Shown here one piece after another: positions 1-64,000 of a stretch of 64,000 nt of DNA. The notes under the pieces were generated by a model, which saw only the letters and a program-made list of their open reading frames with translations, did not search any database and was not told where the DNA came from. A program made the translations under genes and the position numbers. The stretch spans positions 62,001 through 126,000 of the forward strand of contig NZ_JAUXXZ010000052.1 in the NCBI RefSeq assembly GCF_030684675.1, in the 5' to 3' direction. Source of the DNA: Daejeonella sp. Lineage in GTDB: Bacteria; Bacteroidota; Bacteroidia; Sphingobacteriales; Sphingobacteriaceae. Position 1 is the first letter of the stretch. Each line of letters starts with the position of its first letter.

Positions 1-668
1 ACCCCTTTTGCGAAATTCAAAGGAATGAGAACGGTTTTATCGGCAGAAATACCCAGCATATCTTCACCCTCTTCCGTAAAAACCCCTATAATAGTCACTT
101 TCCTTCCAAATACCGTTATAACCTTCCCTATTGGATCCTGATTGGGAAACAAGCCATCAGCTATCGAATAACCAATAATGGCGATAGGTCTTCCACTTTT
201 TGATTCAGCATCCGTAAAATATCTTCCTGATTCAAAATCAAATTTCCAAACCTTATAATAATCATGAGATGCAGCAGAAATCTGTGCACCCTCAATACTA
301 TTGTTTTTATACTTAATGGTACGATTTCCAACACTGACCTCATATGAGATTCCTTCTGCATTCATTAAACGTTCAGTCAGCTTATCATAATCACGCAGGC
401 TGGGCTGTGGACGACTGATGTACTTCCACCATGGAAAATCGGGGCCACCAACCCATGGCCATTTCTGAATATAGATCGTATTACTTCCCAATTTTTCGAC
501 GCTGCTCTGAATATTATTGCGAAGGGTATCAACCGCCGAAAAAACGCCAATAATAGTCATGATACCAATCGTTATTCCTAACAATGATAAGATTGTCCTG
601 AGCTTATTCTGACGAAGTGCCTCATATGCAAACAGGAAGCTCTCCTTTAAAAGTTTGAGAAATATCAT
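1..668 (-). CDS. ABC transporter permease, MacB/FtsX type (partial, 3' end outside window)
   Basis: The minus strand reads open from an ATG at 668-666 to the window edge, giving 222 codons of the N-terminal part. It begins MIFLKLLKESFLFAYEALRQ, followed by the 'NKLRTILSLLGITIGIMTII' stretch. That stretch is the first transmembrane segment of MacB-type permeases (about residues 20-45). A periplasmic core domain follows, with 'GRYFTDAESKSGRPIAIIGY' and 'PIGKVITVFGRKVTIIGVF' typical of MacB_PCD. Such permeases work with a LolD/MacB-like ATPase to move lipoproteins, peptides or drugs across the envelope. An ATPase of the right family lies at 3964-4725 on the same strand, but whether they form a pair is inference. 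Family call is firm; substrate unknown. Confidence 0.9.
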   Translation of the reverse strand, partial: MIFLKLLKESFLFAYEALRQNKLRTILSLLGITIGIMTIIGVFSAVDTLRNNIQSSVEKLGSNTIYIQKWPWVGGPDFPWWKYISRPQPSLRDYDKLTERLMNAEGISYEVSVGNRTIKYKNNSIEGAQISAASHDYYKVWKFDFESGRYFTDAESKSGRPIAIIGYSIADGLFPNQDPIGKVITVFGRKVTIIGVFTEEGEDMLGISADKTVLIPLNFAKG

Positions 669-786
669 ATACCAGTTTAGACCAAATTTAACTAAAAACG
701 TTACAGCTCTGCTATGATTTAATCAGATAATAAAATATCAGGAGAAAATCTCCAAACTAGGCATTAAATTTGTAGTTTTATTTTGC

Positions 787-794
787 TAAATTTG
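787..794 (+). promoter_or_regulatory. Candidate -7 promoter element for queA
   Basis: TAAATTTG matches the Bacteroidota -7 consensus TAnnTTTG exactly and lies 26 nt before the queA ATG. No convincing -33 TTG sits at the normal spacing; the nearest TTTG (769-772) is only 14 nt away. The call rests on the -7 box and position. Confidence 0.5.
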
Positions 795-820
795 CGCCCT
801 TAAATCCATTAAACATCATT

Positions 821-1870
821 ATGAAATTATCTCAGTTCAAATTTGATTTACCTGATTCTTTAATCGCCCATAACCCTGTAGAAAATCGTGATGAAGCGCG
901 TCTAATGGTCTTAGACAAGAAAACCGGAGCAATTGAACATAAAATATTCAAAGATATTTTAGGACATTTTGACGAGAAGGATGTGATGATCATAAACAAT
1001 ACTAAGGTATTTCCTGCTCGTTTATATGGAAATAAAGAAAAAACCGGTGCTACCATCGAAGTTTTTCTTCTTCGTGAATTAAATCGCGAATTACGCCTTT
1101 GGGATGTTTTGGTTGACCCTGCCCGTAAAATCAGAGTTGGAAATAAATTATATTTTGGGGATGATGATCTTCTCGTGGCTGAAGTCGTAGATAACACTAC
1201 ATCCCGCGGAAGAACAATCAGATTTTTATTCGATGGTACTGATGAAGAGTTTCGTAGAAATATTGAAATCCTGGGTGAAACACCCCTGCCAAAATATATC
1301 AAACGTAAGGCGACTGCAGAAGATAAAGAACGCTACCAGACTATTTTTGCAAAAAATGAAGGTGCTGTTGCAGCTCCAACTGCCGGTTTACATTTCAGTC
1401 GCGAACTGATGAAACGTCTTGAGCTTAAAGGAGTAGATTTTGCAGAAGTCACACTTCATGTCGGCTTAGGAACATTCAGATCTGTTGAAGTTGAAGATCT
1501 AACCAAGCATAAAATGGATTCTGAGCAATTCATCATCGCCCAAAAAGATGCTGATCTTGTTAACAAAGCGATATTCGAAAAACGTAAAGTATGTGCTGTT
1601 GGTACCACTTCAATGCGTGCCATAGAATCTGCAGTTTCGGCAGGAAGAGAATTGAAAGCTGCAAACGACTGGACCAGTAAGTTCATTTTCCCACCATATG
1701 ATTTCAGTATTGCTAATTGCATGATTACTAACTTTCACACCCCTGAATCAACTTTATTGATGATGGTGGCTGCATTTGGAGGTTATGAGAACGTAATGAG
1801 GGCCTATGAAGTTGCTGTAAAAGAGAAATACCGCTTCTACAGCTATGGCGATGCGATGCTTATCATCTAA
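821..1870 (+). CDS. queA: S-adenosylmethionine:tRNA ribosyltransferase-isomerase
   Basis: A 349-residue protein of the usual QueA length. It transfers and isomerises the ribosyl moiety of SAM onto 7-aminomethyl-7-deazaguanine at the tRNA wobble position, giving epoxyqueuosine. Visible family motifs are the N-terminal '[20 protein letters not shown]', '[10 protein letters not shown]', '[10 protein letters not shown]' near the middle and '[13 protein letters not shown]', with '[19 protein letters not shown]' near the C-terminus. It is a single gene; ispD follows after 80 nt. No queuosine-pathway partner is present in the window. Start is the first ATG after a TAnnTTTG box. Confidence 0.97.
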
Positions 1871-1950
1871 GGTTTTTCAAAAAAGCCTCTTGGTATAAAA
1901 TTAGTTAAACACTGGTTTTTGGTTCTGAGGGGGTTTTCATATATTGAGCT

Positions 1951-2622
1951 GTGAAATACTTTGCAATCATTGTTGGTGGAGGTTCTGGTTCGAGAATGCT
2001 TTCGGAAATACCAAAACAGTTCATGCTGCTCAGAGGCCGTCCTGTTTTAATGCACACAATAGAAGCCTTCTATAAGTCTGACTACAATCCTGAAATTATT
2101 GTTGTGCTTAATGTCGATTTCCATCAATATTGGAAAAACCTCTGCGTAATGCATAATTTTTCCATTCCGCACCTACTAGTAAAGGGTGGGACACAACGCT
2201 TCGATTCTGTCAAAAACGGAATAAAATCAATAAAATCAAAAGCAATAATTGCCATTCATGATGCAGTAAGGCCACTCTTAAGCTGCCAGCTCATTGATCG
2301 TTCATTTCAGGAAGCTGAGTTATCAGGAAATGCTGTTGCCGCAATAAAAAGCAGAGACTCTGTTAGGCAGCAAATAGGAAAACATACGATTCCTCTCAAC
2401 AGGGAAGAAATATATCTCATACAAACTCCACAAACCTTTAGTTCTGACATTCTTAAAAAAGCCTATAAACAGGAATTTGAAAATGAATTTACCGATGATG
2501 CCTCCGTTGCAGAACGTTCAGGAATAAAAATCAACCTGATTGAAGGGGAACACAGAAATTTCAAGATCACTTTCCCTGAAGATATCAGGTTAGCCGAGAT
2601 CTATTTGAATCCAGGATTTTAA
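1951..2622 (+). CDS. ispD: 2-C-methyl-D-erythritol 4-phosphate cytidylyltransferase
   Basis: IspD couples CTP to methylerythritol phosphate in the non-mevalonate isoprenoid pathway. The 223-residue protein starts with GTG: the nucleotide-binding loop 'IIVGGGSGSRM' begins only seven residues in and no ATG precedes it, so the GTG at 1951 is needed. Other family features are 'IPKQFMLLRGRPVLMHTIEA', 'IAIHDAVRPLLS' (the conserved D-A-V-R-P) and 'LIQTPQTFSSDILKKAY', then 'TDDASVAE' near the C-terminus. The loop reads GGG where many homologues have AAGxG, a known Bacteroidota variation as far as I recall. Probably cotranscribed with queA. Confidence 0.95.
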   Translation: MKYFAIIVGGGSGSRMLSEIPKQFMLLRGRPVLMHTIEAFYKSDYNPEIIVVLNVDFHQYWKNLCVMHNFSIPHLLVKGGTQRFDSVKNGIKSIKSKAIIAIHDAVRPLLSCQLIDRSFQEAELSGNAVAAIKSRDSVRQQIGKHTIPLNREEIYLIQTPQTFSSDILKKAYKQEFENEFTDDASVAERSGIKINLIEGEHRNFKITFPEDIRLAEIYLNPGF

Positions 2623-2666
2623 GTTGCGCCCATTCTTATCAGAACAGGCACAAGCTTAAAGACAGA

Positions 2667-2822
2667 TTATATAGAGCCTCCTCTGATTACCCTAAGCAAT
2701 ATCGCAACAATTGCGATTACTAAAAGCACGTGTATAAGATTACCTCCTATTGGAGAGACAAAAGCGCCGAAAATCCAAAGGATGATCAAAATAACGGCAA
2801 TCAGATAAAGTAAATTTCCCAT
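2667..2822 (-). CDS. Small hydrophobic protein, lmo0937 family-like
   Basis: A 51-codon ORF on the minus strand, ATG at 2822-2820 and TAA at 2669-2667. It begins MGNLLYLIAVILIILWIFGA and ends 'LLVIAIVAILLRVIRGGSI'. It has two hydrophobic segments separated by a short Gly/Pro turn (SPIGGN). The pattern matches the widespread approximately 50-residue 'lmo0937' membrane proteins, often present in several copies in Bacteroidota and linked to general stress. Function unknown. The ORF is short but the amino-acid pattern is convincing. Confidence 0.8.
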   Translation of the reverse strand: MGNLLYLIAVILIILWIFGAFVSPIGGNLIHVLLVIAIVAILLRVIRGGSI

Positions 2823-2922
2823 AGTTTTAAGTTTTAGTGAATGATTCTAGATCAGTAACACTAAAACTGTACCATTATTCGAACATGAATTTATTAGGGG
2901 AAATAATACTGAAATGAAGCAC

Positions 2923-2957
2923 AAAAAAAGAGCCCTGTAATTCAGGGCTCTTTTTTT
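2923..2957. terminator. Bidirectional rho-independent terminator
   Basis: A perfect 15-bp inverted repeat (arms 2923-2937 and 2943-2957, loop TAATT) of the form A7-GAGCCCTG / CAGGGCTC-T7. It has a T run in both directions. It overlaps the last two bases of the DUF2795 stop codon, so it ends that minus-strand gene and would also block transcription entering from the plus strand. Confidence 0.92.
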
Positions 2958-3177
2958 AATATTCATCTTCATTAAAGAAGAAATCATCTTTAGTGGGATA
3001 ATCCGGCCAAATCTCTTCAATATTTTCATAGGGTTCACCATCGTCTTCCAGAGCCTGAAGATTTTCTATAACCTCTACTGGAGCACCTGAACGAATCGCG
3101 TAATCAATAAGTTCGTCTTTCGTTGCCGGCCATGGTGCGTCTTCCAAATGAGACGCTAATTCTAATGTCCAATACAT
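2956..3177 (-). CDS. DUF2795 domain-containing protein
   Basis: A 73-residue acidic protein, MYWTLELASHLEDAPWPATK onward, with 'KDELIDYAIRSGAPVEVIENLQALEDDGEPYENIEEIWPDY'. This matches the DUF2795 helical family common in Bacteroidota, where the family is usually a single short domain. No catalytic motif is visible; function unknown. It has its own promoter-like box upstream and a strong terminator at its stop codon, so it is likely monocistronic. Confidence 0.88.
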   Translation of the reverse strand: MYWTLELASHLEDAPWPATKDELIDYAIRSGAPVEVIENLQALEDDGEPYENIEEIWPDYPTKDDFFFNEDEY

Positions 3178-3209
3178 ATTTCTTAGAATTTGATTTATAC
3201 TAATTTTTG

Positions 3210-3241
3210 CAAAAATATAATAATTTAAATAAGAATATCAA
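3210..3241 (-). promoter_or_regulatory. Promoter of the DUF2795 gene (-33 TTG, -7 TATTTTTG)
   Basis: Read on the minus strand, TTG (3241-3239) and TATTTTTG (3217-3210) are separated by 21 nt. This matches the Bacteroidota TTG-N19-21-TAnnTTTG arrangement. The start codon lies 32 nt downstream of the -7 box. Confidence 0.65.
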
Positions 3242-3260
3242 TTATTTTCTAACATGTTAT

Positions 3261-3809
3261 TTATACACGTGGAAACCATTGATTTTCAGGTACATTGATG
3301 TCGAAACACAATTTCCTGGCAAGTACAAAAAGGTAATCACTTAGTCTGTTCAGATATATCACTACTTTATCGTCAACAAAACTTTCAGACTTCAGATGTA
3401 CAATTATCCGCTCCGCCCTTCTGCATACGCATCTCGAAATATGGCAAAATGAAACTGCCTGACTTCCTCCTGGTAAAATAAAATGCTTAAGTTCTGGAAG
3501 TACGGCATTCATCGCATCGATCTCTTTCTCAAGCAAGCTAATATCTGATAAATGCAGATCAGGGATCTTCATCTTTGATTTCTCAGGATCAGAAGCAAGA
3601 GATGCACCTATTGTAAACAATCTGTCCTGAATTTCCTTCAATATGTCCTTATGAGCAGAATTAATATCATGATCCCTGATCATACCAATGTATGAGTTAA
3701 GTTCATCAACAGTGCCATAGCTCTCAATCCTCAGATCATATTTTGGAACACGGGTGCCACCAATCAATGAAGTTAGTCCCTCATCCCCTGTTTTCGTATA
3801 AATTTTCAT
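3261..3809 (-). CDS. ATP:cob(I)alamin adenosyltransferase, PduO type
   Basis: A 182-residue protein that adenosylates cob(I)alamin to make coenzyme B12. Family signatures: N-terminal 'MKIYTKTGDEGLTSLIGGTR' (ATP-binding loop TKTGD-G-T-L-GG.RV.K), 'GTVDELNSYIGMIR', 'FILPGGSQAVSFCHISRCVC' followed by 'RRAERIIVHL', and 'YLNRLSDYLFVLARKLC' near the end. Full family length. It stands alone here, with no cobalamin biosynthesis gene in the window; a salvage or methylmalonyl-CoA mutase support role is inference. Confidence 0.96.
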   Translation of the reverse strand: MKIYTKTGDEGLTSLIGGTRVPKYDLRIESYGTVDELNSYIGMIRDHDINSAHKDILKEIQDRLFTIGASLASDPEKSKMKIPDLHLSDISLLEKEIDAMNAVLPELKHFILPGGSQAVSFCHISRCVCRRAERIIVHLKSESFVDDKVVIYLNRLSDYLFVLARKLCFDINVPENQWFPRV

Positions 3810-3963
3810 TTGAATTCAATTATAATTGACGGGGCTAAGTTAAAGCACTATATAGTTACAAGAAAGCTATATTAAGAATTATTCTTGCAAGAACTTCCGA
3901 GGTATTAAACCGATTGAACACAATTCGGGATGTCTTAAAACTTATAACCTATAACTTACAAAC

Positions 3964-4725
3964 CTACTGTATATTCTCAAAATCAGATCCTTTGTTCTGC
4001 ATATCAGCCAGACGCGGAGACACCGATTTAACATTCGGGTTTAAATAATCATTCTCAATCAATCCATCGCGCATACGAACGATTCTGTGAGCATGCTGCG
4101 CAATATCCTCTTCGTGAGTTACCAGTATAATTGTATTTCCTTTGGAATGAATCTCTTCCAATAAGCCCATTATTTCGACAGATGTTTTAGTATCAAGATT
4201 ACCTGTTGGCTCATCTGCCAGAATGATGGAAGGATTATTTACAAGTGCACGGGCAACTGCTACCCTCTGACGCTGCCCACCAGAAAGCTCATTTGGTTTA
4301 TGATGAACCCTGTTACCCAAACCCACACTTTCCAAAGTCTTTTGAGCGCGATCTTCCCGCTGTGCACGACCTACTCCTGCGTAAACCAATGGCAGGGCGA
4401 CATTTTCCAAGGAAGATGAACGGGGCAATAAATTAAAGGTTTGGAATACAAAACCAATCTCCTTATTTCTTATCTCGGCAAGTTCACTGTCACTCATCTC
4501 ACTTACCTGATTGCCGTTTAATATATAGGTACCCTTGGTTGGAGTATCAAGACAACCCAGAATATTCATTAAAGTTGATTTACCAGACCCTGAAGGGCCC
4601 ATCAGGGCAACAAATTCACCCTTTTCAATGGTTAGACTTACTGATTTCAGGGCATGAATAGTTTCCGCACCGATTACATATTTCCTGCCGATATCTAATA
4701 GTGTAATAAGAGGATCTTTGGCCAT
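3964..4725 (-). CDS. ABC transporter ATP-binding protein, MacB/LolD family
   Basis: A 253-residue nucleotide-binding subunit. Walker A '[15 protein letters not shown]' is near residue 43, followed by the Q-loop '[19 protein letters not shown]'. The ABC signature '[16 protein letters not shown]', Walker B '[12 protein letters not shown]' and the switch His in 'ILVTHEED' complete the set. The '[10 protein letters not shown]' and 'N-L-L-P' context is that of LolD/MacB/FtsE-like ATPases, which energise permeases of the kind at 1-668. A C-terminal tail of about 30 residues follows the H-loop. gatC lies upstream on the same strand; partner permease not proven. Confidence 0.95.
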
Positions 4726-4777
4726 GTTTTTCTTCTTAGACTACCGGTATAAACCATTTGTTACAGCTTTGTTCAAA

Positions 4778-5071
4778 TTAGGATTTATTAATCACTTTTG
4801 CTACCCTAAAGAATTTTCCATCCTGCTTTGGGGCATTTTTCAATGCTTGCTCCCTGCTGATCTCGTGTTTTACCAAATCTTCGCGGAGAACATTCACCTC
4901 ATCACTCATATAAACCAGGGGATCAACCCCTTCGGTATCAACCTCGTTGAGTTTGTCCATGAATGTCAGAATTTTATTCATATCATCTAACAAACCCTGC
5001 TTTTCATCATCATGCACTTCAAGCCTTGCAAGATGAGCTACCTTATCAATCATTTCCAGGTCTACTTTCAT
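4778..5071 (-). CDS. gatC: Asp-tRNA(Asn)/Glu-tRNA(Gln) amidotransferase subunit C
   Basis: A 97-residue protein of normal GatC size: 'MIDKVAHLARLEVHDDEKQG', 'DMNKILTFMDKLNEVDTEGV', 'DPLVYMSDEVNVLREDLV' and 'ALKNAPKQDGKFFRVAKVI'. GatC stabilises the GatA-GatB complex that transamidates misacylated Glu-tRNA(Gln) or Asp-tRNA(Asn). gatA and gatB are not in the window. The window also encodes asnS, so the enzyme here more likely serves Gln-tRNA, which is inference. plsC begins upstream on the same strand with a 39-nt gap. Confidence 0.95.
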   Translation of the reverse strand: MKVDLEMIDKVAHLARLEVHDDEKQGLLDDMNKILTFMDKLNEVDTEGVDPLVYMSDEVNVLREDLVKHEISREQALKNAPKQDGKFFRVAKVINKS

Positions 5072-5110
5072 TTCTTCTATTAAATTTTAATAAGATTGAT
5101 AAAATCCATT

Positions 5111-5860
5111 TCATAAAGGTTTTACATTATCATGAATCATCAGAGAATCATTTATTATGTTATACACCCTGTCCTTCAAATCTTCGGCATCTGCCGCATT
5201 CATTTCCTTAGTCCCGATCGGAGCATGAACACAAATATCGCAAATACCCGGGGCACTTCCATGCTGTTTACCATCATCCCACATCAAATTCCAGCTATTT
5301 CGTATGGTAACGGGCAAAATCGATACTCCATTTTCAATAGCCAGTTTAAAAGGACCATTTTTGAAAGGCTGTAACACTGGAGGATAAGATTCACTGATCA
5401 TTCCCTCCGGAAAAATCACCAGATGTTTCCCTTCCTTTAAGTTTTCGCCGGCCTTTTTAAATGCTCTGAATGCCGACATTTTACTGTCCCTGTTCAATGG
5501 AATATCAATAGTCCGGAAGTAAATCCCTGTAATAAAGTTCTTCAGCAGCTCTTCCTTACCCATAAACACATAATTCCGTTTGGCAAGAAGAATAATGGCT
5601 GTTATATCAAGATTTGAGGTATGATTAGCACAGATAATGTAATTTTTTGACCAGTCAATTTTTTCTTCAAATGTATACCGGAAGATAAAACCCGAAAATA
5701 CTGAGCTGAGATAACTAAAATACCATCTCAATCTGTTCATTGCATGAAACTTCACCGGCTTGCGCGAAAAGAAGAATATTGCCGGATAAAGAGTAGAAAA
5801 GATCAGTGCAAGTGAAATCTGAAAATAATAAAGATGAATACTTTTAAATAGCCTTTTCAT
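5111..5860 (-). CDS. plsC: 1-acyl-sn-glycerol-3-phosphate acyltransferase
   Basis: A 249-residue membrane-associated acyltransferase that makes phosphatidic acid from lysophosphatidic acid. An N-terminal hydrophobic segment (about residues 10-31) precedes the catalytic HX4D motif 'ANHTSNLDITAI'. Then come 'MGKEELLKNFITGIYFRTID', the acyl-acceptor motif 'VIFPEGMISES' and 'PFKNGPFKLAIENGVSILPV'. Order and spacing of the four acyltransferase blocks are normal. gatC follows on the same strand. Confidence 0.94.
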   Translation of the reverse strand: MKRLFKSIHLYYFQISLALIFSTLYPAIFFFSRKPVKFHAMNRLRWYFSYLSSVFSGFIFRYTFEEKIDWSKNYIICANHTSNLDITAIILLAKRNYVFMGKEELLKNFITGIYFRTIDIPLNRDSKMSAFRAFKKAGENLKEGKHLVIFPEGMISESYPPVLQPFKNGPFKLAIENGVSILPVTIRNSWNLMWDDGKQHGSAPGICDICVHAPIGTKEMNAADAEDLKDRVYNIINDSLMIHDNVKPL

Positions 5861-5865
5861 TCCCT

Positions 5866-5873
5866 CAAAAATA
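5866..5873 (-). promoter_or_regulatory. Candidate -7 element immediately before plsC
   Basis: Minus-strand TATTTTTG ends only 5 nt before the plsC ATG. If used, transcription would start at or next to the start codon, giving a leaderless mRNA. No TTG at the -33 position is visible, so confidence is modest. Confidence 0.35.
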
Positions 5874-5958
5874 GAAAATTACATTGATGTTTTCAGATTA
5901 GACCTGGTTTTGAACCTGCTCAGCCTTAGTTCAGAAAAAATCCTTAATTTCGCGGCTT

Positions 5959-6954
5959 ATGGAAACTGTTGTAAGTGGTATCCGCAGTACCGGTAAACTG
6001 CATTTAGGGAATTTCTATGGCGCTGTAAAGAACTTTGTTCAGATGCAGAATGAATATAATTGCTATTTTTTTATAGCTGATTATCATTCACTGACTACCC
6101 ATCCTACGCCCGAAGATTTACATGGTAACGTAAAGCAGGTGCTGGTAGAGTACCTTGCTGCTGGAATTGACCCTGAAAAAGCAACTATTTATGTTCAATC
6201 AGATGTTCCTGAAATTGCAGAGTTATACCTTTATCTGAATATGAATGCCTATTTGGGCGAACTCGAAAGAAGCACCTCATTCAAAGATAAAGTTCGCGCT
6301 CATCCCGACAACGTTAATGCAGGATTACTGACCTACCCGGTACTTATGGCTGCAGATATTCTTATCCATAAAGCGACCAAGGTTCCTGTTGGAAAGGACC
6401 AGGAACAGCACCTGGAAATGTCAAGAACTTTCGGAAATCGTTTCAACAGATTATATAAAACAGAGTATTTCCCTGAACCTTTTGCATTTAATTTTACTGA
6501 GAAACTCGTTAAAGTTCCGGGTCTTGATGGCAAGGGAAAAATGGGTAAATCTGAAGGTGAAGGTAATGCTGTTTATTTATCCGATGAACCTGAAGTAATT
6601 CGTAAAAAAGTAATGCGAGCCGTTAGTGACGGGGGGCCAACCGAAGAAAATCAGCAAAAACCCGAGGCAATTCAAAACCTGTTCGACCTGATGAAAATCG
6701 TTTCATCTGCTGATACTTATGATCATTTTGATTCCCTATATAATCAGTGTGCAATACGCTACGGTGATTTTAAGAAGCAGCTTGCTGAGGATATGATTCT
6801 TTCTACAGCACCAATCCGTGAGAGAATCAATGAAATTGCCCGGGACGAGACCTATTTAAGGGAGGTTGCCCGGTTTGGAGCAATAAAAGCTCGCGAAAGT
6901 GCTTCTAAAACGATCAGAGAGGTGCGCCAGATCATTGGATTTAAAAGTTTCTAA
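5959..6954 (+). CDS. trpS: Tryptophanyl-tRNA synthetase
   Basis: A class I synthetase of 331 residues. The HIGH-like motif is 'STGKLHLGNFYGAVKNF' at about residues 10-26 and the KMSKS-like motif is 'GKGKMGKSEGEGNAVYLSDE' near residue 195. The substrate region 'YPVLMAADILIHKATKVPVG' followed by 'KDQEQHLEMSR' is characteristic of TrpRS. It charges tRNA(Trp), the same tRNA whose charging level the trp attenuator at 49.4-49.5 kb would sense. Start is the first ATG, 17 codons before the HIGH-like motif is complete. Confidence 0.97.
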   Translation: METVVSGIRSTGKLHLGNFYGAVKNFVQMQNEYNCYFFIADYHSLTTHPTPEDLHGNVKQVLVEYLAAGIDPEKATIYVQSDVPEIAELYLYLNMNAYLGELERSTSFKDKVRAHPDNVNAGLLTYPVLMAADILIHKATKVPVGKDQEQHLEMSRTFGNRFNRLYKTEYFPEPFAFNFTEKLVKVPGLDGKGKMGKSEGEGNAVYLSDEPEVIRKKVMRAVSDGGPTEENQQKPEAIQNLFDLMKIVSSADTYDHFDSLYNQCAIRYGDFKKQLAEDMILSTAPIRERINEIARDETYLREVARFGAIKARESASKTIREVRQIIGFKSF

Positions 6955-7032
6955 ATTTAGCTTGATTAAAAAAAACAATTTGTATTTTAAGACACGCTTT
7001 GCGGCCATCGCTTTGCACTTACCATAATTATC

Positions 7033-7647
7033 ATGCACATAGCTATCGTTGGAAATATCGGAGCAGGTAAAACTACTCTGACAGAATTACTTGCCAAACA
7101 TTTGAGTTATGAAGCGCAGTTCGAAGCTGTTGAGAATAACCCCTATCTGGAAGATTTTTATAGTGATATGAAACGCTGGAGTTTTAATCTCCAGATCTAT
7201 TTTTTGAATAGTCGTTTCCAGCAAATCCTGGAACTTCAAACCGAAAACCGCAACATCATCCAGGATCGTACTATTTATGAGGATGCCTATATTTTTGCAG
7301 AGAACCTGCATGATATGGGTTTAATGACCTCACGGGATTATGAAAACTACCGCGCAATCTTTGATAATATCACCTCTTTCATAAAACCACCAGACCTGCT
7401 GATTTATCTGAGAGCGTCTGTACCTACTCTTGTCAATAATATTCAACGAAGAGGCAGGGAATATGAGGCAGGGATCAGGCTTGATTATCTCTCAAAACTA
7501 AATGAGAAATACAAAAAGTGGATCGACTCCTATACTCAGGGTAAATTACTGATTCTTGACAAGGATAAACTCGATTTCGCCAATAAGCCTGAGGATCTTG
7601 GCTTTGTTATTAACAGCATTGAGAGGGAAATAAACGGATTGTTTTAA
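7033..7647 (+). CDS. Deoxynucleoside kinase (dGK/dCK family)
   Basis: A 204-residue P-loop kinase that phosphorylates deoxynucleosides in nucleotide salvage. Walker A 'IVGNIGAGKTTLTELLAKHL' is at the N-terminus, 'VENNPYLEDFYSDMKRWSFN' forms the substrate pocket, and 'QDRTIYEDAYIFAENLH' is the DRS-like catalytic motif. 'LIYLRASVPTLVNNIQRRGR' is followed by E-Y-E (lid arginines). Specific base preference cannot be read from the sequence. It is followed after 25 nt by kdsB. Confidence 0.93.
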   Translation: MHIAIVGNIGAGKTTLTELLAKHLSYEAQFEAVENNPYLEDFYSDMKRWSFNLQIYFLNSRFQQILELQTENRNIIQDRTIYEDAYIFAENLHDMGLMTSRDYENYRAIFDNITSFIKPPDLLIYLRASVPTLVNNIQRRGREYEAGIRLDYLSKLNEKYKKWIDSYTQGKLLILDKDKLDFANKPEDLGFVINSIEREINGLF

Positions 7648-7672
7648 TTCGTAGCAAATAATATTTTGTCCA

Positions 7673-8413
7673 ATGAGGATACTCGGAGTCATCCCTGCCC
7701 GTTACGAATCCAGCCGCTTTCCCGGAAAGCCATTGATCGATATTGCAGGTAAAAGTATGATAGAACGCGTCTATGGACAGTGTTTAAAATCATCTTCACT
7801 TAGCAAAGTAATTGTAGCCACCGATGATCAGCGCATCGCAGATCATGTAAGCTTATTCGGAGGAAATGTCGCAATGACCTCCAATAAGCATCAGAGCGGT
7901 ACCGACCGCTGTGCTGAAGTAGCAAATAACTGCCCTGAATTTGATATCCTCATTAACATTCAGGGTGATGAGCCCATGATCGATCCAAATCAAATCGATC
8001 TTTTATGCAAATGCTTTGAAGATCCACAGACTTCTATTGCAACACTGGTTAAGAAAATCAGTACGAATGATGAGCTTTTTAATGAGAATACTCCCAAGGT
8101 TATCCTCAATAAAAACAAGGAGGCCATACTTTTTAGCAGAACTGCGATTCCATTTCTGAGAGGTAAAGCAAGAGAGACCTGGATAGAACATTATACCTTT
8201 TTCAAACACATTGGGGTTTACGGATTCAGAACTGAGACGTTAAAGAATCTCACTAAGCTACCCTTATCAGGCCTCGAAACTGCTGAGGCTCTGGAACAAC
8301 TACGATGGATAGAAAACGGATACCGGATTCATGCGGCAATCACCAATCAGGAAAGCCAGGCTATAGATACTCCTGAAGACCTGGAAAAATTACTCAAATT
8401 GATCCAGCCCTGA
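7673..8413 (+). CDS. kdsB: 3-deoxy-manno-octulosonate cytidylyltransferase
   Basis: A 246-residue CMP-KDO synthetase. It activates KDO with CTP for lipopolysaccharide inner-core assembly, in line with a Gram-negative cell. Motifs are 'VIPARYESSRFPGKPLIDIA' at the N-terminus, 'VATDDQRI', 'SGTDRCAEV' and 'ILINIQGDEPMIDPNQID', with 'HIGVYGFRTETL' and 'ALEQLRWIENGYRIH' near the end. Full family length. It sits 25 nt behind the deoxynucleoside kinase and is probably cotranscribed with it. Confidence 0.97.
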   Translation: MRILGVIPARYESSRFPGKPLIDIAGKSMIERVYGQCLKSSSLSKVIVATDDQRIADHVSLFGGNVAMTSNKHQSGTDRCAEVANNCPEFDILINIQGDEPMIDPNQIDLLCKCFEDPQTSIATLVKKISTNDELFNENTPKVILNKNKEAILFSRTAIPFLRGKARETWIEHYTFFKHIGVYGFRTETLKNLTKLPLSGLETAEALEQLRWIENGYRIHAAITNQESQAIDTPEDLEKLLKLIQP

Positions 8414-8494
8414 AAATTTATCATCAAATTTTCACAGACATTCAGCCTTCTGAATTATTTATTTAAATTGTCAGAAGATATAATCAAGCTTAAT

Positions 8495-9586
8495 ATGAAA
8501 TACCTGGCAGCCATCTGTTTCCTTATGATCAGTCATTCTGCATTTGCACAACTGGAAAAACGTCTGGATTCAGTAATCAATGACAGTATTCAGTCAGGGG
8601 AACCCGGAATAGCATTGTATATTGAAACCAACGGTAAGACAATTTATAATAAGGGTTTTGGTTTGGGGGATACTGATCGTAAAAAAAGTATTGATTCTAG
8701 AACCAATTTCAGGCTCGCTTCCGTTTCAAAACAATTTACTGCCATGTGCATGCTCCTGTTAGAAAAGGATCAGAAACTTTCATTAGATGACCCTATTTCC
8801 AAATTCTTTCCTGAATTACCTGTGGAATTAAGCCATAAAATTCTTTTGAGGCATTTAATAACCCATACATCCGGAATGCTTGATTATGAAGAACTTATGG
8901 ACAATAGTAGCAGCAAACAGCTACTGGACATCGATGTATTAAACATCTTAAAAACGCAGCATAAAACCTATTTCAATCCGGGTACTGAATTCAGGTACAG
9001 CAATTCTGCTTATGCACTTTTGGCCCTGATCATAGAACGGGTATCAGGCCAATCCTTTCCTGAGTTCATGAAAAAAAGAATTTTCAAGCCCCTTAAAATG
9101 AAAAACTCTCTGGTTTATGAGTCTGAAGTAAAAATACCTAATCGTTCGATGGGTTTTGCCCGGGATAAAGACAAAAAGCTCTATGCAAATGATCAGAGTT
9201 CCACCAGCGCAATCAAAGGTGATGGCGGGGTGTATTGCTCATTAAGCGATTATAAAAAATGGACTCATGGAATTTGGAATAACAGCCTTGTCAATATGCC
9301 TTCTGTACTGTCTCGACTTAATGTTCCAATAAAAGAAGTAACGGGTAGTTTTTATGGTCCAGGCTGGTTTTACTTCGATAAAGGTATTCCTGCACTATTC
9401 CACTCCGGTAGCACCTGCGGTTTCAGCACTTATTCAATTAACATTCCTTCACAAAAAACATCCATTGTTTATTTTTCGAATATTGCAGGCAATTCTGAAC
9501 CGTTTAAAAGAATACTTGAGGTATTGAATGCCGAAGGTGTCAGCAGTCCTGCTGAGGTCTTCAGTTTACACCAGTTAACACGTTAA
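8495..9586 (+). CDS. Serine hydrolase, beta-lactamase/penicillin-binding-protein-like (class C fold), exported
   Basis: About 363 residues starting at the ATG at 8495, which gives a clean signal peptide (MKYLAAICFLMISHSAFA, cut before Q). An upstream TTG at 8468 would spoil it. The active-site SxxK is in 'RLASVSKQFTAM', the YxN in 'FRYSNSAYALLALIIERVSG', and 'LFHSGSTCGFS' is in the KTG-like third position. This is the beta-lactamase-related serine hydrolase family, which includes DD-peptidases and esterases. Actual substrate unknown. Located in the periplasm by prediction. Confidence 0.88.
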   Translation: MKYLAAICFLMISHSAFAQLEKRLDSVINDSIQSGEPGIALYIETNGKTIYNKGFGLGDTDRKKSIDSRTNFRLASVSKQFTAMCMLLLEKDQKLSLDDPISKFFPELPVELSHKILLRHLITHTSGMLDYEELMDNSSSKQLLDIDVLNILKTQHKTYFNPGTEFRYSNSAYALLALIIERVSGQSFPEFMKKRIFKPLKMKNSLVYESEVKIPNRSMGFARDKDKKLYANDQSSTSAIKGDGGVYCSLSDYKKWTHGIWNNSLVNMPSVLSRLNVPIKEVTGSFYGPGWFYFDKGIPALFHSGSTCGFSTYSINIPSQKTSIVYFSNIAGNSEPFKRILEVLNAEGVSSPAEVFSLHQLTR

Positions 9587-9608
9587 TGTGAAGACGAAAG
9601 CGTAAAAA

Positions 9609-10184
9609 ATGAATTATATCGTTGATAAAACATTCGAAAGAGTCAAATTCAATGAGATACCCTTCGAACAGGGGGAGTATGAAAATTGTATATTCAGGCA
9701 ATGCGACTTTACAAATATTAACCTCTCTGAGATAAAATTTACTGAGGTTGAATTTATCGGTTGTAATTTGAGTATGGTTAAACTGGAAAGGACTGCATTT
9801 CGGGATGTAATTTTTAAAGAATCTAAAATGTTAGGACTCCATTTTGAAAATTGCAATGAGTTTGGACTGGCATTTTCATTTGAAGATTGCCAACTCAGCC
9901 ATTCTTCTTTTTACAGGACAAAGATCAAAAAAACGAATTTTAAAAACTCCAACCTTAAAGATGCAGATTTTACCGAATGTGATCTTACAGGCTCTGTTTT
10001 CCAAAATTGCGATTTGGCCGGAGTTACATTTGAGAACACTATTCTTGAAAAAGCAGATTTTCGGACTTCATTAAATTATTCCATTGATCCTGAAAACAAC
10101 AGGATCAGAAAAGCGAAATTTTCAATATTGGAAATTTCAGGGCTTTTAGACAAATACGATATTGAAATTGATAGTAGTATTTAA
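9609..10184 (+). CDS. Pentapeptide repeat protein
   Basis: A 191-residue protein built from A(D/N)LxF-like pentapeptides: 'CIFRQCDFTNINLSEIKFTE', 'SKMLGLHFENCNEF', 'TNFKNSNLKDADFTECDLTG' and 'SVFQNCDLAGVTFENTILEK'. These repeats fold as a right-handed quadrilateral beta-helix. Length and layout resemble Qnr/McbG-type topoisomerase-protecting proteins, but many such proteins have other or unknown roles, so a quinolone link is not claimed. It lies 22 nt behind the serine hydrolase. Confidence 0.88.
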   Translation: MNYIVDKTFERVKFNEIPFEQGEYENCIFRQCDFTNINLSEIKFTEVEFIGCNLSMVKLERTAFRDVIFKESKMLGLHFENCNEFGLAFSFEDCQLSHSSFYRTKIKKTNFKNSNLKDADFTECDLTGSVFQNCDLAGVTFENTILEKADFRTSLNYSIDPENNRIRKAKFSILEISGLLDKYDIEIDSSI

Positions 10185-10279
10185 GAATTTAAATGTGCTA
10201 CGTTTTTTACAAATCGACAACATTCTTTTAGTTAAACTTGCATTATAAACCATCGAAGAATACTGGCTTTAAAATAAAG

Positions 10280-11095
10280 ATGAACGAGGATTTTTTCAAT
10301 CATATTTTCAAAAAACAACAAGATGCAGATGCCGTTCCTTCTAACAAGGAGATTTCAAGATGGGCACTGGAACTTTTCAGACTGCTCTATCCTGAACAAT
10401 CCAAACGAGCGCTAAATTCAGTTAATGAATTAAAGCAGGAGTTTCAAAGGCTTGAGACTGAACTATGTCATATGATGGAAGCCACAAAAGCCTGTGTTCA
10501 CTGTGATAATTCCAAGCTGGCTAAAGACTTTTTTGCACAGATACCTGAATTGTTCCGGGTGTTAAACACTGACATTAAAGCTATTTTTGATGGGGATCCG
10601 GCAGCCAAAAGCGAGTTTGAGGTAATCCGGGCATATCCTGGTTTTTATGCAATCTCCTTCTACAGACTGGCGCATGCTCTTTACAGTCTGGGTATACCAT
10701 TATTACCTAGAATTTTCACTGAATATGCCCATTCAAAAACAGGAATTGATATTCATCCTGCAGCCCAGATCGGTGAGTACTTTCATATCGATCATGGAAC
10801 AGGTATTGTTATTGGAGAGACCTGTAAAATTGGAAAACACGTGAAAATGTATCAGGGAGTAACCCTGGGTGCACTGAGTGTCGATAAAAGTATGGCCAAT
10901 ACGAAAAGACATCCAACAATTGAAGACCGGGTGGTAGTATACTCGGGTGCAACAATATTAGGAGGTGAAACCGTTATTGGCCATGGTAGTATAATTGGAG
11001 GGAATGTTTGGCTAACAAAAAGTATACCTCCCGATTCATCAGTTTACAACACTTCTGAGGTAGTCATATCCAGCGAAAAAAGCAAAAATAAATAA
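10280..11095 (+). CDS. cysE: Serine O-acetyltransferase
   Basis: About 271 residues from the ATG at 10280 ([17 protein letters not shown]). The TTG upstream at 10238 falls inside a promoter-like TAAACTTG and is rejected. A helical N-terminal half is followed by a left-handed beta-helix: '[20 protein letters not shown]', '[20 protein letters not shown]', '[12 protein letters not shown]' and '[20 protein letters not shown]'. The His and Asp of 'HIDHGTG' are the catalytic set. It makes O-acetylserine for cysteine synthesis. The next gene (cysM) starts 4 nt after its stop, so the two enzymes of the pathway are coupled. Confidence 0.94.
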
Positions 11096-11099
11096 TAAA

Positions 11100-11972
11100 A
11101 TGGCAGGAATAATTGATCTGGTTGGAAATACGCCATTAGTTGAAATTAAAAAGCTGAATCCAAATCCCAAAGTTCAGATCTATGCGAAACTTGAGGGCAA
11201 TAACCCGGGAGGAAGTGTTAAGGACCGTGCAGCACTCAACATGATCAGGAGTGCACTGGAGCGTGGAGATATCAGAAAAGGATCCCGCTTAATTGAAGCT
11301 ACTAGCGGCAATACAGGCATAGCCCTGGCTATGATTGCACGCTTGTACGATCTTGAAATTGAGCTTGTTATGCCATCCAATTCGACCCGTGAGCGTACTT
11401 TAACCATGGAAGCCTTCGGAGCCCAGGTAACTTTGCTAGAAGGAATAGAATTATGCCGTGATTATGCCGAAGAAAAAGCAGCAAATGGTGAAAGCTTTTT
11501 ACTTAATCAATTTGCAAATCCCGACAATTCCCTTGCTCATTATAAAACTACCGGGCCTGAGCTATGGAATGATACCGGACAAAAAATCACTCATTTTGTC
11601 AGTTCTATGGGTACAACCGGGACTATTATGGGTTGCTCAAGGTTTCTCAAAGAAAAAAATTCTGAAATACAGATCATAGGTTGCCAGCCTACTGAAGACT
11701 CGTCCATTCCCGGAATTCGCCGCTGGCCTGTTGAATACTTACCTAAAATTTTTGAGCCTGAACGTGTTGATCGTATCATGGATATTTCAGAAGCTGAGGC
11801 AACAGAAATGGCCAGAAAGCTTGCAAAAGTTGAAGGGATATTTGCAGGAATGAGCAGTGGCGGTGCTGCATCAGCGGCTATAAGGCTGGCCTCTGAACTC
11901 GATGAAGGCCTGATTGTCTTTATAGCCTGTGATCGTGGAGACAGATATCTCAGCAGTACACTTTTCGGTTAA
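11100..11972 (+). CDS. cysM: Cysteine synthase B (PLP-dependent)
   Basis: A 290-residue PLP enzyme that makes cysteine from O-acetylserine and sulfide or thiosulfate. The PLP lysine is K41 in 'NNPGGSVKDRAALNM'. 'LIEATSGNTGIALAMIARLY' is the substrate loop and 'SSMGTTGTIMGCSR' the PLP-phosphate loop. 'GIRRWPVEYLPKIFEPERVD' is the CysM-type sequence that separates it from CysK. It follows cysE by 4 nt. CysM-type enzymes are about this short (about 290-300 residues), supporting the assignment over CysK. Confidence 0.95.
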   Translation: MAGIIDLVGNTPLVEIKKLNPNPKVQIYAKLEGNNPGGSVKDRAALNMIRSALERGDIRKGSRLIEATSGNTGIALAMIARLYDLEIELVMPSNSTRERTLTMEAFGAQVTLLEGIELCRDYAEEKAANGESFLLNQFANPDNSLAHYKTTGPELWNDTGQKITHFVSSMGTTGTIMGCSRFLKEKNSEIQIIGCQPTEDSSIPGIRRWPVEYLPKIFEPERVDRIMDISEAEATEMARKLAKVEGIFAGMSSGGAASAAIRLASELDEGLIVFIACDRGDRYLSSTLFG

Positions 11973-11989
11973 AAATAAGCGCAAAATTT

Positions 11990-12361
11990 ATGGCAAAGAA
12001 AAAAACAGGTAAGATTATGTGGCATGATCTTACAGTCGACGACGCGGTACAAATCAGCGATTTTTATCAGCAGGTTACTGGCTGGAAAAAAGAAGGATTG
12101 AGTATGGGGGAATATGATGATTTCTTAATCAAGAGTCCGGGAGATTCTGAAGTTGTTGCCGGTATCTGCCACGCTAGAGGAGTCAATAAGGATATTCCTG
12201 CACAATGGCTGATGTATATTATGGTAGAAAATTTGGATGAAAGTCTTGAGACCTGCAAAAAACTTGGAGGTAAAGTATTAGGTAATAAACGAAAAATGGG
12301 TGAGGGCTATTATTGTTTGATACAGGATCCTGCCGGCGCTTATGTAATGCTTAGCGAGTAA
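11990..12361 (+). CDS. VOC (glyoxalase/bleomycin-resistance fold) family protein
   Basis: A 123-residue single-domain protein: 'KIMWHDLTVDDAVQISDFYQ' then 'QVTGWKKEGLSMGEYDDFLI', and a C-terminal module 'QWLMYIMVENLDESLETCKK' ending 'YYCLIQDPAGAYVMLSE'. The paired beta-alpha-beta-beta-beta pattern with N-terminal H and C-terminal 'QDPAGA' is that of VOC metalloenzymes such as glyoxalase-like lyases. Metal ligands are partly retained. Substrate unknown. It lies 17 nt downstream of cysM and could be read with it. Confidence 0.85.
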   Translation: MAKKKTGKIMWHDLTVDDAVQISDFYQQVTGWKKEGLSMGEYDDFLIKSPGDSEVVAGICHARGVNKDIPAQWLMYIMVENLDESLETCKKLGGKVLGNKRKMGEGYYCLIQDPAGAYVMLSE

Positions 12362-12388
12362 TTTCTAAAATTCAGAATCCTAAATCGG

Positions 12389-13411
12389 TTAACCAGATTT
12401 ACGGATATCCCTGATCACTGCAATACTACAATGTTTTTCAATGATCTGATCAATGATCTCCTGTGTTCTATCCGGATAATCTACCTCAATAATTCTTTTG
12501 GATTCTATCCAGTTATTGATGACTATATCAAACCGGTCGTTTAAATTTCTGATGACCGGTACTCCCATCTGACTTAAAGCCGCAGCATTTAATTGCTGCT
12601 CATATTGATTTTTCATCGGAACAACCAAAAGCTTCTTTTTCATGTATAATGCTTCTGCAGGTGTTTCAAAACCGGCACCACAAAGTATTCCCTCAGAACT
12701 TGCCATACTCCTTATAAAACGTTCATTATGAATGGGCTGAACAGAAACATTCTTAGTCCTGTAAGGCCGATGGTTATGCTTTGAGAACACATCCCAATTC
12801 ACATTCTTGAACTTAGTAAGTGTAGCGATCAAACGAGGATCATCATAAGCCGGCAAATAGACGGTATAATGTCCCTGATTCTGAACTTCCTCATCTCTAA
12901 CCTGTTTCCTGATTACCGGTGTGAATATATTTTCAGCATAAGCTTTGAAATGAAATCCATACTGAGCGGTATTGGGGGCATAATTTTTGAGAATAAGCTT
13001 TCCGACTACGTCGTTATTATCTGTTTTCGGCGCTTCATCAGCAAGTACTGCCGACTGATGACTTAAACCAATACAAGGAACATTCTTTTCATAGCATGCC
13101 CAGGCAGAGACAGGTTCAAAATCATTGATTACAAGATCATATTCTTCAACAGGAAGAGAGTTAATTTCTTTTACAAGTTTTCGGATATTTGATTTTATAC
13201 ATGTCTTCCAAATATCAACACCTCCCGACTTACCAAAAATAAAACTCAGCCCTCTCATTTTATAGCTAAGCTGATAAGGCAGAACAAGATCGCCCTGAAT
13301 ACCACTGACAAGAATATGAACCTCAGCATGCTTCATGAGACATGGAATTATATCCATCGCCCTGCTCAAATGCCCATTTCCTGTGCCCTGAATAGCATAC
13401 AGTATTCTCAT
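12389..13411 (-). CDS. Glycosyltransferase family protein (MurG/UGT-like GT-B fold)
   Basis: A 340-residue protein that starts 'MRILYAIQGTGNGHLSRAMD', the GT-B nucleotide-sugar pattern G-x-G-H-x-x-R. In the C-terminal half, 'SSEGILCGAGFETPAEALYM' and 'KKKLLVVPMKNQYEQQLNAA' mirror the MurG/UGT sugar-nucleotide loop (G.GF.T..E.L...KP.L..P...Q.EQ..NA). Bacteroidota often carry this as a conserved 'glycosyltransferase family protein'; acceptor and donor are not known. No signal peptide or TM segment. It converges on the VOC gene with a 27-nt gap. Confidence 0.85.
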   Translation of the reverse strand: MRILYAIQGTGNGHLSRAMDIIPCLMKHAEVHILVSGIQGDLVLPYQLSYKMRGLSFIFGKSGGVDIWKTCIKSNIRKLVKEINSLPVEEYDLVINDFEPVSAWACYEKNVPCIGLSHQSAVLADEAPKTDNNDVVGKLILKNYAPNTAQYGFHFKAYAENIFTPVIRKQVRDEEVQNQGHYTVYLPAYDDPRLIATLTKFKNVNWDVFSKHNHRPYRTKNVSVQPIHNERFIRSMASSEGILCGAGFETPAEALYMKKKLLVVPMKNQYEQQLNAAALSQMGVPVIRNLNDRFDIVINNWIESKRIIEVDYPDRTQEIIDQIIEKHCSIAVIRDIRKSG

Positions 13412-13601
13412 TTACCTTGATATTTACAGCTTCTAAATTGCAAAAAAACTATGAGAAAGCTGGTGTTTGCTTTCATATTGGAACGTATGATAATTGGCTT
13501 GAACATACCTCAATTATAAAGCATTGGTTTGTAGTTGATTTGATTTAAGGAAAGCATGAGACAATATATTTTTTTAAATTCGCAGGCAAACAATACATTT
13601 T

Positions 13602-13883
13602 ATGATAACAGTAAGCGAATATTTTGAAGGTTCAGTAAAATCTCTTGGGTATCAGTCTCCCGAAGGAAAATCAACAATTGGTGTCATTGAAAGTGGTGAG
13701 TATGAATTCGGGACATCCATGCATGAAACCATGCTAATTATAGAAGGTGAACTGGAGGTTAAATTACCTGGAAATAACAACTGGGAAACTTTTCGAAAAG
13801 GAGATGCATTTGAAATTGATGCAAACCAATCTTTTAAAGTTCGTGCCTCGTCTCAAACCTCTTATTTGTGTAAATACAAATAG
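13602..13883 (+). CDS. ppnP: Pyrimidine/purine nucleoside phosphorylase
   Basis: A 93-residue single cupin: 'VSEYFEGSVKSLGYQSPEGK' and 'STIGVIESGEYEFGTSMHET', then 'MLIIEGELEVKLPG' and 'FEIDANQSFKVRASSQTSYL' before the end. This is the PpnP (formerly DUF1255/YaiE) family, which splits a broad range of nucleosides with phosphate. Length and all blocks are complete. A terminator hairpin follows 24 nt after the stop. Confidence 0.95.
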   Translation: MITVSEYFEGSVKSLGYQSPEGKSTIGVIESGEYEFGTSMHETMLIIEGELEVKLPGNNNWETFRKGDAFEIDANQSFKVRASSQTSYLCKYK

Positions 13884-13907
13884 TTCGCTTTCAATTTTAT
13901 TAAATAA

Positions 13908-13938
13908 AAAAAGCTGCCTTATTAAAGAGCAGCTTTTT
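13908..13938. terminator. Rho-independent terminator after ppnP
   Basis: Arms AAAAAGCTGC (13908-13917) and GCAGCTTTTT (13929-13938) with an 11-nt loop. T runs occur on both sides, so it can serve both ppnP (+) and the small convergent minus-strand gene that ends at 13978. Confidence 0.88.
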
Positions 13939-13977
13939 CGTTTTTCATAGGTTTATAGAATCTCGATGAAGACCGGC

Positions 13978-14280
13978 TTATAAAATCAGGATCAAGATTA
14001 AAAGGATAATAATAATAGCACCAACAGAAAGATAAACACCACCGCTAGTTGCTTTAACTTCTTTCTTCATCTCAAGAAGTTCATTACGTAATGCTTTACG
14101 CTCTACACGACTTAGGTCAGATCTGTCCATGTTTTTGATTTCTTCAACTCTGCGGGTGATTTCAGCAACACGGGCAATCTGATTTTCTGTTAATGCAGGC
14201 TTTGACTTTACCTCATTTGCCATAACTGAACTTGATGCTAAAAGGATAGCAGTTAGTAAAAGGTAGATTTGCTTTTTCAT
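13978..14280 (-). CDS. Small exported protein with C-terminal membrane anchor
   Basis: One hundred residues in three parts. A signal peptide (MKKQIYLLLTAILLASSSVMA, cleaved before N) comes first. A charged helical stretch follows, rich in Glu, Arg and Lys (about residues 28-75, 'RRVEEIKNMDRSDLSRVERK', likely coiled coil). The C-terminal membrane helix is 'VYLSVGAIIIILLILILIL'. This architecture, with an E-I-x-x-M-D-x-S motif, recurs in Sphingobacteriia small proteins of unknown function. It is probably inner-membrane anchored with the helix in the periplasm. Confidence 0.8.
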   Translation of the reverse strand: MKKQIYLLLTAILLASSSVMANEVKSKPALTENQIARVAEITRRVEEIKNMDRSDLSRVERKALRNELLEMKKEVKATSGGVYLSVGAIIIILLILILIL

Positions 14281-14449
14281 TGTTTTTTGATTTAAGTTTC
14301 TTTAAGTTAATGATAAAAATTAAAAAATGCTCCCATTTTTAGACATTAACCTTAAGGCAATTATTATTCCATAAAGTTTATATACATTTTGAAGCAGATA
14401 TAGATGACATTTGAAATTAAACTGTCCCAAATTCAGGAATCAGTGTAGT

Positions 14450-15826
14450 TTAATTCACATAAATATCTCTTACTTTATGCGGAAAACGGAGTGCTGCATT
14501 CAAAATCATATTTCGGATGTAGTCATTCTCAGGGTAAGGTGTTAAATGCTTTTTTACTAAACTGATATCAGCCTGAGCTAAATCAGAAGCAATATAACCC
14601 ATCCCAAAAAACTGACCATTCTCTATCAATAAACAACTCTTTTCCTCAAATGTTCGGCCTACATCAATCAGCAAAAAGCCCGGAAGCACCGAACTCAGGC
14701 TATTTAACGCCACAATTACCCGTTCATTATATAAGTCAACCGATTCGAGCTGTTCGCAAGCTCCTTTGCAGGACTCCTCTCCTATTGGGATGCAGGGCTC
14801 ATTATTACGCTGAACAAAGCAAAGCTTAGGACAGAGGTTAAATCCGGCAATCAGGCTTTTGATCAGATTATAACCTTCGGCGATACCATTGAAGGTATAG
14901 TGCGGTTTCGAGAATTTTTTCTTTCTGTCGATAACCAGACGCATATAACCATTCTGATCCTCAAATGAATACAAAGCATATGCATATTCAAATCGTTTCA
15001 AGGATCGATTATAAGCAGGCCACAGACGTTTGATCTCAACGGCTTCAAGAATCAATGACATGAGTTCGGTACCACATTCCTGAAAGGTTATGTGATGAAT
15101 TTCCCTCAAAAAATCCTGCTTTTGCCTCCCCGGTTTATTATTTGCAAAATGACTTGCTACTCTTTTCCGGATATTCTTTGCCTTCCCCACATAAATAACT
15201 TTCGACTTTGAGTTATGAAAATAATAGATTCCGGGAACAGTTGGGAGTTTGTCCATATCTTCTTTTGGAAGATGAGGCGGGAGTGATTGTTCCCTTGATC
15301 GTTGATTCAGGGTTTTGCTGATATGTCCATCCTTATCCTGTTCAATCAGCATTGAAAAAAGCTTTGCAGTTGCCAGAGCATCACCCAATGCGCGATGTCT
15401 GTCCTGAATTTCTATTCCAACCTCCTTACATAATCTCCCCAGGCTATAAGACGCCAGTCCGGGAATGATTTTTCGGCTTAAACGCACTGTGCATAGCTTT
15501 TTTGTCTGCAAATTAAAGCCGGCAGCAGCAAGATGAAAATGAAGAAAAGAAAAATCGAAATTGACATTATGTGCTACGAACACTTTATCATGCAGAAGTT
15601 CATATATCTGATGGGCAATATCCTGAAATTTCGGAGCTTTACTAACCATTTCATCATCTATACCGGTAAACGCCTGAACATATATTGGAATAGGCTTTAA
15701 CGGATTGATTAATGTTTTGAATTGCTTAATAACCTCCTGGCCATCATGTACCAATATTGCAACTTCAGTGATCCCATTGGCACTTGCATGCCCTCCGGTT
15801 GTTTCAATATCGACTATAGCATACAT
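14450..15826 (-). CDS. DnaQ-like 3'-5' exonuclease fused to a UvrC-type GIY-YIG nuclease domain
   Basis: A 458-residue two-nuclease protein. Residues 1-165 are a DEDDh exonuclease: 'MYAIVDIETTGG' (Exo I D-x-E), 'VFVAHNVNFDFSFLHFHL' (Exo II) and 'RHRALGDALATAKL' (Exo III H-x5-D). Residues about 197-275 form a GIY-YIG domain: 'TVPGIYYFHNSKSKVIYVGK' followed by A-K-N-I-R-K-R-V, as in the N-terminus of UvrC. The rest holds 'LCFVQRNNEPCIPIGEESCK' with Cys residues. Related epsilon-Cho fusions are known and are thought to act in DNA repair. Promoter region is the gap at 15827-15920. Confidence 0.92.
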   Translation of the reverse strand: MYAIVDIETTGGHASANGITEVAILVHDGQEVIKQFKTLINPLKPIPIYVQAFTGIDDEMVSKAPKFQDIAHQIYELLHDKVFVAHNVNFDFSFLHFHLAAAGFNLQTKKLCTVRLSRKIIPGLASYSLGRLCKEVGIEIQDRHRALGDALATAKLFSMLIEQDKDGHISKTLNQRSREQSLPPHLPKEDMDKLPTVPGIYYFHNSKSKVIYVGKAKNIRKRVASHFANNKPGRQKQDFLREIHHITFQECGTELMSLILEAVEIKRLWPAYNRSLKRFEYAYALYSFEDQNGYMRLVIDRKKKFSKPHYTFNGIAEGYNLIKSLIAGFNLCPKLCFVQRNNEPCIPIGEESCKGACEQLESVDLYNERVIVALNSLSSVLPGFLLIDVGRTFEEKSCLLIENGQFFGMGYIASDLAQADISLVKKHLTPYPENDYIRNMILNAALRFPHKVRDIYVN

Positions 15827-15920
15827 TCTTCAGAAGCTCTCAATTATTCAAAGATAATCAGATTTTAGAAATACTAACAATATTAGTATTTTTATTTAAA
15901 TAAAAACAGGCCCTTTCTAA

Positions 15921-16130
15921 TTATTTCCTGATGGGCTTAAGCAAATATTCAAGTCCGTTAAGCTTAATCTCATACATCGTCGCCAGAAGGACTCCAATCT
16001 TACCTTCAGGAAATCCCCTATTCTCATACCATACCAGATAATATTCCGGCAGGTCGCAAATAAGCCGGCCCTTATATTTACCATAAGGCATAGCAATACT
16101 AACCAGATCTTTAAGAATTTGAGGGTTCAT
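15921..16130 (-). CDS. DUF3820 family protein
   Basis: A 69-residue protein from the ATG at 16130, MNPQILKDLVSIAMPYGKYK onward, with 'GRLICDLPEYYLVWYENRGF' and 'LLATMYEIKLNGLEYLLKPI'. The M-P-x-G-K-x-x-G...L-x-D-L-P...Y-L-x-W core is that of DUF3820, a short family also found inside exonuclease proteins. The longer reading (start 16187) would run 77 nt into the MFS gene and adds no family sequence. The 20-nt overlap with the MFS stop suggests translational coupling on the same minus-strand mRNA. Confidence 0.85.
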   Translation of the reverse strand: MNPQILKDLVSIAMPYGKYKGRLICDLPEYYLVWYENRGFPEGKIGVLLATMYEIKLNGLEYLLKPIRK

Positions 16131-17310
16131 CCTGCGGTTTAATCTGAGATTTTCTTTTATAAATAAGTTGCAGGTATAGATATGCAAAAAAGGTTGTGAT
16201 TGCCGCTGCGTAGAAGATAGTAGGTATCATACTAACATCAGTAATGTATAAACTGCCGGCAAAAAAGGCTCCCAAACCAATACCTGCTTCCAGTGCGATG
16301 TACATTGTTGCAACGGCTTTACCGCGATGATCAGGATGGCTAAGATCAATAATCCAGGCGGTAAGTGCTGGTGATAACATCCCGGTTGCTATACCATAAA
16401 CAGCAGAGCCAATCATCAGGCTCAGTGGAGTATCAGCAAGCCCAATCAAGACCAGAGATATCACAAGAATAATCAGCGATAACTTAATAATACGAACTCT
16501 GCCAATCCTGTCAGACATCTTTCCGGATACGAAACGTATTAACAGTGAAGAAACAGTAAAAACCATGAAGAAAAGACCCTTGTTTGAAATGCCAAGATGC
16601 CCTCCCCAATCTGATATAACGGTAAGAATAATTCCATAACTCAGGTATGAAAGAAAGGTAATGAAAGCTGCTACCAAAACCCTGACCTCAATAACTTCTG
16701 TACGGTTTATCTGCATCATAGAAAACCGGAACGGTTCTTTTTTCTCCAGGGTTTCCTGCATATTCATCAGAATGACAATAGATAGAAGTGCAAAAACAGA
16801 AGAGCAATAGAACATGGCATTTATTGAAACCATTTCAGTCAGCTCGCTGCCAATTGCCGGGCCAATTGCTAGTCCGGTACTAAAACATACTCCATGTATT
16901 CCCATAGCTTCTCCCCAACGGTTGCCAGGGACGATATCAGCAACATAGGCTGCCGTTGCAGTTGGCTTAAAACCCGTAGAAAAACCATGAAACAGCCTTA
17001 GCCATAGAAATCCGGCAACACTGGTCAATATCGGATACAATAAGCCACAAACAACACAAACAAAAGAACCAACCGCCATTACTGGAACACGGCCGATCTT
17101 ATCTGTTAATTTTCCACTAAATGGTCTTGAAATCCCTGCAGAAAGTGTAAAGAGTGCAATAATATAACCCTTATATTCTGCACCTCCCAGCCCTGTAAGA
17201 TAGGCTGGCATTTCCGGAATCAACATATTGAAACTGGCAGAAAACAGGAATGAGCTCAAGCATAAAAGTGCAAACTGAACATTATAGATTGGATGTTTTT
17301 TACCAGACAT
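16111..17310 (-). CDS. MFS transporter, drug-efflux-like
   Basis: A 399-residue protein with about 12 hydrophobic helices. 'YIIALFTLSAGISRPFSGKL' precedes the MFS loop 2-3 motif G-K-L-T-D-K-I-G-R, and 'GKMSDRIGRVRI' is the matching loop 8-9 motif in the second half. 'GVCFSTGLAIGPAIGSEL' is the antiporter-like motif C region (G-x-x-x-G-P-x-x-G). This pattern points to a proton-coupled efflux MFS (DHA1-like). Substrate unknown. The DUF3820 gene overlaps its stop. Confidence 0.9.
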   Translation of the reverse strand: MSGKKHPIYNVQFALLCLSSFLFSASFNMLIPEMPAYLTGLGGAEYKGYIIALFTLSAGISRPFSGKLTDKIGRVPVMAVGSFVCVVCGLLYPILTSVAGFLWLRLFHGFSTGFKPTATAAYVADIVPGNRWGEAMGIHGVCFSTGLAIGPAIGSELTEMVSINAMFYCSSVFALLSIVILMNMQETLEKKEPFRFSMMQINRTEVIEVRVLVAAFITFLSYLSYGIILTVISDWGGHLGISNKGLFFMVFTVSSLLIRFVSGKMSDRIGRVRIIKLSLIILVISLVLIGLADTPLSLMIGSAVYGIATGMLSPALTAWIIDLSHPDHRGKAVATMYIALEAGIGLGAFFAGSLYITDVSMIPTIFYAAAITTFFAYLYLQLIYKRKSQIKPQDEPSNS

Positions 17311-17327
17311 TGTTTAAGATAGTGCGG

Positions 17328-17335
17328 CAAAAGTA
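17328..17335 (-). promoter_or_regulatory. Candidate -7 element for the MFS gene
   Basis: Minus-strand TACTTTTG matches TAnnTTTG and sits 17 nt before the MFS ATG. It lies in the divergent 142-bp gap shared with the EnvC-like gene. No clear -33 TTG was found. Confidence 0.5.
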
Positions 17336-17424
17336 ATAAGAATTTCAGCTAAAATCGTCGAAATAAAAAGAGAGCGATTAGAACAATAAATGATAAAAAT
17401 GTCCGGATTTTCAGCTAATGTTAA

Positions 17425-17432
17425 TAGTTTTG
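17425..17432 (+). promoter_or_regulatory. Candidate -7 element for the EnvC-like gene
   Basis: TAGTTTTG matches TAnnTTTG, 20 nt before the ATG at 17453. No clear -33 TTG was found. Confidence 0.5.
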
Positions 17433-17452
17433 CCGGGTAAATTATTCCCTCT

Positions 17453-18727
17453 ATGCGATTTCTGAAATTGGTTACCTTTTTAGTTTTGATGATCTCTTTG
17501 CAATCTGTCTTTGGGCAGAGCAGTTCAGCACTCAAAAAACGTAAGGAAGCCATTACCAGAGAGATAGAAGAATTAAAGAGAAGCCGTAATAAAATTGACA
17601 AAAACAAGAAGTTATCCCTTAACCAGATTAATCTGTTAAATACCCAGATCAGATTAAGAGAAGATAAGATCAGGACGATAAACACTGAAATTAAAATGCT
17701 GGACACGAAAATTATCAGCAATACTACTGAGGTAATTTCACTACAAACAAACCTGAACAAGCTGAAGTCGCAGTATTCAAAAATGATTGTTTTTGCATTC
17801 AAAAATCAGGGAGCCTACAATAAGTTGATGTTCATATTTGCTTCACATGATTTTAATCAGGCCTATATGCGACTGCGCTATATTCAGCAGGTAGGCACTT
17901 TCCGTAAAAGACAGGCAAAAGAGATTATTACAACTCAAATAAGATTGAAAAAACAAATCAATGAACTAGACCAGAACAAAAAGGAGAAAACCAATCTCTT
18001 AATAGACCAGATTGTCGAGAAGCAAACCTTAGGTAATGATAAGGAACAGCAGTCGAAAATATTAACAGGCTTAACTAAGAAACAAAAAGAGCTCCAGCAA
18101 CAGCTTTCCAAAAAACAAAAGGAGGCAAATACATTAAACAAAGCAATTCAGGAGGCCATTCGTAAAGAGATCCTGGCAGCACAACGCAAAGAAGCAGAAC
18201 GTCGAAGACTGGCCGCTGCGGCCGAAGCAGCCTCAAAAGCAAAAAATAATACCGATAAGCCCAAGCCTGCTAAACCTGTAGCGAGCGGATCATCTATTTT
18301 AGCTTCAAGTCCGGAGGACGCCAAACTCTCCTCATCTTTCCTGGGCAGCCGTGGACGGATGCAAAAGCCTGCACAGGGAATTATTACTCAGGGTTTCGGG
18401 CAACAAAAATTCAATAATGTAACCATTTTCAATCCGGGTATTAACATTAAAACTGCCCCCGGGGCTAATGTTTATGCTGTTTATGGAGGAAAAGTGAGTA
18501 AAGTGATTTATCTGGTCAATTCCTACACTATCATCATTCGTCATGGAGAGTATTTTTCTATTTATTCCAAGCTTAAGAATGTGAGTGTAGCTGCAGGCCA
18601 GGAAGTGACTGCCCGGCAAAGTATTGGTACAGTAGCAACAGATATAACAGAGGATCTAACAGAAATGCAATTCCAAATCTGGAAAGGTGGCACTCCGGTA
18701 AATCCATCCGGATGGATATCACAATAA
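17453..18727 (+). CDS. Murein hydrolase activator EnvC-like protein (coiled coil plus degenerate M23/LytM domain)
   Basis: A 424-residue exported protein: signal peptide (MRFLKLVTFLVLMISLQSVF, cut near GQ), a long coiled coil (about residues 25-255, rich in K, E, Q and R), an Ala/Lys/Pro linker, and a C-terminal LytM domain (about 305-424). In the LytM domain the zinc motifs are lost. 'FNPGINIKTAPG' replaces H-x-G-x-D, and 'EMQFQIWKGGTPVNP' replaces H-x-H-F-E. This matches EnvC-type regulators, which activate amidases rather than cut peptidoglycan. Role in cell separation is inferred from family. Confidence 0.92.
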   Translation: MRFLKLVTFLVLMISLQSVFGQSSSALKKRKEAITREIEELKRSRNKIDKNKKLSLNQINLLNTQIRLREDKIRTINTEIKMLDTKIISNTTEVISLQTNLNKLKSQYSKMIVFAFKNQGAYNKLMFIFASHDFNQAYMRLRYIQQVGTFRKRQAKEIITTQIRLKKQINELDQNKKEKTNLLIDQIVEKQTLGNDKEQQSKILTGLTKKQKELQQQLSKKQKEANTLNKAIQEAIRKEILAAQRKEAERRRLAAAAEAASKAKNNTDKPKPAKPVASGSSILASSPEDAKLSSSFLGSRGRMQKPAQGIITQGFGQQKFNNVTIFNPGINIKTAPGANVYAVYGGKVSKVIYLVNSYTIIIRHGEYFSIYSKLKNVSVAAGQEVTARQSIGTVATDITEDLTEMQFQIWKGGTPVNPSGWISQ

Positions 18728-18756
18728 TAATCTAACAATTCTGTTATCTATTATTT

Positions 18757-18787
18757 ATTCGATTGATTCATATTAATCAAGTCGAAT
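18757..18787. other. Near-perfect inverted repeat downstream of the EnvC-like gene
   Basis: ATTCGATTGATT (18757-18768) faces AATCAAGTCGAAT (18775-18787), a 12-bp stem with one bulged base and a 6-nt loop. It begins 30 nt after the stop. No strong T run follows, so it may be a weak terminator, an mRNA 3' stabiliser or an operator of the PAP2 gene. Confidence 0.5.
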
Positions 18788-18832
18788 ATATAATTATCGT
18801 TAACTCGAAATTAAATAATCATTAATTTAATG

Positions 18833-18864
18833 TTGCTAAATAATGTATTAATCACGTACTTTTG
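18833..18864 (+). promoter_or_regulatory. Promoter of the PAP2 gene (-33 TTG, -7 TACTTTTG)
   Basis: TTG at 18833-18835 and TACTTTTG at 18857-18864 are 21 nt apart, the expected Bacteroidota arrangement. The ATG lies 26 nt after the -7 box. Confidence 0.7.
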
Positions 18865-18890
18865 CAAACTCTAAAAAAAATAAAAAATTC

Positions 18891-19520
18891 ATGTCTGAAC
18901 AAAGAGCTATTGTAAGTGTATGGAGAGATAACTGGCAATCATCTGATTACAGAAAAAAATGTATTACAGGGTTAATCCTCATCTCATTTATTCTGCTTTC
19001 CCTGCCCTTTTTTTATCAGGCTATAGAGCAAAGAAATGGGATTGATTTCAATGATTATTTATTACAATGGCTTCCCTCATACGACCTTTCTCTTTTTATT
19101 TTCATTACAATCTGGTCAATGACCATTTTAACATTCAGCCGTTTCAAGCAAGATCCTAACTTATTTTTAACCTTTCTATGGGGTTTTATCCTGATCAATC
19201 TATCGCGATTTGTCTCTATCGGTCTGATTCCACTTGATGCACCCAGAGATCTCATTCCTATTCATGACCCAATCAGCAACCAATTTTATGGGCCGAAATT
19301 TATTACCAAAGATCTGTTCTTCTCCGGTCACACCGCTGCGATGTTTTTGATGTTCTTATGTCTGAAGAAAAGAACAGATAAAATTCTTGCACTTACAGCT
19401 ACCATTTTTATTGGGATAGCAGTACTCCTGCAACATGTCCACTACACAATGGATGTAATAATGGCACCAGTGATTACCTATTTTATTTGGGCTGGCTCCA
19501 AAAAAATTGTCGAATCATAA
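18891..19520 (+). CDS. PAP2-superfamily membrane phosphatase (sphingomyelin-synthase-like)
   Basis: A 209-residue protein with about six membrane helices. Phosphatase motif 2 is 'KDLFFSGHTAAMFLM' and motif 3 'QHVHYTMDVIMAPVITYFIW' (H-x3-D). The F-S-G-H-T and H-Y-T-x-D-V spelling is that of the PAP2_C / sphingomyelin-synthase-related branch rather than classical PgpB. It probably hydrolyses or transfers a lipid phosphate head group; substrate unknown. Sphingolipids occur in this phylum, which makes that link plausible but unproven. Confidence 0.85.
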   Translation: MSEQRAIVSVWRDNWQSSDYRKKCITGLILISFILLSLPFFYQAIEQRNGIDFNDYLLQWLPSYDLSLFIFITIWSMTILTFSRFKQDPNLFLTFLWGFILINLSRFVSIGLIPLDAPRDLIPIHDPISNQFYGPKFITKDLFFSGHTAAMFLMFLCLKKRTDKILALTATIFIGIAVLLQHVHYTMDVIMAPVITYFIWAGSKKIVES

Positions 19521-19562
19521 TCTATTTCCTATTCTCCATTCCCTCTCTTTACCTTCTCCCCA

Positions 19563-20444
19563 TCAATCTGGAAAATTCTTGTCAATCATTAACTGAATTA
19601 AGCCATCCACCAAACCTACCCTTGGTACAAATATTTGCTTTACTCCTCCCCATTTCATAACCGTAAGATAAATTTCGGAGGCAGGAATAATAACATCTGC
19701 CCTATCCTGATTCAATCCAAGAACATTAATGCGATCTTTAAGTGAAAAAGAATTAAGGTAAGAATACAATTCCCTAAGCTTTGTAAAAGTTAATGGAGAA
19801 CCATCTTTTCCTTCAGCCATCTTAAAGAGCTTATTAATGTTCCCTCCAGTACCAATACCCGAAAGATTTTTATATGATTGTGCCACATTCTTCACCCAAT
19901 CCTTCATTTCAGCCCAGGTTTCATCTTTATCCTGATTATCAAGTATCCTGATACCACCCAGGTTGAATGAACGGGAAGAGATCAATTCTCCGTTGCTAAA
20001 AACCGAAAGTTCAGTACTACCACCACCAACATCGATGTATAAATAATTCTTCTTACGGTCTAAACTTTGTTCAATATGGCTGGCATATATTATGTTAGCT
20101 TCCCTTTGTCCTTCGACAATTTCAAGGTCTAATCCTGCCTCAGCCTTAATTTTTGCTACAAGTGAAGAACCATTCCTTGCCTCGCGCATTGCAGATGTTG
20201 CGCAAGCCATATAATCACTAACCTTATAAACATCAATCAGATTACGAAATGCGACCATGGTCTTAATGAGCTCTTCGGTTTTATTTGGAGATATTAACTT
20301 ATCCAGAAAAGCATCATCACCAAGCCTCAAAGGCACTCTGATTAGCGTATTCTTTTTAAAAGAAACAGTCTTGTTGTTTTGTATTACATCAGCAATTAAC
20401 AGTCTGACAGCATTCGAACCGATATCTATGGCAGCGTATCTCAA
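19563..20444 (-). CDS. ppx: Ppx/GppA-family exopolyphosphatase
   Basis: A 293-residue protein with the ASKHA fold. The phosphate-1 loop is 'YAAIDIGSNAVRLLIADVIQ' at the N-terminus, 'CATSAMREARNG' is the Ppx signature around residue 82, and the phosphate-2 loop is 'LYIDVGGGSTELSVFSNGEL'. It covers only the catalytic domain (about 300 residues), without the C-terminal HD-like domain of E. coli Ppx. It lies 4 nt after ppk1 on the same strand, so polyphosphate synthesis and breakdown are co-encoded. A (p)ppGpp role (GppA) remains possible. Confidence 0.9.
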   Translation of the reverse strand: MRYAAIDIGSNAVRLLIADVIQNNKTVSFKKNTLIRVPLRLGDDAFLDKLISPNKTEELIKTMVAFRNLIDVYKVSDYMACATSAMREARNGSSLVAKIKAEAGLDLEIVEGQREANIIYASHIEQSLDRKKNYLYIDVGGGSTELSVFSNGELISSRSFNLGGIRILDNQDKDETWAEMKDWVKNVAQSYKNLSGIGTGGNINKLFKMAEGKDGSPLTFTKLRELYSYLNSFSLKDRINVLGLNQDRADVIIPASEIYLTVMKWGGVKQIFVPRVGLVDGLIQLMIDKNFPD

Positions 20445-20448
20445 GGTA

Positions 20449-22509
20449 TTATTTTTTATATTTTAAATAGGTATATATGTCAGTCTGAGCACGACTATGA
20501 ACCTTTGTTCCGGTCTTCCGATAACGATTATTGTTCAGCTCATTAATTTCTCTGGCCTTAGTATTATCCTTCAGCTGAATATTAATAATATCCAGAATTT
20601 CAGACCTTATCTCCGCATCCAGTATTGGGAAACCTACTTCTACCCGATGATCCAGATTTCTTGCCATCATATCGGCCGAAGAAAGATAAACATTTTGTCG
20701 CCCTGCATCTCCAAATATCCAAACCCGCGCATGCTCAAGATAACGATCTATTATACTAATCACTTCAATATTTTCACTAAATCCTGCAATTCCCGATACC
20801 AGACAACACATACCGCGAATGATTAGCTTAATTTTAACACCTGCATTACTGGCTTCATATAATTTCTCAATTATAGCAACATCAGTTAAACTATTCATTT
20901 TAAGTATTATACTGGCATTCTTACCCGCTTTTGCAGTTTTTATCTCTTTATTGATCAGGGTATTTATTTTTTGCCTGCTTTCAAGTGGAGAAACGATTAA
21001 ATGCTTATAAGCACTGTAAAAAACCTGCTTCTGTAGTCCATCAAAAAATGTTACCAATTCGGCTGTAATTAAGGGATTAGCAGTAAATAAACTATGATCG
21101 CAATAAAGTTTTGCTGTCTTTTCATTATAATTCCCCGTAGCCAGATTTGCATAATATCTGTCTTTCCCCTTTTCTGTCCGTCTTATCAAACAAATTTTCG
21201 AATGAACTTTATAATCGGGCATTCCATAATTAACAACTACCCCCTCTTCCTCCAGCCTGTTTGTCCAATAAATATTAGCTTGCTCATCAAACCTTGCTTT
21301 AAGCTCCAGCATGCAGCTCACCTTTTTGCCATTCTTAGCAGCATTGATCAGAGCGTGTATAATCCTGGAATTTTCAGCCAGGCGATACAGTGTAATTTTA
21401 ATCTCTCTAACCTTTGGATCAATAGCTGCTTCCCTGAGGAAATGTATAATATAATCGAAGGACTGATAGGGTAAATTAATAAGGTAATCCTTCCTGGAGA
21501 TCTGTGCGAAGATACTACTTACAGTGGAAAGCTCATTTACCGGCAGGGGCACCAATTTAGGGTATTCCAATTCAGGTCTTCCTACATTCGGAAAGCCGAT
21601 GAAATCCTTAAAATTATGGTAACGGTTGCCAGGAATAAGTCCATCGGCAGTTAAATCTAATTCAGCTACCAGATAAGTGAGCATATCCAGGGGCATGTCA
21701 GTATCATATAATAAGCGCATAGGCTTACCCTTTCCTCTTTTCAGAAGACTTTTGGAGAGTGCGTCAATGAATTTTTCACTAACATGTATATCAAGATCCA
21801 ATTCAGCATCCCTGGTTAACTGAACAGAATAAGCCTCAATACTATCATATTCAAAAATGAAGAAAATATCATCAAGACAATATCTGACAATATCATCGAT
21901 CAATGTAATGAATTTAAGATTATTCGTTTCCGGAAGTACAATAAAACGGCCTGAAACATCAGTTGGAATCTCAATCAGAGCAAATCTGCTTTTCTCTTTA
22001 TTCTTTGTTTGAACCAGCCTTACAAAAAGATAGATTGCCCGATCCTTGAGTTCAGGAAATGGTTCATTTTTATTGATCATTACCGGTACAAGTGTTGATA
22101 GAATCTTTTCCCTGAAATATTCTCTCACAAATGAACCACGTGTAACATTCAACTGAGTTTCATTAATTAAAAAGATCCTTTCCCGTTCCAGTTCCTTTAC
22201 TATGACATCTTCATATAAATGATTGAATTTTCGCTCTTGTCTGACAACAATATTTTTAATCTGGTTCAATATTTTCCGGGGACTAAAACCCAGTATTGCT
22301 TTTGACCTGGTATTCAGATTTGAAAGCCTGTTGAGCGTAGCAACCCTTACCCGGTAGAATTCATCAAGATTTGAGGAAAAAATGGCCAGAAAACGAATTC
22401 TTTCAACCAGCGGGACTGATTTATCAGCGGCCTCCTGCAGTACACGGTCGTTAAAGTATAACCAACTGACCTCACGATTTATTAAAGGAATATTCTTAGG
22501 CATTGGCAT
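20449..22509 (-). CDS. ppk1: Polyphosphate kinase 1
   Basis: About 686 residues from ATG 22509 (MPMPKNIPLINREVSWLYFN). A second ATG at 22503 and a GTG at 22527 are alternatives; the GTG falls inside a hairpin. 'NREVSWLYFNDRVLQEA' and 'RIRFLAIFSSNLDEFYRVRV' are the N-terminal Ppk blocks. 'KVHSKICLIRRTEKGKDRYY' followed by 'ANLATGNYNEKTAKLYCDHS' holds the phospho-accepting His region, and 'RYLEHARVWIFGDAG' has the second catalytic His. It makes polyphosphate from ATP. ppx starts 4 nt downstream. Confidence 0.97.
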   Translation of the reverse strand: MPMPKNIPLINREVSWLYFNDRVLQEAADKSVPLVERIRFLAIFSSNLDEFYRVRVATLNRLSNLNTRSKAILGFSPRKILNQIKNIVVRQERKFNHLYEDVIVKELERERIFLINETQLNVTRGSFVREYFREKILSTLVPVMINKNEPFPELKDRAIYLFVRLVQTKNKEKSRFALIEIPTDVSGRFIVLPETNNLKFITLIDDIVRYCLDDIFFIFEYDSIEAYSVQLTRDAELDLDIHVSEKFIDALSKSLLKRGKGKPMRLLYDTDMPLDMLTYLVAELDLTADGLIPGNRYHNFKDFIGFPNVGRPELEYPKLVPLPVNELSTVSSIFAQISRKDYLINLPYQSFDYIIHFLREAAIDPKVREIKITLYRLAENSRIIHALINAAKNGKKVSCMLELKARFDEQANIYWTNRLEEEGVVVNYGMPDYKVHSKICLIRRTEKGKDRYYANLATGNYNEKTAKLYCDHSLFTANPLITAELVTFFDGLQKQVFYSAYKHLIVSPLESRQKINTLINKEIKTAKAGKNASIILKMNSLTDVAIIEKLYEASNAGVKIKLIIRGMCCLVSGIAGFSENIEVISIIDRYLEHARVWIFGDAGRQNVYLSSADMMARNLDHRVEVGFPILDAEIRSEILDIINIQLKDNTKAREINELNNNRYRKTGTKVHSRAQTDIYTYLKYKK

Positions 22510-22519
22510 AAATAAACAA

Positions 22520-22539
22520 TCCCGCACCTGTGGACGGGA
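22520..22539 (-). other. Hairpin in the ppk1 5' leader
   Basis: TCCCG (22520-22524) and CGGGA (22535-22539) form a 5-bp GC-rich stem with a 10-nt loop. It ends about 10 nt before the ppk1 ATG, so it lies in the ribosome-access region and could affect translation. It might instead be a REP-like palindrome. Confidence 0.4.
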
Positions 22540-22577
22540 CTGTAAAATTCAAAAATTAATATTAACAAAACATTAAT

Positions 22578-22601
22578 TTCACGTTAAGTGTGAAACGTGA
22601 A
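22578..22601. promoter_or_regulatory. Perfect 8-bp inverted repeat upstream of ppk1
   Basis: TTCACGTT (22578-22585) and AACGTGAA (22594-22601) with an 8-nt spacer. It lies between the stop of the histone-like gene and ppk1. No T run follows on the minus strand, so an operator for ppk1-ppx is as likely as a transcription end. Confidence 0.45.
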
Positions 22602-22611
22602 TCGCATTCAT

Positions 22612-23238
22612 CTATATTTTTTCAGTTGAAGGAGCACTTGAAGACCCTTCTGATTTGGCTGAAGCAACAGTTGACGGAACAGCTTTAGAAGCCGGCTTTC
22701 TGTTTCTGGAGGCTTTTGGCTTTGCTTTTACAGTTGCCTCTTTGCTTACAGCGGGCTTACCTGACACTGCTTTAGTGCCTGATGCTGCAGCTGTACTCTT
22801 TTGTATTCTTACTCTTGGTTTGCTTGCAGCCGACTTTGGTGAACCTGTACCAGAAGTTACAAGACTTGGAGCCTTCGCCTTTACTGCAGCCTTACTAACA
22901 CGGGCAACAACCTTTTCGGCTTTCTTAACTGCAGAAACTACAGATTTACCTGCTGAAGCACCTGCCTTGCTGATACTTTTTGGTTTTATGCTTTTGGCCT
23001 TACTTTCCAGTTTATCTTCAACCGCATTCTTAACATCATTATACTTAGCTGCAAGCTTTTTAGCTAATGCTTTACTGGTTTTTTTAATCTCCTTGGAGAA
23101 TTTTTCTGCATCATGTCCAAGACTCTTCATTGCTTCAAAGAACTTATCAGAAATAGTTGTTTCCAATTCCTTTTTAACAACACGTTTTGTTTTCTTTTTT
23201 ACATCCTTTACAGATGTTTTTACTTTATTTGCTTTCAT
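22612..23238 (-). CDS. Lysine/alanine-rich histone H1-like protein
   Basis: A 208-residue, strongly basic protein. Residues 1-75 ('KKTKRVVKKELETTISDKFF', 'LGHDAEKFSKEIKKTSKALA') are predicted helical and resemble the phasin/H1-like N-terminus of Bacteroidota proteins. Residues 80-208 are low-complexity K/A/S/P/T sequence with many K-P, A-K and S-K steps ('AVKAKAPSLV', 'KAKPKASRNRKPASKAVPST'), as in eukaryotic H1 tails and bacterial Hc1/AlgP. It probably binds DNA or polyphosphate; neither is proven. It lies directly upstream of ppk1 on the same strand. Confidence 0.78.
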   Translation of the reverse strand: MKANKVKTSVKDVKKKTKRVVKKELETTISDKFFEAMKSLGHDAEKFSKEIKKTSKALAKKLAAKYNDVKNAVEDKLESKAKSIKPKSISKAGASAGKSVVSAVKKAEKVVARVSKAAVKAKAPSLVTSGTGSPKSAASKPRVRIQKSTAAASGTKAVSGKPAVSKEATVKAKPKASRNRKPASKAVPSTVASAKSEGSSSAPSTEKI

Positions 23239-23321
23239 AATTATTCTTTTAGAGAAATGTAATCTTTAAATGCAATATTTAAAGATATTAACAAAATTCG
23301 ATTAACCATAGTATAATAATT

Positions 23322-23813
23322 ATGCCAACATTTGACATCGTAAGTAAGATCGACGGACAGACCCTCGATAATGCAATCAATACAGCAAAAAAAGAGATTT
23401 TAAACCGCTATGATTTTAACGATTCGAAAAGCAGCGTAGAACTCGATAAAAAGACAAACGAAATCACCATCATCACCGAAAATGATATGCGTTTGAAAGC
23501 TATCCAGGATGCGATTATATCCAGGATGGTAAAACATAACCTTGATCCGGGCAGCATGGACCTCGGAAAAGAACAATATGCATCAGGCAATATGCTTCGA
23601 AAAGAAATTAAAATTAAGGAAGGAATCGATAAGGAAGCAGCAAAAAAAATCGTTAAAAAAATAAAAGACAGCGGACTAAAAGTTCAGGCTTCTATTATGG
23701 ACGATCAAGTTAGAGTTCAGGCTAAGAAAATAGATGATCTGCAAGCTGTAATTGCCCTTTGCCGCAGCGATGATTTTGGACAGCCGCTTCAGTATATTAA
23801 TATGAGAAACTAA
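23322..23813 (+). CDS. YajQ family cyclic-di-GMP/nucleic-acid-binding protein
   Basis: A 163-residue UPF0234 protein: 'PTFDIVSKIDGQTLDNAINT' and 'AKKEILNRYDFNDSKSSVEL' at the N-terminus, 'KTNEITIITENDMRLKAIQD', 'GKEQYASGNMLRKEIKIKEG' and 'DDFGQPLQYINMRN' at the end. It has two ferredoxin-like lobes and full length. Family members bind tRNA/GTP or cyclic-di-GMP (XC_3703). Which applies here is unknown. Followed at once by a REP-like hairpin. Confidence 0.95.
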   Translation: MPTFDIVSKIDGQTLDNAINTAKKEILNRYDFNDSKSSVELDKKTNEITIITENDMRLKAIQDAIISRMVKHNLDPGSMDLGKEQYASGNMLRKEIKIKEGIDKEAAKKIVKKIKDSGLKVQASIMDDQVRVQAKKIDDLQAVIALCRSDDFGQPLQYINMRN

Positions 23814-23822
23814 AATATAATT

Positions 23823-23882
23823 GAGAGTGGAGAATTGAGAGTTGAGAGTGATTTCATTTTCCACTCTCAATTCTCCACTCTC
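23823..23882. repeat. 20-bp inverted repeat of TTGAGAG/AGTGGAG units (REP-like, between convergent genes)
   Basis: Arms GAGAGTGGAGAATTGAGAGT (23823-23842) and its exact reverse complement (23863-23882) enclose a 20-nt loop. A nested alternative pairs TTGAGAGTG (23842-23850) with CACTCTCAA (23862-23870). It sits between convergent yajQ and the 436-residue gene, where it can act as a bidirectional transcription end. Sequences of this composition recur in Sphingobacteriia genomes as far as I recall. Confidence 0.85.
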
Positions 23883-23888
23883 CACTAA

Positions 23889-25199
23889 TTAAACCGTCTT
23901 CACATCTTTCTCATCATACTCATCAATATCCATGATGTAGCCATTCTGTATCAGAAATTCGAACAAATGTTTTGATTCTTTTGATACAGGCATATTGCGT
24001 GTGGTAATAATCTGTTTATTTTTCTTGTCAAGGTAAGGATAGGCATAGAGCCTTACGTTCTTACTGAATAAATCACTGATATAAGCTAAAAGTTCGTCTG
24101 TGTAATTTTCGCCGTAATTTTCGGAGTTAAATATATTTTTCAGGTTTGCAATATTGGTTGATATACCAACACTTTTGGGGCTGCATCGTGAAAGGTATTG
24201 TGCCAGTTTATGATTTCGCGCAAAGTCAGATACAATCACATAATTTCCTGTAGTACAAAGCTCTTCAGCACGTTTCGCAAATTTTTCAAGATCCTCATTA
24301 CTTAGTTCCGATTTATCTTCAAGAAAATTGGTCATTAAAACCTCAATCATTACAATGATGTTCTTGTCATTTACCTTTTGTGTGTGCTTAAATTGCTCGA
24401 CTGCTTTATTAAATAGATCGAAGTTTGGCGTAGATTTCTGACCAAATTTTGTGCGAAGGATCATCACATCCTTTTTATAGAGCACATCTTTAGATTGGCG
24501 TGCATGACCATTTTTATCAAAAATTGCTGCCCCTGAAAAGCCTTTGGCAATCAGATATAGGTTAACCAGCCGGTCGTTAGCATTCTTGAATTCAGGACCA
24601 CTCAGACTGATGAGATCAATTTCTACAGAGCCTACTGCCAAATTATCAACCAGAGACTCGATCATTGACTGAACATCATCATGATAATAATATGCAGCAT
24701 AAACGAGGTTTACTCCTAATATTCCCAATACATTCTGCTGCAGATTTGAATCACTGTCCAGAAGTCTGACATGAAAAATAATATCATTAGGCTCACCTCC
24801 CGGACTCAGTTGAAACCTGATACCCAGCCAACCATGTGGATCATTGGTTTTATTGAAATTTAGGGTTGTTACAGTATCTGCAAAAGCGAAAAAGGTTTTT
24901 CCGGCATATTTTGGCCCGCAGAGGCGTTCAGATAAAAGTCCGAACTCATGCTGGATCATTTTATCAAGCCTTGATTCAGAAACATAGCGGCCAGATTCCT
25001 CCTCCCCGTAAATGGAATTACTAAAGACCATATCATAAGCCGACATAGTCTTTGCAATCGTTCCTGAAGCAGCCCCGGCAGTGAAAAAATTTCTTGCGAC
25101 TTCCTGACCTGCTCCTATCTCGGCAAAAGTTCCGTAAATAGATTCATCCAAATTGATCTTTAAGGCTTTTCGCTTATTCTCTAAAATTTCTCTCACCAT
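23889..25199 (-). CDS. Conserved protein of unknown function (436 aa, cytosolic)
   Basis: I recognise this as a widespread Bacteroidota protein of undefined function that is inconsistently named in public records (some entries carry receptor or adenylyltransferase labels I cannot support). It starts 'MVREILENKRKALKINLDES' then 'IYGTFAEIGAGQEVARNFFT', with 'AGAASGTIAKTMSAYD' near residue 41, 'FAFADTVTTLNFNKTNDPHG' and 'WLGIRFQLSPGGEPNDIIFH'. No signal peptide or TM segment is visible. The N-terminal glycine-rich block suggests ligand binding, which is inference. A perfect promoter lies next to the ATG. Confidence 0.9.
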   Translation of the reverse strand: MVREILENKRKALKINLDESIYGTFAEIGAGQEVARNFFTAGAASGTIAKTMSAYDMVFSNSIYGEEESGRYVSESRLDKMIQHEFGLLSERLCGPKYAGKTFFAFADTVTTLNFNKTNDPHGWLGIRFQLSPGGEPNDIIFHVRLLDSDSNLQQNVLGILGVNLVYAAYYYHDDVQSMIESLVDNLAVGSVEIDLISLSGPEFKNANDRLVNLYLIAKGFSGAAIFDKNGHARQSKDVLYKKDVMILRTKFGQKSTPNFDLFNKAVEQFKHTQKVNDKNIIVMIEVLMTNFLEDKSELSNEDLEKFAKRAEELCTTGNYVIVSDFARNHKLAQYLSRCSPKSVGISTNIANLKNIFNSENYGENYTDELLAYISDLFSKNVRLYAYPYLDKKNKQIITTRNMPVSKESKHLFEFLIQNGYIMDIDEYDEKDVKTV

Positions 25200-25203
25200 G
25201 CGG

Positions 25204-25234
25204 CAAAATTACGATTTTGCAGCTTATGCCGCAA
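25204..25234 (-). promoter_or_regulatory. Promoter of the 436-aa gene (-33 TTG, -7 TAATTTTG), start near the ATG
   Basis: Minus-strand TTG (25234-25232) and TAATTTTG (25211-25204) are 20 nt apart, an ideal match. The ATG begins 4 nt after the -7 box, so the transcript would have almost no leader. Confidence 0.65.
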
Positions 25235-25243
25235 TTTAAATAG

Positions 25244-25273
25244 AAAAGGCAGACGGTATTCCGCCTGCCTTTT
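25244..25273 (-). terminator. Terminator of the Hsp20 gene
   Basis: Arms AAAAGGCAG-A-CGG (25244-25256) and CCG-C-CTGCCTTTT (25261-25273), with one A-C mismatch and loop TATT. On the minus strand a T-rich tail (TTTTCTATTT) follows. It lies 22 nt after the Hsp20 stop. Confidence 0.85.
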
Positions 25274-25294
25274 AAAACGAGTGTTGGATCAGAA

Positions 25295-25744
25295 TTAGCT
25301 AATTGCTATCTCTCTCGACAGAATCTTTGCTTCTTCTTTCTTTGCTACACTGATAAACAAAATACCATCTTTATATTCTGCAGTAATCTTAGCATGATCT
25401 GCAGTCTCAGGCAATGTAAATGTTCTCATAAAGGATGAATAGTTATACTCAATTCTGTTGTATTTCTTTGCTGCATCCGACTCTGTCTTCTCTTCCTTGC
25501 TTTCTGCCGATACAGTCAAGAGATTCTGCTCCAGATTGATTTTAAAATCTTCTTTCTTAAGCCCGGGTGCAGCTAATTCAATATGAAATTCATTTTCGTT
25601 TTCAGCGATATTAACAGCCGGATTACGATTTAAGGTACTTTTAGATAAAAAGGGATCGGCATTGAAAAACGATTCAAAAACATCGTTATAAACCGGTTTG
25701 AATACTTTGTTTGTGTTTCCGTTTGCAAATTTTACTAGTGCCAT
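25295..25744 (-). CDS. Hsp20/alpha-crystallin family small heat-shock protein
   Basis: A 149-residue holdase chaperone. Short N-terminal arm, then the alpha-crystallin domain 'RNPAVNIAENENEFHIELAA' with 'PGLKKEDFKINLEQNLLTVS', 'YNSSFMRTFTL'-like 'YNYSSFMRTFTLPETADHAK', 'EYKDGILFISVAKKEE' and the C-terminal tail ending 'REIAIS'. The P-G-L-K-x-x-D and A-x-x-x-x-G-I-L motifs are complete. Unusually for this window it has a strong AGGAGG Shine-Dalgarno. Single gene with its own terminator. Confidence 0.95.
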   Translation of the reverse strand: MALVKFANGNTNKVFKPVYNDVFESFFNADPFLSKSTLNRNPAVNIAENENEFHIELAAPGLKKEDFKINLEQNLLTVSAESKEEKTESDAAKKYNRIEYNYSSFMRTFTLPETADHAKITAEYKDGILFISVAKKEEAKILSREIAIS

Positions 25745-25752
25745 TTTGATAT

Positions 25753-25758
25753 CCTCCT
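25753..25758 (-). promoter_or_regulatory. Strong Shine-Dalgarno AGGAGG before hsp20
   Basis: The minus strand reads TAGGAGGATATCAAAATGG, placing AGGAGG 8 nt before the ATG. Most other starts in the window lack a recognisable SD, so this gene is probably translated at high level. Confidence 0.8.
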
Positions 25759-25890
25759 AAATTTTTAATTAGTTATTTCAAACTACTCGACAATGTGTAT
25801 ACCATTTTGCATATTGCACAAAAACAAGTCAAAATAAAAGACAAACTGGCAGAAAAATTTATTTTTTACAGACATAATGACAATATTCAC

Positions 25891-26313
25891 ATGAAAGGAT
25901 ATCATTTCAAGACTCAGATTCCCATTCGTTTTGCAGACATAGATGCTTTAGGCCATGTAAATAACGCTATATATCTTACTTATTTTGAGATAGCACGATC
26001 GGCTTACTGGGCTGAAATAATTGAATGGGACATGAAATTACTCGGAATCATAATCAGAAAATCAGTGGTTGATTATCTTAGACCAATAACACTTTCTGAT
26101 ATTGTATATGCTTATGTCAGAACTTCAAAAATTGGCAACAGTAGTTTTGAACTGGAATACGTTCTTGTAACAAACATTAATGGCACTGAAGAAATATGTA
26201 CTACCGGGCAAACGCTCTGTGTCTCATTTGATTATGCACTTCAAAAACCTACCCAAATTCCGGCACAGCAGCGCATTAAGATGGAAAACAGTATGAAGTA
26301 CAACTTTGAGTAA
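25891..26313 (+). CDS. Acyl-CoA thioesterase, YbgC/4HBT family
   Basis: About 140 residues from the ATG at 25891 (MKGYHFKTQIPIRFADIDAL). The GTG at 25795 would add 32 residues that are not family sequence. The active-site block is 'RFADIDALGHVNNAIYLTYF' (D-x-x-G-H-V-N-N), with 'LGIIIRKSVVDYLRPITLSD' and 'TTGQTLCVSFDYALQKPTQI' later. 4-hydroxybenzoyl-CoA thioesterase-fold hot-dog proteins hydrolyse acyl-CoA or acyl-ACP. Substrate unknown. Confidence 0.9.
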   Translation: MKGYHFKTQIPIRFADIDALGHVNNAIYLTYFEIARSAYWAEIIEWDMKLLGIIIRKSVVDYLRPITLSDIVYAYVRTSKIGNSSFELEYVLVTNINGTEEICTTGQTLCVSFDYALQKPTQIPAQQRIKMENSMKYNFE

Positions 26314-26339
26314 TTAAGGTCAGATATCTGCTTGCAGGA

Positions 26340-27737
26340 TTAGAATATTTTACCGGGATTCAGTATTCCCTTTGGATCAAAAACTGATTTAATACCACGC
26401 ATCAGGTTAAGATGGACTGCCGAGTATTTTATATCCATGTACTCACGCTGCACTGACCCTATACCATGTTCCCCGGATATAGTACCACCAAGGGAGACGG
26501 TCAGCTCAAATATCTCTCGTATACCCTCTTTTAATTTTGTATTCCAATCCTCATCAGACATATTACCCTTAATGATATTGATGTGCACGTTTCCATCCCC
26601 GGCATGACCATAACAAATAGACTGAAAACCAAATCTTGCTCCTATTTCCTTTATTCCATAAATCAGTTTTGCTAATTCTGCCCTTGGCACCACTGTATCT
26701 TCCTCCTTATAAATTGAATTCGACTTTACAGATAATGGCATTGTACGCCTCAATCTCCATATAGACTCCTTTTGAGCCGCAGTATCTGCAAAAAGCACAT
26801 CTGAACAGGAATTATTCTCAAGCACTTCGTTGATCTTTTCACAATCAGTCAAAAGTACATCCAAATCGTTCCCGTCGACCTCTATCATTAAAAATGCCTG
26901 TGCTTCATCTTTAAGGTCGAATTGAAAATGATCATACTCTATTACCCATTCAACCGCCCTCCGCTCCATAAACTCAAGCGTAGAGGGTGTTACTCCGGCT
27001 CGAAAAATCGCAGAAACTGCCTCGCAAGCCTGCTCATTACCTGGAAAAGATGCCAGCATAACCAGGTTTTGTGTAGGACGCGATATTAGTTTTAATACTA
27101 TTTTGGTTATGATACCGAGTGTACCCTCAGAACCAATCATTAACTGCGTGAGGTTATAGCCCGAAGCATATTTGAGTGTATTAGCTCCTGTCCAGATTAT
27201 TTCACCATCGGGAAGAACCACCTCAAGGTTCAATACATATTCTCTGATGGTTCCATATTTTACGACTCTTGGCCCTCCACTTCCATGGGCAATATTTCCA
27301 CCAATAAAACAAGAGCCTTTACTGGAAGGATCTACCGGATATAACAATCCCCTTTCGGCGATGGCATTCATGAAAACTTCGGTAATTACCCCCGGTTCAA
27401 GAGTTGCCTGAAGATTACGCTCATCAATCTCAATGATCTTATCAAACCTCTCCATAGAGATCAAAAGTCCGCCCATTACTGGCAAGGCCCCGCCACTTAG
27501 TCCCGTACCGGCACCTCTGGGGGTAACTGGAATCATGTACTTATTACATAATTTAAGCAGCATTGAGATCTGCTCTTTACTATCCGGTCTGACAACTACT
27601 TCCGGATAGAAAATCAGATCTTCAGTCTCATCATGGGAATACTTCTCAAGTTTATCATGATCTGTAAAAACGTTCTCTGCTCCAGTAATTTCAGAGATTT
27701 CGATTAAAATATTCTCACTAATCTGGTTAAAAGACAT
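26340..27737 (-). CDS. FAD-linked oxidase, GlcD/D-lactate dehydrogenase family
   Basis: About 465 residues from ATG 27737, which is 2 nt after the folB stop; the TTG start at 27761 is rejected. The FAD-binding-4 domain contains 'VTPRGAGTGLSGGALPVMGG' and 'PSSKGSCFIGGNIAHGSGGP'. The C-terminal FAD-oxidase domain contains 'CYGHAGDGNVHINIIKGNMS' and 'GTISGEHGIGSVQREYMD' (His and Glu of the active site). The family oxidises D-lactate or glycolate with FAD. Which substrate is not clear. Cotranscribed with folB by position. Confidence 0.93.
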   Translation of the reverse strand: MSFNQISENILIEISEITGAENVFTDHDKLEKYSHDETEDLIFYPEVVVRPDSKEQISMLLKLCNKYMIPVTPRGAGTGLSGGALPVMGGLLISMERFDKIIEIDERNLQATLEPGVITEVFMNAIAERGLLYPVDPSSKGSCFIGGNIAHGSGGPRVVKYGTIREYVLNLEVVLPDGEIIWTGANTLKYASGYNLTQLMIGSEGTLGIITKIVLKLISRPTQNLVMLASFPGNEQACEAVSAIFRAGVTPSTLEFMERRAVEWVIEYDHFQFDLKDEAQAFLMIEVDGNDLDVLLTDCEKINEVLENNSCSDVLFADTAAQKESIWRLRRTMPLSVKSNSIYKEEDTVVPRAELAKLIYGIKEIGARFGFQSICYGHAGDGNVHINIIKGNMSDEDWNTKLKEGIREIFELTVSLGGTISGEHGIGSVQREYMDIKYSAVHLNLMRGIKSVFDPKGILNPGKIF

Positions 27738-27738
27738 A

Positions 27739-28104
27739 TTATCTGCTGAACGAAAGTTCAATGGTTGAATTATTTATTTCGGCACTCATTGGGGGATGCA
27801 TTTTGTGGATAGAAATACGAATCATCTGAACAGCGAGAAACTCATGCCTGATCCGCTCAAGTATGCTATGCGCTACAGTTTCTATTAACTTACGCGGAAT
27901 TTTCATTTCTTCTGATGCGATTTGCAACAATCGTTCATAATTAACTGTATTCGCAATATCATCAGCACCTGAACCATACACCTCGAGTTCTGTATCAATA
28001 TCGACAATAAATTCTGTCCCCAGGATCTGCTCTTCGGGATAAAATCCGTGATATGAAAAAAAACGAACTCCGTTCAAGCTTACCTTTTGTTTGATAATTC
28101 CCAT
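27739..28104 (-). CDS. folB: Dihydroneopterin aldolase
   Basis: A 121-residue FolB: 'VSLNGVRFFSYHGFYPEEQI', with the substrate residues 'GTEFIVDIDTELEVYGSGAD' and 'DIANTVNYERLLQIASEEMK'. 'LIETVAHSILERI' and 'QMIRISIHKMHPPMSAEINN' follow. It makes 6-hydroxymethyl-dihydropterin in folate synthesis. The GlcD-type gene starts 2 nt downstream on the same mRNA. A -7 box lies 4 nt ahead of the ATG. Confidence 0.95.
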   Translation of the reverse strand: MGIIKQKVSLNGVRFFSYHGFYPEEQILGTEFIVDIDTELEVYGSGADDIANTVNYERLLQIASEEMKIPRKLIETVAHSILERIRHEFLAVQMIRISIHKMHPPMSAEINNSTIELSFSR

Positions 28105-28108
28105 TACA

Positions 28109-28116
28109 CAAAAATA
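28109..28116 (-). promoter_or_regulatory. Candidate -7 element immediately before folB
   Basis: Minus-strand TATTTTTG, 4 nt before the folB ATG; again suggests a start at or near the codon. No -33 TTG at normal spacing is visible. Confidence 0.35.
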
Positions 28117-28247
28117 GATTAATTAAAATATACTCTATGGCGTAACTGGTCAATTAATTGTTCTCTGTTGAATAATTATTCCAATCAAAAAATAATATCT
28201 AATTTCATAATCCTCAAATTCATATCTTGTTTAAATATTATATTAAA

Positions 28248-29015
28248 ATGAAAAGAATCACTTTAATCGCCGCTATCTTAACAATTCTGATAAACAGTAG
28301 CTCCGCTCAGCAGAATGCAAATCCAAAAGACACAGAAGCATGGTCACCTGTCCCGAAAATTGTTCAACCACAAAAAAATGCGTTATCAGCACCTGAAGAT
28401 GCAATTATATTATTTGGAGGAAAGGATCTTAATCAATGGCAAACAGCTAAGGATCAATCTGAAGCAAAATGGACGGTAGCTAATGGACAATTCACCGTAA
28501 AAAAAGGAACAGGAAATATTCAGACCAAAAGATCATTTCTGAATTATCAAATGCACATTGAGTGGTATATACCCGAAAACATTACAGGCACCGGTCAGGC
28601 AAGAGGCAATAGTGGAATATTTCTGGCATCTACCGGCAAAGGAGATGAGGGTTACGAATTACAAGTCCTCGATTCGTATAATAACATTACTTACAGTAAT
28701 GGTCAGGCTGGAAGTATTTATAAACAATTTATACCATTGGTAAACGCATCCAGAAAACCAGGAGAATGGCAATCATACGATATTGTTTGGACCGCACCGG
28801 TATTCAATGAAAATGGCACTTTGAAATCTGCCGCAAGGGTAAGTGTGTTGCATAATGGGATATTGATTCAAAACAACATTGAGCTCAAGGGAGAAACAGT
28901 GTATATTGGGCCACCTTTCTATAAAAAACACGGACCATTGCCTATCAAATTACAGGACCACGGAGATCCAAGTGAACCAATAAGCTTTCGTAATATTTGG
29001 ATAAGAGAATTATAA
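28248..29015 (+). CDS. Exported DUF1080 (3-keto-disaccharide hydrolase) family protein
   Basis: About 255 residues from ATG 28248, with signal peptide 'MKRITLIAAILTILINSSSA'. The jelly-roll domain runs from 'DAIILFGGKDLNQWQTAKDQ' through 'FLNYQMHIEWYIPENITGTG' and 'GNSGIFLASTGKGDEGYELQ' to 'PLPIKLQDHGDPSEPISFRN'. This is the DUF1080/3-keto-glucoside hydrolase fold (concanavalin-like), common in Bacteroidota. The role is likely glycoside or keto-sugar hydrolysis in the periplasm, with substrate unknown. TTG start at 28227 rejected because it would mask the signal. Confidence 0.88.
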   Translation: MKRITLIAAILTILINSSSAQQNANPKDTEAWSPVPKIVQPQKNALSAPEDAIILFGGKDLNQWQTAKDQSEAKWTVANGQFTVKKGTGNIQTKRSFLNYQMHIEWYIPENITGTGQARGNSGIFLASTGKGDEGYELQVLDSYNNITYSNGQAGSIYKQFIPLVNASRKPGEWQSYDIVWTAPVFNENGTLKSAARVSVLHNGILIQNNIELKGETVYIGPPFYKKHGPLPIKLQDHGDPSEPISFRNIWIREL

Positions 29016-29188
29016 AAACAACCTGTTCATAAATCAGGCCTTTTATAAAATTTGCAAAGAATCGAATTTGCTTAAAATTAATCACACAGATAAGCTGGGA
29101 GGCTATGATTGCCTTTATCCCTGGTCTCCATACTAGTTTGAATTATTTTGGCTTGAAAATTGAATGTTTGCATTCAAAAATAAAAGAC

Positions 29189-30655
29189 ATGAAAAATCAA
29201 TTAATCCTGATCTGTTTAAGTGCATCGCTTCTTTTGGCAAGTTCATGTGCCGTTAACCCGGTTACAGGGAAAAAACAGATCGTTCTGATGTCAGAGAGTC
29301 AGGAAATTGCCATGGGCGCAGACGCTGATCCACAAATTGTTGCTCAATATGGACTTTATGAAAATAAAATACTTCAGGATTTCATCACTCAAAAAGGTAA
29401 TGAAATGGCTGCGATATCCCACAGGCCAGATCTCAAATATGAGTTTAAGATTGTCGACTCAGAAATATTAAACGCATTTGCCGTACCAGGTGGGTATGTT
29501 TATTTCACAAGAGGCATCATGGCTCACTTCAACAATGAAGCTGAGTTTGCAGGTGTTTTAGGACATGAAATAGGACATATTACGGCAAGACATTCAGTTT
29601 CACAACAAAGCAAAGCCATTCTTGGTCAGGTTGGATTGATTGGCAGTATGATTCTTGTACCTCAGGTTGCAGAATTTGCCGAACCATTATCCCAGGGCTT
29701 AGGCCTGTTATTCCTGAAATTCGGCCGGGACGCTGAACGTCAATCAGACGAACTTGGAGTTGAGTATTCTTCAAAAATTGGCTATGATGCTAAGGAAATG
29801 GCCGGTTTTTTCAACACTCTCGAAAGACAGCGTGTAGGAACAGAGAGCGCAGAATTACCGGATTTTATGTCCACACACCCTAATCCCGGAGACAGAAATA
29901 TTGCTGTTACTAAACTTTCTGAAGAATGGAAAAAGAAGTTAAGCCTCAGCAATCCTAAGGTAAGCAGAGAAAGCTATTTAAAAAAGATTGAAGGTTTAAT
30001 CTACGGGGAAGATCCTAAACAAGGCTTCCTGGAGAACAACATTTTTTATCATCCAGAATTAAAGTTCCAGTTCAATACACCACAAGGCTGGAATTACCAA
30101 AACACTCCACAAAAGGTACAAATGGCACCCAAAGATGGGAAAGCACTCCTTATGATGACACTTGCACCCGGAAGCTCACTTCAGGAAGCAGCAAGCAATG
30201 TAGTACAGAAAAATAATCTTCAGGTTTTAGAATCAAATCAGATTACTGTCAATGGTTTGAACGCGATCTCTATGGTTGCAGATGTAAAAGCAGAACAACA
30301 ACAACAGCAACAACAACAGCAGGCATCCTCAGTCAGAACTTTATCCTATCTCATTCAATACAATAAAAATATTTATCTGATACTTGGAGCTAGTTCAGTG
30401 AATGATTTTAATACTTATTCCCAGTATTTTCTTCAATCAATGAAAAATTTTAAAGAGTTAAAAGATGCTTCCAAACTGAATAAGCAGCCTGAAAGGATAA
30501 GAATCAAACCAGTTAAACAAAGTGGAACCCTTAAACAGGCACTTAACAGTTACAATATGCCAGAAAACAAACAGGAAGAAATTTCCTTATTGAATGGAAT
30601 GCAACTCACAGACAGGGTATTGGCGGGATCTCTTATAAAAATTCTGGGGAAATAA
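29189..30655 (+). CDS. M48 family zinc metalloprotease, lipoprotein
   Basis: About 488 residues from ATG 29189. A lipoprotein signal comes first ('LICLSASLLLASSCAVNPVT', lipobox L-A-S-S-C). The zinc motif is 'EFAGVLGHEIGHITARHSVS' (HExxH) with the third ligand in 'ERQSDELGVEYSSKIGYDAK'. A second region after residue 270 (about 290-488) contains a glutamine run of nine codons and ends in the K-rich 'EISLLNGMQLTDRVLAGSLI'. M48 proteins such as BepA and LoiP act in envelope protein quality control. The upstream ATG at 29105 lacks a signal and is rejected. Confidence 0.93.
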   Translation: MKNQLILICLSASLLLASSCAVNPVTGKKQIVLMSESQEIAMGADADPQIVAQYGLYENKILQDFITQKGNEMAAISHRPDLKYEFKIVDSEILNAFAVPGGYVYFTRGIMAHFNNEAEFAGVLGHEIGHITARHSVSQQSKAILGQVGLIGSMILVPQVAEFAEPLSQGLGLLFLKFGRDAERQSDELGVEYSSKIGYDAKEMAGFFNTLERQRVGTESAELPDFMSTHPNPGDRNIAVTKLSEEWKKKLSLSNPKVSRESYLKKIEGLIYGEDPKQGFLENNIFYHPELKFQFNTPQGWNYQNTPQKVQMAPKDGKALLMMTLAPGSSLQEAASNVVQKNNLQVLESNQITVNGLNAISMVADVKAEQQQQQQQQQASSVRTLSYLIQYNKNIYLILGASSVNDFNTYSQYFLQSMKNFKELKDASKLNKQPERIRIKPVKQSGTLKQALNSYNMPENKQEEISLLNGMQLTDRVLAGSLIKILGK

Positions 30656-30658
30656 TAT

Positions 30659-30703
30659 AAAGAGGTAAAAAGCCTGAAAATAAAATAGGCCTTTTACCTC
30701 TTT
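30659..30703 (+). terminator. Rho-independent terminator after the M48 gene
   Basis: Arms AAAGAGGTAAAAAGCCT (30659-30675) and AGGCCTTTTACCTCTTT (30687-30703), 17 bp with one mismatch and an 11-nt loop. T-rich sequence follows, and it starts 3 nt after the stop codon. Confidence 0.9.
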
Positions 30704-30792
30704 ATTTATAGCTTGATATGGTTAAATTTGTATTGCGATCAATACGAACTTATTAGTCATTCTTTAATTCAATTTCCCTGAAATCATCCTTT

Positions 30793-32064
30793 ATGAATAA
30801 ATACTGGTACTATTTAACAGGGTTAAACCAGGAATTCTCGCTGGAATCAAGAATATTTCATTCCTTTTGTATAGTTGCCTTCTTTATTCTTACTCTTTGT
30901 GTTCCACTTAATCTGATCTTAGGTCTACCAATCTCGGCCTTACTTGCTGTGGTAGCATTAATAGCTCAAGCTTGTCTTTATTATCTATCAAGGTTTAAGT
31001 ATAAAACACAAATCAGCCTTTGGTTATCCATATTCATTATCCATATTATTATAATAGTAAACTATTTCTTCAATTCCGGGATTCAGGGGCCTAGCTTTTT
31101 ATTACTCGTTGCCATTTTCTTTCTGGTCATTTCACTCTCAAAACCAAAGGAATACTGGTTTTTCATCAGTCTGAATTTAGTTGTAGCCAGTGGTTTAGCC
31201 TTGTTTGAATATTTATACCCTGAATTAGTCGAAAAGTCTTACATGGGGCGTGGATTTCATTTCGGGGATATCATTTCTACTTATTTTATAAGTGTTTTGA
31301 CCATTCTGATTGGTTTGCGCTATATAAAAAAGAATTACTACATAAGCCAGAATTTGCTGGAAACAAAAGCTGCTGATCTTGAACGTATAAATAGCACGAA
31401 AAATAAACTATTTACAATAGTTTCCCACGACCTTAGAGCCCCATTAGCTACAGTTAGAAGTTATTTAGAAATCCTGTCAAATTTAGATCCCGCGAAGGAG
31501 AACTGGCTGGAAATACAAAGTGACCTGATAGAGATGACCCAAAATACAGATAATATGCTCTCCAATATCCTGATGTGGTCTGCTTCTCAAATGGAAGGAA
31601 TAAGCATTAATAAGAAACCGATTCTTCTTGCCGACACCCTAATTCCTGTAATCAGGGTATTTCAATCAATTGCAAATGCCAAGCAAATAGCTTTAAACTT
31701 TGAAATTGACCCTGGTCTTAAGGTATTGGCAGATGAGAATATGTTGCAACTTGTCATTCGAAATATCTTAAGCAATGCGATAAAATTTACCAATAACGGA
31801 GGAAATATTCAACTGACAGTAGAATCTGATTATCCAAACTATGTAATCAAAATAAGCGACAATGGTATAGGAATGACCGATCAGATTAAAGATTCCATAT
31901 TCAGCTTGAAAGCAGAATCTTCTTTTGGTACAAAAAATGAAAAGGGTGTTGGTTTGGGTCTAAATTTAAGCAAGGAATTTACCGATATGCAGGGTGGCAG
32001 AATCTGGTTTGAAAGCGCTTCTGGCAAGGGAAGCACCTTCTATATTTCGATTCCAATAGCCTGA
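30793..32064 (+). CDS. Orphan sensor histidine kinase with membrane-spanning N-terminus
   Basis: A 423-residue kinase. Residues 1-185 hold about six hydrophobic helices ('LILGLPISALLAVVALIAQA', 'SIFIIHIIIIVNYFFNSGIQ') with very short loops, so sensing is probably in or at the membrane. The H-box is 'LFTIVSHDLRAPLATVRSYL', the N-box 'IRNILSNAIKFTNNGGN' and the G boxes 'KISDNGIGMTDQI' and 'GVGLGLNLSKEF'. No response regulator lies next to it. Autophosphorylates on the H-box His. Confidence 0.93.
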   Translation: MNKYWYYLTGLNQEFSLESRIFHSFCIVAFFILTLCVPLNLILGLPISALLAVVALIAQACLYYLSRFKYKTQISLWLSIFIIHIIIIVNYFFNSGIQGPSFLLLVAIFFLVISLSKPKEYWFFISLNLVVASGLALFEYLYPELVEKSYMGRGFHFGDIISTYFISVLTILIGLRYIKKNYYISQNLLETKAADLERINSTKNKLFTIVSHDLRAPLATVRSYLEILSNLDPAKENWLEIQSDLIEMTQNTDNMLSNILMWSASQMEGISINKKPILLADTLIPVIRVFQSIANAKQIALNFEIDPGLKVLADENMLQLVIRNILSNAIKFTNNGGNIQLTVESDYPNYVIKISDNGIGMTDQIKDSIFSLKAESSFGTKNEKGVGLGLNLSKEFTDMQGGRIWFESASGKGSTFYISIPIA

Positions 32065-32177
32065 TCATCAATTTTCTACAGTATTTAAATACTACCTTAT
32101 TTTAATTAAGAAAATTCGACTTGTCCCTCAACAAACCTCAACCTTGATATAAACTTGCCATTTTACCGTTTTTTTTG

Positions 32178-32356
32178 TAAATTTGTAAAAAAGCACAAGC
32201 TATTCTTTTTCATGCCTGCTGGTCAATTCGACTGATCTTGGTTTCTTTCCTGTAATAAAAACAGAATAATCCTGATCCATTCCTTTGTTGAATTTTCAAT
32301 GCCTCTCTGGCTGCATACATTTGAACCGGATAGTAATTATTAAATAATTTACAGAC
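32178..32356 (+). promoter_or_regulatory. Promoter box and long 5' leader of the small charged-protein gene
   Basis: TAAATTTG (32178-32185) is a perfect -7 box, after which about 165-170 nt of non-coding leader precede the ATG at 32357. That is much longer than other leaders here. Long leaders are a feature of cold-shock mRNAs, but no known RNA element was recognised. The rest of the 32065-32356 gap shows nothing clear. Confidence 0.45.
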
Positions 32357-32566
32357 ATGGCAAAATCCCAGGCAACCTTCATGAAGAAGCAGCTCGAAAA
32401 GAACAGGGCAAAGAAAAAAGAAGATAAAGAACAACGTAAGCAGGAACGCAAACAGAGTTCAAATGGCGGAAAGCTCGAAGATATGCTTGCCTATGTAGAT
32501 GAGAATGGAGAACTTTCCTCTACTCCTCCTGAAAACAAACAAGCCCTAAGACCATCAAACCGATAG
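32357..32566 (+). CDS. Small highly charged protein related to the N-terminal part of Bacteroidota cold-shock proteins
   Basis: A 69-residue protein: 'MAKSQATFMKKQLEKNRAKK' then 'KEDKEQRKQERKQSSNGGKL' and 'EDMLAYVDENGELSSTPP', ending '...LRPSNR'. The K/E-rich helix followed by 'AYVDENG-x(L/I)-x-x-T-P-P' is, as I recall, the N-terminal module of Bacteroidota proteins that continue into a cold-shock domain. Here the gene ends before any cold-shock domain, and none is found in another frame downstream. Free-standing versions exist. Function unknown. Confidence 0.75.
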   Translation: MAKSQATFMKKQLEKNRAKKKEDKEQRKQERKQSSNGGKLEDMLAYVDENGELSSTPPENKQALRPSNR

Positions 32567-32611
32567 CTTGTTTCTAAGTCTGAACATACAACATTTAAAC
32601 GATTAGGTAAT

Positions 32612-32797
32612 TCAGGTTTGTGGGAAATCGGGCAATGTCATCCAATGAGTAAAATCTCCGATTGAAACCTTATCCTCGGCAACAATAAACTTATTATAAA
32701 TTTCACTGTAATAACCGAAGTATATTTGTCCGCCATCAAATAACAAAACATCCACTGCCTGTTCAGGCAACTCATCTTTAACTAAAATCCATACCAT
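32612..32797 (-). CDS. DUF551-like small protein
   Basis: A 61-residue ORF, MVWILVKDELPEQAVDVLLF to 'GDFTHWMTLPDFPQT'. The paired ends W-I-x-V-K-D-x-L-P...V and T-H-W-M-x-L-P-x-x-P are the DUF551 signature, a family frequent in phage and accessory regions. Function unknown. No phage gene is near. A small-ORF artefact cannot be excluded, but the motif match is good. Confidence 0.72.
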   Translation of the reverse strand: MVWILVKDELPEQAVDVLLFDGGQIYFGYYSEIYNKFIVAEDKVSIGDFTHWMTLPDFPQT

Positions 32798-32915
32798 ACC
32801 CTAAAGATATAAACTATTGTCGAAATGGTTTTATACTAATTCAGGCTGAAAACAGCAAGGGTGAAGGTTACATATCACTGAAAAACAGCATATTAAGATC
32901 ATTTTAAGGGAATTA

Positions 32916-32923
32916 TAATTTTG
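32916..32923 (+). promoter_or_regulatory. Candidate -7 element for the 139-aa membrane protein
   Basis: TAATTTTG matches TAnnTTTG, 56 nt before the ATG at 32980, in the 182-bp gap downstream of the DUF551-like gene. Confidence 0.4.
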
Positions 32924-32979
32924 CAGAAGTCAAACTTTAGAAGTAAATTTCTTTATAAAATCTTAAACCAACTCTCATT

Positions 32980-33399
32980 ATGAACTCAAAAACATTTTTA
33001 ATCGGTATTGCAGGAGGCATTATAGTCTTCCTGATGGGATTCTTAATCTATGGAATACTATTGATGGATTATTTTGGTGCGAACATGAGCTCCTACCCCG
33101 GACTCATAAAAGAACCCATGGAGATCTGGGCAATTGGAACAGGAAATATTATATGGGGGATTCTGCTGGCCTATTTTCTGAATACAGTGAAAATTGAATC
33201 AGGTATTCAGGGTGCTATCCATGGCGCATCATTGTTCTTCCTGTTTGGTCTGGGAGCTAATTTCGTTTTCTTCGGGCAGTACAATTTAATGCCCCTTTCA
33301 CTGGCTTTTGTTGATGCACTTTGCATGGCTCTTTTAGGTGGAGTATCCGGGGCAGCAATTGGATGGCTGCTTGGCAGAAAATCAGAAAAAAGTAGCTGA
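32980..33399 (+). CDS. Small polytopic membrane protein, unknown function
   Basis: A 139-residue protein with four hydrophobic segments: 'TFLIGIAGGIIVFLMGFLIY', 'AIGTGNIIWGILLAYFLN', 'AIHGASLFFLFGLGANFVFF' and 'ALCMALLGGVSGAAIGWLLG'. The glycine-rich helices and a short 'GRKSEKSS' tail recall DUF1761-like membrane proteins common in Bacteroidota, but I cannot fix the family. No partner gene nearby. Confidence 0.75.
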   Translation: MNSKTFLIGIAGGIIVFLMGFLIYGILLMDYFGANMSSYPGLIKEPMEIWAIGTGNIIWGILLAYFLNTVKIESGIQGAIHGASLFFLFGLGANFVFFGQYNLMPLSLAFVDALCMALLGGVSGAAIGWLLGRKSEKSS

Positions 33400-33443
33400 A
33401 AAAAAGTAGAACAATAAAAAATCTTAGCTGAATAGGAATAAAA

Positions 33444-33474
33444 AATGGGGAATATCTTCCAGATATTCCCCATT
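33444..33474 (-). terminator. Terminator of the APFVWG-repeat gene
   Basis: Perfect 14-bp arms AATGGGGAATATCT (33444-33457) and its reverse complement (33461-33474), 3-nt loop. On the minus strand the hairpin is followed by TTTTT (plus-strand A run at 33440-33445). It is 41 nt after the stop of the minus-strand gene. Confidence 0.88.
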
Positions 33475-33515
33475 AAAAAAGAGGAAAACAACATTTAGAA
33501 TCTATTCTTTAATAT

Positions 33516-33848
33516 TCAAATTTCGGGTGCAGTTTCTTCCGGATTTCCCCAAACGAACGGTGCTACAGGCACATTCGCATTTTCAGCTTTAATATTTTTC
33601 AATGATTCAGGAGCGGTTTCATGCGGACTCCCCCATACAAATGGTGCGACAGGCACATTCAGATTCTTAAATCCTTTAACTGACTTTATAGAATCAATTA
33701 TATCATCAGGGCTACCCCATACAAATGGAGCGACAGAAACCATCGATTTAGGTAGGTCATTTGAGAAATCTGAGCTTTTAAAGCCTGCTTTTGTATTCAG
33801 AGAAAAAGTTATTAAAACTACTGTGCTAAGTGCGAATATTGTTTTCAT
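33516..33848 (-). CDS. Small exported protein with three APFVWG repeats
   Basis: About 110 residues from ATG 33848. A signal peptide (MKTIFALSTVVLITFSLNTKA) is followed by three copies of V-A-P-F-V-W-G-(S/N)-P, first at about residue 38. The copies are spaced exactly 28 residues apart: 'VAPFVWGSPDDIIDSIKSVK', 'VAPFVWGSPHETAPESLKNI' and a C-terminal truncated 'VAPFVWGNPEETAPEI'. In the repeat the Asp/Glu-rich part follows G-S-P. I do not recognise a named family. The longer reading from 33905 lacks signal-peptide logic. It has its own terminator. Confidence 0.82.
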   Translation of the reverse strand: MKTIFALSTVVLITFSLNTKAGFKSSDFSNDLPKSMVSVAPFVWGSPDDIIDSIKSVKGFKNLNVPVAPFVWGSPHETAPESLKNIKAENANVPVAPFVWGNPEETAPEI

Positions 33849-34013
33849 GTTTTTGTTTTTTGTTTGATTGTTGACCAAATGTACCCTGCTAATCAAAGCC
33901 GGCATATACCTTTTTGGCAGGATACAGCAACAATTCGGTAAGTGCAGGAAAACTGTCGGTAAAAAACCTTCCGCTTAGATATCTGATTTACTACAAATGA
34001 GAATCGATTTATG

Positions 34014-34021
34014 TAGTTTTG
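34014..34021 (+). promoter_or_regulatory. Candidate -7 element for the acyl-CoA dehydrogenase gene
   Basis: TAGTTTTG matches TAnnTTTG and lies 14 nt before ATG 34036. It shows that the upstream start at 33997 would precede the transcription start, which supports the downstream ATG. Confidence 0.5.
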
Positions 34022-34035
34022 AAAAAACCAATAAT

Positions 34036-35256
34036 ATGCAAAACCAGGATCCAGAAGCGAGAGATATTCACAGGTCATCTAAGAAAGATCTTTATGAAGC
34101 ACCAGATTATTTTCTGGTCGATGATCTTTTGACTGAGGAACATAAACTCATACGTGATGCTGTAAGGGCTTGGGTTAAAAAAGAAGTTAGTCCAATCATT
34201 GAAGATTTTGCACAAAGAGCTGAATTTCCACGACACCTGATTCCCGGACTTGCCTCACTGGGTGCTTTTGGACCTACTATTCCGGTAAATTATGGTGGAG
34301 CTGGATTAGACTATATTTCTTATGGTTTGATTATGCAGGAGATTGAGCGAGGTGATTCAGGCATCCGTTCAACCGCATCGGTTCAGGGATCTTTGGTTAT
34401 GTATCCGATACATGCCTATGGTTCGGAAGAGCAAAAAATGAAGTTTCTGCCTAAACTGGCATCCGGCGAATTTCTGGGATGTTTTGGATTGACAGAGCCG
34501 GATCATGGTTCAGATCCGGGAAGTATGATCACCAATATTAAAGACATGGGTGATCATTACCTTCTGAACGGATCAAAAATGTGGATCTCAAATTCTCCCT
34601 ATGCCGACATAGCAGTAGTTTGGGCTAAAGATGAACAAGGTACTATCAGAGGATTGATCGTTGAAAAAGGCATGGAAGGCTTTTCTGCCCCGGAGATCCA
34701 TGGCAAATGGAGCCTTAGAGCTTCAACTACCGGAGAACTGGTATTCAATAATGTTAAAATACCCAAAGAAAATATATTCCCGAACATAAGTGGGATCAAA
34801 GGTCCGCTGGGATGTTTAAACCAGGCGCGTTATGGAATAGCCTGGGGCGCCTTGGGTGCTGCTATGGATTGTTATGATACTGCTCTGTGTTATTCTAAAG
34901 AGCGAATACAATTTGGGAGGCCAATAGGCGGATTTCAGCTTCAGCAAAAGAAACTGGCTGAAATGATTACTGAGATTACTAAAGGTCAGCTATTGGTCTG
35001 GCGACTCGGAGTACTCAAAAATGAAGGCCGTGCAACACCTGCGCAGATATCTATGGCAAAAAGAAACAGTGTCGAAACAGCCATAAATATTGCACGTGAA
35101 GCAAGACAGATTCTGGGAGGTATGGGAATAACCGGTGAGTATCCGGTGATGCGCCACATGATGAATCTGGAATCAGTTGTAACCTATGAAGGCACCCACG
35201 ACATTCACTTATTGATCACAGGAATGGATATTACAGGATTGAATGCATTTCAATAG
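34036..35256 (+). CDS. Acyl-CoA dehydrogenase, glutaryl-CoA-dehydrogenase-like
   Basis: About 406 residues. Motifs are the FAD-binding 'LGCFGLTEPDHGSDPGSM', 'LNGSKMWISNSPYADIAVVW' and 'GCLNQARYGIAWGALGAAMD' with 'ERIQFGRPIGGFQLQQKKLA'. The C-terminal active-site Glu is in 'TYEGTHDIHLLITGMDITGL', a spelling close to glutaryl-CoA dehydrogenase. It oxidises an acyl-CoA with FAD and passes electrons to ETF. The glutaryl-CoA assignment is suggested, not shown. Not linked to the lysine genes except by distance. Confidence 0.9.
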   Translation: MQNQDPEARDIHRSSKKDLYEAPDYFLVDDLLTEEHKLIRDAVRAWVKKEVSPIIEDFAQRAEFPRHLIPGLASLGAFGPTIPVNYGGAGLDYISYGLIMQEIERGDSGIRSTASVQGSLVMYPIHAYGSEEQKMKFLPKLASGEFLGCFGLTEPDHGSDPGSMITNIKDMGDHYLLNGSKMWISNSPYADIAVVWAKDEQGTIRGLIVEKGMEGFSAPEIHGKWSLRASTTGELVFNNVKIPKENIFPNISGIKGPLGCLNQARYGIAWGALGAAMDCYDTALCYSKERIQFGRPIGGFQLQQKKLAEMITEITKGQLLVWRLGVLKNEGRATPAQISMAKRNSVETAINIAREARQILGGMGITGEYPVMRHMMNLESVVTYEGTHDIHLLITGMDITGLNAFQ

Positions 35257-35267
35257 GTATCCGGATT

Positions 35268-36401
35268 TTAGCGGTATATCCAATCCAGACTAAGCCTTCT
35301 GATATAGGAGTTTTGTAGCCCCAAACCAACTCCATACCCAAGCAATACATGTGATTTGGTAAAATGGATTGCTGTATAACAAAACATTCCATTGGGGTCT
35401 TCCTCTATATTTTTAATTTTTTGCCATGATTTTCCTTCATTTTTCGAAACAGCAACAGTTAAGGGGCTTCGTTTACTCTTAAAATAGCCCGGACCAGATG
35501 CGCCATTATTATTCCAGATCAGTAAGAGGTCACCTGTATTTGGTATTCTTTTTATTGAAGCAGGTGATATCGGCGAAGGGATTGCTGCAGGTTCTGCCAT
35601 GGTCCATGTCAAGCCCTCATCGGCTGAAAAGCTTTGGTATTGTGTACCACCACTCGCTCTCATGTACACCATTAATTTTCCTCTTTTCAACTCAAGCAAA
35701 CCTGGTTCCTGAGTAATAATGCTATCAGGAGTCAAAACGGAATCTCCTGAATGCCAACTTATACCATTATCATCAGAATAATAACATTGTATCGTCCCCT
35801 TATTCTTCCATGGTGTTTCTGGACTTTTATGCAATGATACCGGAACAAGGATACGACCCGATTTTAACTGCACAATCCGATCATTATTTACAACAAAATA
35901 GCCTTTCCTATCCTGAATAATTGCTTTTGGATCAGTCCATGTTTTACCCTCATCTTCTGAGAGTCTTAGCTGAGGAATACAATCACTTAAAGAATTCTTT
36001 CGGGCATATACGAGGGCAATCTTCCCATTTTTAAGACGAAGCAATGAAACAGACATCACATTCATATCCCCTTCTTTGTCAACAATGACCTGATCGTCTT
36101 TAGTCCAGCTGCTTCCCTCATCAGCAGAATAACGTCCAACCAATTGTGCTGGTGCATGATCGCTGCCCGAACCTCCGATAAAACGACTGTATACAAAAAG
36201 TATCCTGCCGTCTTGCAATTCAATAAAATCGCCTTCGCTGTTTCGTGGATTATCCTCAGATGAATGAATCTGATGAACCAGCATATTTCCTGAATTTTCA
36301 TTTGGCTGCGCCATCAAAAATCCGGTACCAGCAAATCCCAAAAGAAAAAATAGAAAATATGATCTCAATAAGGCGATAGTATTATAAAATGATTTGCTCA
36401 T
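35268..36401 (-). CDS. Exported sialidase/neuraminidase-like protein (BNR repeats)
   Basis: About 377 residues from ATG 36401, with a signal peptide (residues 1-31, ending '...GTGFLMA'). The GTG at 36431 would add ten residues upstream of it. A six-blade propeller is marked by five Asp boxes: 'SADEGSSWT', 'SEDEGKTWT', 'SDDNGISWH', 'SADEGLTWT' and 'SKNEGKSWQ'. The canonical FRIP-type Arg motif near the N-terminus is not obvious. Family members act on sialic-acid or other glycans outside the cytoplasm. Substrate unknown. Terminator of lysA lies upstream. Confidence 0.85.
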   Translation of the reverse strand: MSKSFYNTIALLRSYFLFFLLGFAGTGFLMAQPNENSGNMLVHQIHSSEDNPRNSEGDFIELQDGRILFVYSRFIGGSGSDHAPAQLVGRYSADEGSSWTKDDQVIVDKEGDMNVMSVSLLRLKNGKIALVYARKNSLSDCIPQLRLSEDEGKTWTDPKAIIQDRKGYFVVNNDRIVQLKSGRILVPVSLHKSPETPWKNKGTIQCYYSDDNGISWHSGDSVLTPDSIITQEPGLLELKRGKLMVYMRASGGTQYQSFSADEGLTWTMAEPAAIPSPISPASIKRIPNTGDLLLIWNNNGASGPGYFKSKRSPLTVAVSKNEGKSWQKIKNIEEDPNGMFCYTAIHFTKSHVLLGYGVGLGLQNSYIRRLSLDWIYR

Positions 36402-36465
36402 TTTTCTTGAATTGGATAAAGATTTAAACACCAGATATTAATACCAGAACCTGATACGCAATAAA

Positions 36466-36495
36466 AAAGCCCATTTCAATAAAGATATGGGCTTT
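36466..36495 (-). terminator. Terminator after lysA
   Basis: Arms AAAGCCCAT (36466-36474) and ATGGGCTTT (36487-36495) with a 12-nt loop. The minus-strand T run (plus-strand A6 at 36463-36468) follows, and it lies 30 nt after the lysA stop. Confidence 0.82.
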
Positions 36496-36524
36496 CTTTC
36501 AAAAATTAATAAAATGATATCACC

Positions 36525-37676
36525 TTAGGAGTAAATAGATTTTACCCGCTCTCTCAGGTTATATCCTGAAGCCATCACTTCACCGTATGCACCAGCTGTT
36601 CTTATTGCCATGAGATCTCCGCGCTTTGATTCAGGTAACTCAACTTCCTTACCAAAGCAGTCGGTACTTTCACAAATAGGGCCAACAACATCGTATGAAA
36701 CTATGGGATTTGCAGAATCTGCAGTAATGTTTTCAATCTTATGATAAGCCTGATATAAGGCAGGTCGCATCAATTCAGTCATTCCGGCATCAAGAACCAG
36801 AAAATTCTTCTTCAATCCATTTTTCACATAAAGTATTCGGCTAATCAGGCTTCCGCACTGAGCAACAAGAGCTCTTCCAAGTTCAAAATGAACTTCCTGA
36901 CCAGTCCTGCGCTCAAGGAATTTATCATAGATTTCAAAAAAACTTATAAAATCATTGACTGCATGCTCATCAGGATGATGATAATCTACTCCGAGTCCTC
37001 CGCCGACATTCAACACCTTAAGATCGAAACCGCGTTCCAGAAACCAAGTATTAAGCTCATTGACTTTCAGACACAGGCTTTTAAATACATCCAGATTCGT
37101 AATCTGAGATCCCACGTGAAAATGGATTCCAATCAGCTCAAGATTTGAACATCTTTTAAGTTCCTCAACACATGCAGGCAATTCCCATTGATTCACACCA
37201 AACTTATTCTCTTCCAGTCCGGTAGTGATGTACTGATGAGTATGGGCATCCACGTTTGGATTGATTCGTATCGCAACTCTGGCCTGCTTGCCTTGCTTTA
37301 AGGCAAGTTCATTGATTACTCCAAATTCCTGAACTGATTCAACATTGAAACAATAAATACTATTATTTAAAGCATCATTGATCTCCCTGTCTGACTTTCC
37401 AACACCTGCAAAAACAACCTTTCCGGGATCAAAACCGATTTCAATTGCCTTTTTAACCTCATTACCACTAACACAATCAGCACCGAAACCCGATTTTTGA
37501 ATGGCTTTCAAGACCTGTTCATTAAAATTGGCCTTAAGTGCATAATGGACATGGAATGCAAACTTCTCAGAAGCCGCTTTGCAGGACATTAAAGTCTGAT
37601 CCAATATATTCAGATCATAATAATAAAATGGCGTTTCTAAATTTTGGAAACGGGCAACGATATCCCTGCTAAACAT
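36525..37676 (-). CDS. lysA: Diaminopimelate decarboxylase
   Basis: A 383-residue PLP enzyme (fold III) that decarboxylates meso-diaminopimelate to lysine. The PLP lysine is in 'FHVHYALKANFNEQVLKAIQ'; 'LELIGIHFHVGSQITNLDVF' is the H-G-S-Q region and 'VLNVGGGLGVDYHHPDE' the glycine loop. The Cys motif is 'VVGPICESTDCFGKEVELPE' and 'AIRTAGAYGEVMASGYNLRE' ends it. lysC lies 36 nt upstream on the same strand, so both form a lysine operon. The protein is shorter than the approximately 420 residues usual in other phyla, but complete. Confidence 0.96.
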   Translation of the reverse strand: MFSRDIVARFQNLETPFYYYDLNILDQTLMSCKAASEKFAFHVHYALKANFNEQVLKAIQKSGFGADCVSGNEVKKAIEIGFDPGKVVFAGVGKSDREINDALNNSIYCFNVESVQEFGVINELALKQGKQARVAIRINPNVDAHTHQYITTGLEENKFGVNQWELPACVEELKRCSNLELIGIHFHVGSQITNLDVFKSLCLKVNELNTWFLERGFDLKVLNVGGGLGVDYHHPDEHAVNDFISFFEIYDKFLERRTGQEVHFELGRALVAQCGSLISRILYVKNGLKKNFLVLDAGMTELMRPALYQAYHKIENITADSANPIVSYDVVGPICESTDCFGKEVELPESKRGDLMAIRTAGAYGEVMASGYNLRERVKSIYS

Positions 37677-37712
37677 ATAAATTCTCTATTCCGCCTGGGG
37701 CGGATGCTAATT

Positions 37713-39020
37713 TTATTCAAATAAACGATTGTGTAATGACCTCAGTGCTTCAACCTTATCTCCATCATTAATCAGAAGGGAAATATTAAAATGGCTTCCA
37801 CCGTAAGAGATCATACGGATTGGAATATGCTTCAGGGCTTCAAGCACCCGGGCTGCAAAGCCGTGCTTATCTGCACCAAAATCACCTACCACACAAACAA
37901 TTGTTTGATTATAATCAACCTCAACCGTTCCGAAATTATTCAGCTCTTTTATTATTTCTGCAAGGTTACTAATATCATCAATAGTCACTGATACAGCTAC
38001 TTCTGAAGTAGTGATCATATCAATTGGTGTTTTATAACGCTCGAAGATTTCAAATACCCTTCTCAAAAATCCATAGGCAAGAAGCATTCTGCTGGATTGA
38101 ATTTTTATGGCTGTGATCCCATCTTTTGCAGCTATGGATTTAATTTTGCCACGTTCACTGTCATTGGTAATCAAAGTTCCGGCGGCTTTAGGTTCCATTG
38201 TATTCAATAAACGAACCGGAACTTTAAATTTTTGTGCCGGGAAAACACTTTGAGGATGCAGGATCTTAGCTCCGAAATAAGCAAGTTCAGCGGCCTCATC
38301 AAAAGATAGTCTTGCAATGGGTTTGGTACCCTTAACTATACGCGGATCGTTATTATGCATTCCATCGATATCTGTCCAGATTTGTACCTCCTCTGCACGA
38401 ATAGCAGCACCAATCAATGAAGCAGTGTAATCACTACCCCCTCTTCGCAAATTATCTATCTCACCAAATGAATTACGGCAGATATAACCCTGTGTTATGA
38501 AAAGGTTGGTCTCCGGATCAAGTAATGGTTGAATATGTTCACTGATAAAATCAATTATCGGCTCATTGTCCTCGTCAATCTTCATAAATACCAATGCAGG
38601 GAGTAATTTTGATTTCACTCCTATCTCAGTCAAATAAAAATGATACAGGGTTGTTGAAATAAGTTCACCCTGTGCAAGAATGATCTTTTCTTCGATAGCT
38701 GTAAAATGTGCATTGGCAAATGAAGAAATCAGATTGAAATGATAATCAATCAGATTTTTTCCATTTTCTAATCCCTCATCCGAAGAAAATAGCTCTTTTA
38801 TGAACAAATCATATTTAGCCTTAAGTATAGCTGTAAGTTCTGCTGCCTTTGATTTATCAGCAGCCAGATAAGCCTGTGATATCTCCAGCAGGCTGTTTGT
38901 GGTTCCTGATACTGCTGAAAGCACAACAATCTGTCTTTCTTCAGGGTTAATAATGTCTAATAATTTTTTGATCCTTTCCGGACTGCCGACTGATGTTCCT
39001 CCGAACTTTAGTACCTTCAT
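37713..39020 (-). CDS. lysC: Aspartate kinase
   Basis: A 435-residue enzyme that phosphorylates aspartate, the first step to lysine, methionine and threonine. Kinase domain: 'KVLKFGGTSVGSPERIKKLL' at the N-terminus, 'IDNLRRGGSDYTASLIGAAI' and 'EVQIWTDIDGMHNNDPRIVK' near residues 200-235. A C-terminal regulatory region of two ACT folds follows ('IQSSRMLLAYGFLRRVFEIF', 'AVSVTIDDISNLAEIIKELN'). Feedback control by lysine is typical of this class. lysA follows on the same strand. No homoserine dehydrogenase is fused. Confidence 0.96.
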   Translation of the reverse strand: MKVLKFGGTSVGSPERIKKLLDIINPEERQIVVLSAVSGTTNSLLEISQAYLAADKSKAAELTAILKAKYDLFIKELFSSDEGLENGKNLIDYHFNLISSFANAHFTAIEEKIILAQGELISTTLYHFYLTEIGVKSKLLPALVFMKIDEDNEPIIDFISEHIQPLLDPETNLFITQGYICRNSFGEIDNLRRGGSDYTASLIGAAIRAEEVQIWTDIDGMHNNDPRIVKGTKPIARLSFDEAAELAYFGAKILHPQSVFPAQKFKVPVRLLNTMEPKAAGTLITNDSERGKIKSIAAKDGITAIKIQSSRMLLAYGFLRRVFEIFERYKTPIDMITTSEVAVSVTIDDISNLAEIIKELNNFGTVEVDYNQTIVCVVGDFGADKHGFAARVLEALKHIPIRMISYGGSHFNISLLINDGDKVEALRSLHNRLFE

Positions 39021-39186
39021 TTAAGCTTGAATTTTAGATTGCAGCAAATGATTTTTATACTTGTGCAATGAGAGGCTAAAATTAGGAAAAAGCATCTTAT
39101 TTTTTACAATGAACAGAATAAAATTTGGCAGCAAAAATTCTTAGGAAAAAGAAGACATTAATGCCTGATAATAAAATATAAAATTA

Positions 39187-40923
39187 ATGAAAGAGCTAGA
39201 AATCTCTGTTTTAAGTAAGATTAACAATTGGCTTCGGGGAAGCTATGATGAAGCAACAAAGAAGGAAATCAGCGAACTGCTGGAATCCCAATCATTTACT
39301 GAGCTAACCGATTCGTTCTATAAGGATCTCGAATTTGGAACCGGTGGTCTTCGCGGTACTATGGGGCCTGGTTCTAACCGCATCAATAAGTACACCATAG
39401 GAACTGCAACCCAGGGATTATGCAATTACCTGATCAAGAAATATCCCGGTGAAAAGATCAGTGTTGCCATTGCCCACGACAGCAGAAACAAATCTGATTA
39501 CTTCGCAAAAATTACTGCGGAGGTATTCTCAGCCAATGGAATACATGTTTATTTCTTCAGGGAACTTAGACCAACACCTGAACTTTCATTTGCTATCCGA
39601 CACCTTGGATGCCGAAGCGGGGTAATGATCACTGCATCACATAACCCAAAAGAATATAATGGATATAAGGCCTATGGCTCAGACGGAGGACAATTTAAAA
39701 CTCCTGATGATCAAATGGTTATGGATGAGGTTTCGGCCATAAGCGATATTAATGAAGTTAAGTTCGATAGAGTTGACAAAAGTATTGAGTACATCTCTGA
39801 GGAGATCGACGAGTTATATTTAAAAAAGATTACCGAGCTTTCTGTTTCTCCGGAAGCTATTCAAAGGCAACATGATCTCAAAATTGTCTTTTCACCTATT
39901 CATGGTACCGGTATTACCCTGGTTCCTGCTGCATTAAAGCGTTTCGGATTTACCAATGTGACTATTGTCGAAGCACAGGCAGTACCTGATGGAAATTTCC
40001 CTACCGTGATTTATCCAAATCCGGAAGAGAAGGAAGCATTATCTCTTTCAATTACCAAAGCTTCAGAAATTGATGCTGATCTGGTACTTGCCACCGACCC
40101 GGATGCCGACCGTGTGGGTATCGCGGTAAAGAATAATGAAGGTGAGTTCATTCTGCTGAATGGCAATCAAACCGGAAGCCTGCTGATCAACTATTTATTA
40201 AGTGCATGGGAGCAAAAGGGGAAACTCACAGGAAACGAATACATTGTGTCCACAATTGTGACGACCAAACTGATCGGAGATATCGCAGAATCAAAAAATG
40301 TTAGTTTCTATGAAACGCTAACCGGTTTCAAATGGATCGGAGCTTTGATAACAGAACTCCAGGGAAAGAAAACCTTCATTGCCGGTGGTGAGGAAAGTTA
40401 TGGTTATCTGGTTGGCGAACTTGTCAGGGATAAAGACGCAGTTATTTCCTGCGCATTTATCGCAGAAATGGCTGCATATTATAAGGATCAGGGAAGTAGT
40501 CTATACCAGGCAATGCTTACAATGTACCAAACCTATGGCTTTTACAAAGAAAAACTGGTTTCAATCACAAAAAAGGGTAAAACAGGTGCCGAAGAAATAA
40601 AATCAATGATGGAACGATTCCGTTTCAATACACCTGTGAGCCTTGGAGGATCAAAAATAGTGTGCCTTAAAGATTATGAGCTTGGAAAAGAAACAGACCT
40701 GATGAGTGGAAGTTCCAAAAAGCTGGATCTGCCTAAATCAGATGTACTTCAATTCATCACAGCCGATGGATGCATCGTCTCAGCAAGACCGTCCGGCACA
40801 GAGCCAAAGATCAAATTTTATTGCAGTGTAAAAACTGCCCTTCCTGACATTAATGAATTTGGTATTAAGGACAAGCAGCTTAATGAAAAAATAGAACAAA
40901 TTATGCATGACCTTGCAGTGTAA
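39187..40923 (+). CDS. Phospho-sugar mutase (phosphoglucomutase/phosphomannomutase family)
   Basis: A 578-residue alpha-D-phosphohexomutase. The phosphoserine loop is 'GVMITASHNPKEYNGYKAYG' near residue 150 and the Mg-binding loop 'ATDPDADRVGIAVKNNEGEF' near residue 303. The sugar loop is 'AGGEESYGYLVGELVRDKDA' and the phosphate loop 'SARPSGTEPKIKFYCSV'. The length and N-terminal region ('LEFGTGGLRGTMGPGSNRIN') match the PGM2-like branch, which acts on phosphoglucose and phosphopentoses. Catalytic detail is complete; exact sugar preference is not. Confidence 0.95.
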   Translation: MKELEISVLSKINNWLRGSYDEATKKEISELLESQSFTELTDSFYKDLEFGTGGLRGTMGPGSNRINKYTIGTATQGLCNYLIKKYPGEKISVAIAHDSRNKSDYFAKITAEVFSANGIHVYFFRELRPTPELSFAIRHLGCRSGVMITASHNPKEYNGYKAYGSDGGQFKTPDDQMVMDEVSAISDINEVKFDRVDKSIEYISEEIDELYLKKITELSVSPEAIQRQHDLKIVFSPIHGTGITLVPAALKRFGFTNVTIVEAQAVPDGNFPTVIYPNPEEKEALSLSITKASEIDADLVLATDPDADRVGIAVKNNEGEFILLNGNQTGSLLINYLLSAWEQKGKLTGNEYIVSTIVTTKLIGDIAESKNVSFYETLTGFKWIGALITELQGKKTFIAGGEESYGYLVGELVRDKDAVISCAFIAEMAAYYKDQGSSLYQAMLTMYQTYGFYKEKLVSITKKGKTGAEEIKSMMERFRFNTPVSLGGSKIVCLKDYELGKETDLMSGSSKKLDLPKSDVLQFITADGCIVSARPSGTEPKIKFYCSVKTALPDINEFGIKDKQLNEKIEQIMHDLAV

Positions 40924-41028
40924 AATCAGATAAAAATTCAAAAGAAAAAACAAGTAATACTCTTAAATTGTATTGTATTACGTAAGGACTAATTTTCCTT
41001 TTTCAGGGCTTTCTACTCTTAAACAAAG

Positions 41029-41036
41029 TATATTTG
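41029..41036 (+). promoter_or_regulatory. Candidate -7 element immediately before the SCO gene
   Basis: TATATTTG matches TAnnTTTG and ends 4 nt before ATG 41041, pointing to a leaderless or nearly leaderless mRNA. No -33 TTG at standard spacing was found. Confidence 0.4.
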
Positions 41037-41040
41037 CAGC

Positions 41041-41691
41041 ATGAAAAAGCTTCTGTTTATTGCTCTTGGCACGCTGGTAATTCAGTCCTGCACAAATCAG
41101 TCGGATACTAAACTTCCCATTTTAGGAAACCGGGAGCCGGTAGAAAGAACCGTTGATGGTAAAACTGTAGTCGATACGATTTACCAAACGATTTCGCCTT
41201 TCAGTTATTTTAATCAGGACAGCATTTTGGTAACTGATAAAGATTTTGACGGCAAGATTTATGTTGCAGATTTCTTTTTCACATCCTGTAATACAATATG
41301 TCCGGTTATGCACCGGAATATGCTTGATGTCTACAAAAAATTCAAAGACAACCCCAAAGTTAAACTCCTCTCCCATTCCATCGATATCAAATACGATTTA
41401 CCCTCCCGTTTAAAAACCTATGCTACCAAACTTGGTGTAGAAGGAAATCAATGGGAATTTGTTCATGGAAGCCGGGACTCAATATTCAACATCGCAGCTA
41501 AAAACTATTTAGTTTCTGCATTTGAAGATAGTTCTGACCCGCAGGGCCTGGTACATCAGGGTTGGTTTATTCTGGTTGACACTAAAAAACAGTTACGCGG
41601 TGCATACGATGGCACAAAAGCAGACCAGGTAAAACAATTGATGGAAGACATGGATAAATTGCTCAGGGAAGAAGCTGCTAATGAGAACTAG
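41041..41691 (+). CDS. SCO family copper-chaperone-like protein
   Basis: A 216-residue lipoprotein-like exported protein ('MKKLLFIALGTLVIQSCTNQ', lipobox I-Q-S-C). The SCO1/SenC thioredoxin-fold motif is 'YVADFFFTSCNTICPVMHRN' with C-x3-C, and the conserved His is in 'GLVHQGWFILVDTKKQLRGA'. SCO proteins help deliver copper to the CuA site of cytochrome c oxidase or act as thiol reductants. The next gene encodes a cytochrome c and overlaps by 11 nt, so the pair probably act together in respiration. Confidence 0.92.
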   Translation: MKKLLFIALGTLVIQSCTNQSDTKLPILGNREPVERTVDGKTVVDTIYQTISPFSYFNQDSILVTDKDFDGKIYVADFFFTSCNTICPVMHRNMLDVYKKFKDNPKVKLLSHSIDIKYDLPSRLKTYATKLGVEGNQWEFVHGSRDSIFNIAAKNYLVSAFEDSSDPQGLVHQGWFILVDTKKQLRGAYDGTKADQVKQLMEDMDKLLREEAANEN

Positions 41692-42106
41692 CTTAATCTA
41701 TAGTTGTCTTCTTCTGTTCATCATGGCTATAATAATACAGTCATGTCAGAATGAAGACAGTATTACCTACAAACGCTATTATGTAAACGGCAAGGGGCTT
41801 TATGAAAAGAATTGCCAGAACTGTCATGGCACTGACGGGAAGGGATTAGGCACACTTTACCCACCACTTACAGACAGTACCTATTTGATTGCAAATAAGA
41901 AAAAACTAGCCTGCATCATCAGGAATGGCCAAAGTGAACAGATTACAATCAATAATGTTGCCTATCAGGGACAAATGCCCGGAAACAATACGCTGGCTGA
42001 TATTGATATTGCCCAGATAATCGTTTATATCAGTAACTCGTTCGGAAACAAACAAGGTCATTACGATCAGGCTGAAGTCGCCAAAGAACTGGCAGCATGT
42101 AAATAA
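41681..42106 (+). CDS. c-type cytochrome, lipoprotein
   Basis: A 141-residue protein with a lipoprotein signal ('LLFIMAIIIQSCQNE'). The single heme site is 'GLYEKNCQNCHGTDGKGLGT' (C-x2-C-H) and the axial Met is likely in 'NVAYQGQMPGNNTLADID'. Class I cytochrome-c-like. The start overlaps the SCO stop by 11 nt, showing coupling. It may be an electron donor to an oxidase or to SCO. The oxidase genes are not in the window. Confidence 0.9.
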   Translation: MRTSLIYSCLLLFIMAIIIQSCQNEDSITYKRYYVNGKGLYEKNCQNCHGTDGKGLGTLYPPLTDSTYLIANKKKLACIIRNGQSEQITINNVAYQGQMPGNNTLADIDIAQIIVYISNSFGNKQGHYDQAEVAKELAACK

Positions 42107-42137
42107 ACAACATTCCTTATTGGCTTCATTCATTGGC

Positions 42138-42167
42138 TTGTGGTTAACAGAACGATTTGTATTTTTG
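42138..42167 (+). promoter_or_regulatory. Promoter of asnS (-33 TTG, -7 TATTTTTG)
   Basis: TTG (42138-42140) and TATTTTTG (42160-42167) are separated by 19 nt. ATG follows 17 nt after the -7 box. Confidence 0.68.
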
Positions 42168-42184
42168 CAATTCATTAAAAAAAC

Positions 42185-43633
42185 ATGGCTAAGCGAATAA
42201 AAATTAAAGATTTACTAAACAGTACTGATTCCGGACAAGAGGCAACTGTAATGGGCTGGGTTAAAACATTCAGAAACAACCAGTTCATTGCTATCAACGA
42301 TGGATCAACGATCAAAAATATACAAGCTGTAGTAGATTTTAATTCCTTCGACGATAGTCTGTTAAAAAGGCTGACTACAGGCGCTGCGGTTTCACTGACC
42401 GGTGAAATTGTTGAATCTCTGGGTAAGGGACAACGCATCGAAATCAAGGTAAATACCCTCGAAATATTAGGTGACAGCGATGCTGAGAAGTTTCCATTGC
42501 AGCCTAAGAAACACAGTCTTGAGTTTTTAAGGGAAATCGCCCATTTGCGTTTCCGTACCAATACTTTCAACGCAGTATTCAAGGTTCGTCATGCACTGGC
42601 CTTTGCCGTTCATAAATTTTTTAACGATAAGGGCTTTTTGTACTTGCACACACCTATCATTACGGCTTCTGATGCAGAAGGTGCTGGTGAAATGTTCAGG
42701 GTTTCTACAATTGATCCTGATCATATTCCTCGTAATGAAGACGGCACAGTAAATTACAAGGAAGATTTCTTTGGCAAAGCAACAAACCTAACTGTTTCCG
42801 GACAGCTGGAAGGTGAACTCGCGGCTATGGCCTTTGGAGATATCTATACTTTTGGCCCTACATTCAGAGCTGAAAATTCAAATACAACACGTCATTTGGC
42901 AGAATTCTGGATGATAGAGCCTGAAATGGCTTTCTATGATCTGAATGACAACATGGATCTGGCTGAGGAATTGCTTAAATATGTCATTTCTTATGCATTA
43001 GAAAATTGTGCTGATGAATTGGAGTTCCTCAACAGCAGACTATCAGAAGAGGAAAAACTTAAGCCACAGGCAGACCGCTCAGAACTCGACCTGCTTTCCA
43101 AGCTGAAGTTCTGTCTTGAAAATAATTTTGAACGAATCACCTATACCGAAGCAATACAAATTCTCAGGAACTCAAAACCGAATCAAAAGAAGCAATTCAA
43201 ATACCTGATCGATAGCTGGGGTGCTGATCTGCAGTCGGAACATGAACGTTTCCTTGTAGAAAAGCATTTCAAAAAGCCGGTGATCTTAACTGATTATCCT
43301 GCAGATATCAAGTCATTCTATATGAGGCTGAATGAACCTGATGCAGAGGGAAGAACCACAGTGAGAGCCATGGATATCCTGTTCCCGGGTATTGGAGAGA
43401 TTGTAGGTGGCTCACAACGTGAAGAACGTCTTGAGAAACTGGAAAACAGAATGGAGGAAATGCACATACCTTCAGAGGAAATGTCCTGGTACCTTGACAC
43501 TCGTCGTTTTGGTTCTGCACCGCATGCGGGATTTGGATTGGGTTTCGAACGTTTAGTACTTTTTGTTACCGGGATGACCAACATCAGGGATGTTATTCCT
43601 TTCCCAAGAACCCCAAAGAATGCGGAGTTTTAG
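42185..43633 (+). CDS. asnS: Asparaginyl-tRNA synthetase
   Basis: A 482-residue class IIb synthetase. N-terminal OB-fold anticodon domain '[20 protein letters not shown]'. Catalytic core: motif 2 '[20 protein letters not shown]' followed by W-M-I-E-P-E-M-A, and motif 3 '[20 protein letters not shown]' followed by '[20 protein letters not shown]'. These endings are specific to AsnRS rather than AspRS. Length is near the family norm with a small insertion around residues 275-330. Charges tRNA(Asn) directly. Confidence 0.97.
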
Positions 43634-43709
43634 ACTCTTTTTTCAGTCCGAGTGGGGTTAGAACCCATTTATTCTGGTGTTTAATGGGTAAAAATCTGTA
43701 TTTTTAGAT

Positions 43710-44330
43710 ATGCTGATAAAGATCTATCCTGAAAATCCCAATGAAAAAGTAATCCAGCAGGTGGTCGACGTCCTTATCAAAGGTGGAATAATCATTTATC
43801 CCACCGATACCGTCTACGGTATGGGCTGTGATATAAGCAATTCAAAAGCTATTGAAAAAATATGTAAAATCAGGGGTATTAAACCTGAAAAGGCGAATTT
43901 CTCATTCATCTGCTATGATCTAAGCCATATTTCAGATTTCACCAGACAAATTGATAATGAAACCTACAGGGTAATTAAAAAAGCACTCCCCGGACCATTC
44001 ACCTTTATCTTTAATGCGAACAAAAATGTACCAAAATTATTAAGTTCAAATAAAAAGACTGTTGGTATCAGAGTCCCTGACAATACTATAGCAAGAACCA
44101 TTGTAAAAATGCTTGGGAATCCAATTATCTCTACTTCGATACATGATGATGATGAGATCATGGAATATTCAACAGACCCTGAACTGATCCATGAAAAGTA
44201 TGAAGATATTGTAGACCTGGTCATTGATGGAGGATATGGCGATAATGAGCCCTCTACAATAGTAGATTGCAGTGAAGGTGAGTTTGAAATTATAAGACAG
44301 GGAAAAGGGGATTTGGATCTGTATTTATAG
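43710..44330 (+). CDS. Sua5/YciO/YrdC-family protein (threonylcarbamoyl-AMP synthase-like)
   Basis: A 206-residue YrdC-fold protein: 'DVLIKGGIIIYPTDTVYGMG' (R/K..Y-P-T-D-T-x-Y-G), 'KICKIRGIKPEKANFSFICY', 'ALPGPFTFIFNANKNVPKLL' and 'TVGIRVPDNTIARTIVKML' with 'NPIISTSIHDDD'. The family makes threonylcarbamoyl-adenylate for tRNA t6A modification (TsaC), or is the YciO branch, whose role is less clear. The F-S-F-I-C-Y sequence is closer to YciO. It starts 76 nt after asnS. Confidence 0.9.
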   Translation: MLIKIYPENPNEKVIQQVVDVLIKGGIIIYPTDTVYGMGCDISNSKAIEKICKIRGIKPEKANFSFICYDLSHISDFTRQIDNETYRVIKKALPGPFTFIFNANKNVPKLLSSNKKTVGIRVPDNTIARTIVKMLGNPIISTSIHDDDEIMEYSTDPELIHEKYEDIVDLVIDGGYGDNEPSTIVDCSEGEFEIIRQGKGDLDLYL

Positions 44331-44424
44331 TATCCCTATATAAGTGGGTATTTCTTAGGCTGACAAGGCCTCTTTTAATATCGGGAGTATCCTTTTCCAT
44401 AATATTTAAGTATTTTGGAAACCT

Positions 44425-45636
44425 ATGGCCAAGCAAATAAACTTAAAACCATTCAGAGATTTCTTCCTGTCCGAACAAATTGGCGGCATTATTCTACTTT
44501 TCTGCGTTATTATCTCCCTTTCTGTTGCAAATTCCAGTTTAGCTAATTCATTTGAGAATTTACTTGAGACGAATCTAGGGTTTAGTACTTCAAACATTCA
44601 TTTGGAATATTCAATTTCACTTTGGATCAATGACGGACTGATGGCCATATTTTTTCTGCTCGTTGGCCTGGAAATCAAGCGTGAAATCATTGAAGGAGAA
44701 TTATCAAATCCAAAAAAAGCTACAATGCCGATTATGGCTGCTATTGGCGGAATGCTTTTCCCGGCCGCTATCTATGCTTTTTTTAATACAGGAACCTTAA
44801 CTGCAAATGGTTGGGGAATTCCAATGGCTACTGACATAGCTTTTGCCCTTGGTATCATTTCTCTACTAGGTAAACGTGTGCCTGCAAGTCTCAAAGTATT
44901 TCTGGCTGCTTTGGCAATTGCCGACGATCTTGGCGCAATCCTCGTAATTGCCCTGTTCTACACCAATGAACTTCATTGGATGCAACTTCTATACTCGGGC
45001 GGAATTCTTGCAATATTGATTATTATGAATCAATCTGGAGTGAAAAAACTGATCTTTTACATCATTCCCGGCATATTTTTATGGTATTTTGTACATCATT
45101 CTGGAATACATGCAACCATTGCCGGTGTTTTGCTTGCATTAACAATTCCCTCTAATCCTGTTAAGGATACCTCTCCTCTTGAAAAGCTTGAACATTTTAT
45201 AGTCAGACCGGTAAACTTCCTCATTATGCCCATTTTCGCACTGGCAAATACGAATATCAGGTTTGAAGATAAAATGATTGATGGTCTTTATAGTCCGCTT
45301 GGATTGGGCATTCTACTTGGGCTTTTCGTAGGTAAACCAGTCGGCATTTTCATATTTTCCTGGCTTTCTGTTAAATCAGGACTCGGGAGCCTGCCTTCGG
45401 GAGCGAACTGGAAGCACATTATAGGTTTAGGATTTTTAGCAGGAATAGGATTTACAATGTCAATTTTTATTACTATGCTATCGCTTGATAATCACGAATT
45501 CCAGATTGAAGCAAAATTTTCAATTCTCGTGGCTTCTGTTCTCTCAGGTATCATAGGGTATATTTTTCTTAATGTACTACATAAGAAAAAAATAAAAGGT
45601 TCTGATTCCCGAATGATTAAGGTCGAATCGATCTGA
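44425..45636 (+). CDS. nhaA: Na+/H+ antiporter NhaA
   Basis: A 403-residue antiporter with about 12 membrane helices. The functional pair is 'LAIADDLGAILVIALFYTNE' (the Asp-Asp of helix V), and the assembly region is 'GWGIPMATDIAFALGIISLL' then 'GKRVPASLKVFLAAL'. 'MIDGLYSPLGLGILLGLFVG' with 'LGFLAGIGFTMSIFITMLSL' near the end complete the family blocks. It exports Na+ for H+ at alkaline pH. Its 3' end overlaps the convergent trpA stop by 20 nt. Confidence 0.97.
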   Translation: MAKQINLKPFRDFFLSEQIGGIILLFCVIISLSVANSSLANSFENLLETNLGFSTSNIHLEYSISLWINDGLMAIFFLLVGLEIKREIIEGELSNPKKATMPIMAAIGGMLFPAAIYAFFNTGTLTANGWGIPMATDIAFALGIISLLGKRVPASLKVFLAALAIADDLGAILVIALFYTNELHWMQLLYSGGILAILIIMNQSGVKKLIFYIIPGIFLWYFVHHSGIHATIAGVLLALTIPSNPVKDTSPLEKLEHFIVRPVNFLIMPIFALANTNIRFEDKMIDGLYSPLGLGILLGLFVGKPVGIFIFSWLSVKSGLGSLPSGANWKHIIGLGFLAGIGFTMSIFITMLSLDNHEFQIEAKFSILVASVLSGIIGYIFLNVLHKKKIKGSDSRMIKVESI

Positions 45637-46387
45637 TAAATTCAGGAATTCTTTCCATCGCATTTTCTGTATCGAGAAACTTCACAAAAGCACTTCCAAC
45701 AATTGCCCCACGGGTATACTCAGCAGCTTTATTAAAACTCTTCACATCAGAAATACCAAAGCCTATCATCGTAGGATTTTTAAGCTGCATATCCCTGATT
45801 CGTGAAAAGTAGGCATCTGCCTCGTTTGAAACTGTCAGATTTTTACCCGTAGTCGAAGATGAGGAAAGCAGGTAAATAAATCCATTACTGAGATGGTCAA
45901 TCTTACGAATCCGTTCTTCTGAAGTCTGGGGTGTAACCAGAAATATATTACTCAGCTTGTTTTTAATAAAATTATCCTTGTACAGATTTTCATATTCATA
46001 CATTGGAAGATCAGGCACGATCACCCCGTCCACTCCTACCTCTGAACAGGAATCACAAAAATTCGCAACGCCATATTGCAAAACCGGATTGACATAACCC
46101 ATTAATAAGACCGGGATGGATACACGTTTACGCAGATCTTTAAGTTGCTGAAAAAGAACTTTCAGATTCATTCCATTCTGAAGAGCAATATGGGAACTGT
46201 GCTGAATAACCGGACCATCCGCCAGGGGATCGGAATATGGAAATCCAATTTCAATAAAATCTGCACCTGCTTTTTCTACTGCTTCAGTGATATCAAGGGT
46301 ACTATTCAAATTGGGATACCCTGCAGTAAAGTATATTGATAAAAGTGCATCCTTTTTATCCTGAAATAATTTATTAAGTCTGTTCAT
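45617..46387 (-). CDS. trpA: Tryptophan synthase alpha subunit
   Basis: A TIM-barrel lyase of about 256 residues that cleaves indole-3-glycerol phosphate. Conserved regions: 'LLSIYFTAGYPNLNSTLDIT', the catalytic Glu and Asp in 'ADFIEIGFPYSDPLADGPVI', 'LLMGYVNPVLQYGVANFCD' and 'DGVIVPDLPMYEYENLYKDN' with 'FLVTPQTSEERIRKIDHLSN' later. Start is the ATG at 46387; the ATG at 46393 is an alternative. It is the last gene of the trpD-F-B-A operon and overlaps the nhaA 3' end. Confidence 0.96.
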   Translation of the reverse strand: MNRLNKLFQDKKDALLSIYFTAGYPNLNSTLDITEAVEKAGADFIEIGFPYSDPLADGPVIQHSSHIALQNGMNLKVLFQQLKDLRKRVSIPVLLMGYVNPVLQYGVANFCDSCSEVGVDGVIVPDLPMYEYENLYKDNFIKNKLSNIFLVTPQTSEERIRKIDHLSNGFIYLLSSSSTTGKNLTVSNEADAYFSRIRDMQLKNPTMIGFGISDVKSFNKAAEYTRGAIVGSAFVKFLDTENAMERIPEFIRSIRP

Positions 46388-46446
46388 GAGCATTCTTATA
46401 TTGATATACCGGATTTTTCATCCGGCAGGGCATCAGGTATTTTAAA

Positions 46447-47655
46447 TTATAAGTTAAAGTAATTCATGTAGGTATCCAGATCTTTATCTCCCCGACCTGA
46501 TAAGCAGATCACAACAGATTCTTTACCTGTAAAAACCATCTTTTCTAAATGTGCGAGTGCATGAGCACTTTCAATCGCCGGAATTATTCCTTCGAGTTCA
46601 GCACAAAGTCTTCCGGCAATCATTGCCTCTTCATCAGTTGCACTAACATATTCCCCACGGTTTTCCTTAAATAAATGGGCATGCTGCGGACCAATACCCG
46701 GATAATCCAGTCCGGCAGAAATTGAATAAGGTTCAATAACCTGCCCGTCTTCTGTTTGCATTAATATAGAACGGCTACCATGTAATACCCCTTCCTTACC
46801 CAATGCAGTAGTTGCAGCAGACTCCCCACTATTCACTCCCAGGCCTGCAGCTTCAACTGCAATCAGTCTCACATCCTCATCATCCAGGAAATGGTAGAAC
46901 ATCCCCATAGCATTGCTGCCTCCACCTACACAAGCTATAACGATATCCGGATTTTCAGATCCTGTACGCTCCATAAGCTGAAGTTTAGTCTCTTCAGAAA
47001 TGATGGATTGAAAACGGGAAACCATGTCGGGATAAGGGTGCGGACCTACCACAGATCCAATAATATAATGCGTATCCACAGGGTTATTGATCCAGTCGCG
47101 CATGGCTTCATTCGTAGCATCTTTCAGGGTCTTACTTCCTGAAGTTGCAGGAACAACTTTTGCACCCATCATCTTCATTCTGGCAACATTTGGTGCTTGC
47201 CGGGCTATATCAACCTCTCCCATATAAACCACGCATTCCAAACCCTTTAAAGCACAGACCGTCGCAGTTGCAACACCATGCTGACCAGCTCCGGTTTCAG
47301 CAATAATCCTCTTTTTACCAAGCCGTTCGGCAAGCAGAATCTGCCCGATCGTATTATTGATCTTATGTGCACCGGTATGGTTTAAATCTTCCCTTTTCAG
47401 ATAGATTGTAGTTCCATACTTTGCAGATAAACGCTCAGCATGAAATAATGGCGAAGGTCTGCCAACATAATCCCTCAAAAGCATTTGGAATTCATCCTGA
47501 AAACCAGGCTCATATATGATGTCAAGATATCGCTTGCGAAGCTCTTCTACGTTAGGATAAAGCATTTCGGGTATATACGCTCCGCCAAAGTCACCAAAGT
47601 AACCTTCCTTGCTTACACCCCATTTTACCGAACTTTTTATAAATTCTCTGTTCAT
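46447..47655 (-). CDS. trpB: Tryptophan synthase beta subunit
   Basis: A 402-residue PLP enzyme that joins indole and serine. The PLP lysine is in '[20 protein letters not shown]', and '[20 protein letters not shown]' and '[20 protein letters not shown]' follow. The phosphate loop is '[20 protein letters not shown]' and '[17 protein letters not shown]' ends it. Starts with '[20 protein letters not shown]', the standard trpB1 type. Lies between trpF and trpA. Confidence 0.97.
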
Positions 47656-47674
47656 ATGCTATAATTATTCCTTT

Positions 47675-48331
47675 TCAGGATATTTTACTCGCCCTGATCA
47701 ATTGAAAGGCAGATCTTAAACTATCTATATTCTTTAAACCAGGCTCTGTTTCAAACCTGCTATTCAGATCCAGGGCATATATTTTTTTTGTTGCTAAATT
47801 AAATAAGCCGTCGATATTATCAGGACTTAAACCACCGCTTAGAAAAAATTGCTTTTCTCCATCATACTGATCCAAAATAGTCCAGTCGAATGCAATACCT
47901 GAGCCGCCATGTTCTGAAGTTTTGGTGTCAAATAAAAAGTAATCCACTACCTCATTATACGCTTCGAGGGTCGAAAAATCAAAGCCGGGATAAACTCCAA
48001 AAGCCTTGATCAATTCAATATGCTTGTCGGGCAGGACTTCATTAAGCTTTATTTTCAAACTTATGCAATATTCAGGTGACTCTGCTCCATGAAGTTGTAC
48101 AGCACTTAAATCGAAATCGACTACCTTTTTAATAACATCTTCCTCGCGTTCATCGACAAAAACTCCGGTTAAACTAATCGAAGCAGGCAATGAAGCAAGT
48201 ATATTTTTATCCGGATCTGCTACATAACGCTTCGATTTAGGATAAAAAATCAAACCCATATAATCAGGTTTTAACTCGGCAAGGCTAAGTATATTTTGCG
48301 GATCTCTCATTCCGCAAACCTTAATTTTCAT
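47675..48331 (-). CDS. trpF: Phosphoribosylanthranilate isomerase
   Basis: A 218-residue beta/alpha barrel: catalytic Cys in 'MKIKVCGMRDPQNILSLAEL', 'YMGLIFYPKSKRYVADPD', 'LTGVFVDEREEDVIKKVVDF', 'VQLHGAESPEYCISL' and 'SEHGGSGIAFDWTILDQYDG' with the Asp. The end block is 'FFLSGGLSPDNIDGLFNLAT' and 'YALDLNSRFETEPGLKNIDS'. It starts inside the trpD stop (ATGA overlap). In many Bacteroidota trpC precedes trpF; here trpC is missing. Confidence 0.95.
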   Translation of the reverse strand: MKIKVCGMRDPQNILSLAELKPDYMGLIFYPKSKRYVADPDKNILASLPASISLTGVFVDEREEDVIKKVVDFDLSAVQLHGAESPEYCISLKIKLNEVLPDKHIELIKAFGVYPGFDFSTLEAYNEVVDYFLFDTKTSEHGGSGIAFDWTILDQYDGEKQFFLSGGLSPDNIDGLFNLATKKIYALDLNSRFETEPGLKNIDSLRSAFQLIRASKIS

Positions 48332-49314
48332 GACAATAAGCTATTAAAACTTCTTAAAGCCATACCGCTGTTCAGGGACTCTTCAGCCTCATAAAAACAA
48401 TCCGCAAAAGATTTTTCAGGTTTTATTGTGCGGATTGCTACTGCTGCATTGCAAAGAACAACATTGTTTTGCTCTGTACTACCTTCTCCATCAAGCACTG
48501 CTTTAAAAATTTCGGCTGATTCCTGAACAGTACTTCCACCACCAATTTTTGCAGGATCAATTTTTTCAAAACCCATATCGGAAATTGAATGAATATGTTC
48601 CCCTGCAGGAGAAAAGGTTTTAAAATCGCAGGTTAATGAGATTTCATCATAACCTTCCAATGCATGTACGATGGTATAGCCGGTTTTAGATTTCTGATAG
48701 AGATAGGAATACAAACGGGCAAGTTCCAGACTAAAAACTCCAACCATCTGATACTTTGGCCGCGCAGGATTTACCAATGGTCCAAGCATATTAAAAAAGG
48801 TTTTGACACCCAGTTCTTTGCGGATAGGCGCAACTGTTTTCATTGCGGCATGAAAAAGCGGAGCATGTAAAAAGCAAATTCCGGCTTCATCCAGACTCTT
48901 TTTCAGGTGATCAATATCATTCCTGAATTTATAACCCAGGTATTCCATCACATTGGAGGAACCACAACCTGAAGAGACTCCATAATTTCCATGTTTTGAC
49001 ACCTTATAACCCGCACCTGCAACCACAAAAGAAGCTAAGGTGGAAATATTAAAAGTATCCTTACCATCACCGCCTGTACCGCAGAGATCAATAAGCTCAT
49101 ACTCACTAAGGTCTGTTTTAAGGCATAAATCCAGCATTCCATCCCGAAATCCCTCAAGTTCTTCAACTGTAATACTGCGCATGCAATAGGCCGCCATAAA
49201 TGCAGCCATTTGAGCGGCATTATACTTACCAAGGGTAATGTTTGTGAGTATTTCCTTCGACTCTTCACGACTGAAGGTTTTGTGTTCAAATAGGTGATTT
49301 AGTATCTTCTTCAT
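48328..49314 (-). CDS. trpD: Anthranilate phosphoribosyltransferase
   Basis: A 328-residue enzyme that adds phosphoribose to anthranilate. Active loops: 'LIDLCGTGGDGKDTFNISTL' (PRPP binding, near residue 78), 'YKVSKHGNYGVSSGCGSSNV' (S-K-H-G-N-x) and 'FLHAPLFHAAMKTVAPIRKE' with 'LGVKTFFNMLGPLVNPARPK'. It is the first structural gene after the attenuator at 49400-49536, so all four trp genes should respond to Trp-tRNA charging. Confidence 0.96.
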   Translation of the reverse strand: MKKILNHLFEHKTFSREESKEILTNITLGKYNAAQMAAFMAAYCMRSITVEELEGFRDGMLDLCLKTDLSEYELIDLCGTGGDGKDTFNISTLASFVVAGAGYKVSKHGNYGVSSGCGSSNVMEYLGYKFRNDIDHLKKSLDEAGICFLHAPLFHAAMKTVAPIRKELGVKTFFNMLGPLVNPARPKYQMVGVFSLELARLYSYLYQKSKTGYTIVHALEGYDEISLTCDFKTFSPAGEHIHSISDMGFEKIDPAKIGGGSTVQESAEIFKAVLDGEGSTEQNNVVLCNAAVAIRTIKPEKSFADCFYEAEESLNSGMALRSFNSLLS

Positions 49315-49399
49315 AGATGTATTAAGTATTCATATTTGTCTTAGGCATTCAATTTTACTATTCTTATTTTAAATTTTTGCAAATCCAATCGAATTTCAC

Positions 49400-49428
49400 A
49401 AAAAAAGGGTTGCCTTGTGGCAACCCTT
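49400..49428 (-). terminator. Attenuator terminator (segments 3:4) ahead of trpD
   Basis: Minus-strand arms AAGGGTTGCC (49428-49419) and GGCAACCCTT (49414-49405), loop ACAA, followed by seven T (49406-49400). A perfect 10-bp GC-rich stem. It lies 86 nt before trpD and 28 nt after the leader-peptide stop codon, where an attenuator terminator should be. The antiterminator would pair 49478-49466 (inside the leader ORF) with 49430-49418. Confidence 0.93.
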
Positions 49429-49455
49429 AGTTAAATAATTCTTTTATATAGAAAA

Positions 49456-49536
49456 TTACATACCTCTAGCGATTGCCAAATGTTCTTCCATTTGCCACCA
49501 CCAGATCGTATATATTGTATTCTTGTTCATCTTCAT
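49456..49536 (-). CDS. trpL: trp leader peptide with three consecutive Trp codons
   Basis: A 26-codon ORF, ATG at 49536, TAA at 49458-49456, ending IWWWQMEEHLAIARGM. Codons 12-14 are TGG-TGG-TGG (49503-49495). An alternative ATG is codon 3. Directly after the Trp codons, CAAATG (49494-49489) can pair with CATTTG (49482-49477), forming the 1:2 hairpin. The second arm overlaps the sequence TGGCAA-TC that can pair with the terminator 5' arm (2:3). Ribosome stalling at uncharged Trp codons would cover segment 1 and allow 2:3, preventing termination. A near-consensus -7 box (AAGTTTTG, 49574-49567) lies upstream. Confidence 0.92.
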   Translation of the reverse strand: MKMNKNTIYTIWWWQMEEHLAIARGM

Positions 49537-49592
49537 AACAAAGATGAATAAACTTTTCCTTAGCACCAAAACTTTAAAGTATTTTTAACAAT

Positions 49593-50480
49593 ATGAAAGC
49601 AAACAGAAGATCGAGGAGATCATTACGTATTAAAATTTTTCTTGGCAAAGCAGCTCTCATTTTATTGGGAGTCGGACTCGCATCATTCGGATTAAAGAGC
49701 TTTCTGCTTCCAAATCATTTTATTGACGGGGGAATTACCGGTATTTCACTTTTAACCTATCAGCTTACAGGAATACCGGTTTCTATCTGGATCATCGCTT
49801 TTAATGCTCCATTTATATTAATGGGTGCAAAACAGATCAGTAAAAACTTTGCAATCAAAACAACTATTGCGATATTTACTCTAGCTTCAGTCATCTATTT
49901 TATCCATTTTCCGGTAATTACCGATGATAAATTATTGATATCCATCTTTGGTGGCTTCTTTCTCGGATCTGGGATCGGGCTCGCTATCAGAGGAGGATGC
50001 GTGATTGATGGCACAGAGATCCTCGCCGTTTATATCAACAGGAAAAGTATTCTGAGTATGGGCGATATCATTTTGTTAATTAACGTTCTTATCTTCATTG
50101 TTGCCGCTTTCATTCTAAACATTGAAACAGCTTTATACTCCATCCTGACTTATCTTTCTGCATCCAAGACAGTTGATTTTATCATTCAGGGAATTGAAGA
50201 ATACACCGGCGTAACCATAATTTCATCTAAAAGTGCTCAGATACGGGAGGCGATAACCAAAAAATTAGGTCGTGGTGTAACGATTTACAAAGGTGAAAGA
50301 GGCCTTGAACACTCACAGTTCAAAAATAAAAATATCGACATCATCTTTACGGTAGTAACAAGGCTGGAAGTCTCCAAGCTAAAGGAAGAAGTTGAGCTAA
50401 TCGACCACAAAGCCTTTATTGTAATGAGTACCATCAGTGATACTAAAGGGGGTATTATCAAACCAAGACCACTGCATTAA
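49593..50480 (+). CDS. YitT family membrane protein
   Basis: A 295-residue protein. N-terminal five or six TM region: 'ALILLGVGLASFGLKSFLLP', 'NHFIDGGITGISLLTYQLTG' and 'IFGGFFLGSGIGLAIRGGCV' (the Y-i-t-T signature G-G-x-x-x-G). The C-terminal soluble DUF2179 domain is 'TGVTIISSKSAQIREAITKK' and 'LGRGVTIYKGERGLEHSQFK'. Function unknown; homologues are linked to membrane transport or osmotic response. It diverges from the trp leader and has a near-match -7 box (TATTTTTA, 49580-49587) before its ATG. Confidence 0.93.
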   Translation: MKANRRSRRSLRIKIFLGKAALILLGVGLASFGLKSFLLPNHFIDGGITGISLLTYQLTGIPVSIWIIAFNAPFILMGAKQISKNFAIKTTIAIFTLASVIYFIHFPVITDDKLLISIFGGFFLGSGIGLAIRGGCVIDGTEILAVYINRKSILSMGDIILLINVLIFIVAAFILNIETALYSILTYLSASKTVDFIIQGIEEYTGVTIISSKSAQIREAITKKLGRGVTIYKGERGLEHSQFKNKNIDIIFTVVTRLEVSKLKEEVELIDHKAFIVMSTISDTKGGIIKPRPLH

Positions 50481-50842
50481 GCTGAGCCCTTAATTATTGA
50501 GGCTTTTTCGAATTTATATGTAACAAGTCTGGCAATTAATTCTAATGGCAATGGTTTATTGTAAGTGAATTGCAATGCATCTTTTGTCCCCTTCCCTTTG
50601 TAAATTTCCATTTCATCCCTGAATTTTTCCATACCATACATGGGATACAGACCAATATGATTTTTATAAGCTGCAAACCAGACTGAAACAGAATTAAGTT
50701 TAAATACAGGCATTCCATAACTGATTGTTTCTTCGGCAAAAGGAACTGCATTTTTAATTGTTGTACGGATTTGTTCCAAAAGCACTTGTCTCTCTTTTGG
50801 AAAACCCGAGATGTATTCGTCAATGCTTTTTGGTTTATCCAT
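50477..50842 (-). CDS. DUF1801 family protein (YdhG/YobT-like)
   Basis: A 121-residue protein with DUF1801 features: 'SIDEYISGFPKERQVLLEQI', 'IKNAVPFAEETISYGMPVFK' and 'VSVWFAAYKNHIGLYPMYGM', then 'ALQFTYNKPLPLELIARLVT'. The family (similar to YdhG/Fra-like 'iron chaperone' labels) has a small alpha/beta fold and unclear function. It overlaps the yitT stop by 4 nt and is one of three DUF1801 genes within 2.2 kb. Confidence 0.88.
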   Translation of the reverse strand: MDKPKSIDEYISGFPKERQVLLEQIRTTIKNAVPFAEETISYGMPVFKLNSVSVWFAAYKNHIGLYPMYGMEKFRDEMEIYKGKGTKDALQFTYNKPLPLELIARLVTYKFEKASIIKGSA

Positions 50843-50881
50843 TTCAAATGGAAAAATTAGTTTAACATGATCAATCCTGAA

Positions 50882-51286
50882 TTATTTACTTGAATTAATC
50901 CAGTCATTTATAATATCAGAGAGTTCTGATCTGGAGTTTTCAATATCCTTCATACTTTTATAAGTAATAACTGCCCGGTCATTTTCTTTCCAGATTAATA
51001 ATTTACTGGTACTTGTTATCAATTTATCTTTGGGTTGTTCCTGCTTCTTCGCTCCTCGGTGAAAAATCAACTGAACCTGCGCAGCAGGGGGCTGAATTCT
51101 CATTGTTATCCTGTCTTCACTCTCAAAAGAATAGTTGGGGCCATTCCATTTTATATTTTCAGTTAATTTATTATTTACTGATAAAATAATATTTCGCAGC
51201 AGTTTAATTTCACTTCTAAAGGGATGCTTTTGCTGATCTAAGAAAACGCTTACTTCATTATTAAGCTTGCCTGATGGTTTAGTCAT
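50882..51286 (-). CDS. DUF1801 family protein
   Basis: A 134-residue protein: 'VSVFLDQQKHPFRSEIKLLR', 'NIKWNGPNYSFESEDRITMR' and 'VQLIFHRGAKKQEQPKDKLI'. The W-x-x-P-x-Y/F-x-F pattern and the basic C-terminal part are those of DUF1801. It ends 39 nt before the neighbouring DUF1801 gene and is 11 nt after the AHSA1 gene on the same strand. Function unknown. Confidence 0.85.
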   Translation of the reverse strand: MTKPSGKLNNEVSVFLDQQKHPFRSEIKLLRNIILSVNNKLTENIKWNGPNYSFESEDRITMRIQPPAAQVQLIFHRGAKKQEQPKDKLITSTSKLLIWKENDRAVITYKSMKDIENSRSELSDIINDWINSSK

Positions 51287-51297
51287 AGCCCTAAATA

Positions 51298-51759
51298 TTA
51301 AGAATTCATGCTTGTTAATTCGACTTCCAGCTTGTCGAAATTTTCTTCGTTTTTATCGACTACAAAGGGCTTTAACTTTCCACATTCTTCTGCTGAATTA
51401 AACAACATTTTAAAAACAATCTTCGTCTTATCATCAGATACTTGCTCAAATGTTGTGACAACCTGAAAATGTGGTTTTGAGAAGCGTTTCCAGGCAATAA
51501 TCGAAGGTTTTTCTATTTTTATAAACTCACATTCATTCGGGTAATTTCCTTTCTCCGGACCGTGCATTATGAAACTCCATTTCCCGCCAACCCGAAAGTC
51601 AAATTCATTAAATGTATTTGTAAAACCTGCCGGTCCCCACCAGTTTTTCAAATGCTCTGGTTCAGACCATGCACGAAAAGCAAGCTCTCTTGAAAAATTG
51701 AAAATTCTTGAACTTACAATTTCGCAATCGGGTGTTGTTTTAATGATTTCTGTTGTCAT
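51298..51759 (-). CDS. SRPBCC/AHSA1 domain protein
   Basis: A 153-residue START-like domain: 'RIFNFSRELAFRAWSEPEHL', 'KNWWGPAGFTNTFNEFDFRV' and 'GGKWSFIMHGPEKGNYPNEC', with the C-terminal helix 'NEENFDKLEVELTSMNS'. The W-W-G-P-x-G-F and G-G-x-W-x-F-x-M-H-G-P motifs are those of the AHSA1 subfamily. Ligand unknown. Adjacent to DUF1801 genes, a common neighbourhood for this type. Confidence 0.9.
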   Translation of the reverse strand: MTTEIIKTTPDCEIVSSRIFNFSRELAFRAWSEPEHLKNWWGPAGFTNTFNEFDFRVGGKWSFIMHGPEKGNYPNECEFIKIEKPSIIAWKRFSKPHFQVVTTFEQVSDDKTKIVFKMLFNSAEECGKLKPFVVDKNEENFDKLEVELTSMNS

Positions 51760-51819
51760 TGTTTATCCTAAAATGATTTTTCTTCAATAGCTTCATGCGG
51801 AAACACATGGATTCCTTAA

Positions 51820-52236
51820 TTATTTCTTCATCGACATGATATAACTAACCATAATTCTTGCCTCTTCAATTGAAAGTTTAGGATGAGGAGTCATAATTGG
51901 ATAGCCCCAGCTTCTGCTTCCACCCATAATTACTTTTTGAGCAAGCATCTCAATATAAACTTTTTTTACAGGATATCTTTTGGCTATATCATTAAAAGCC
52001 GGCCCCACCGATCTTTCTTTAAGTTTATGACAAGTATAACAATCTGAATAAGCGATCAGTACTTTACCCTTTTCAGCAACTTCGGCTGGGATGCTATCGT
52101 TTATACCTGGAATTGCTCTGATATAATCAATCGATTTTCTTACGCTTTTTTGTTCCGGTTTATTATTACAGCAAAGAAGAAAGCATGATGCAAATAATAT
52201 GCAATTGACAAAAAGTATGTTTTTCTTTCTAAACAT
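51820..52236 (-). CDS. c-type cytochrome, lipoprotein
   Basis: A 138-residue protein with a lipoprotein signal ('LFASCFLLCCNNK') and heme site 'IAYSDCYTCHKLKERSVGPA' (C-x2-C-H). The distal Met is in 'GGSRSWGYPIMTPHPKLSIE', and 'EARIMVSYIMSMKK' ends the class I cytochrome fold. It resembles cytochrome c551/c552-like electron carriers. Partner unknown. Confidence 0.9.
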   Translation of the reverse strand: MFRKKNILFVNCILFASCFLLCCNNKPEQKSVRKSIDYIRAIPGINDSIPAEVAEKGKVLIAYSDCYTCHKLKERSVGPAFNDIAKRYPVKKVYIEMLAQKVIMGGSRSWGYPIMTPHPKLSIEEARIMVSYIMSMKK

Positions 52237-52265
52237 ATTAGCGTGTCATTCCGAAGTTTGTCATA

Positions 52266-52691
52266 TCAAGTGTGCATCTCAATCCTATACCGTATTGCAG
52301 CTTCAAGTATATCAATATTTATATCTTTTAGAGTTTTGAACTTAATACAATAGCCAGTCACACTAGCTTTTCCAAGCCTATTTCCAAAAATTTTGGCTAA
52401 ATATGTCTTATCTGTAATACCAAGAATATAGACAGAGATACCGGTTTTATTTGCACTCAAACCAATTTGATAAAATTCTCTGCTTGTTCCATCAGTATAC
52501 TTTATGGTGTAATATCCATATCCTATATTGGGGTTAGCGGTAGTTTTACCTTCACTATTTTTACCATCGCTGAACCATAATTTACCATCCGGTAATACCT
52601 GAAGTATTAACTCGTGTATGGTTTGCATCTCAGTTCGTTTTGGTTCGGACTGGCTGGCAATATACTTTTCGATGTGTTCTTGTACGTTCAT
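52266..52691 (-). CDS. DUF1801 family protein
   Basis: A 141-residue member: 'VQEHIEKYIASQSEPKRTEM', 'QTIHELILQVLPDGKLWFSD' and 'GYGYYTIKYTDGTSREFYQI', 'GLSANKTGISVYILGITDK' and 'KFKTLKDINIDILEAAIRYR'. Third DUF1801 in the cluster. Function unknown. Confidence 0.87.
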   Translation of the reverse strand: MNVQEHIEKYIASQSEPKRTEMQTIHELILQVLPDGKLWFSDGKNSEGKTTANPNIGYGYYTIKYTDGTSREFYQIGLSANKTGISVYILGITDKTYLAKIFGNRLGKASVTGYCIKFKTLKDINIDILEAAIRYRIEMHT

Positions 52692-52768
52692 TTAAAGATT
52701 AACCTGGGTTTATTTGTTTTACCCTTTCAATTCCACACAAATTTTTGTCAAAGGGATTGTAGCACCCC

Positions 52769-53275
52769 CTACTTATAAAATTCTGAAATTAAAAAAGTGT
52801 TGTATAATATATTCTTACTGTTATGCTCATTAAAATGGAGACAGTACACAGTAAGCATATTTCCCTTTTTAACTTCTTTTTTCAGTGCTTCAAGAATTTG
52901 TGGTTGAACTGGCATCCATGTTTCTTCCTGTCCTATTTTAAATAACACTTCGTTCTCAATCATCCCATCCAGTCGGGAAGCATTTCCAGTAAATAATTTG
53001 TATACATTTTTCATTGAAGTTATAACTTCCTGACTTGTAGCTCTGGTTTTACCCAGATAAACCGCTTTAAATCTATAATTATCAAGTCTTGAGTAATAGC
53101 GAGGGATGGCAGGATTTTTTTCTACACTGTCTGCGTACAATTTTTCTTGTTTCAAAATCGAAACAATATCTACTTCGGGATAGTTCTTATTCCAATTATC
53201 CCAATATTCCTGATCGCTCTGCGCATATACAGAGCTTGTTATAAACAAAAACAAAATGTAGAATGATTTGTTCAT
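52769..53275 (-). CDS. Hypothetical exported protein
   Basis: A 168-residue protein with signal peptide (MNKSFYILFLFITSSVYA, cut before Q). The mature part has 'WDNWNKNYPEVDIVSILKQE' and 'VQPQILEALKKEVKKGNMLT', ending 'LYNTFLISEFYK'. No recognised domain. An attC-like element lies directly upstream (higher coordinates), so it may be the cargo of the last unit in the cluster. Confidence 0.7.
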   Translation of the reverse strand: MNKSFYILFLFITSSVYAQSDQEYWDNWNKNYPEVDIVSILKQEKLYADSVEKNPAIPRYYSRLDNYRFKAVYLGKTRATSQEVITSMKNVYKLFTGNASRLDGMIENEVLFKIGQEETWMPVQPQILEALKKEVKKGNMLTVYCLHFNEHNSKNILYNTFLISEFYK

Positions 53276-53310
53276 GCTGTTGTCATTTTAGGATTTTCTT
53301 ATAAAGGTGC

Positions 53311-53437
53311 TAATGGTTTAGGTATTGGCGATATTGGGCCATTTAAAAAACCTCAGCTCAAAATTTGCACAACTGCCAAATAAAATCACAAATCTTTAAT
53401 TTACAAAGTCAGCCTAACTATTGCAAATGCAATGTTG
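53311..53437 (-). repeat. Cassette-border element B (subfamily 2)
   Basis: About 127 bp between the GrpB-like gene and the hypothetical exported protein. Left end CTAATGGTTTAGGTATTGGC; right end CTATTGCAAATGCAATGTTG, related to the left end on the opposite strand. Interior CAAATAAAATCACAAATC... is shared with element E (CAAATAGAATTACAAATT). It covers the last six codons and the stop of the GrpB-like gene. Confidence 0.6.
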
Positions 53438-53798
53438 TTTGCCGTTTTTCTTCTTCTATAATTGAGTCGATAAAATCATTGACATTAAGTTCTTTCAGAG
53501 TAGCATATACTTTTTTGTCCTGCTTGGCTTTTTCAGCTAATTCGTATTTTATTTGCTGATATTTCATCCTGGCCCAATCATTTTTTCTTAAAAAATCCCG
53601 GGATAAAATGTGTTTTTCCAATGCTTTACTGTCAACCGGGCAAACATAAAGATGATGCTTAACCGTGTCTAATATTCCATTTGACAATTTACCAACGTGT
53701 TCAATATTAAATTCAAGTCCGTTTAAAGCACTTTCAACCTGACTTTTTATGTCGTCAAAATGTTTGACCCAATCTGATGTGTATTTTTCGATTAACAT
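53418..53798 (-). CDS. GrpB family (UPF0157) protein, internally deleted
   Basis: A 126-residue ORF. The start is normal for GrpB: 'MLIEKYTSDWVKHFDDIKSQ' then 'NGLEFNIEHVG'. The C-terminal half is normal too: 'VKHHLYVCPVDSKALEKHIL' and 'SRDFLRKNDWARMKYQQIKY'. Between them the family normally has about 40-50 residues including G-S-T-S-V-P-G-L-A-A-K-P-x-x-D, here replaced by 'KLSNGILDT'. It therefore seems a deletion derivative that has lost the nucleotidyltransferase-like active region, and is probably non-functional. The last codons run into element B. Confidence 0.75.
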   Translation of the reverse strand: MLIEKYTSDWVKHFDDIKSQVESALNGLEFNIEHVGKLSNGILDTVKHHLYVCPVDSKALEKHILSRDFLRKNDWARMKYQQIKYELAEKAKQDKKVYATLKELNVNDFIDSIIEEEKRQTTLHLQ

Positions 53799-53821
53799 TT
53801 GTTTTTTATACGATGAGGTAA

Positions 53822-53959
53822 AACGTTTTAGGCCTTTGCGCTTGGCAGATTTTTAGCACAAAAGTTCAATAGAATACCTGCTGTTGAACCTTGCATCCCG
53901 TAGGAACGGGATTTCCTAGAAGCACTTCGGCTGTCATATTGCCAAACCTGCGTTAGTGG
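53822..53959 (-). repeat. Cassette-border element C (subfamily 1)
   Basis: About 138 bp between the esterase gene and the GrpB-like gene. Left end AACGTTTTAGGCCTTTGCGC leading to TTGGC; right end TTGCCAAACCTGCGTTAGTG. Inner arms CTTGGC and GCCAAAC are complementary and the outer AAC/GTT cores match. The middle contains a separate palindrome (53895-53912). Confidence 0.6.
53895..53912. repeat. REP-like palindrome ATCCCG-N6-CGGGAT
   Basis: ATCCCG (53895-53900), TAGGAA, CGGGAT (53907-53912): a perfect 6-bp hairpin with a GTAGG tetraloop-flank, the form of REP sequences handled by RAYT transposases. No RAYT gene is in the window. Confidence 0.55.
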
Positions 53960-53964
53960 TAGGC

Positions 53965-54840
53965 TTATTTAAAATTGATTTGTCTTTTAAAAAAATTCCA
54001 ACTTTCTAAGTAAACATCTATATCATTTGGATAATCGTGCTTTCCATTAATTACTTTTAAAAGAACAACTTCAGGGTTTCCTTTCTTTTTGTAACTAAAC
54101 TTTTCAATTGTTTTTCCATCTGTGGGGTCGGTGTCCGGTAAAATTTCTTTTTTAGGCTTTCCTTTGTAACCATCCAAACTTGACCAATATCTGAATGTTT
54201 GTTCAGTTGAACGAACTTTTCCAAAAACAGTCCCCGAAATTTTTACTTCCCCACCGTTATAAGGATTTACCGGGTCGCTGGTGCCATTTATAATCATAAC
54301 AGGCATAGGTAATTTTCTTTCAATACAGTCCATATTACTGGTGTCTGGAAGGCTCGCAATGATAGCCGTAATAGCTTTGAATCTTGCAGGCATTGTTGTG
54401 GCTAGTTTATATGCCATATGTCCGCCCCCGGAAGTTCCAATTGCAAATACCTGACCTGAACTTATTTGATATTTTGAAATAAAATATTCAATCATTCGAT
54501 TAAAAAAACTATTCTCATCAATATTTTCAAGATTTGCAGCCGAGGTCGCCGTTTTACGGCATTCATTCCAAAAATGTTTATATCCATCGGGATAAACCAA
54601 TAAGATGTTTTCACTTTCAGCTTTTGCTTCCAGCTTTACCGCTGTTTTCATTATTCCTTTACCGGAACCACCAGAACCATGTAGAATAAAAACTAAACTT
54701 GATTTAGTATTTGGCAGGGAAGGTTTTTTAAAATGAAAGGTTCGGTAATGATTATCAATTAAAAGAGAATCGCTTAACAATTGTGCATTAGAAGATAAAT
54801 AGGAGAGTATTAATAGAAGTAGGAATGACTGTTTTCTCAT
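53965..54840 (-). CDS. Exported poly(3-hydroxybutyrate)-depolymerase-like esterase (LpqC family)
   Basis: A 291-residue alpha/beta hydrolase. Signal peptide (MRKQSFLLLLILSYLSSNA) is cut before Q. The oxyanion loop is 'LVFILHGSGGSGKGIMKTAV'; nucleophile elbow 'VFAIGTSGGGHMAYKLATTM' has the catalytic Ser. The Asp is likely in 'MIINGTSDPVNPYNGGEV' and the His in 'VINGKHDYPNDIDVYL'. This is the PHB-depolymerase/esterase PhaZ-LpqC-type family, acting on polyester or feruloyl-like substrates outside the cytoplasm. Lies between elements C and D. Confidence 0.88.
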   Translation of the reverse strand: MRKQSFLLLLILSYLSSNAQLLSDSLLIDNHYRTFHFKKPSLPNTKSSLVFILHGSGGSGKGIMKTAVKLEAKAESENILLVYPDGYKHFWNECRKTATSAANLENIDENSFFNRMIEYFISKYQISSGQVFAIGTSGGGHMAYKLATTMPARFKAITAIIASLPDTSNMDCIERKLPMPVMIINGTSDPVNPYNGGEVKISGTVFGKVRSTEQTFRYWSSLDGYKGKPKKEILPDTDPTDGKTIEKFSYKKKGNPEVVLLKVINGKHDYPNDIDVYLESWNFFKRQINFK

Positions 54841-54888
54841 ATGATTATTATTTTATAAATAATAGAAACTGATGCTCTTAAAAGCTTA

Positions 54889-55023
54889 CCGCTAACGTTT
54901 TCGGGCTTGGCGATTGGGGGATTTTGGAGAACTGAACTGTCAGCCAAGCATAAAAGTTGATAGAAGCACAAAGCTCCAAGTTTGAACGTCAGACCGCCTG
55001 ACCAAAAACCCGTGTTATACAAC
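54889..55023 (-). repeat. Cassette-border element D (subfamily 1)
   Basis: About 135 bp between esterase and amidohydrolase genes. Left end CCGCTAACGTTTTCGGGCTT, right end AAAAACCCGTGTTATACAAC. Inner arms CGGG(C)TTGGC and CCCG/CCAAAAACCCG pair, with an extra GTTTT on the left arm only (asymmetric spacer). Interior ACTGAACTGTCAGCCAAGCA is nearly shared with element H. Confidence 0.7.
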
Positions 55024-55025
55024 GT

Positions 55026-56324
55026 TTATTTTGGATTATACAACTTTCCATTTTTAATTACCAAAAGCACCTCATCTATATTGTTAATATGTTTAGTCGG
55101 ATCTGAATTTAAAAAAAGCAAGTTCGCTTTTTTGCCAATTTCAATTGAGCCTTCTTGATTGAAAATACCTGTTGCCATTGCCGAATATTTAGTTGCAGAT
55201 ATTATTGCTTCAAATGGCGTAAAGCCACATTCATTAACCAATAACTTCATTTCGTGCTGAACAAATGTTTCTTGGTCAGAATCACTACCGGCATCAATGA
55301 GGACACTCGCTTTGTGTGCTTGTTGAATTATTCTTTTTCCAATTTCGTAAACCCAAACCCTTCGAGGGTCTTTTTTCTGTATTTTTAATACGGTAATTGT
55401 TGCATCTAAAACCACGTTGTATTTGACCATTAATTTATATAATTCAGAAAAGTCTAATTTTTCAAATTCTTTATCCCAAAATTCATTTTCCTCTCCTCCA
55501 GATTTATGATTACTCCAAAACTTTATCAAATCTTCATTCTTGTCATTTTCATATATCCACATATTCGCGTGTGAAACAGCAAGCACACCGCTTGCTATTA
55601 TTTCAGAAGGTTTAGCTAATTGCAATGATGCATGAGACCAAACAGAAATATTTTGCTTTTTAGCTTCTTCCACAATTTTTATCACCTCATTATTGGATAA
55701 ATTTGCATACATTTTTATACCTGATGCACCTGTGCCTGTAGCTTGGGCTACTTCCAATGGCATATTAGATGTGCTATCAATAGCTTTCATATAAGGCATC
55801 TTTCCGCTTACTCCTCCTTGAGTTGTAGCGATGGTTCTTGGGTCAGAAAAAAACTTTTTTCCGGCCATTAATGAGGAATAATAAAGGTTTGGAGCCACAA
55901 TATCACCAATTAAAGCATCTCTTGATAAACTTGATAATGTTCTTGCATCACCAGCCATATCTCTTACCGATGTAATGCCGGTTAACAACATCTCTCTGAG
56001 TACTTTTTCTGCATTATCCCTCCTTTCTTCAGTAGGATCTGTTGCAAAATGTACATGAGCGTCTATTAAGCCGGGAACTACAAATTTATTTCTTAAAACT
56101 ATGGATTGAACACTGTCATTTGGCATGTAATCTTTTGAAGGTAAAATGTTTTGGATTTTACCGTTTTGGATTACAATGGTATAATCCTCTAGTATTTTTT
56201 TTGCGTTGACATCTACAATATTCAAATGGCATAAAGCATAATTATCAAATCTGAACTGTGCGAATGCGGATGACACCCCAATTATAAAAATGATAATACA
56301 TTTTACTATGTTTCTTGATTTCAT
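55026..56324 (-). CDS. Exported amidohydrolase-family protein
   Basis: A 432-residue metal-dependent hydrolase with an N-terminal signal (residues 1-22, ending '...SSAFA', cut before Q). TIM-barrel motifs: 'FVVPGLIDAHVHFATDPTEE' (H-x-H), 'GASGIKMYANLSNNEVIKIV', 'NISVWSHASLQLAKPSEIIA' and 'LIDAGSDSDQETFVQHEM' (final Asp). The C-terminal composite domain is 'GSIEIGKKANLLFLNSDPTK'. It probably hydrolyses an amide or ester in the periplasm; substrate unknown. Flanked by elements D and E. Confidence 0.92.
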   Translation of the reverse strand: MKSRNIVKCIIIFIIGVSSAFAQFRFDNYALCHLNIVDVNAKKILEDYTIVIQNGKIQNILPSKDYMPNDSVQSIVLRNKFVVPGLIDAHVHFATDPTEERRDNAEKVLREMLLTGITSVRDMAGDARTLSSLSRDALIGDIVAPNLYYSSLMAGKKFFSDPRTIATTQGGVSGKMPYMKAIDSTSNMPLEVAQATGTGASGIKMYANLSNNEVIKIVEEAKKQNISVWSHASLQLAKPSEIIASGVLAVSHANMWIYENDKNEDLIKFWSNHKSGGEENEFWDKEFEKLDFSELYKLMVKYNVVLDATITVLKIQKKDPRRVWVYEIGKRIIQQAHKASVLIDAGSDSDQETFVQHEMKLLVNECGFTPFEAIISATKYSAMATGIFNQEGSIEIGKKANLLFLNSDPTKHINNIDEVLLVIKNGKLYNPK

Positions 56325-56343
56325 CTATTGTATTTTAAATATT

Positions 56344-56475
56344 GCATATCGGTTCACTTACTGGCGATGGTGGGTCATTTGAAAAATTCTGTTCAGCATT
56401 TGAACAAATGCCAAATAGAATTACAAATTTTGAGTTTATAAAGTCGGCACCACTATTGCCAATACGGTGTTATGC
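56344..56475 (-). repeat. Cassette-border element E (subfamily 2)
   Basis: About 132 bp between the amidohydrolase and the membrane protein gene. Left end GCATATCGGTTCACTTACTG then GCGATGGTGG; right end CCACTATTGCCAATACGGTG then TTATGC. The ends are complementary (GCATA, CCGT/ATTGG). Interior CAAATAGAATTACAAATTTT aligns with element B. Confidence 0.65.
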
Positions 56476-56487
56476 GTTCATGCTTTT

Positions 56488-57351
56488 CTATTTGTCCGAT
56501 AAATGATACTCTTTACGTAAGGTAGTAATCAACTTTATTGCATTTTCTTTCATTTTTCCTAATTTAGAATTGTAATTAGTAAAAGTTCCACCATAATTAA
56601 CTAATCTATTTCCAAATTCTGTCAATTTTATATTGTCGTGGCTTAAAAGCTTAGCATCAGGTGATACACCAACATAAGCCCCCGGGTTAAAATATTTATA
56701 ATTAAAAAGTTCATACGAGGCAGCGATATAGTCGTAGGCTAATTTGTCCACATTTTCTTGTTGGAATTTAACTTCTTCTTCAACTTCGTCATAAAAAATA
56801 ATGATATCAGCAGAGGCTTTGTTCCTTATTAAACGCATGCCGCCAGAGTTCTTTAACTGAATCAATGTTCTTTCGGTTGGTTTAACAACGCTTGCAGTTC
56901 TTATAGCTTTCCTGAAGAGTTTATAAATTTCATAATCATTTGTCTTTTGATTTTCGTAGTTGAAACAAACTGATATAAGTGAGTCAATATAAAGTAACCG
57001 TATTTTGTTTTCTTTTACTACTTTATTAATATTAGCGGTATCAATTTGAGCATCTTCTATCATAGAGTTAATAAATTCTTTTTCTCTATTATTCTCAATA
57101 ACATGCTCTAACTGCCATTCAGCCAAAAAGCCACAAAAAACTGCAAGAAACAACATTGAAAATTCCCAGAAATAAGATTTCCAATTTTTCCTTCCTTCGT
57201 GATGAGCATGATGATGTACTTCCATATTTTCAGTTTCTTGATTTGAGTTGATAGTCTCAGCGTCATTTGTTGAGATAATTTCGTCAGGAGGGTTTTCCGA
57301 TTGATTATTTATCGGATTATCTAAATGTTCTTCTTCCGTATTGTCTGCCAT
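56488..57351 (-). CDS. Membrane-anchored protein of unknown function (His-rich N-terminus)
   Basis: A 287-residue protein. An acidic, Asn-rich N-terminus precedes 'ENMEVHHHAHHEGRKNWKSY' and a single TM 'FWEFSMLFLAVFCGFLAEWQ'. About 210 residues of helical sequence follow, such as 'NREKEFINSMIEDAQIDTAN' and 'IIFYDEVEEEVKFQQENVDK'. The H-H-H-A-H-H...W-K-S-Y-F-W-E-F layout recurs in Bacteroidota proteins of unknown function (DUF6090-type by resemblance). Topology and role unknown. Confidence 0.8.
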   Translation of the reverse strand: MADNTEEEHLDNPINNQSENPPDEIISTNDAETINSNQETENMEVHHHAHHEGRKNWKSYFWEFSMLFLAVFCGFLAEWQLEHVIENNREKEFINSMIEDAQIDTANINKVVKENKIRLLYIDSLISVCFNYENQKTNDYEIYKLFRKAIRTASVVKPTERTLIQLKNSGGMRLIRNKASADIIIFYDEVEEEVKFQQENVDKLAYDYIAASYELFNYKYFNPGAYVGVSPDAKLLSHDNIKLTEFGNRLVNYGGTFTNYNSKLGKMKENAIKLITTLRKEYHLSDK

Positions 57352-57438
57352 ATATTTTTTAATTGTTTAGTTTTAGAGTGTAGCAGTAACATGGCACATA
57401 AGGGTTTGCAGGCTATGCTGTCCACCGATTTTTTGCTC

Positions 57439-58320
57439 CTAGTATTTTAAAAACTTTGTTCCGTTGTACGTTTTAGTTGCAGTTACCACTACTACTTTTG
57501 TACCACCATCTTTAAGCAATTCAAAAGTCACTTTGGGATAGCCTATACCACTTTCAAATGTGTTGTTGCCAATATATTTCAAACTTGAAAAAAGCTGTCC
57601 ATTTCTTTTCATAAACAGCAAATCGTCATTTTTTGTAAATTCGATGGTGTTGCTGTCTCCAATATTATAAAGCCCAGTAACCTTATCATAAACTTTTTGG
57701 TCAAGAGGAATTTCTTTACTCATACTAACATTAAAAACAATTTCGCTTTCTCCTAATTTGGTTTTAGAAATATTGAGTATTCTGTTAACCGCTTGAGGGG
57801 AAGAAGCCCATTTGTCTGTTTCAACATATTTACCACCTTTAAAATAGAGTTGTGTTATTAAGTCCTGCTGATTGGGTACAGATACCCGCATATGTATATG
57901 AGAAGGTCGCCAAGATGATTCATCTTTTGGGTCGGCTTTATAGGGAACAGGTAAAATAGATTTAAACTCATATTTTCCATCAGCTTTCGTTTTTTGTCCG
58001 CCACGATATTTGTATTCGTCAGAGGCATTATCATAAAGTTCATTTTCATCGCAATGCCAGATTTCAACTAACGCACTATTGATTGGGGTTTTCCCGTCCT
58101 CTTTAAAAATGTTGCCCTTTAAAACTATTGGTGTCCCATTTGAATTTGGAAGTCTTAGATTTGTCCGCAATGGTGAGTTAGGTCTATAAAACGGACCCAG
58201 AATATCAGTTGTAGTTTGTGTGTCGCCTTCAAAGCTTTTACCATTCCAGTTTAAAGCTCCGAAAGCACTAACGCTGATAACTGTCAGCGTTGAATTTTTA
58301 ATAAATGTTCTGCGTTTCAT
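57439..58320 (-). CDS. Intradiol ring-cleavage dioxygenase-like protein with extra C-terminal domain
   Basis: A 293-residue protein. Twin-arginine-like/Sec signal (MKRRTFIKNSTLTVISVSAF). The catalytic domain runs to about residue 190: 'ILGPFYRPNSPLRTNLRLPN', 'NSALVEIWHCDENELYDNAS', 'DEYKYRGGQKTKADGKYEFK' and 'SSWRPSHIHMRVSVPNQQDL' (H-x-H iron ligands, Tyr ligand in the YKYRGG region). It would open aromatic or catechol-like rings with non-haem iron. Residues 200-293 form a separate beta-rich domain (DUF3471-like, 'VYDKVTGLYNIGDSNTIEFT'), an uncommon fusion. Confidence 0.88.
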   Translation of the reverse strand: MKRRTFIKNSTLTVISVSAFGALNWNGKSFEGDTQTTTDILGPFYRPNSPLRTNLRLPNSNGTPIVLKGNIFKEDGKTPINSALVEIWHCDENELYDNASDEYKYRGGQKTKADGKYEFKSILPVPYKADPKDESSWRPSHIHMRVSVPNQQDLITQLYFKGGKYVETDKWASSPQAVNRILNISKTKLGESEIVFNVSMSKEIPLDQKVYDKVTGLYNIGDSNTIEFTKNDDLLFMKRNGQLFSSLKYIGNNTFESGIGYPKVTFELLKDGGTKVVVVTATKTYNGTKFLKY

Positions 58321-58370
58321 AATATTTAGTTTTGGTTGTAAATAAATGAATGATGTCTGTTTTTAGCTTG

Positions 58371-58505
58371 CCCACAACGGTTTCGGGCTTGGCGAAGGTG
58401 GCGATTTTCACCACAAATGTCGATGCGGAGAACCAAACTTTGATTAACCACAAATGTGTCTGCGGAGCACTGAACTGCCACTTTTGCCAAACCCGTGTTG
58501 GCAGT
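58371..58505 (-). repeat. Cassette-border element G (subfamily 1)
   Basis: About 135 bp between the dioxygenase and the DUF885 gene. Left end CCCACAACGGTTTCGGGCTT then GGCGAAGGTGGC; right end GCCACTTTTGCCAAACCCGT then GTTGGCAGT. Inner arms CGGGCTTGGC-gaa-GGTGGC and GCCAC-ttt-TGCCAAACCCG pair over about 19 bp with two mismatches. The core CAAC/GTTG is outside, and extra GGTTT occurs only in the left spacer. Clearest example of the family. Confidence 0.72.
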
Positions 58506-58598
58506 AGTTTTTATTAATTATGGAGATCGAATTCAGATTTTCATTATAGTTTTCAAAATGGTTTAGATAAAAAATATTTGATAGGAAAGTAATAATGA

Positions 58599-60398
58599 TC
58601 ATTGTTTATTAGCCCATACATCCATAGAGCGTTCTAAAACATCTAATGGCATACAACCATTTTTTAGGTATTCATTATGAAATGAAGCCAAGTTGAATTT
58701 ATTTCCTAATAGTTGGCTGTATTTATTTCTTAGTTCCCAGATTTTCAAAGCACCGATTTTATAGCTCAATGCTTGTCCGGGGAAAACCATATAGCGTTCA
58801 ATTTCTGCTATTGCGCCTTCCTCACTGATGGCTTCATTTTCCATCATATATTGTATGGCTTCCTCCCTAGTCATTTTACCTGTATGCATGGCCACATCCA
58901 CAACAAGACGGATGGCCCGGTGTATCTCTTCCCCCAATGCACCCATGTATTGATATGGGTCGGTATATAATCCGAGTTCTTTTCCCAAGCTTTCGCAATA
59001 CAAAGCATAACCCTCACCATAGGCACCATACCAAATATACCTGCGAAAGCTAGGTAATGCTACATTCTCAGATTGAATACTATTCTGGTAATGATGCCCA
59101 GGGATTGCTTCATGCAGAAATAAACTTTCCATACCACTTGTTGTATTAAAAGTAGTTGCATCAATGATCGGCACATAAAATATTCCGGCTCTGCTTCCAT
59201 CTGGTAATCCTGGGTAATATTCAGCACTAGCACTTGCTGCCCTAAACGCTTCTGTTTGCCTTATTTCAAATTTTGTCTTTGGAACAAGGGTAAACATTTT
59301 TTTGAGATTCGGATCAATAGTGGCCTGTATATTTCTAAATGCAGTTAACACTTCCTCTGCAGTTTTATAAGGCATGAATTGCTTATCCGTTTTCATAAAA
59401 GTAAAAAAAGAATCAAGACTACTTTTGAAGCCCACCTGGTTTTTGATCAGCTCCATTTCTACTCTTATCCGCTTTACTTCCAACAGGCCAGTTTCATAAA
59501 TTTCCTTTGGTGTTTTGTTGGTGGTTGTCCAGTATTTTACATAGTAGGCATACAACTCATCGCCACCTTGTAGTGCGTTGATACCGGTGGTTGGTCTGGC
59601 CTTGGGTAAATATTCTGTTTGCAAAAAAACTGCAAGCTTTTTGTACGAAGGAACAATCTGCCCATTGATCACTTCTACAAATGACGTTGTCAATCTTTTT
59701 TTATCTGCTTCACTAAAAGAAGATGGCATCAGGTTAATGGGACCGTAAAATAAACTTGTCGTTGCGTCCTGACTGATAAGCTCTACTAATTGCGGGATCA
59801 TTTTTATAACTACTGCTTTGGGCAGTACATAGTTGACGTCAATCCCTTTTTTAAAAGCAACAATGGCACTATCCGACCAGGCCGAAAAAGCAGCAGCTCT
59901 TTTCAACCAGTTGTCATAATCCTTGACTGTTTTGAAAGGTTGAGTGCCTGTACCGGAGCCCATTTGTCCCATACTGAGAGGCACTCCATTGAACTGATCA
60001 AAGGGTATGTATCTATTCTCGTTTAAAAATGAACTCCCGATGAAATTCAAATTGAGACCACGGAGATACATGTCCAATCCATAGTTTAAAATGTCAAGGC
60101 TCTTTTTATCATTGTCATTCAAGCTAACAGAGTCAAACTTGCTAAGGGCTTGTTTATATTTCGTGTAAAAAAGGGTGAGTTGGTCATGATAGCTATCGGT
60201 AAAAGCAGCTGGTAACTGATCGTTATAGCTATTGTCACCATTGTAGGTTGCCTCCAAAGGGAACAATTCCATCCTGTCATTATAATAACTTTCAAAGGTG
60301 GCTGCCAGTTCACCATTACTCGAGATTTCCTCGCTGTGTTTATTTGAATTACAACTTAAAGCAAAAGTTATAAGAATTAAATAAATATTTTTTTTCAT
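58599..60398 (-). CDS. DUF885 lipoprotein (putative zinc peptidase-like)
   Basis: About 599 residues from ATG 60398. A lipoprotein signal ('NIYLILITFALSCNSNK', lipobox A-L-S-C) comes first. The family motif is 'GMESLFLHEAIPGHHYQNSI' (HEA-x2-GHH, zinc-like), with 'GEGYALYCESLGKELGLYTD' and 'IEAERYMVFPGQALSYKIGA'-type end 'ERYMVFPGQALSYKIGALKI'. DUF885 proteins are large secreted helical proteins, some annotated as peptidases. The ORF extension to 60500 only reads through element H and is rejected. Flanked by G and H. Confidence 0.93.
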   Translation of the reverse strand: MKKNIYLILITFALSCNSNKHSEEISSNGELAATFESYYNDRMELFPLEATYNGDNSYNDQLPAAFTDSYHDQLTLFYTKYKQALSKFDSVSLNDNDKKSLDILNYGLDMYLRGLNLNFIGSSFLNENRYIPFDQFNGVPLSMGQMGSGTGTQPFKTVKDYDNWLKRAAAFSAWSDSAIVAFKKGIDVNYVLPKAVVIKMIPQLVELISQDATTSLFYGPINLMPSSFSEADKKRLTTSFVEVINGQIVPSYKKLAVFLQTEYLPKARPTTGINALQGGDELYAYYVKYWTTTNKTPKEIYETGLLEVKRIRVEMELIKNQVGFKSSLDSFFTFMKTDKQFMPYKTAEEVLTAFRNIQATIDPNLKKMFTLVPKTKFEIRQTEAFRAASASAEYYPGLPDGSRAGIFYVPIIDATTFNTTSGMESLFLHEAIPGHHYQNSIQSENVALPSFRRYIWYGAYGEGYALYCESLGKELGLYTDPYQYMGALGEEIHRAIRLVVDVAMHTGKMTREEAIQYMMENEAISEEGAIAEIERYMVFPGQALSYKIGALKIWELRNKYSQLLGNKFNLASFHNEYLKNGCMPLDVLERSMDVWANKQ

Positions 60399-60433
60399 AT
60401 TGTTATTTTGAATCATTTGGTTCGTTAAAATTA

Positions 60434-60570
60434 CTGCCAACGTTTTGGCGCTTGGCGAAGAAGCGGATTCCGAAGCACTGAAACTGTCAACCCAGCACAA
60501 AAGTTGATGCGAGGTAGAATGTTCAATAAATCACTAAACCCGCTTTTTTGCCAAGCGCCTGTTAGCGGCA
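60434..60570 (-). repeat. Cassette-border element H (subfamily 1)
   Basis: About 137 bp between the DUF885 and NTF2-like genes. Left end CTGCCAACGTTTTGGCGCTT then GGC; right end TTGCCAAGCGCCTGTTAGCG then GCA. Inner arms GGCGCTTGGC and GCCAAGCGCC are perfect 10-bp complements, with extra GTTTT on the left. Outer CTGCCAAC/GTTAGCGGCA pair partially. Interior ACTGAAACTGTCAACCCAGC matches element D. Confidence 0.72.
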
Positions 60571-60600
60571 TGTGTATTGTGTTTTTTTTACTTTTTTTAT

Positions 60601-60978
60601 TCAGCTAATGTCTGTCAGTTGGATTATTTTGTCTCCATTAAATTCAAAAATTGACCTCCCAACTAAATTTAATTCCTGCCCCTTTTTAAGTCCATTGGGA
60701 AAATCCATTCCTAAAATTGCATTATAATCAATTTCTATTTCAGTCGTAATTTCAGAGTGAACAAATGATTTAATTGTCTGTGTCCTTTCGGTAAAATATG
60801 CTTTTGCTTGTTCAGCTTGTTGTGTGAATGCAGCCAATCCTGTCAAAGACATATTTGTTTCACCGTTTTGAATGTTTTCAAAAACCATGTTATCATCTAA
60901 GTCTGTTACCATTTTTTCTATGTCAAACTGGTTATATCCTTCAATATAGTTTTTAATTATCTTTTCTCTATTTTTCAC
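60601..60978 (-). CDS. Nuclear-transport-factor-2-like (SnoaL) family protein
   Basis: A 125-residue single domain: 'KIIKNYIEGYNQFDIEKMVT' then 'DLDDNMVFENIQNGETNMSL', 'FTQQAEQAKAYFTERTQTIK' and 'GQELNLVGRSIFEFNGDKII'. The Y-N-x-x-D-x-x-x-x-x-x-x-L-x-D pattern and the final beta strands are those of SnoaL-like NTF2 folds. A steroid-isomerase-like or binding role is possible; ligand unknown. First gene of the element-flanked series (upstream end at 61.0 kb). Confidence 0.85.
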   Translation of the reverse strand: MKNREKIIKNYIEGYNQFDIEKMVTDLDDNMVFENIQNGETNMSLTGLAAFTQQAEQAKAYFTERTQTIKSFVHSEITTEIEIDYNAILGMDFPNGLKKGQELNLVGRSIFEFNGDKIIQLTDIS

Positions 60979-61030
60979 AATTTAATCGCTATTTCTTTAT
61001 TAGTTGTCTATTTCATAAGGTATCAGTAAA

Positions 61031-61055
61031 CCTTGCCGCTAACTTATAGCTTGAG
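61031..61055 (-). repeat. Truncated border element I at the right end of the cluster
   Basis: CCTTGCCGCTAACTTATAGC then TTGAGG resembles the left end of D (CTTACCGCTAACGTTTTCGG), with the GCTAAC core. Only one arm is seen; no right arm follows before the heme synthase gene. Within 60979-61204 nothing else is recognisable. It could be the boundary between cluster and core genome. Confidence 0.5.
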
Positions 61056-61204
61056 GAACGTCCATCCTCTATCCACTTATAAACGAATATACCCGTTTGC
61101 AAAACCAATTAATAATATAATTTTCAGTATAAAATAACAGAAACAAATACCCGGGAGGGCGGTATGGCTAAGATTTTTGAAAAATACGTTGCGATCGAAA
61201 ATCC

Positions 61205-62254
61205 CTATTTCCCCTGCTTTCCTCTACTCAAAAACAAGGTCGCAACAAATGAAAGCAGGAATAACATCCCAACAAACTGATGCAGTATCGCATAAATCAA
61301 AGGTATTTCACCACTGGTATTAATTACGGTAAGAATCCCCAAAAGGATCTGAACTAATAATAAAACTACAGGCAGAAAGCGGATTTTACGAAACAAGCTG
61401 TTGGCAGGAAGATCCTTAGTCTTGATCGTCCAGATAATGACCGGTATACAGATGAGATAAGCGAGTGCGCGGTGGATAAAATGTACCGTGATCAGGTTAT
61501 GACTGATATCATCCCAAAAGCCTCCCTGCACCAGCATCCCATCCGGTATCCACTGCCCGTTCATGTCCGGCCAGGTAACCGCAGCAAATGCGGCATGCAA
61601 ACCGGCCATGAATGCACCGTAAGTCAACTGAAGGGTAATCAATAACAGCAGCCAGATGTTCAGTTTTCTCAGGTTAGGAACGTGTAAAATCTGATCAGAA
61701 GGAATGCTGACTTTCATCGCAAACCAAAGTGTGTAGGCTAATAAGGCAAGGGCCGAAATAAAATGAACCGCAAGACGAATATGGCTGACATACAAATTCT
61801 CGGCATTAAGTCCGCTTTGAACCATAATCCAGCCAATAGCCCCTTGTAATCCGCCCAAAATAAATAAAATGATCATCGGCTTGACCATATCCCGGCGGAT
61901 TTTCTTCTTAATCAGGAAATAGATGAAAGGAAAAATGAATACCAGCCCCATTAACCTCGCCCAATCGCGGTGGAACCATTCCCAGAAATAAATCATTTTA
62001 AAATCTCCCAGACTAAAATGACTATTCAAATGTTTAAACTGCGCGATCTCCTTGTATTTATCAAAAGCTGCCTGCCAGGCTTGTTCATTCATTGGAGGGA
62101 AGGCACCTAAAATCGGCTTCCATTCAGTAATGGATAATCCTGAACCGGTCAGACGGGTAAGCCCTCCGATCAAAACCTGTATTATGATCATTCCAACCCC
62201 AATGTATAACCAGATGGCTACTGCACGATTATTCTTAAATGAGTTGTTCTCCAT
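61205..62254 (-). CDS. ctaA: Heme A synthase, COX15/CtaA family
   Basis: A 349-residue protein with eight TM segments. Heme-ligand His positions: 'FWEWFHRDWARLMGLVFIFP', 'SHIRLAVHFISALALLAYTL', 'TVHFIHRALAYLICIPVIIW' and 'IYAILHQFVGMLFLLSFVAT'. 'VLIGGLTRLTGSGLSITEWK' is the N-terminal signature of the type-2 CtaA/COX15 branch. It oxidises heme O to heme A for aa3-type oxidase. The SCO-cytochrome pair at 41 kb belongs to the same respiratory branch. Confidence 0.96.
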   Translation of the reverse strand: MENNSFKNNRAVAIWLYIGVGMIIIQVLIGGLTRLTGSGLSITEWKPILGAFPPMNEQAWQAAFDKYKEIAQFKHLNSHFSLGDFKMIYFWEWFHRDWARLMGLVFIFPFIYFLIKKKIRRDMVKPMIILFILGGLQGAIGWIMVQSGLNAENLYVSHIRLAVHFISALALLAYTLWFAMKVSIPSDQILHVPNLRKLNIWLLLLITLQLTYGAFMAGLHAAFAAVTWPDMNGQWIPDGMLVQGGFWDDISHNLITVHFIHRALAYLICIPVIIWTIKTKDLPANSLFRKIRFLPVVLLLVQILLGILTVINTSGEIPLIYAILHQFVGMLFLLSFVATLFLSRGKQGK

Positions 62255-62336
62255 TTAAATATTGAAATTAATTTATGTCCAATCACCAGGCTAAATGCTG
62301 TGAATAACGAAATTTAAAACGAGACCTTCTGAATAC

Positions 62337-62636
62337 TCAAATATTCGGATCTTGCTTTGAAAACCACTTCTTATCAGCATAGAATGTCCCAAATGGAATT
62401 AATGATGCCAGAAAACCAAGACTCAGTTTCCAGAATGACCATTTGTAAAGGTAAGTTACCTGAAGCAGCAATAAAACATAAATAATAAAAAGCACACCAT
62501 GCACCATCCCAACCACATAATTAGGTCCGGGCATATCATACCGGTACTTGAGTATCATCGTTAAGCCAATGAGCAGGAAAGAACAACCTTCTATAAAAGC
62601 AATGAAACGGAAACGACCCAATGGAGTGTTTAACAT
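62337..62636 (-). CDS. DUF3817 membrane protein
   Basis: A 99-residue protein with three hydrophobic segments: 'PLGRFRFIAFIEGCSFLLIG' and 'YVVGMVHGVLFIIYVLLLLQ', then 'LSLGFLASLIPFGTFYADKK'. The R-F-R-x-x-A-x-x-E-G-x-S-x-L-L and P-F-G-T-F motifs are DUF3817 (YdzA-like integral membrane). Next to heme A synthase in many Bacteroidota, as far as I recall. Function unknown. Confidence 0.9.
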   Translation of the reverse strand: MLNTPLGRFRFIAFIEGCSFLLIGLTMILKYRYDMPGPNYVVGMVHGVLFIIYVLLLLQVTYLYKWSFWKLSLGFLASLIPFGTFYADKKWFSKQDPNI

Positions 62637-62770
62637 GTATCTTTAATTTTGTTAAATAATGGGCTAAAATTAGAAATTATCCTGCTCAGAAAAATCACTG
62701 GAAAGTAAAGCCTGAAATATTATTTAAAGGTTAATGATAAACTATGCAGACTAAACCAAGAACAATGTAA

Positions 62771-62799
62771 AAAGAGGGCTATTAACACCGCCCCTCTTT
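62771..62799. terminator. Terminator-like hairpin of unclear owner
   Basis: Arms AAAGAGGG (62771-62778) and CCCTCTTT (62792-62799), 13-nt loop, then TTTCATTTATTTAT in the + direction. It sits between divergent genes, so it does not end either; a small plus-strand RNA ending here is possible. Confidence 0.5.
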
Positions 62800-63066
62800 C
62801 ATTTATTTATCAGGTTATCAATGCTTTATGTAACATTTTCAGTCAGATGCGTTTATTTTCTGTCATATATTAGTTTAGCCTTTTGAATCGTCCAATTCGA
62901 TTAACAGTATTCATTATTTACAAAATGCTGAAAATCAATTATTTATATAATTAACATTTACAATTGGACAAACAATCTTCTGATGATCAGAATTCAGATC
63001 ACTAGCAATTCTCAGGAATAAAAACTTGTAGTGGTAAACACTATATCAATTCCCGATTTCCATGCT

Positions 63067-63074
63067 TAAATTTG
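63067..63074 (+). promoter_or_regulatory. Candidate -7 element for the exported regulatory-domain protein
   Basis: TAAATTTG matches TAnnTTTG, 39 nt before ATG 63114. No -33 TTG at standard spacing. Confidence 0.45.
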
Positions 63075-63113
63075 TATAACCAATTATTAAAAACAATATT
63101 TCAATCATTTGCC

Positions 63114-64000
63114 ATGAAAAATCCGGCCCAACAAAACATTAAAGGATTACTGACAGGTACAACACTAGTATTGATTGCCATTCTTTCCCTGAATATTTTT
63201 TCTTCAATAGCTGTATTTGGTCAAAGTGATACAAGCTCATTTACCCAATACAAGGGAATAATTTTAGACAGCAAAAGTAAAAAGGAACTTGCCTTTGCGA
63301 CCTTATCAGTCCGTGGGACAAACATCTCGGGAGTTAGCAATAGCGAAGGTGAGTTTTCTATAAAAATACCCAATCAAAACTCCAATGCAGATTTAATGAT
63401 CTCTTTTCTGGGATACAAAAACAAGGTAATCAGTCTGAAAGAGCTGAAGCCTGAAAATAACCAGATCCTTCTAGAATCCTTCAACATAGCCCTTGGAGAG
63501 GTAATAGTCTCAACAAACGATGCTGAAAAACTATTCAATCAAGTAATAAGCAGAATAGAGCAGAACTACAGTAAGGATCATAACCTGATGACCGGATTTT
63601 ACAGGGAGACGATCAGAAAACGCCGGACCTATTTATCACTATCAGAATCAGTGGTAGAAATTCAAAAGCAGCCATACATGAGTAATGTTGATGATTTTAT
63701 TGAACTTTTCAAAGGCCGCAAGAATACAGATTACACCAAATTAGACACGCTGACTTTCAAATTACAGGGAGGTCCGTATACCACAATATTCCTCGACATC
63801 ATGAAATATCCGGGCTTAATTTTCACCGATGATGCTTTAAAAGTTTATAATTTCTCTCTGGATAATAATACACAAATTGATGACAGGAAAGTTTACGTGC
63901 TTGCATTCAAGCAAAAACCTGAGGTTACAGCACCAATGTATTATGGTAAATTATTTATAGATACCGAGAGTATGGCAATAATTAGTGCCACATTTAATCT
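63114..64000 (+). CDS. Exported carboxypeptidase-like regulatory-domain protein (5' part; runs off the window)
   Basis: The reading frame opens at ATG 63114 and continues to the window end (295 codons). Signal region: 'LLTGTTLVLIAILSLNIFSS' then 'IAVFGQSD'. From about residue 47 it shows a CarboxypepD-reg-like fold: 'KGIILDSKSKKELAFATLSV', 'RGTNISGVSNSEGEFSIKIP' and 'ADLMISFLGYKNKVISLKEL' (the G-x-V-x-D...A-x-V...G-x-F classic). About 80 residues later begins 'FNQVISRIEQNYSKDHNLMT' and 'GFYRETIRKRRTYLSLSESV', typical of DUF5686/TonB-dependent-associated outer-membrane proteins. The C-terminal half is beyond the window. Confidence 0.88.
   Translation, partial: MKNPAQQNIKGLLTGTTLVLIAILSLNIFSSIAVFGQSDTSSFTQYKGIILDSKSKKELAFATLSVRGTNISGVSNSEGEFSIKIPNQNSNADLMISFLGYKNKVISLKELKPENNQILLESFNIALGEVIVSTNDAEKLFNQVISRIEQNYSKDHNLMTGFYRETIRKRRTYLSLSESVVEIQKQPYMSNVDDFIELFKGRKNTDYTKLDTLTFKLQGGPYTTIFLDIMKYPGLIFTDDALKVYNFSLDNNTQIDDRKVYVLAFKQKPEVTAPMYYGKLFIDTESMAIISATFN

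Follow-up and report, generated by a model that had tools for sequence, protein, structure and literature searches.

Organization of the trpDFBA locus and its leader

The window analysed here, the whole stretch of 64,000 nt, carries trpD, trpF, trpB and trpA on its minus strand, and between trpD and a divergent YitT-family gene lies a leader of approximately 130 nt, read from the sequence on the same strand. The genes and leader components, with the basis of each assignment in brackets, are the following.

48328-49314, minus: trpD, anthranilate phosphoribosyltransferase (Glycos_transf_3 and Glycos_trans_3N, context)
47675-48331, minus: trpF (PRAI)
46447-47655, minus: trpB (PALP; size and operon context)
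45617-46393, minus: trpA (Trp_syntA)
from 49593, plus: YitT-family gene, divergent (profile match)
49539-49570, minus: promoter-like pair, TTTG (49570-49567) and CATCTTTG (49546-49539), spacing 20 nt (sequence)
49456-49530, minus: leader peptide ORF MNKNTIYTIWWWQMEEHLAIARGM, 24 codons plus TAA (second ATG conserved)
49508-49514, minus: outer stem, 5' arm TATATAC (93.3% of cells paired in 17 genus leaders; in the minimum free energy, MFE, fold)
49495-49503, minus: three consecutive Trp codons TGG TGG TGG, putative sensor codons (sequence)
49489-49494, minus: segment 1, CAAATG, immediately 3' of the Trp codons (sequence, genus alignment)
49477-49482, minus: segment 2, 5' part CATTTG, partner of segment 1 (sequence, alignment, swap test)
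49466-49478, minus: antiterminator strand TGGCAATC..TAG, overlapping segment 2 (sequence, alignment, partial fold)
49457-49463, minus: outer stem, 3' arm GTATGTA, overlapping the leader stop codon (genus alignment, MFE fold)
49405-49428, minus: intrinsic terminator, a 10-bp hairpin whose 5' arm is the antiterminator partner (nine pairs 100% paired in 17 leaders)
49400-49406, minus: terminator T run, seven T, the first two within the stem (sequence)

Bacteroidetes promoters comprise a TTTG box upstream of a TAnnTTTG box, with a spacing between the two. The TAnnTTTG sequence is given as the Bacteroidetes promoter in a passage of PMC6414381, and CATCTTTG matches it at seven of eight positions. 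Within the family sample described below, YAnnTTTG occurs no more than 45 nt from the leader ATG in 102 of 129 trpD leaders, 65 of which place it 8-11 nt from that codon. The window likewise has 8 nt between its TAnnTTTG-like box and the conserved leader ATG (49530-49546), a spacing common in the family, so that the 5' UTR should be very short and the start near-leaderless.

The leader ORF, which ends in ...IWWWQMEEHLAIARGM, has its stop codon TAA at 49458-49456, 141 nt from the trpD ATG (49314). A preliminary description of this locus had given the ORF 26 codons, as the upstream ATG (49536) would make it. That codon is retained in one near relative (L005, TrpD 95% identical) and is replaced by ATC in the closest relative found (L004, TrpD 97% identical); because of this replacement we take the second ATG, 49530, as the conserved start. 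The short ORF with its WWW run thus stands, and its length is probably 24 codons.

The Trp codons, segments 1 and 2, the terminator and an antiterminator of eleven pairs had likewise been proposed, and the coordinates and pairings of all of them were reproduced from the sequence. The hairpin formed by segments 1 and 2 (hereafter 1:2) proved longer than had been drawn, since an outer stem (49514-49508 with 49463-49457), absent from the earlier account, extends it and encloses the Trp codons. The antiterminator (2:3) joins 49478-49466 to 49430-49418 through eight consecutive pairs (one of them G-U), a 2x2 internal loop and three further pairs. The terminator consists of the arms AAGGGTTGCC (49428-49419) and GGCAACCCTT (49414-49405) around the loop ACAA, with a predicted energy of -16.9 kcal/mol. 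At the last Trp codon, TGGCAA (49497-49492) repeats the antiterminator core TGGCAA (49478-49473), and both copies could pair with the terminator arm.

Folding of the whole leader RNA gave an MFE of -44.3 kcal/mol (z = -7.8; none of 200 shuffles as good), in a structure that buries the Trp codons and segment 2 within one long stem. When a partial transcript was folded from which segment 1 is missing and in which the 3' arm of the terminator is incomplete (49488-49416), segment 2 paired instead with the terminator 5' arm, at -16 kcal/mol and z = -3.1, a fold equalled by 1 of 200 shuffles.

Conservation of the leader among Sphingobacteriaceae

The family sample comprised 151 Sphingobacteriaceae genomes, in 135 of which trpD was found; two C-terminal trpD pieces (G032 and G144) were left out, and the 133 upstream regions with the 5' end of the gene present were examined using a custom-made ORF and hairpin picker. 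In L054 and L063 the region taken lay farther upstream, and in place of L085 the terminal part of a different contig from that genome (L200), presumed to hold its leader, was examined. A Trp-containing leader ORF followed by a terminator occurs in 129 of these 133 upstreams, and 121 have WW or WWW. Its absence from orthologous leaders had been named beforehand as an observation that would speak against attenuation. The longest Trp run is three codons in 103 leaders, two in 18 and one in eight; the last group comprises six with WCW, WRW or WLW, one with a single Trp (L020) and one picker error (L117, where the WWW ORF starts with TTG). Outside the Trp run the peptide, of 13 to 24 residues, differs by eye between genera, while the pairings persist.

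Background frequencies were low. Of the 64 window ORFs with a length of 100 aa or above, one only, trpD, has upstream of it a Trp run of at least two codons with a terminator, and three more have a single Trp; base-shuffled trpD upstreams (n = 128) yielded no Trp run and four single Trp codons. Together with the z score of the leader fold, these frequencies bear out the earlier estimate that a WWW run and its pairings would seldom arise by chance. A genome-wide pattern search for other TGGTGG leaders returned 178 matches, versus 87 for the reversed pattern.

The four trpD upstreams that lack the leader are L194 and three from a single genus, g3 (L096, L100 and L121). In two of the latter, L096 and L100, the terminator hairpin before trpD is kept and the Trp leader ORF is gone, and the trpE leaders of this genus (L175, L178, L180) have isolated Trp codons instead of a run; on sequence grounds the pattern looks like decay or rewiring of attenuation. 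Members of another genus, g14 (L054 with L197, L063 with L198, and L064), have sequence that appears repeat-like by eye between the attenuator and trpD, and their leader ORFs end approximately 345 to 465 nt before the gene, versus 141 nt in the window.

Comparison of the competing pairings

Two alignments were used to examine the pairings, one of 17 of the 18 leaders from the genus of the window (L011 was left out), and one of 25 of the 94 distinct hairpins from other genera. The swap and masking tests excluded four leaders that are retained in the family counts of 129 (trpD) and 47 (trpE): L117 and L090, for which the wrong ORF or hairpin had been picked, and the trpE leaders L192 and L187, with a wrong ORF. 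All permutations and shuffles ignore relatedness.

Within the genus, 93.3% of cells are paired in the outer stem, 87.3% in the 1:2 hairpin and 100% in the terminator. The overall proportion of 94.3% and the nine cells changed on both sides were each reached by none of 500 shuffles; four pairs have a change on both sides, a number that 19 of the 500 shuffles attain, and 99 attain the observed number of pair types. The 25 hairpins from other genera have 95.4% of cells paired, a percentage favoured by their having been hand-picked for one register, as well as 21 cells in which both sides changed, and none of 500 shuffles equals either value; their four pairs with a change on both sides were equalled in 204 of 500 shuffles and their pair types in 285. 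For some pairs more than one kind of change is seen, GC becoming UA as well as AU, and AU becoming GC as well as UA. Because the leader stop codon sits within the hairpin loop in 24 of the 25 (the exception is L088), the 3' arm is free of constraint from the peptide.

Hairpin halves were also swapped among 127 trpD leaders. The 1:2 halves of a leader pair with one another at a mean of -9.39 kcal/mol, versus -5.75 for permuted halves (0 of 5000 permutations as low), and the result is unchanged when only the 109 distinct hairpins are used. The 1:2 hairpin therefore covaries among orthologous leaders, where a lack of conserved pairing had been named beforehand as evidence against attenuation.

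The antiterminator behaves differently. In the trpD leaders 94.0% of its cells are paired and no pair has changed on both sides; the swap test for trpD is weak (-10.95 versus -10.68 kcal/mol, 99 of 5000 permutations as low), and that for trpE leaders strong (0 of 5000). Its trpD core, GGCAA/TTGCC, is almost fixed, and its pairing is stronger than that of base-shuffled segments (mean z -2.1). As judged from these alignments, the trpD antiterminator is conserved and near-invariant, without covariation. The earlier proposal of three mutually exclusive pairings fitting the classical model is supported by compensatory change for 1:2, with the qualification that the antiterminator is near-invariant.

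Predicted effect of a ribosome on the leader

The consequence of ribosome position was explored with a folding model of the nascent RNA, in which a ribosome masks its footprint, reaching 18 nt upstream and 11 nt downstream from the first base of the A-site codon, and the readout is the cost of freeing the terminator 5' arm. Averaged over 127 trpD leaders, this cost amounts to 8.6 kcal/mol when the A site holds the first Trp codon and to 8.4 when it holds the last; with the stop codon there it falls to 2.5, the value also obtained with no ribosome. In 126 of 127 trpD leaders, and in 42 of 45 trpE leaders, the better of the first and last Trp positions exceeds the stop position by 2 kcal/mol or more; for trpD, either position alone does so in 125 of 127. 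In this model, a ribosome on the Trp codons is predicted to favour the antiterminator, reproducing the earlier suggestion that stalling there frees segment 2 and blocks the terminator.

A codon-by-codon scan across the family placed the cost at 6.1 kcal/mol when the ribosome is two codons short of the first Trp, at 8.0-8.6 between one codon short of it and four past it, and at 6.9 and 2.7 when it is five and six codons past it, respectively; since the cost stays high until five codons after the first Trp, stalling a few codons past the run would work as well. For the window leader itself the cost is 7.4-8.8 at the Trp codons and 9.0 and 9.8 at the next two; it drops to 1.7-2.9 over the codons EHLA, returns to 6.3-7.2 over the final five codons and is 4.3 with the stop codon in the A site, versus 1.7 with no ribosome. 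The contrast is below the family average, and the late rise is a point against the simple picture; perhaps, with the ribosome far downstream, the second TGGCAA (49497-49492) pairs with the terminator arm.

A second leader upstream of trpE

In the same genome trpE, trpG and trpC lie on another contig (C81), and a second Trp leader of the same architecture precedes trpE. This leader, MNIKQNTANWWCTLEKGAGNRYFDQF, has a WW run and its own terminator, AACCCGACG...CGTCGGGTT.

L033:1291-1371 (contig C81), minus: trpE Trp leader (ORF and terminator; possible 9-pair antiterminator by eye)

The separation is general in the genomes surveyed: of 61 family genomes, 50 yielded trpE, which is split from trpD in all 50, on different contigs in 42 and on one contig at least 1.1 Mb apart in eight. 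One upstream region whose flank is cut by a contig end (L147) was left out of the count; of the 49 readable ones, 47 have a Trp-containing ORF and a terminator (the ORF being wrongly picked in L187 and L192), with WW or WWW in 38. The two misses, L148 and L171, were scored as such despite a WWW ORF with a non-ATG start. A covariance model of the trpD leaders of the genus, run over nine trpE leaders, gave weak matches, one with an E-value of 0.003 and the others with 0.04, 0.16 or no clear match. Five relatives outside the family (L285 and L287-L290; Cyclobacteriaceae, Salinimicrobium, Algoriphagus and Litoribacter) have a frame of 188 to 246 codons that stops 4 to 68 nt before trpD and whose end resembles, by eye, that of TrpG from the window genome. 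Because these outside relatives carry a TrpG-like frame next to trpD, the split of the pathway looks like a trait of Sphingobacteriaceae.

We lean towards viewing these loci as a family-wide regulon with twin attenuators, composed of the trpE operon (trpE-G-C here) and trpDFBA, in which trpD would have a leader of the Bacteroid-trp kind (see below) and trpE another Trp leader, equipped with a terminator and an antiterminator of its own. Both halves would read the same tRNA signal and could be set to different tryptophan sensitivities.

Relation to Bacteroid-trp and to other attenuators

The leader had been put forward as previously unannotated. That is accurate for this locus, where RF01692 (Bacteroid-trp, "Bacteroidete tryptophan peptide leader RNA") has no match at gathering score in the window or elsewhere in the genome, the window leader itself reaching 27 bits against a cut-off of 49 (E = 0.6). 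As a statement of novelty it claims too much, since RF01692 already describes leaders of the same kind and, in related genera, attains its gathering score before trpD. Over the 151 family genomes it gave a match at E ≤ 0.001 in 17, of which 16 lie directly upstream of trpD and the 17th (G015) at a contig end; the cut-off was exceeded in eight genomes, seven directly upstream of trpD and the eighth at a contig end. Twelve other permissive Rfam matches in the window were taken for chance.

Conversely, the covariance model from the genus of the window recovered 10 of 12 RF01692 loci outside the family, all in family f4, at E ≤ 0.0024 (one more gave 0.074 and one no match), and in its own genome the trpD leader is the sole match below E = 0.3. 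From a sample of 296 genomes of the phylum, in 27 of which RF01692 exceeds its cut-off, the genus model matched 12 genomes at E ≤ 0.001, the matches listed including eight genomes of the family (two of them in the model) and four of other families. Two matches in G013 (L320, L321) were rejected, each being by eye a plain terminator behind an unrelated gene. At the four loci of other families (L316-L319, from families f2, f4 and f5), WWW leaders with terminators were seen by eye before trpE-like genes, three of them outside the set matched by RF01692 in the phylum sample. Of the RF01692 loci inspected, two of family f4 have trpE downstream; one of family f11 has a PALP (trpB-like) gene, after which comes a trpE-like start.

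The positional orthologues and reciprocal model matches indicate that the window leader is homologous to RF01692. Both are Bacteroidetes leaders that precede trp genes and enclose tandem UGG codons in a long hairpin; they differ in that the window copy scores below the cut-off and precedes the trpD of a split pathway. The leader is thus real without being a new kind, a relative of an already catalogued Bacteroidetes RNA, and is distinguished by its formal miss of the Rfam cut-off and its twin-operon setting.

Comparison with Escherichia coli trpL was made by architecture. The E. coli leader has two Trp codons, alternative 1:2, 2:3 and 3:4 pairings and a terminator before the first gene, and controls trpE. 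The window leader shares the short ORF with consecutive Trp codons, the three pairings and the position of the terminator, and differs in having three Trp codons, a segment 2 that lies inside the ORF, a promoter box near the ATG, and trpD rather than trpE under its control. At the level of the operon a likeness exists to Pseudomonas putida, which has a split trp pathway with more than one operon under attenuation, in another phylum and with another split point; trpE and trpGDC are both reported as attenuated (Olekhnovich and Gussin 2001).

Weinberg et al. (2010; PMC2864571) list Bacteroid-trp in their Table 1, and a search of the main text found neither tryptophan nor leader peptides mentioned; a Flavobacterium psychrophilum paper remarks on its resemblance to the E. 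coli Trp leader (PMC6414381). A map of Bacteroides thetaiotaomicron (PMC7366714) records long 5' UTRs with short ORFs reminiscent of leader peptides. Among the papers listed by searches of largely open-access literature, none deals with a Sphingobacteriaceae trp leader. Until their Firmicutes case, Naville and Gautheret stated in 2010 (PMC2965389), they were aware of leader-peptide systems solely in Proteobacteria and Actinobacteria.

Proposed mechanism and alternatives

An ORF with tandem Trp codons precedes a trp gene; an intrinsic terminator lies between this ORF and the first gene; and the 1:2 and 2:3 pairings are mutually exclusive, with 2:3 (which shows no covariation) excluding the terminator. 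From these features the leader is very probably a classical transcription attenuator of trpDFBA, mediated by a ribosome on a Trp leader peptide. RNA polymerase would start just 5' of the leader ORF. With ample charged tRNA-Trp, the ribosome would pass all three Trp codons, and after its release, or where no ribosome had loaded, the leader would refold to the long 1:2 hairpin; segment 2 being hidden, the terminator would form and transcription would stop near 49400. With charged tRNA-Trp scarce, the ribosome would stall on the Trp codons and mask segment 1, and the released segment 2 would pair with the terminator 5' arm, so that no terminator forms and trpDFBA is transcribed. The parts, their pairings, their conservation and the 1:2 covariation in this scheme come from sequence, and the shift in pairing on masking of the Trp codons from the folding model; activity of the promoter, translation of the ORF, coupling of transcription to translation and the response to tryptophan are what we infer.

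Terminated leaders and leader peptides may have functions of their own, as is described for a trans-acting trp leader peptide of Sinorhizobium meliloti (PMC7298713), and the RNA of approximately 130 nt or its peptide might here be the actual product, working elsewhere as an sRNA or a small protein, and attenuation a by-product. A weak match to the Bacteroidetes sRNA family FopS over the terminator (20.4 bits, below the threshold of 56) points in that direction, but its paired portion is simply the terminator hairpin, and a peptide that differs by genus outside the Trp run while the pairings persist argues against a trans-acting product; we regard this explanation as very improbable. Marginally less credible still is a terminator that is constitutive, or that senses a protein or a ligand other than the charging of tRNA-Trp, with the Trp codons incidental. 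Such an arrangement would resemble two of the three genus g3 genomes (L096 and L100), whose terminator hairpin stands before trpD without a Trp ORF. Incidental Trp codons would, however, hardly account for the runs in 121 of 133 trpD upstreams, and in the family mean the predicted structure flips only with a ribosome around those codons; a search of the window for a T-box, a riboswitch or any other Rfam family gave none at gathering score, which speaks against a sensor of another kind.

Implications

If ribosome-mediated attenuation does operate at this leader, these Bacteroidota would couple translation to transcription tightly enough to sustain it. The family also offers a deep comparative set for an RNA that the current Rfam model mostly misses there, its cut-off being exceeded in eight of 151 genomes versus a leader in 129 of 133 trpD upstreams. 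A split regulon with two separate Trp leaders would, moreover, constitute a natural test of how attenuators diverge after the breakage of an operon.
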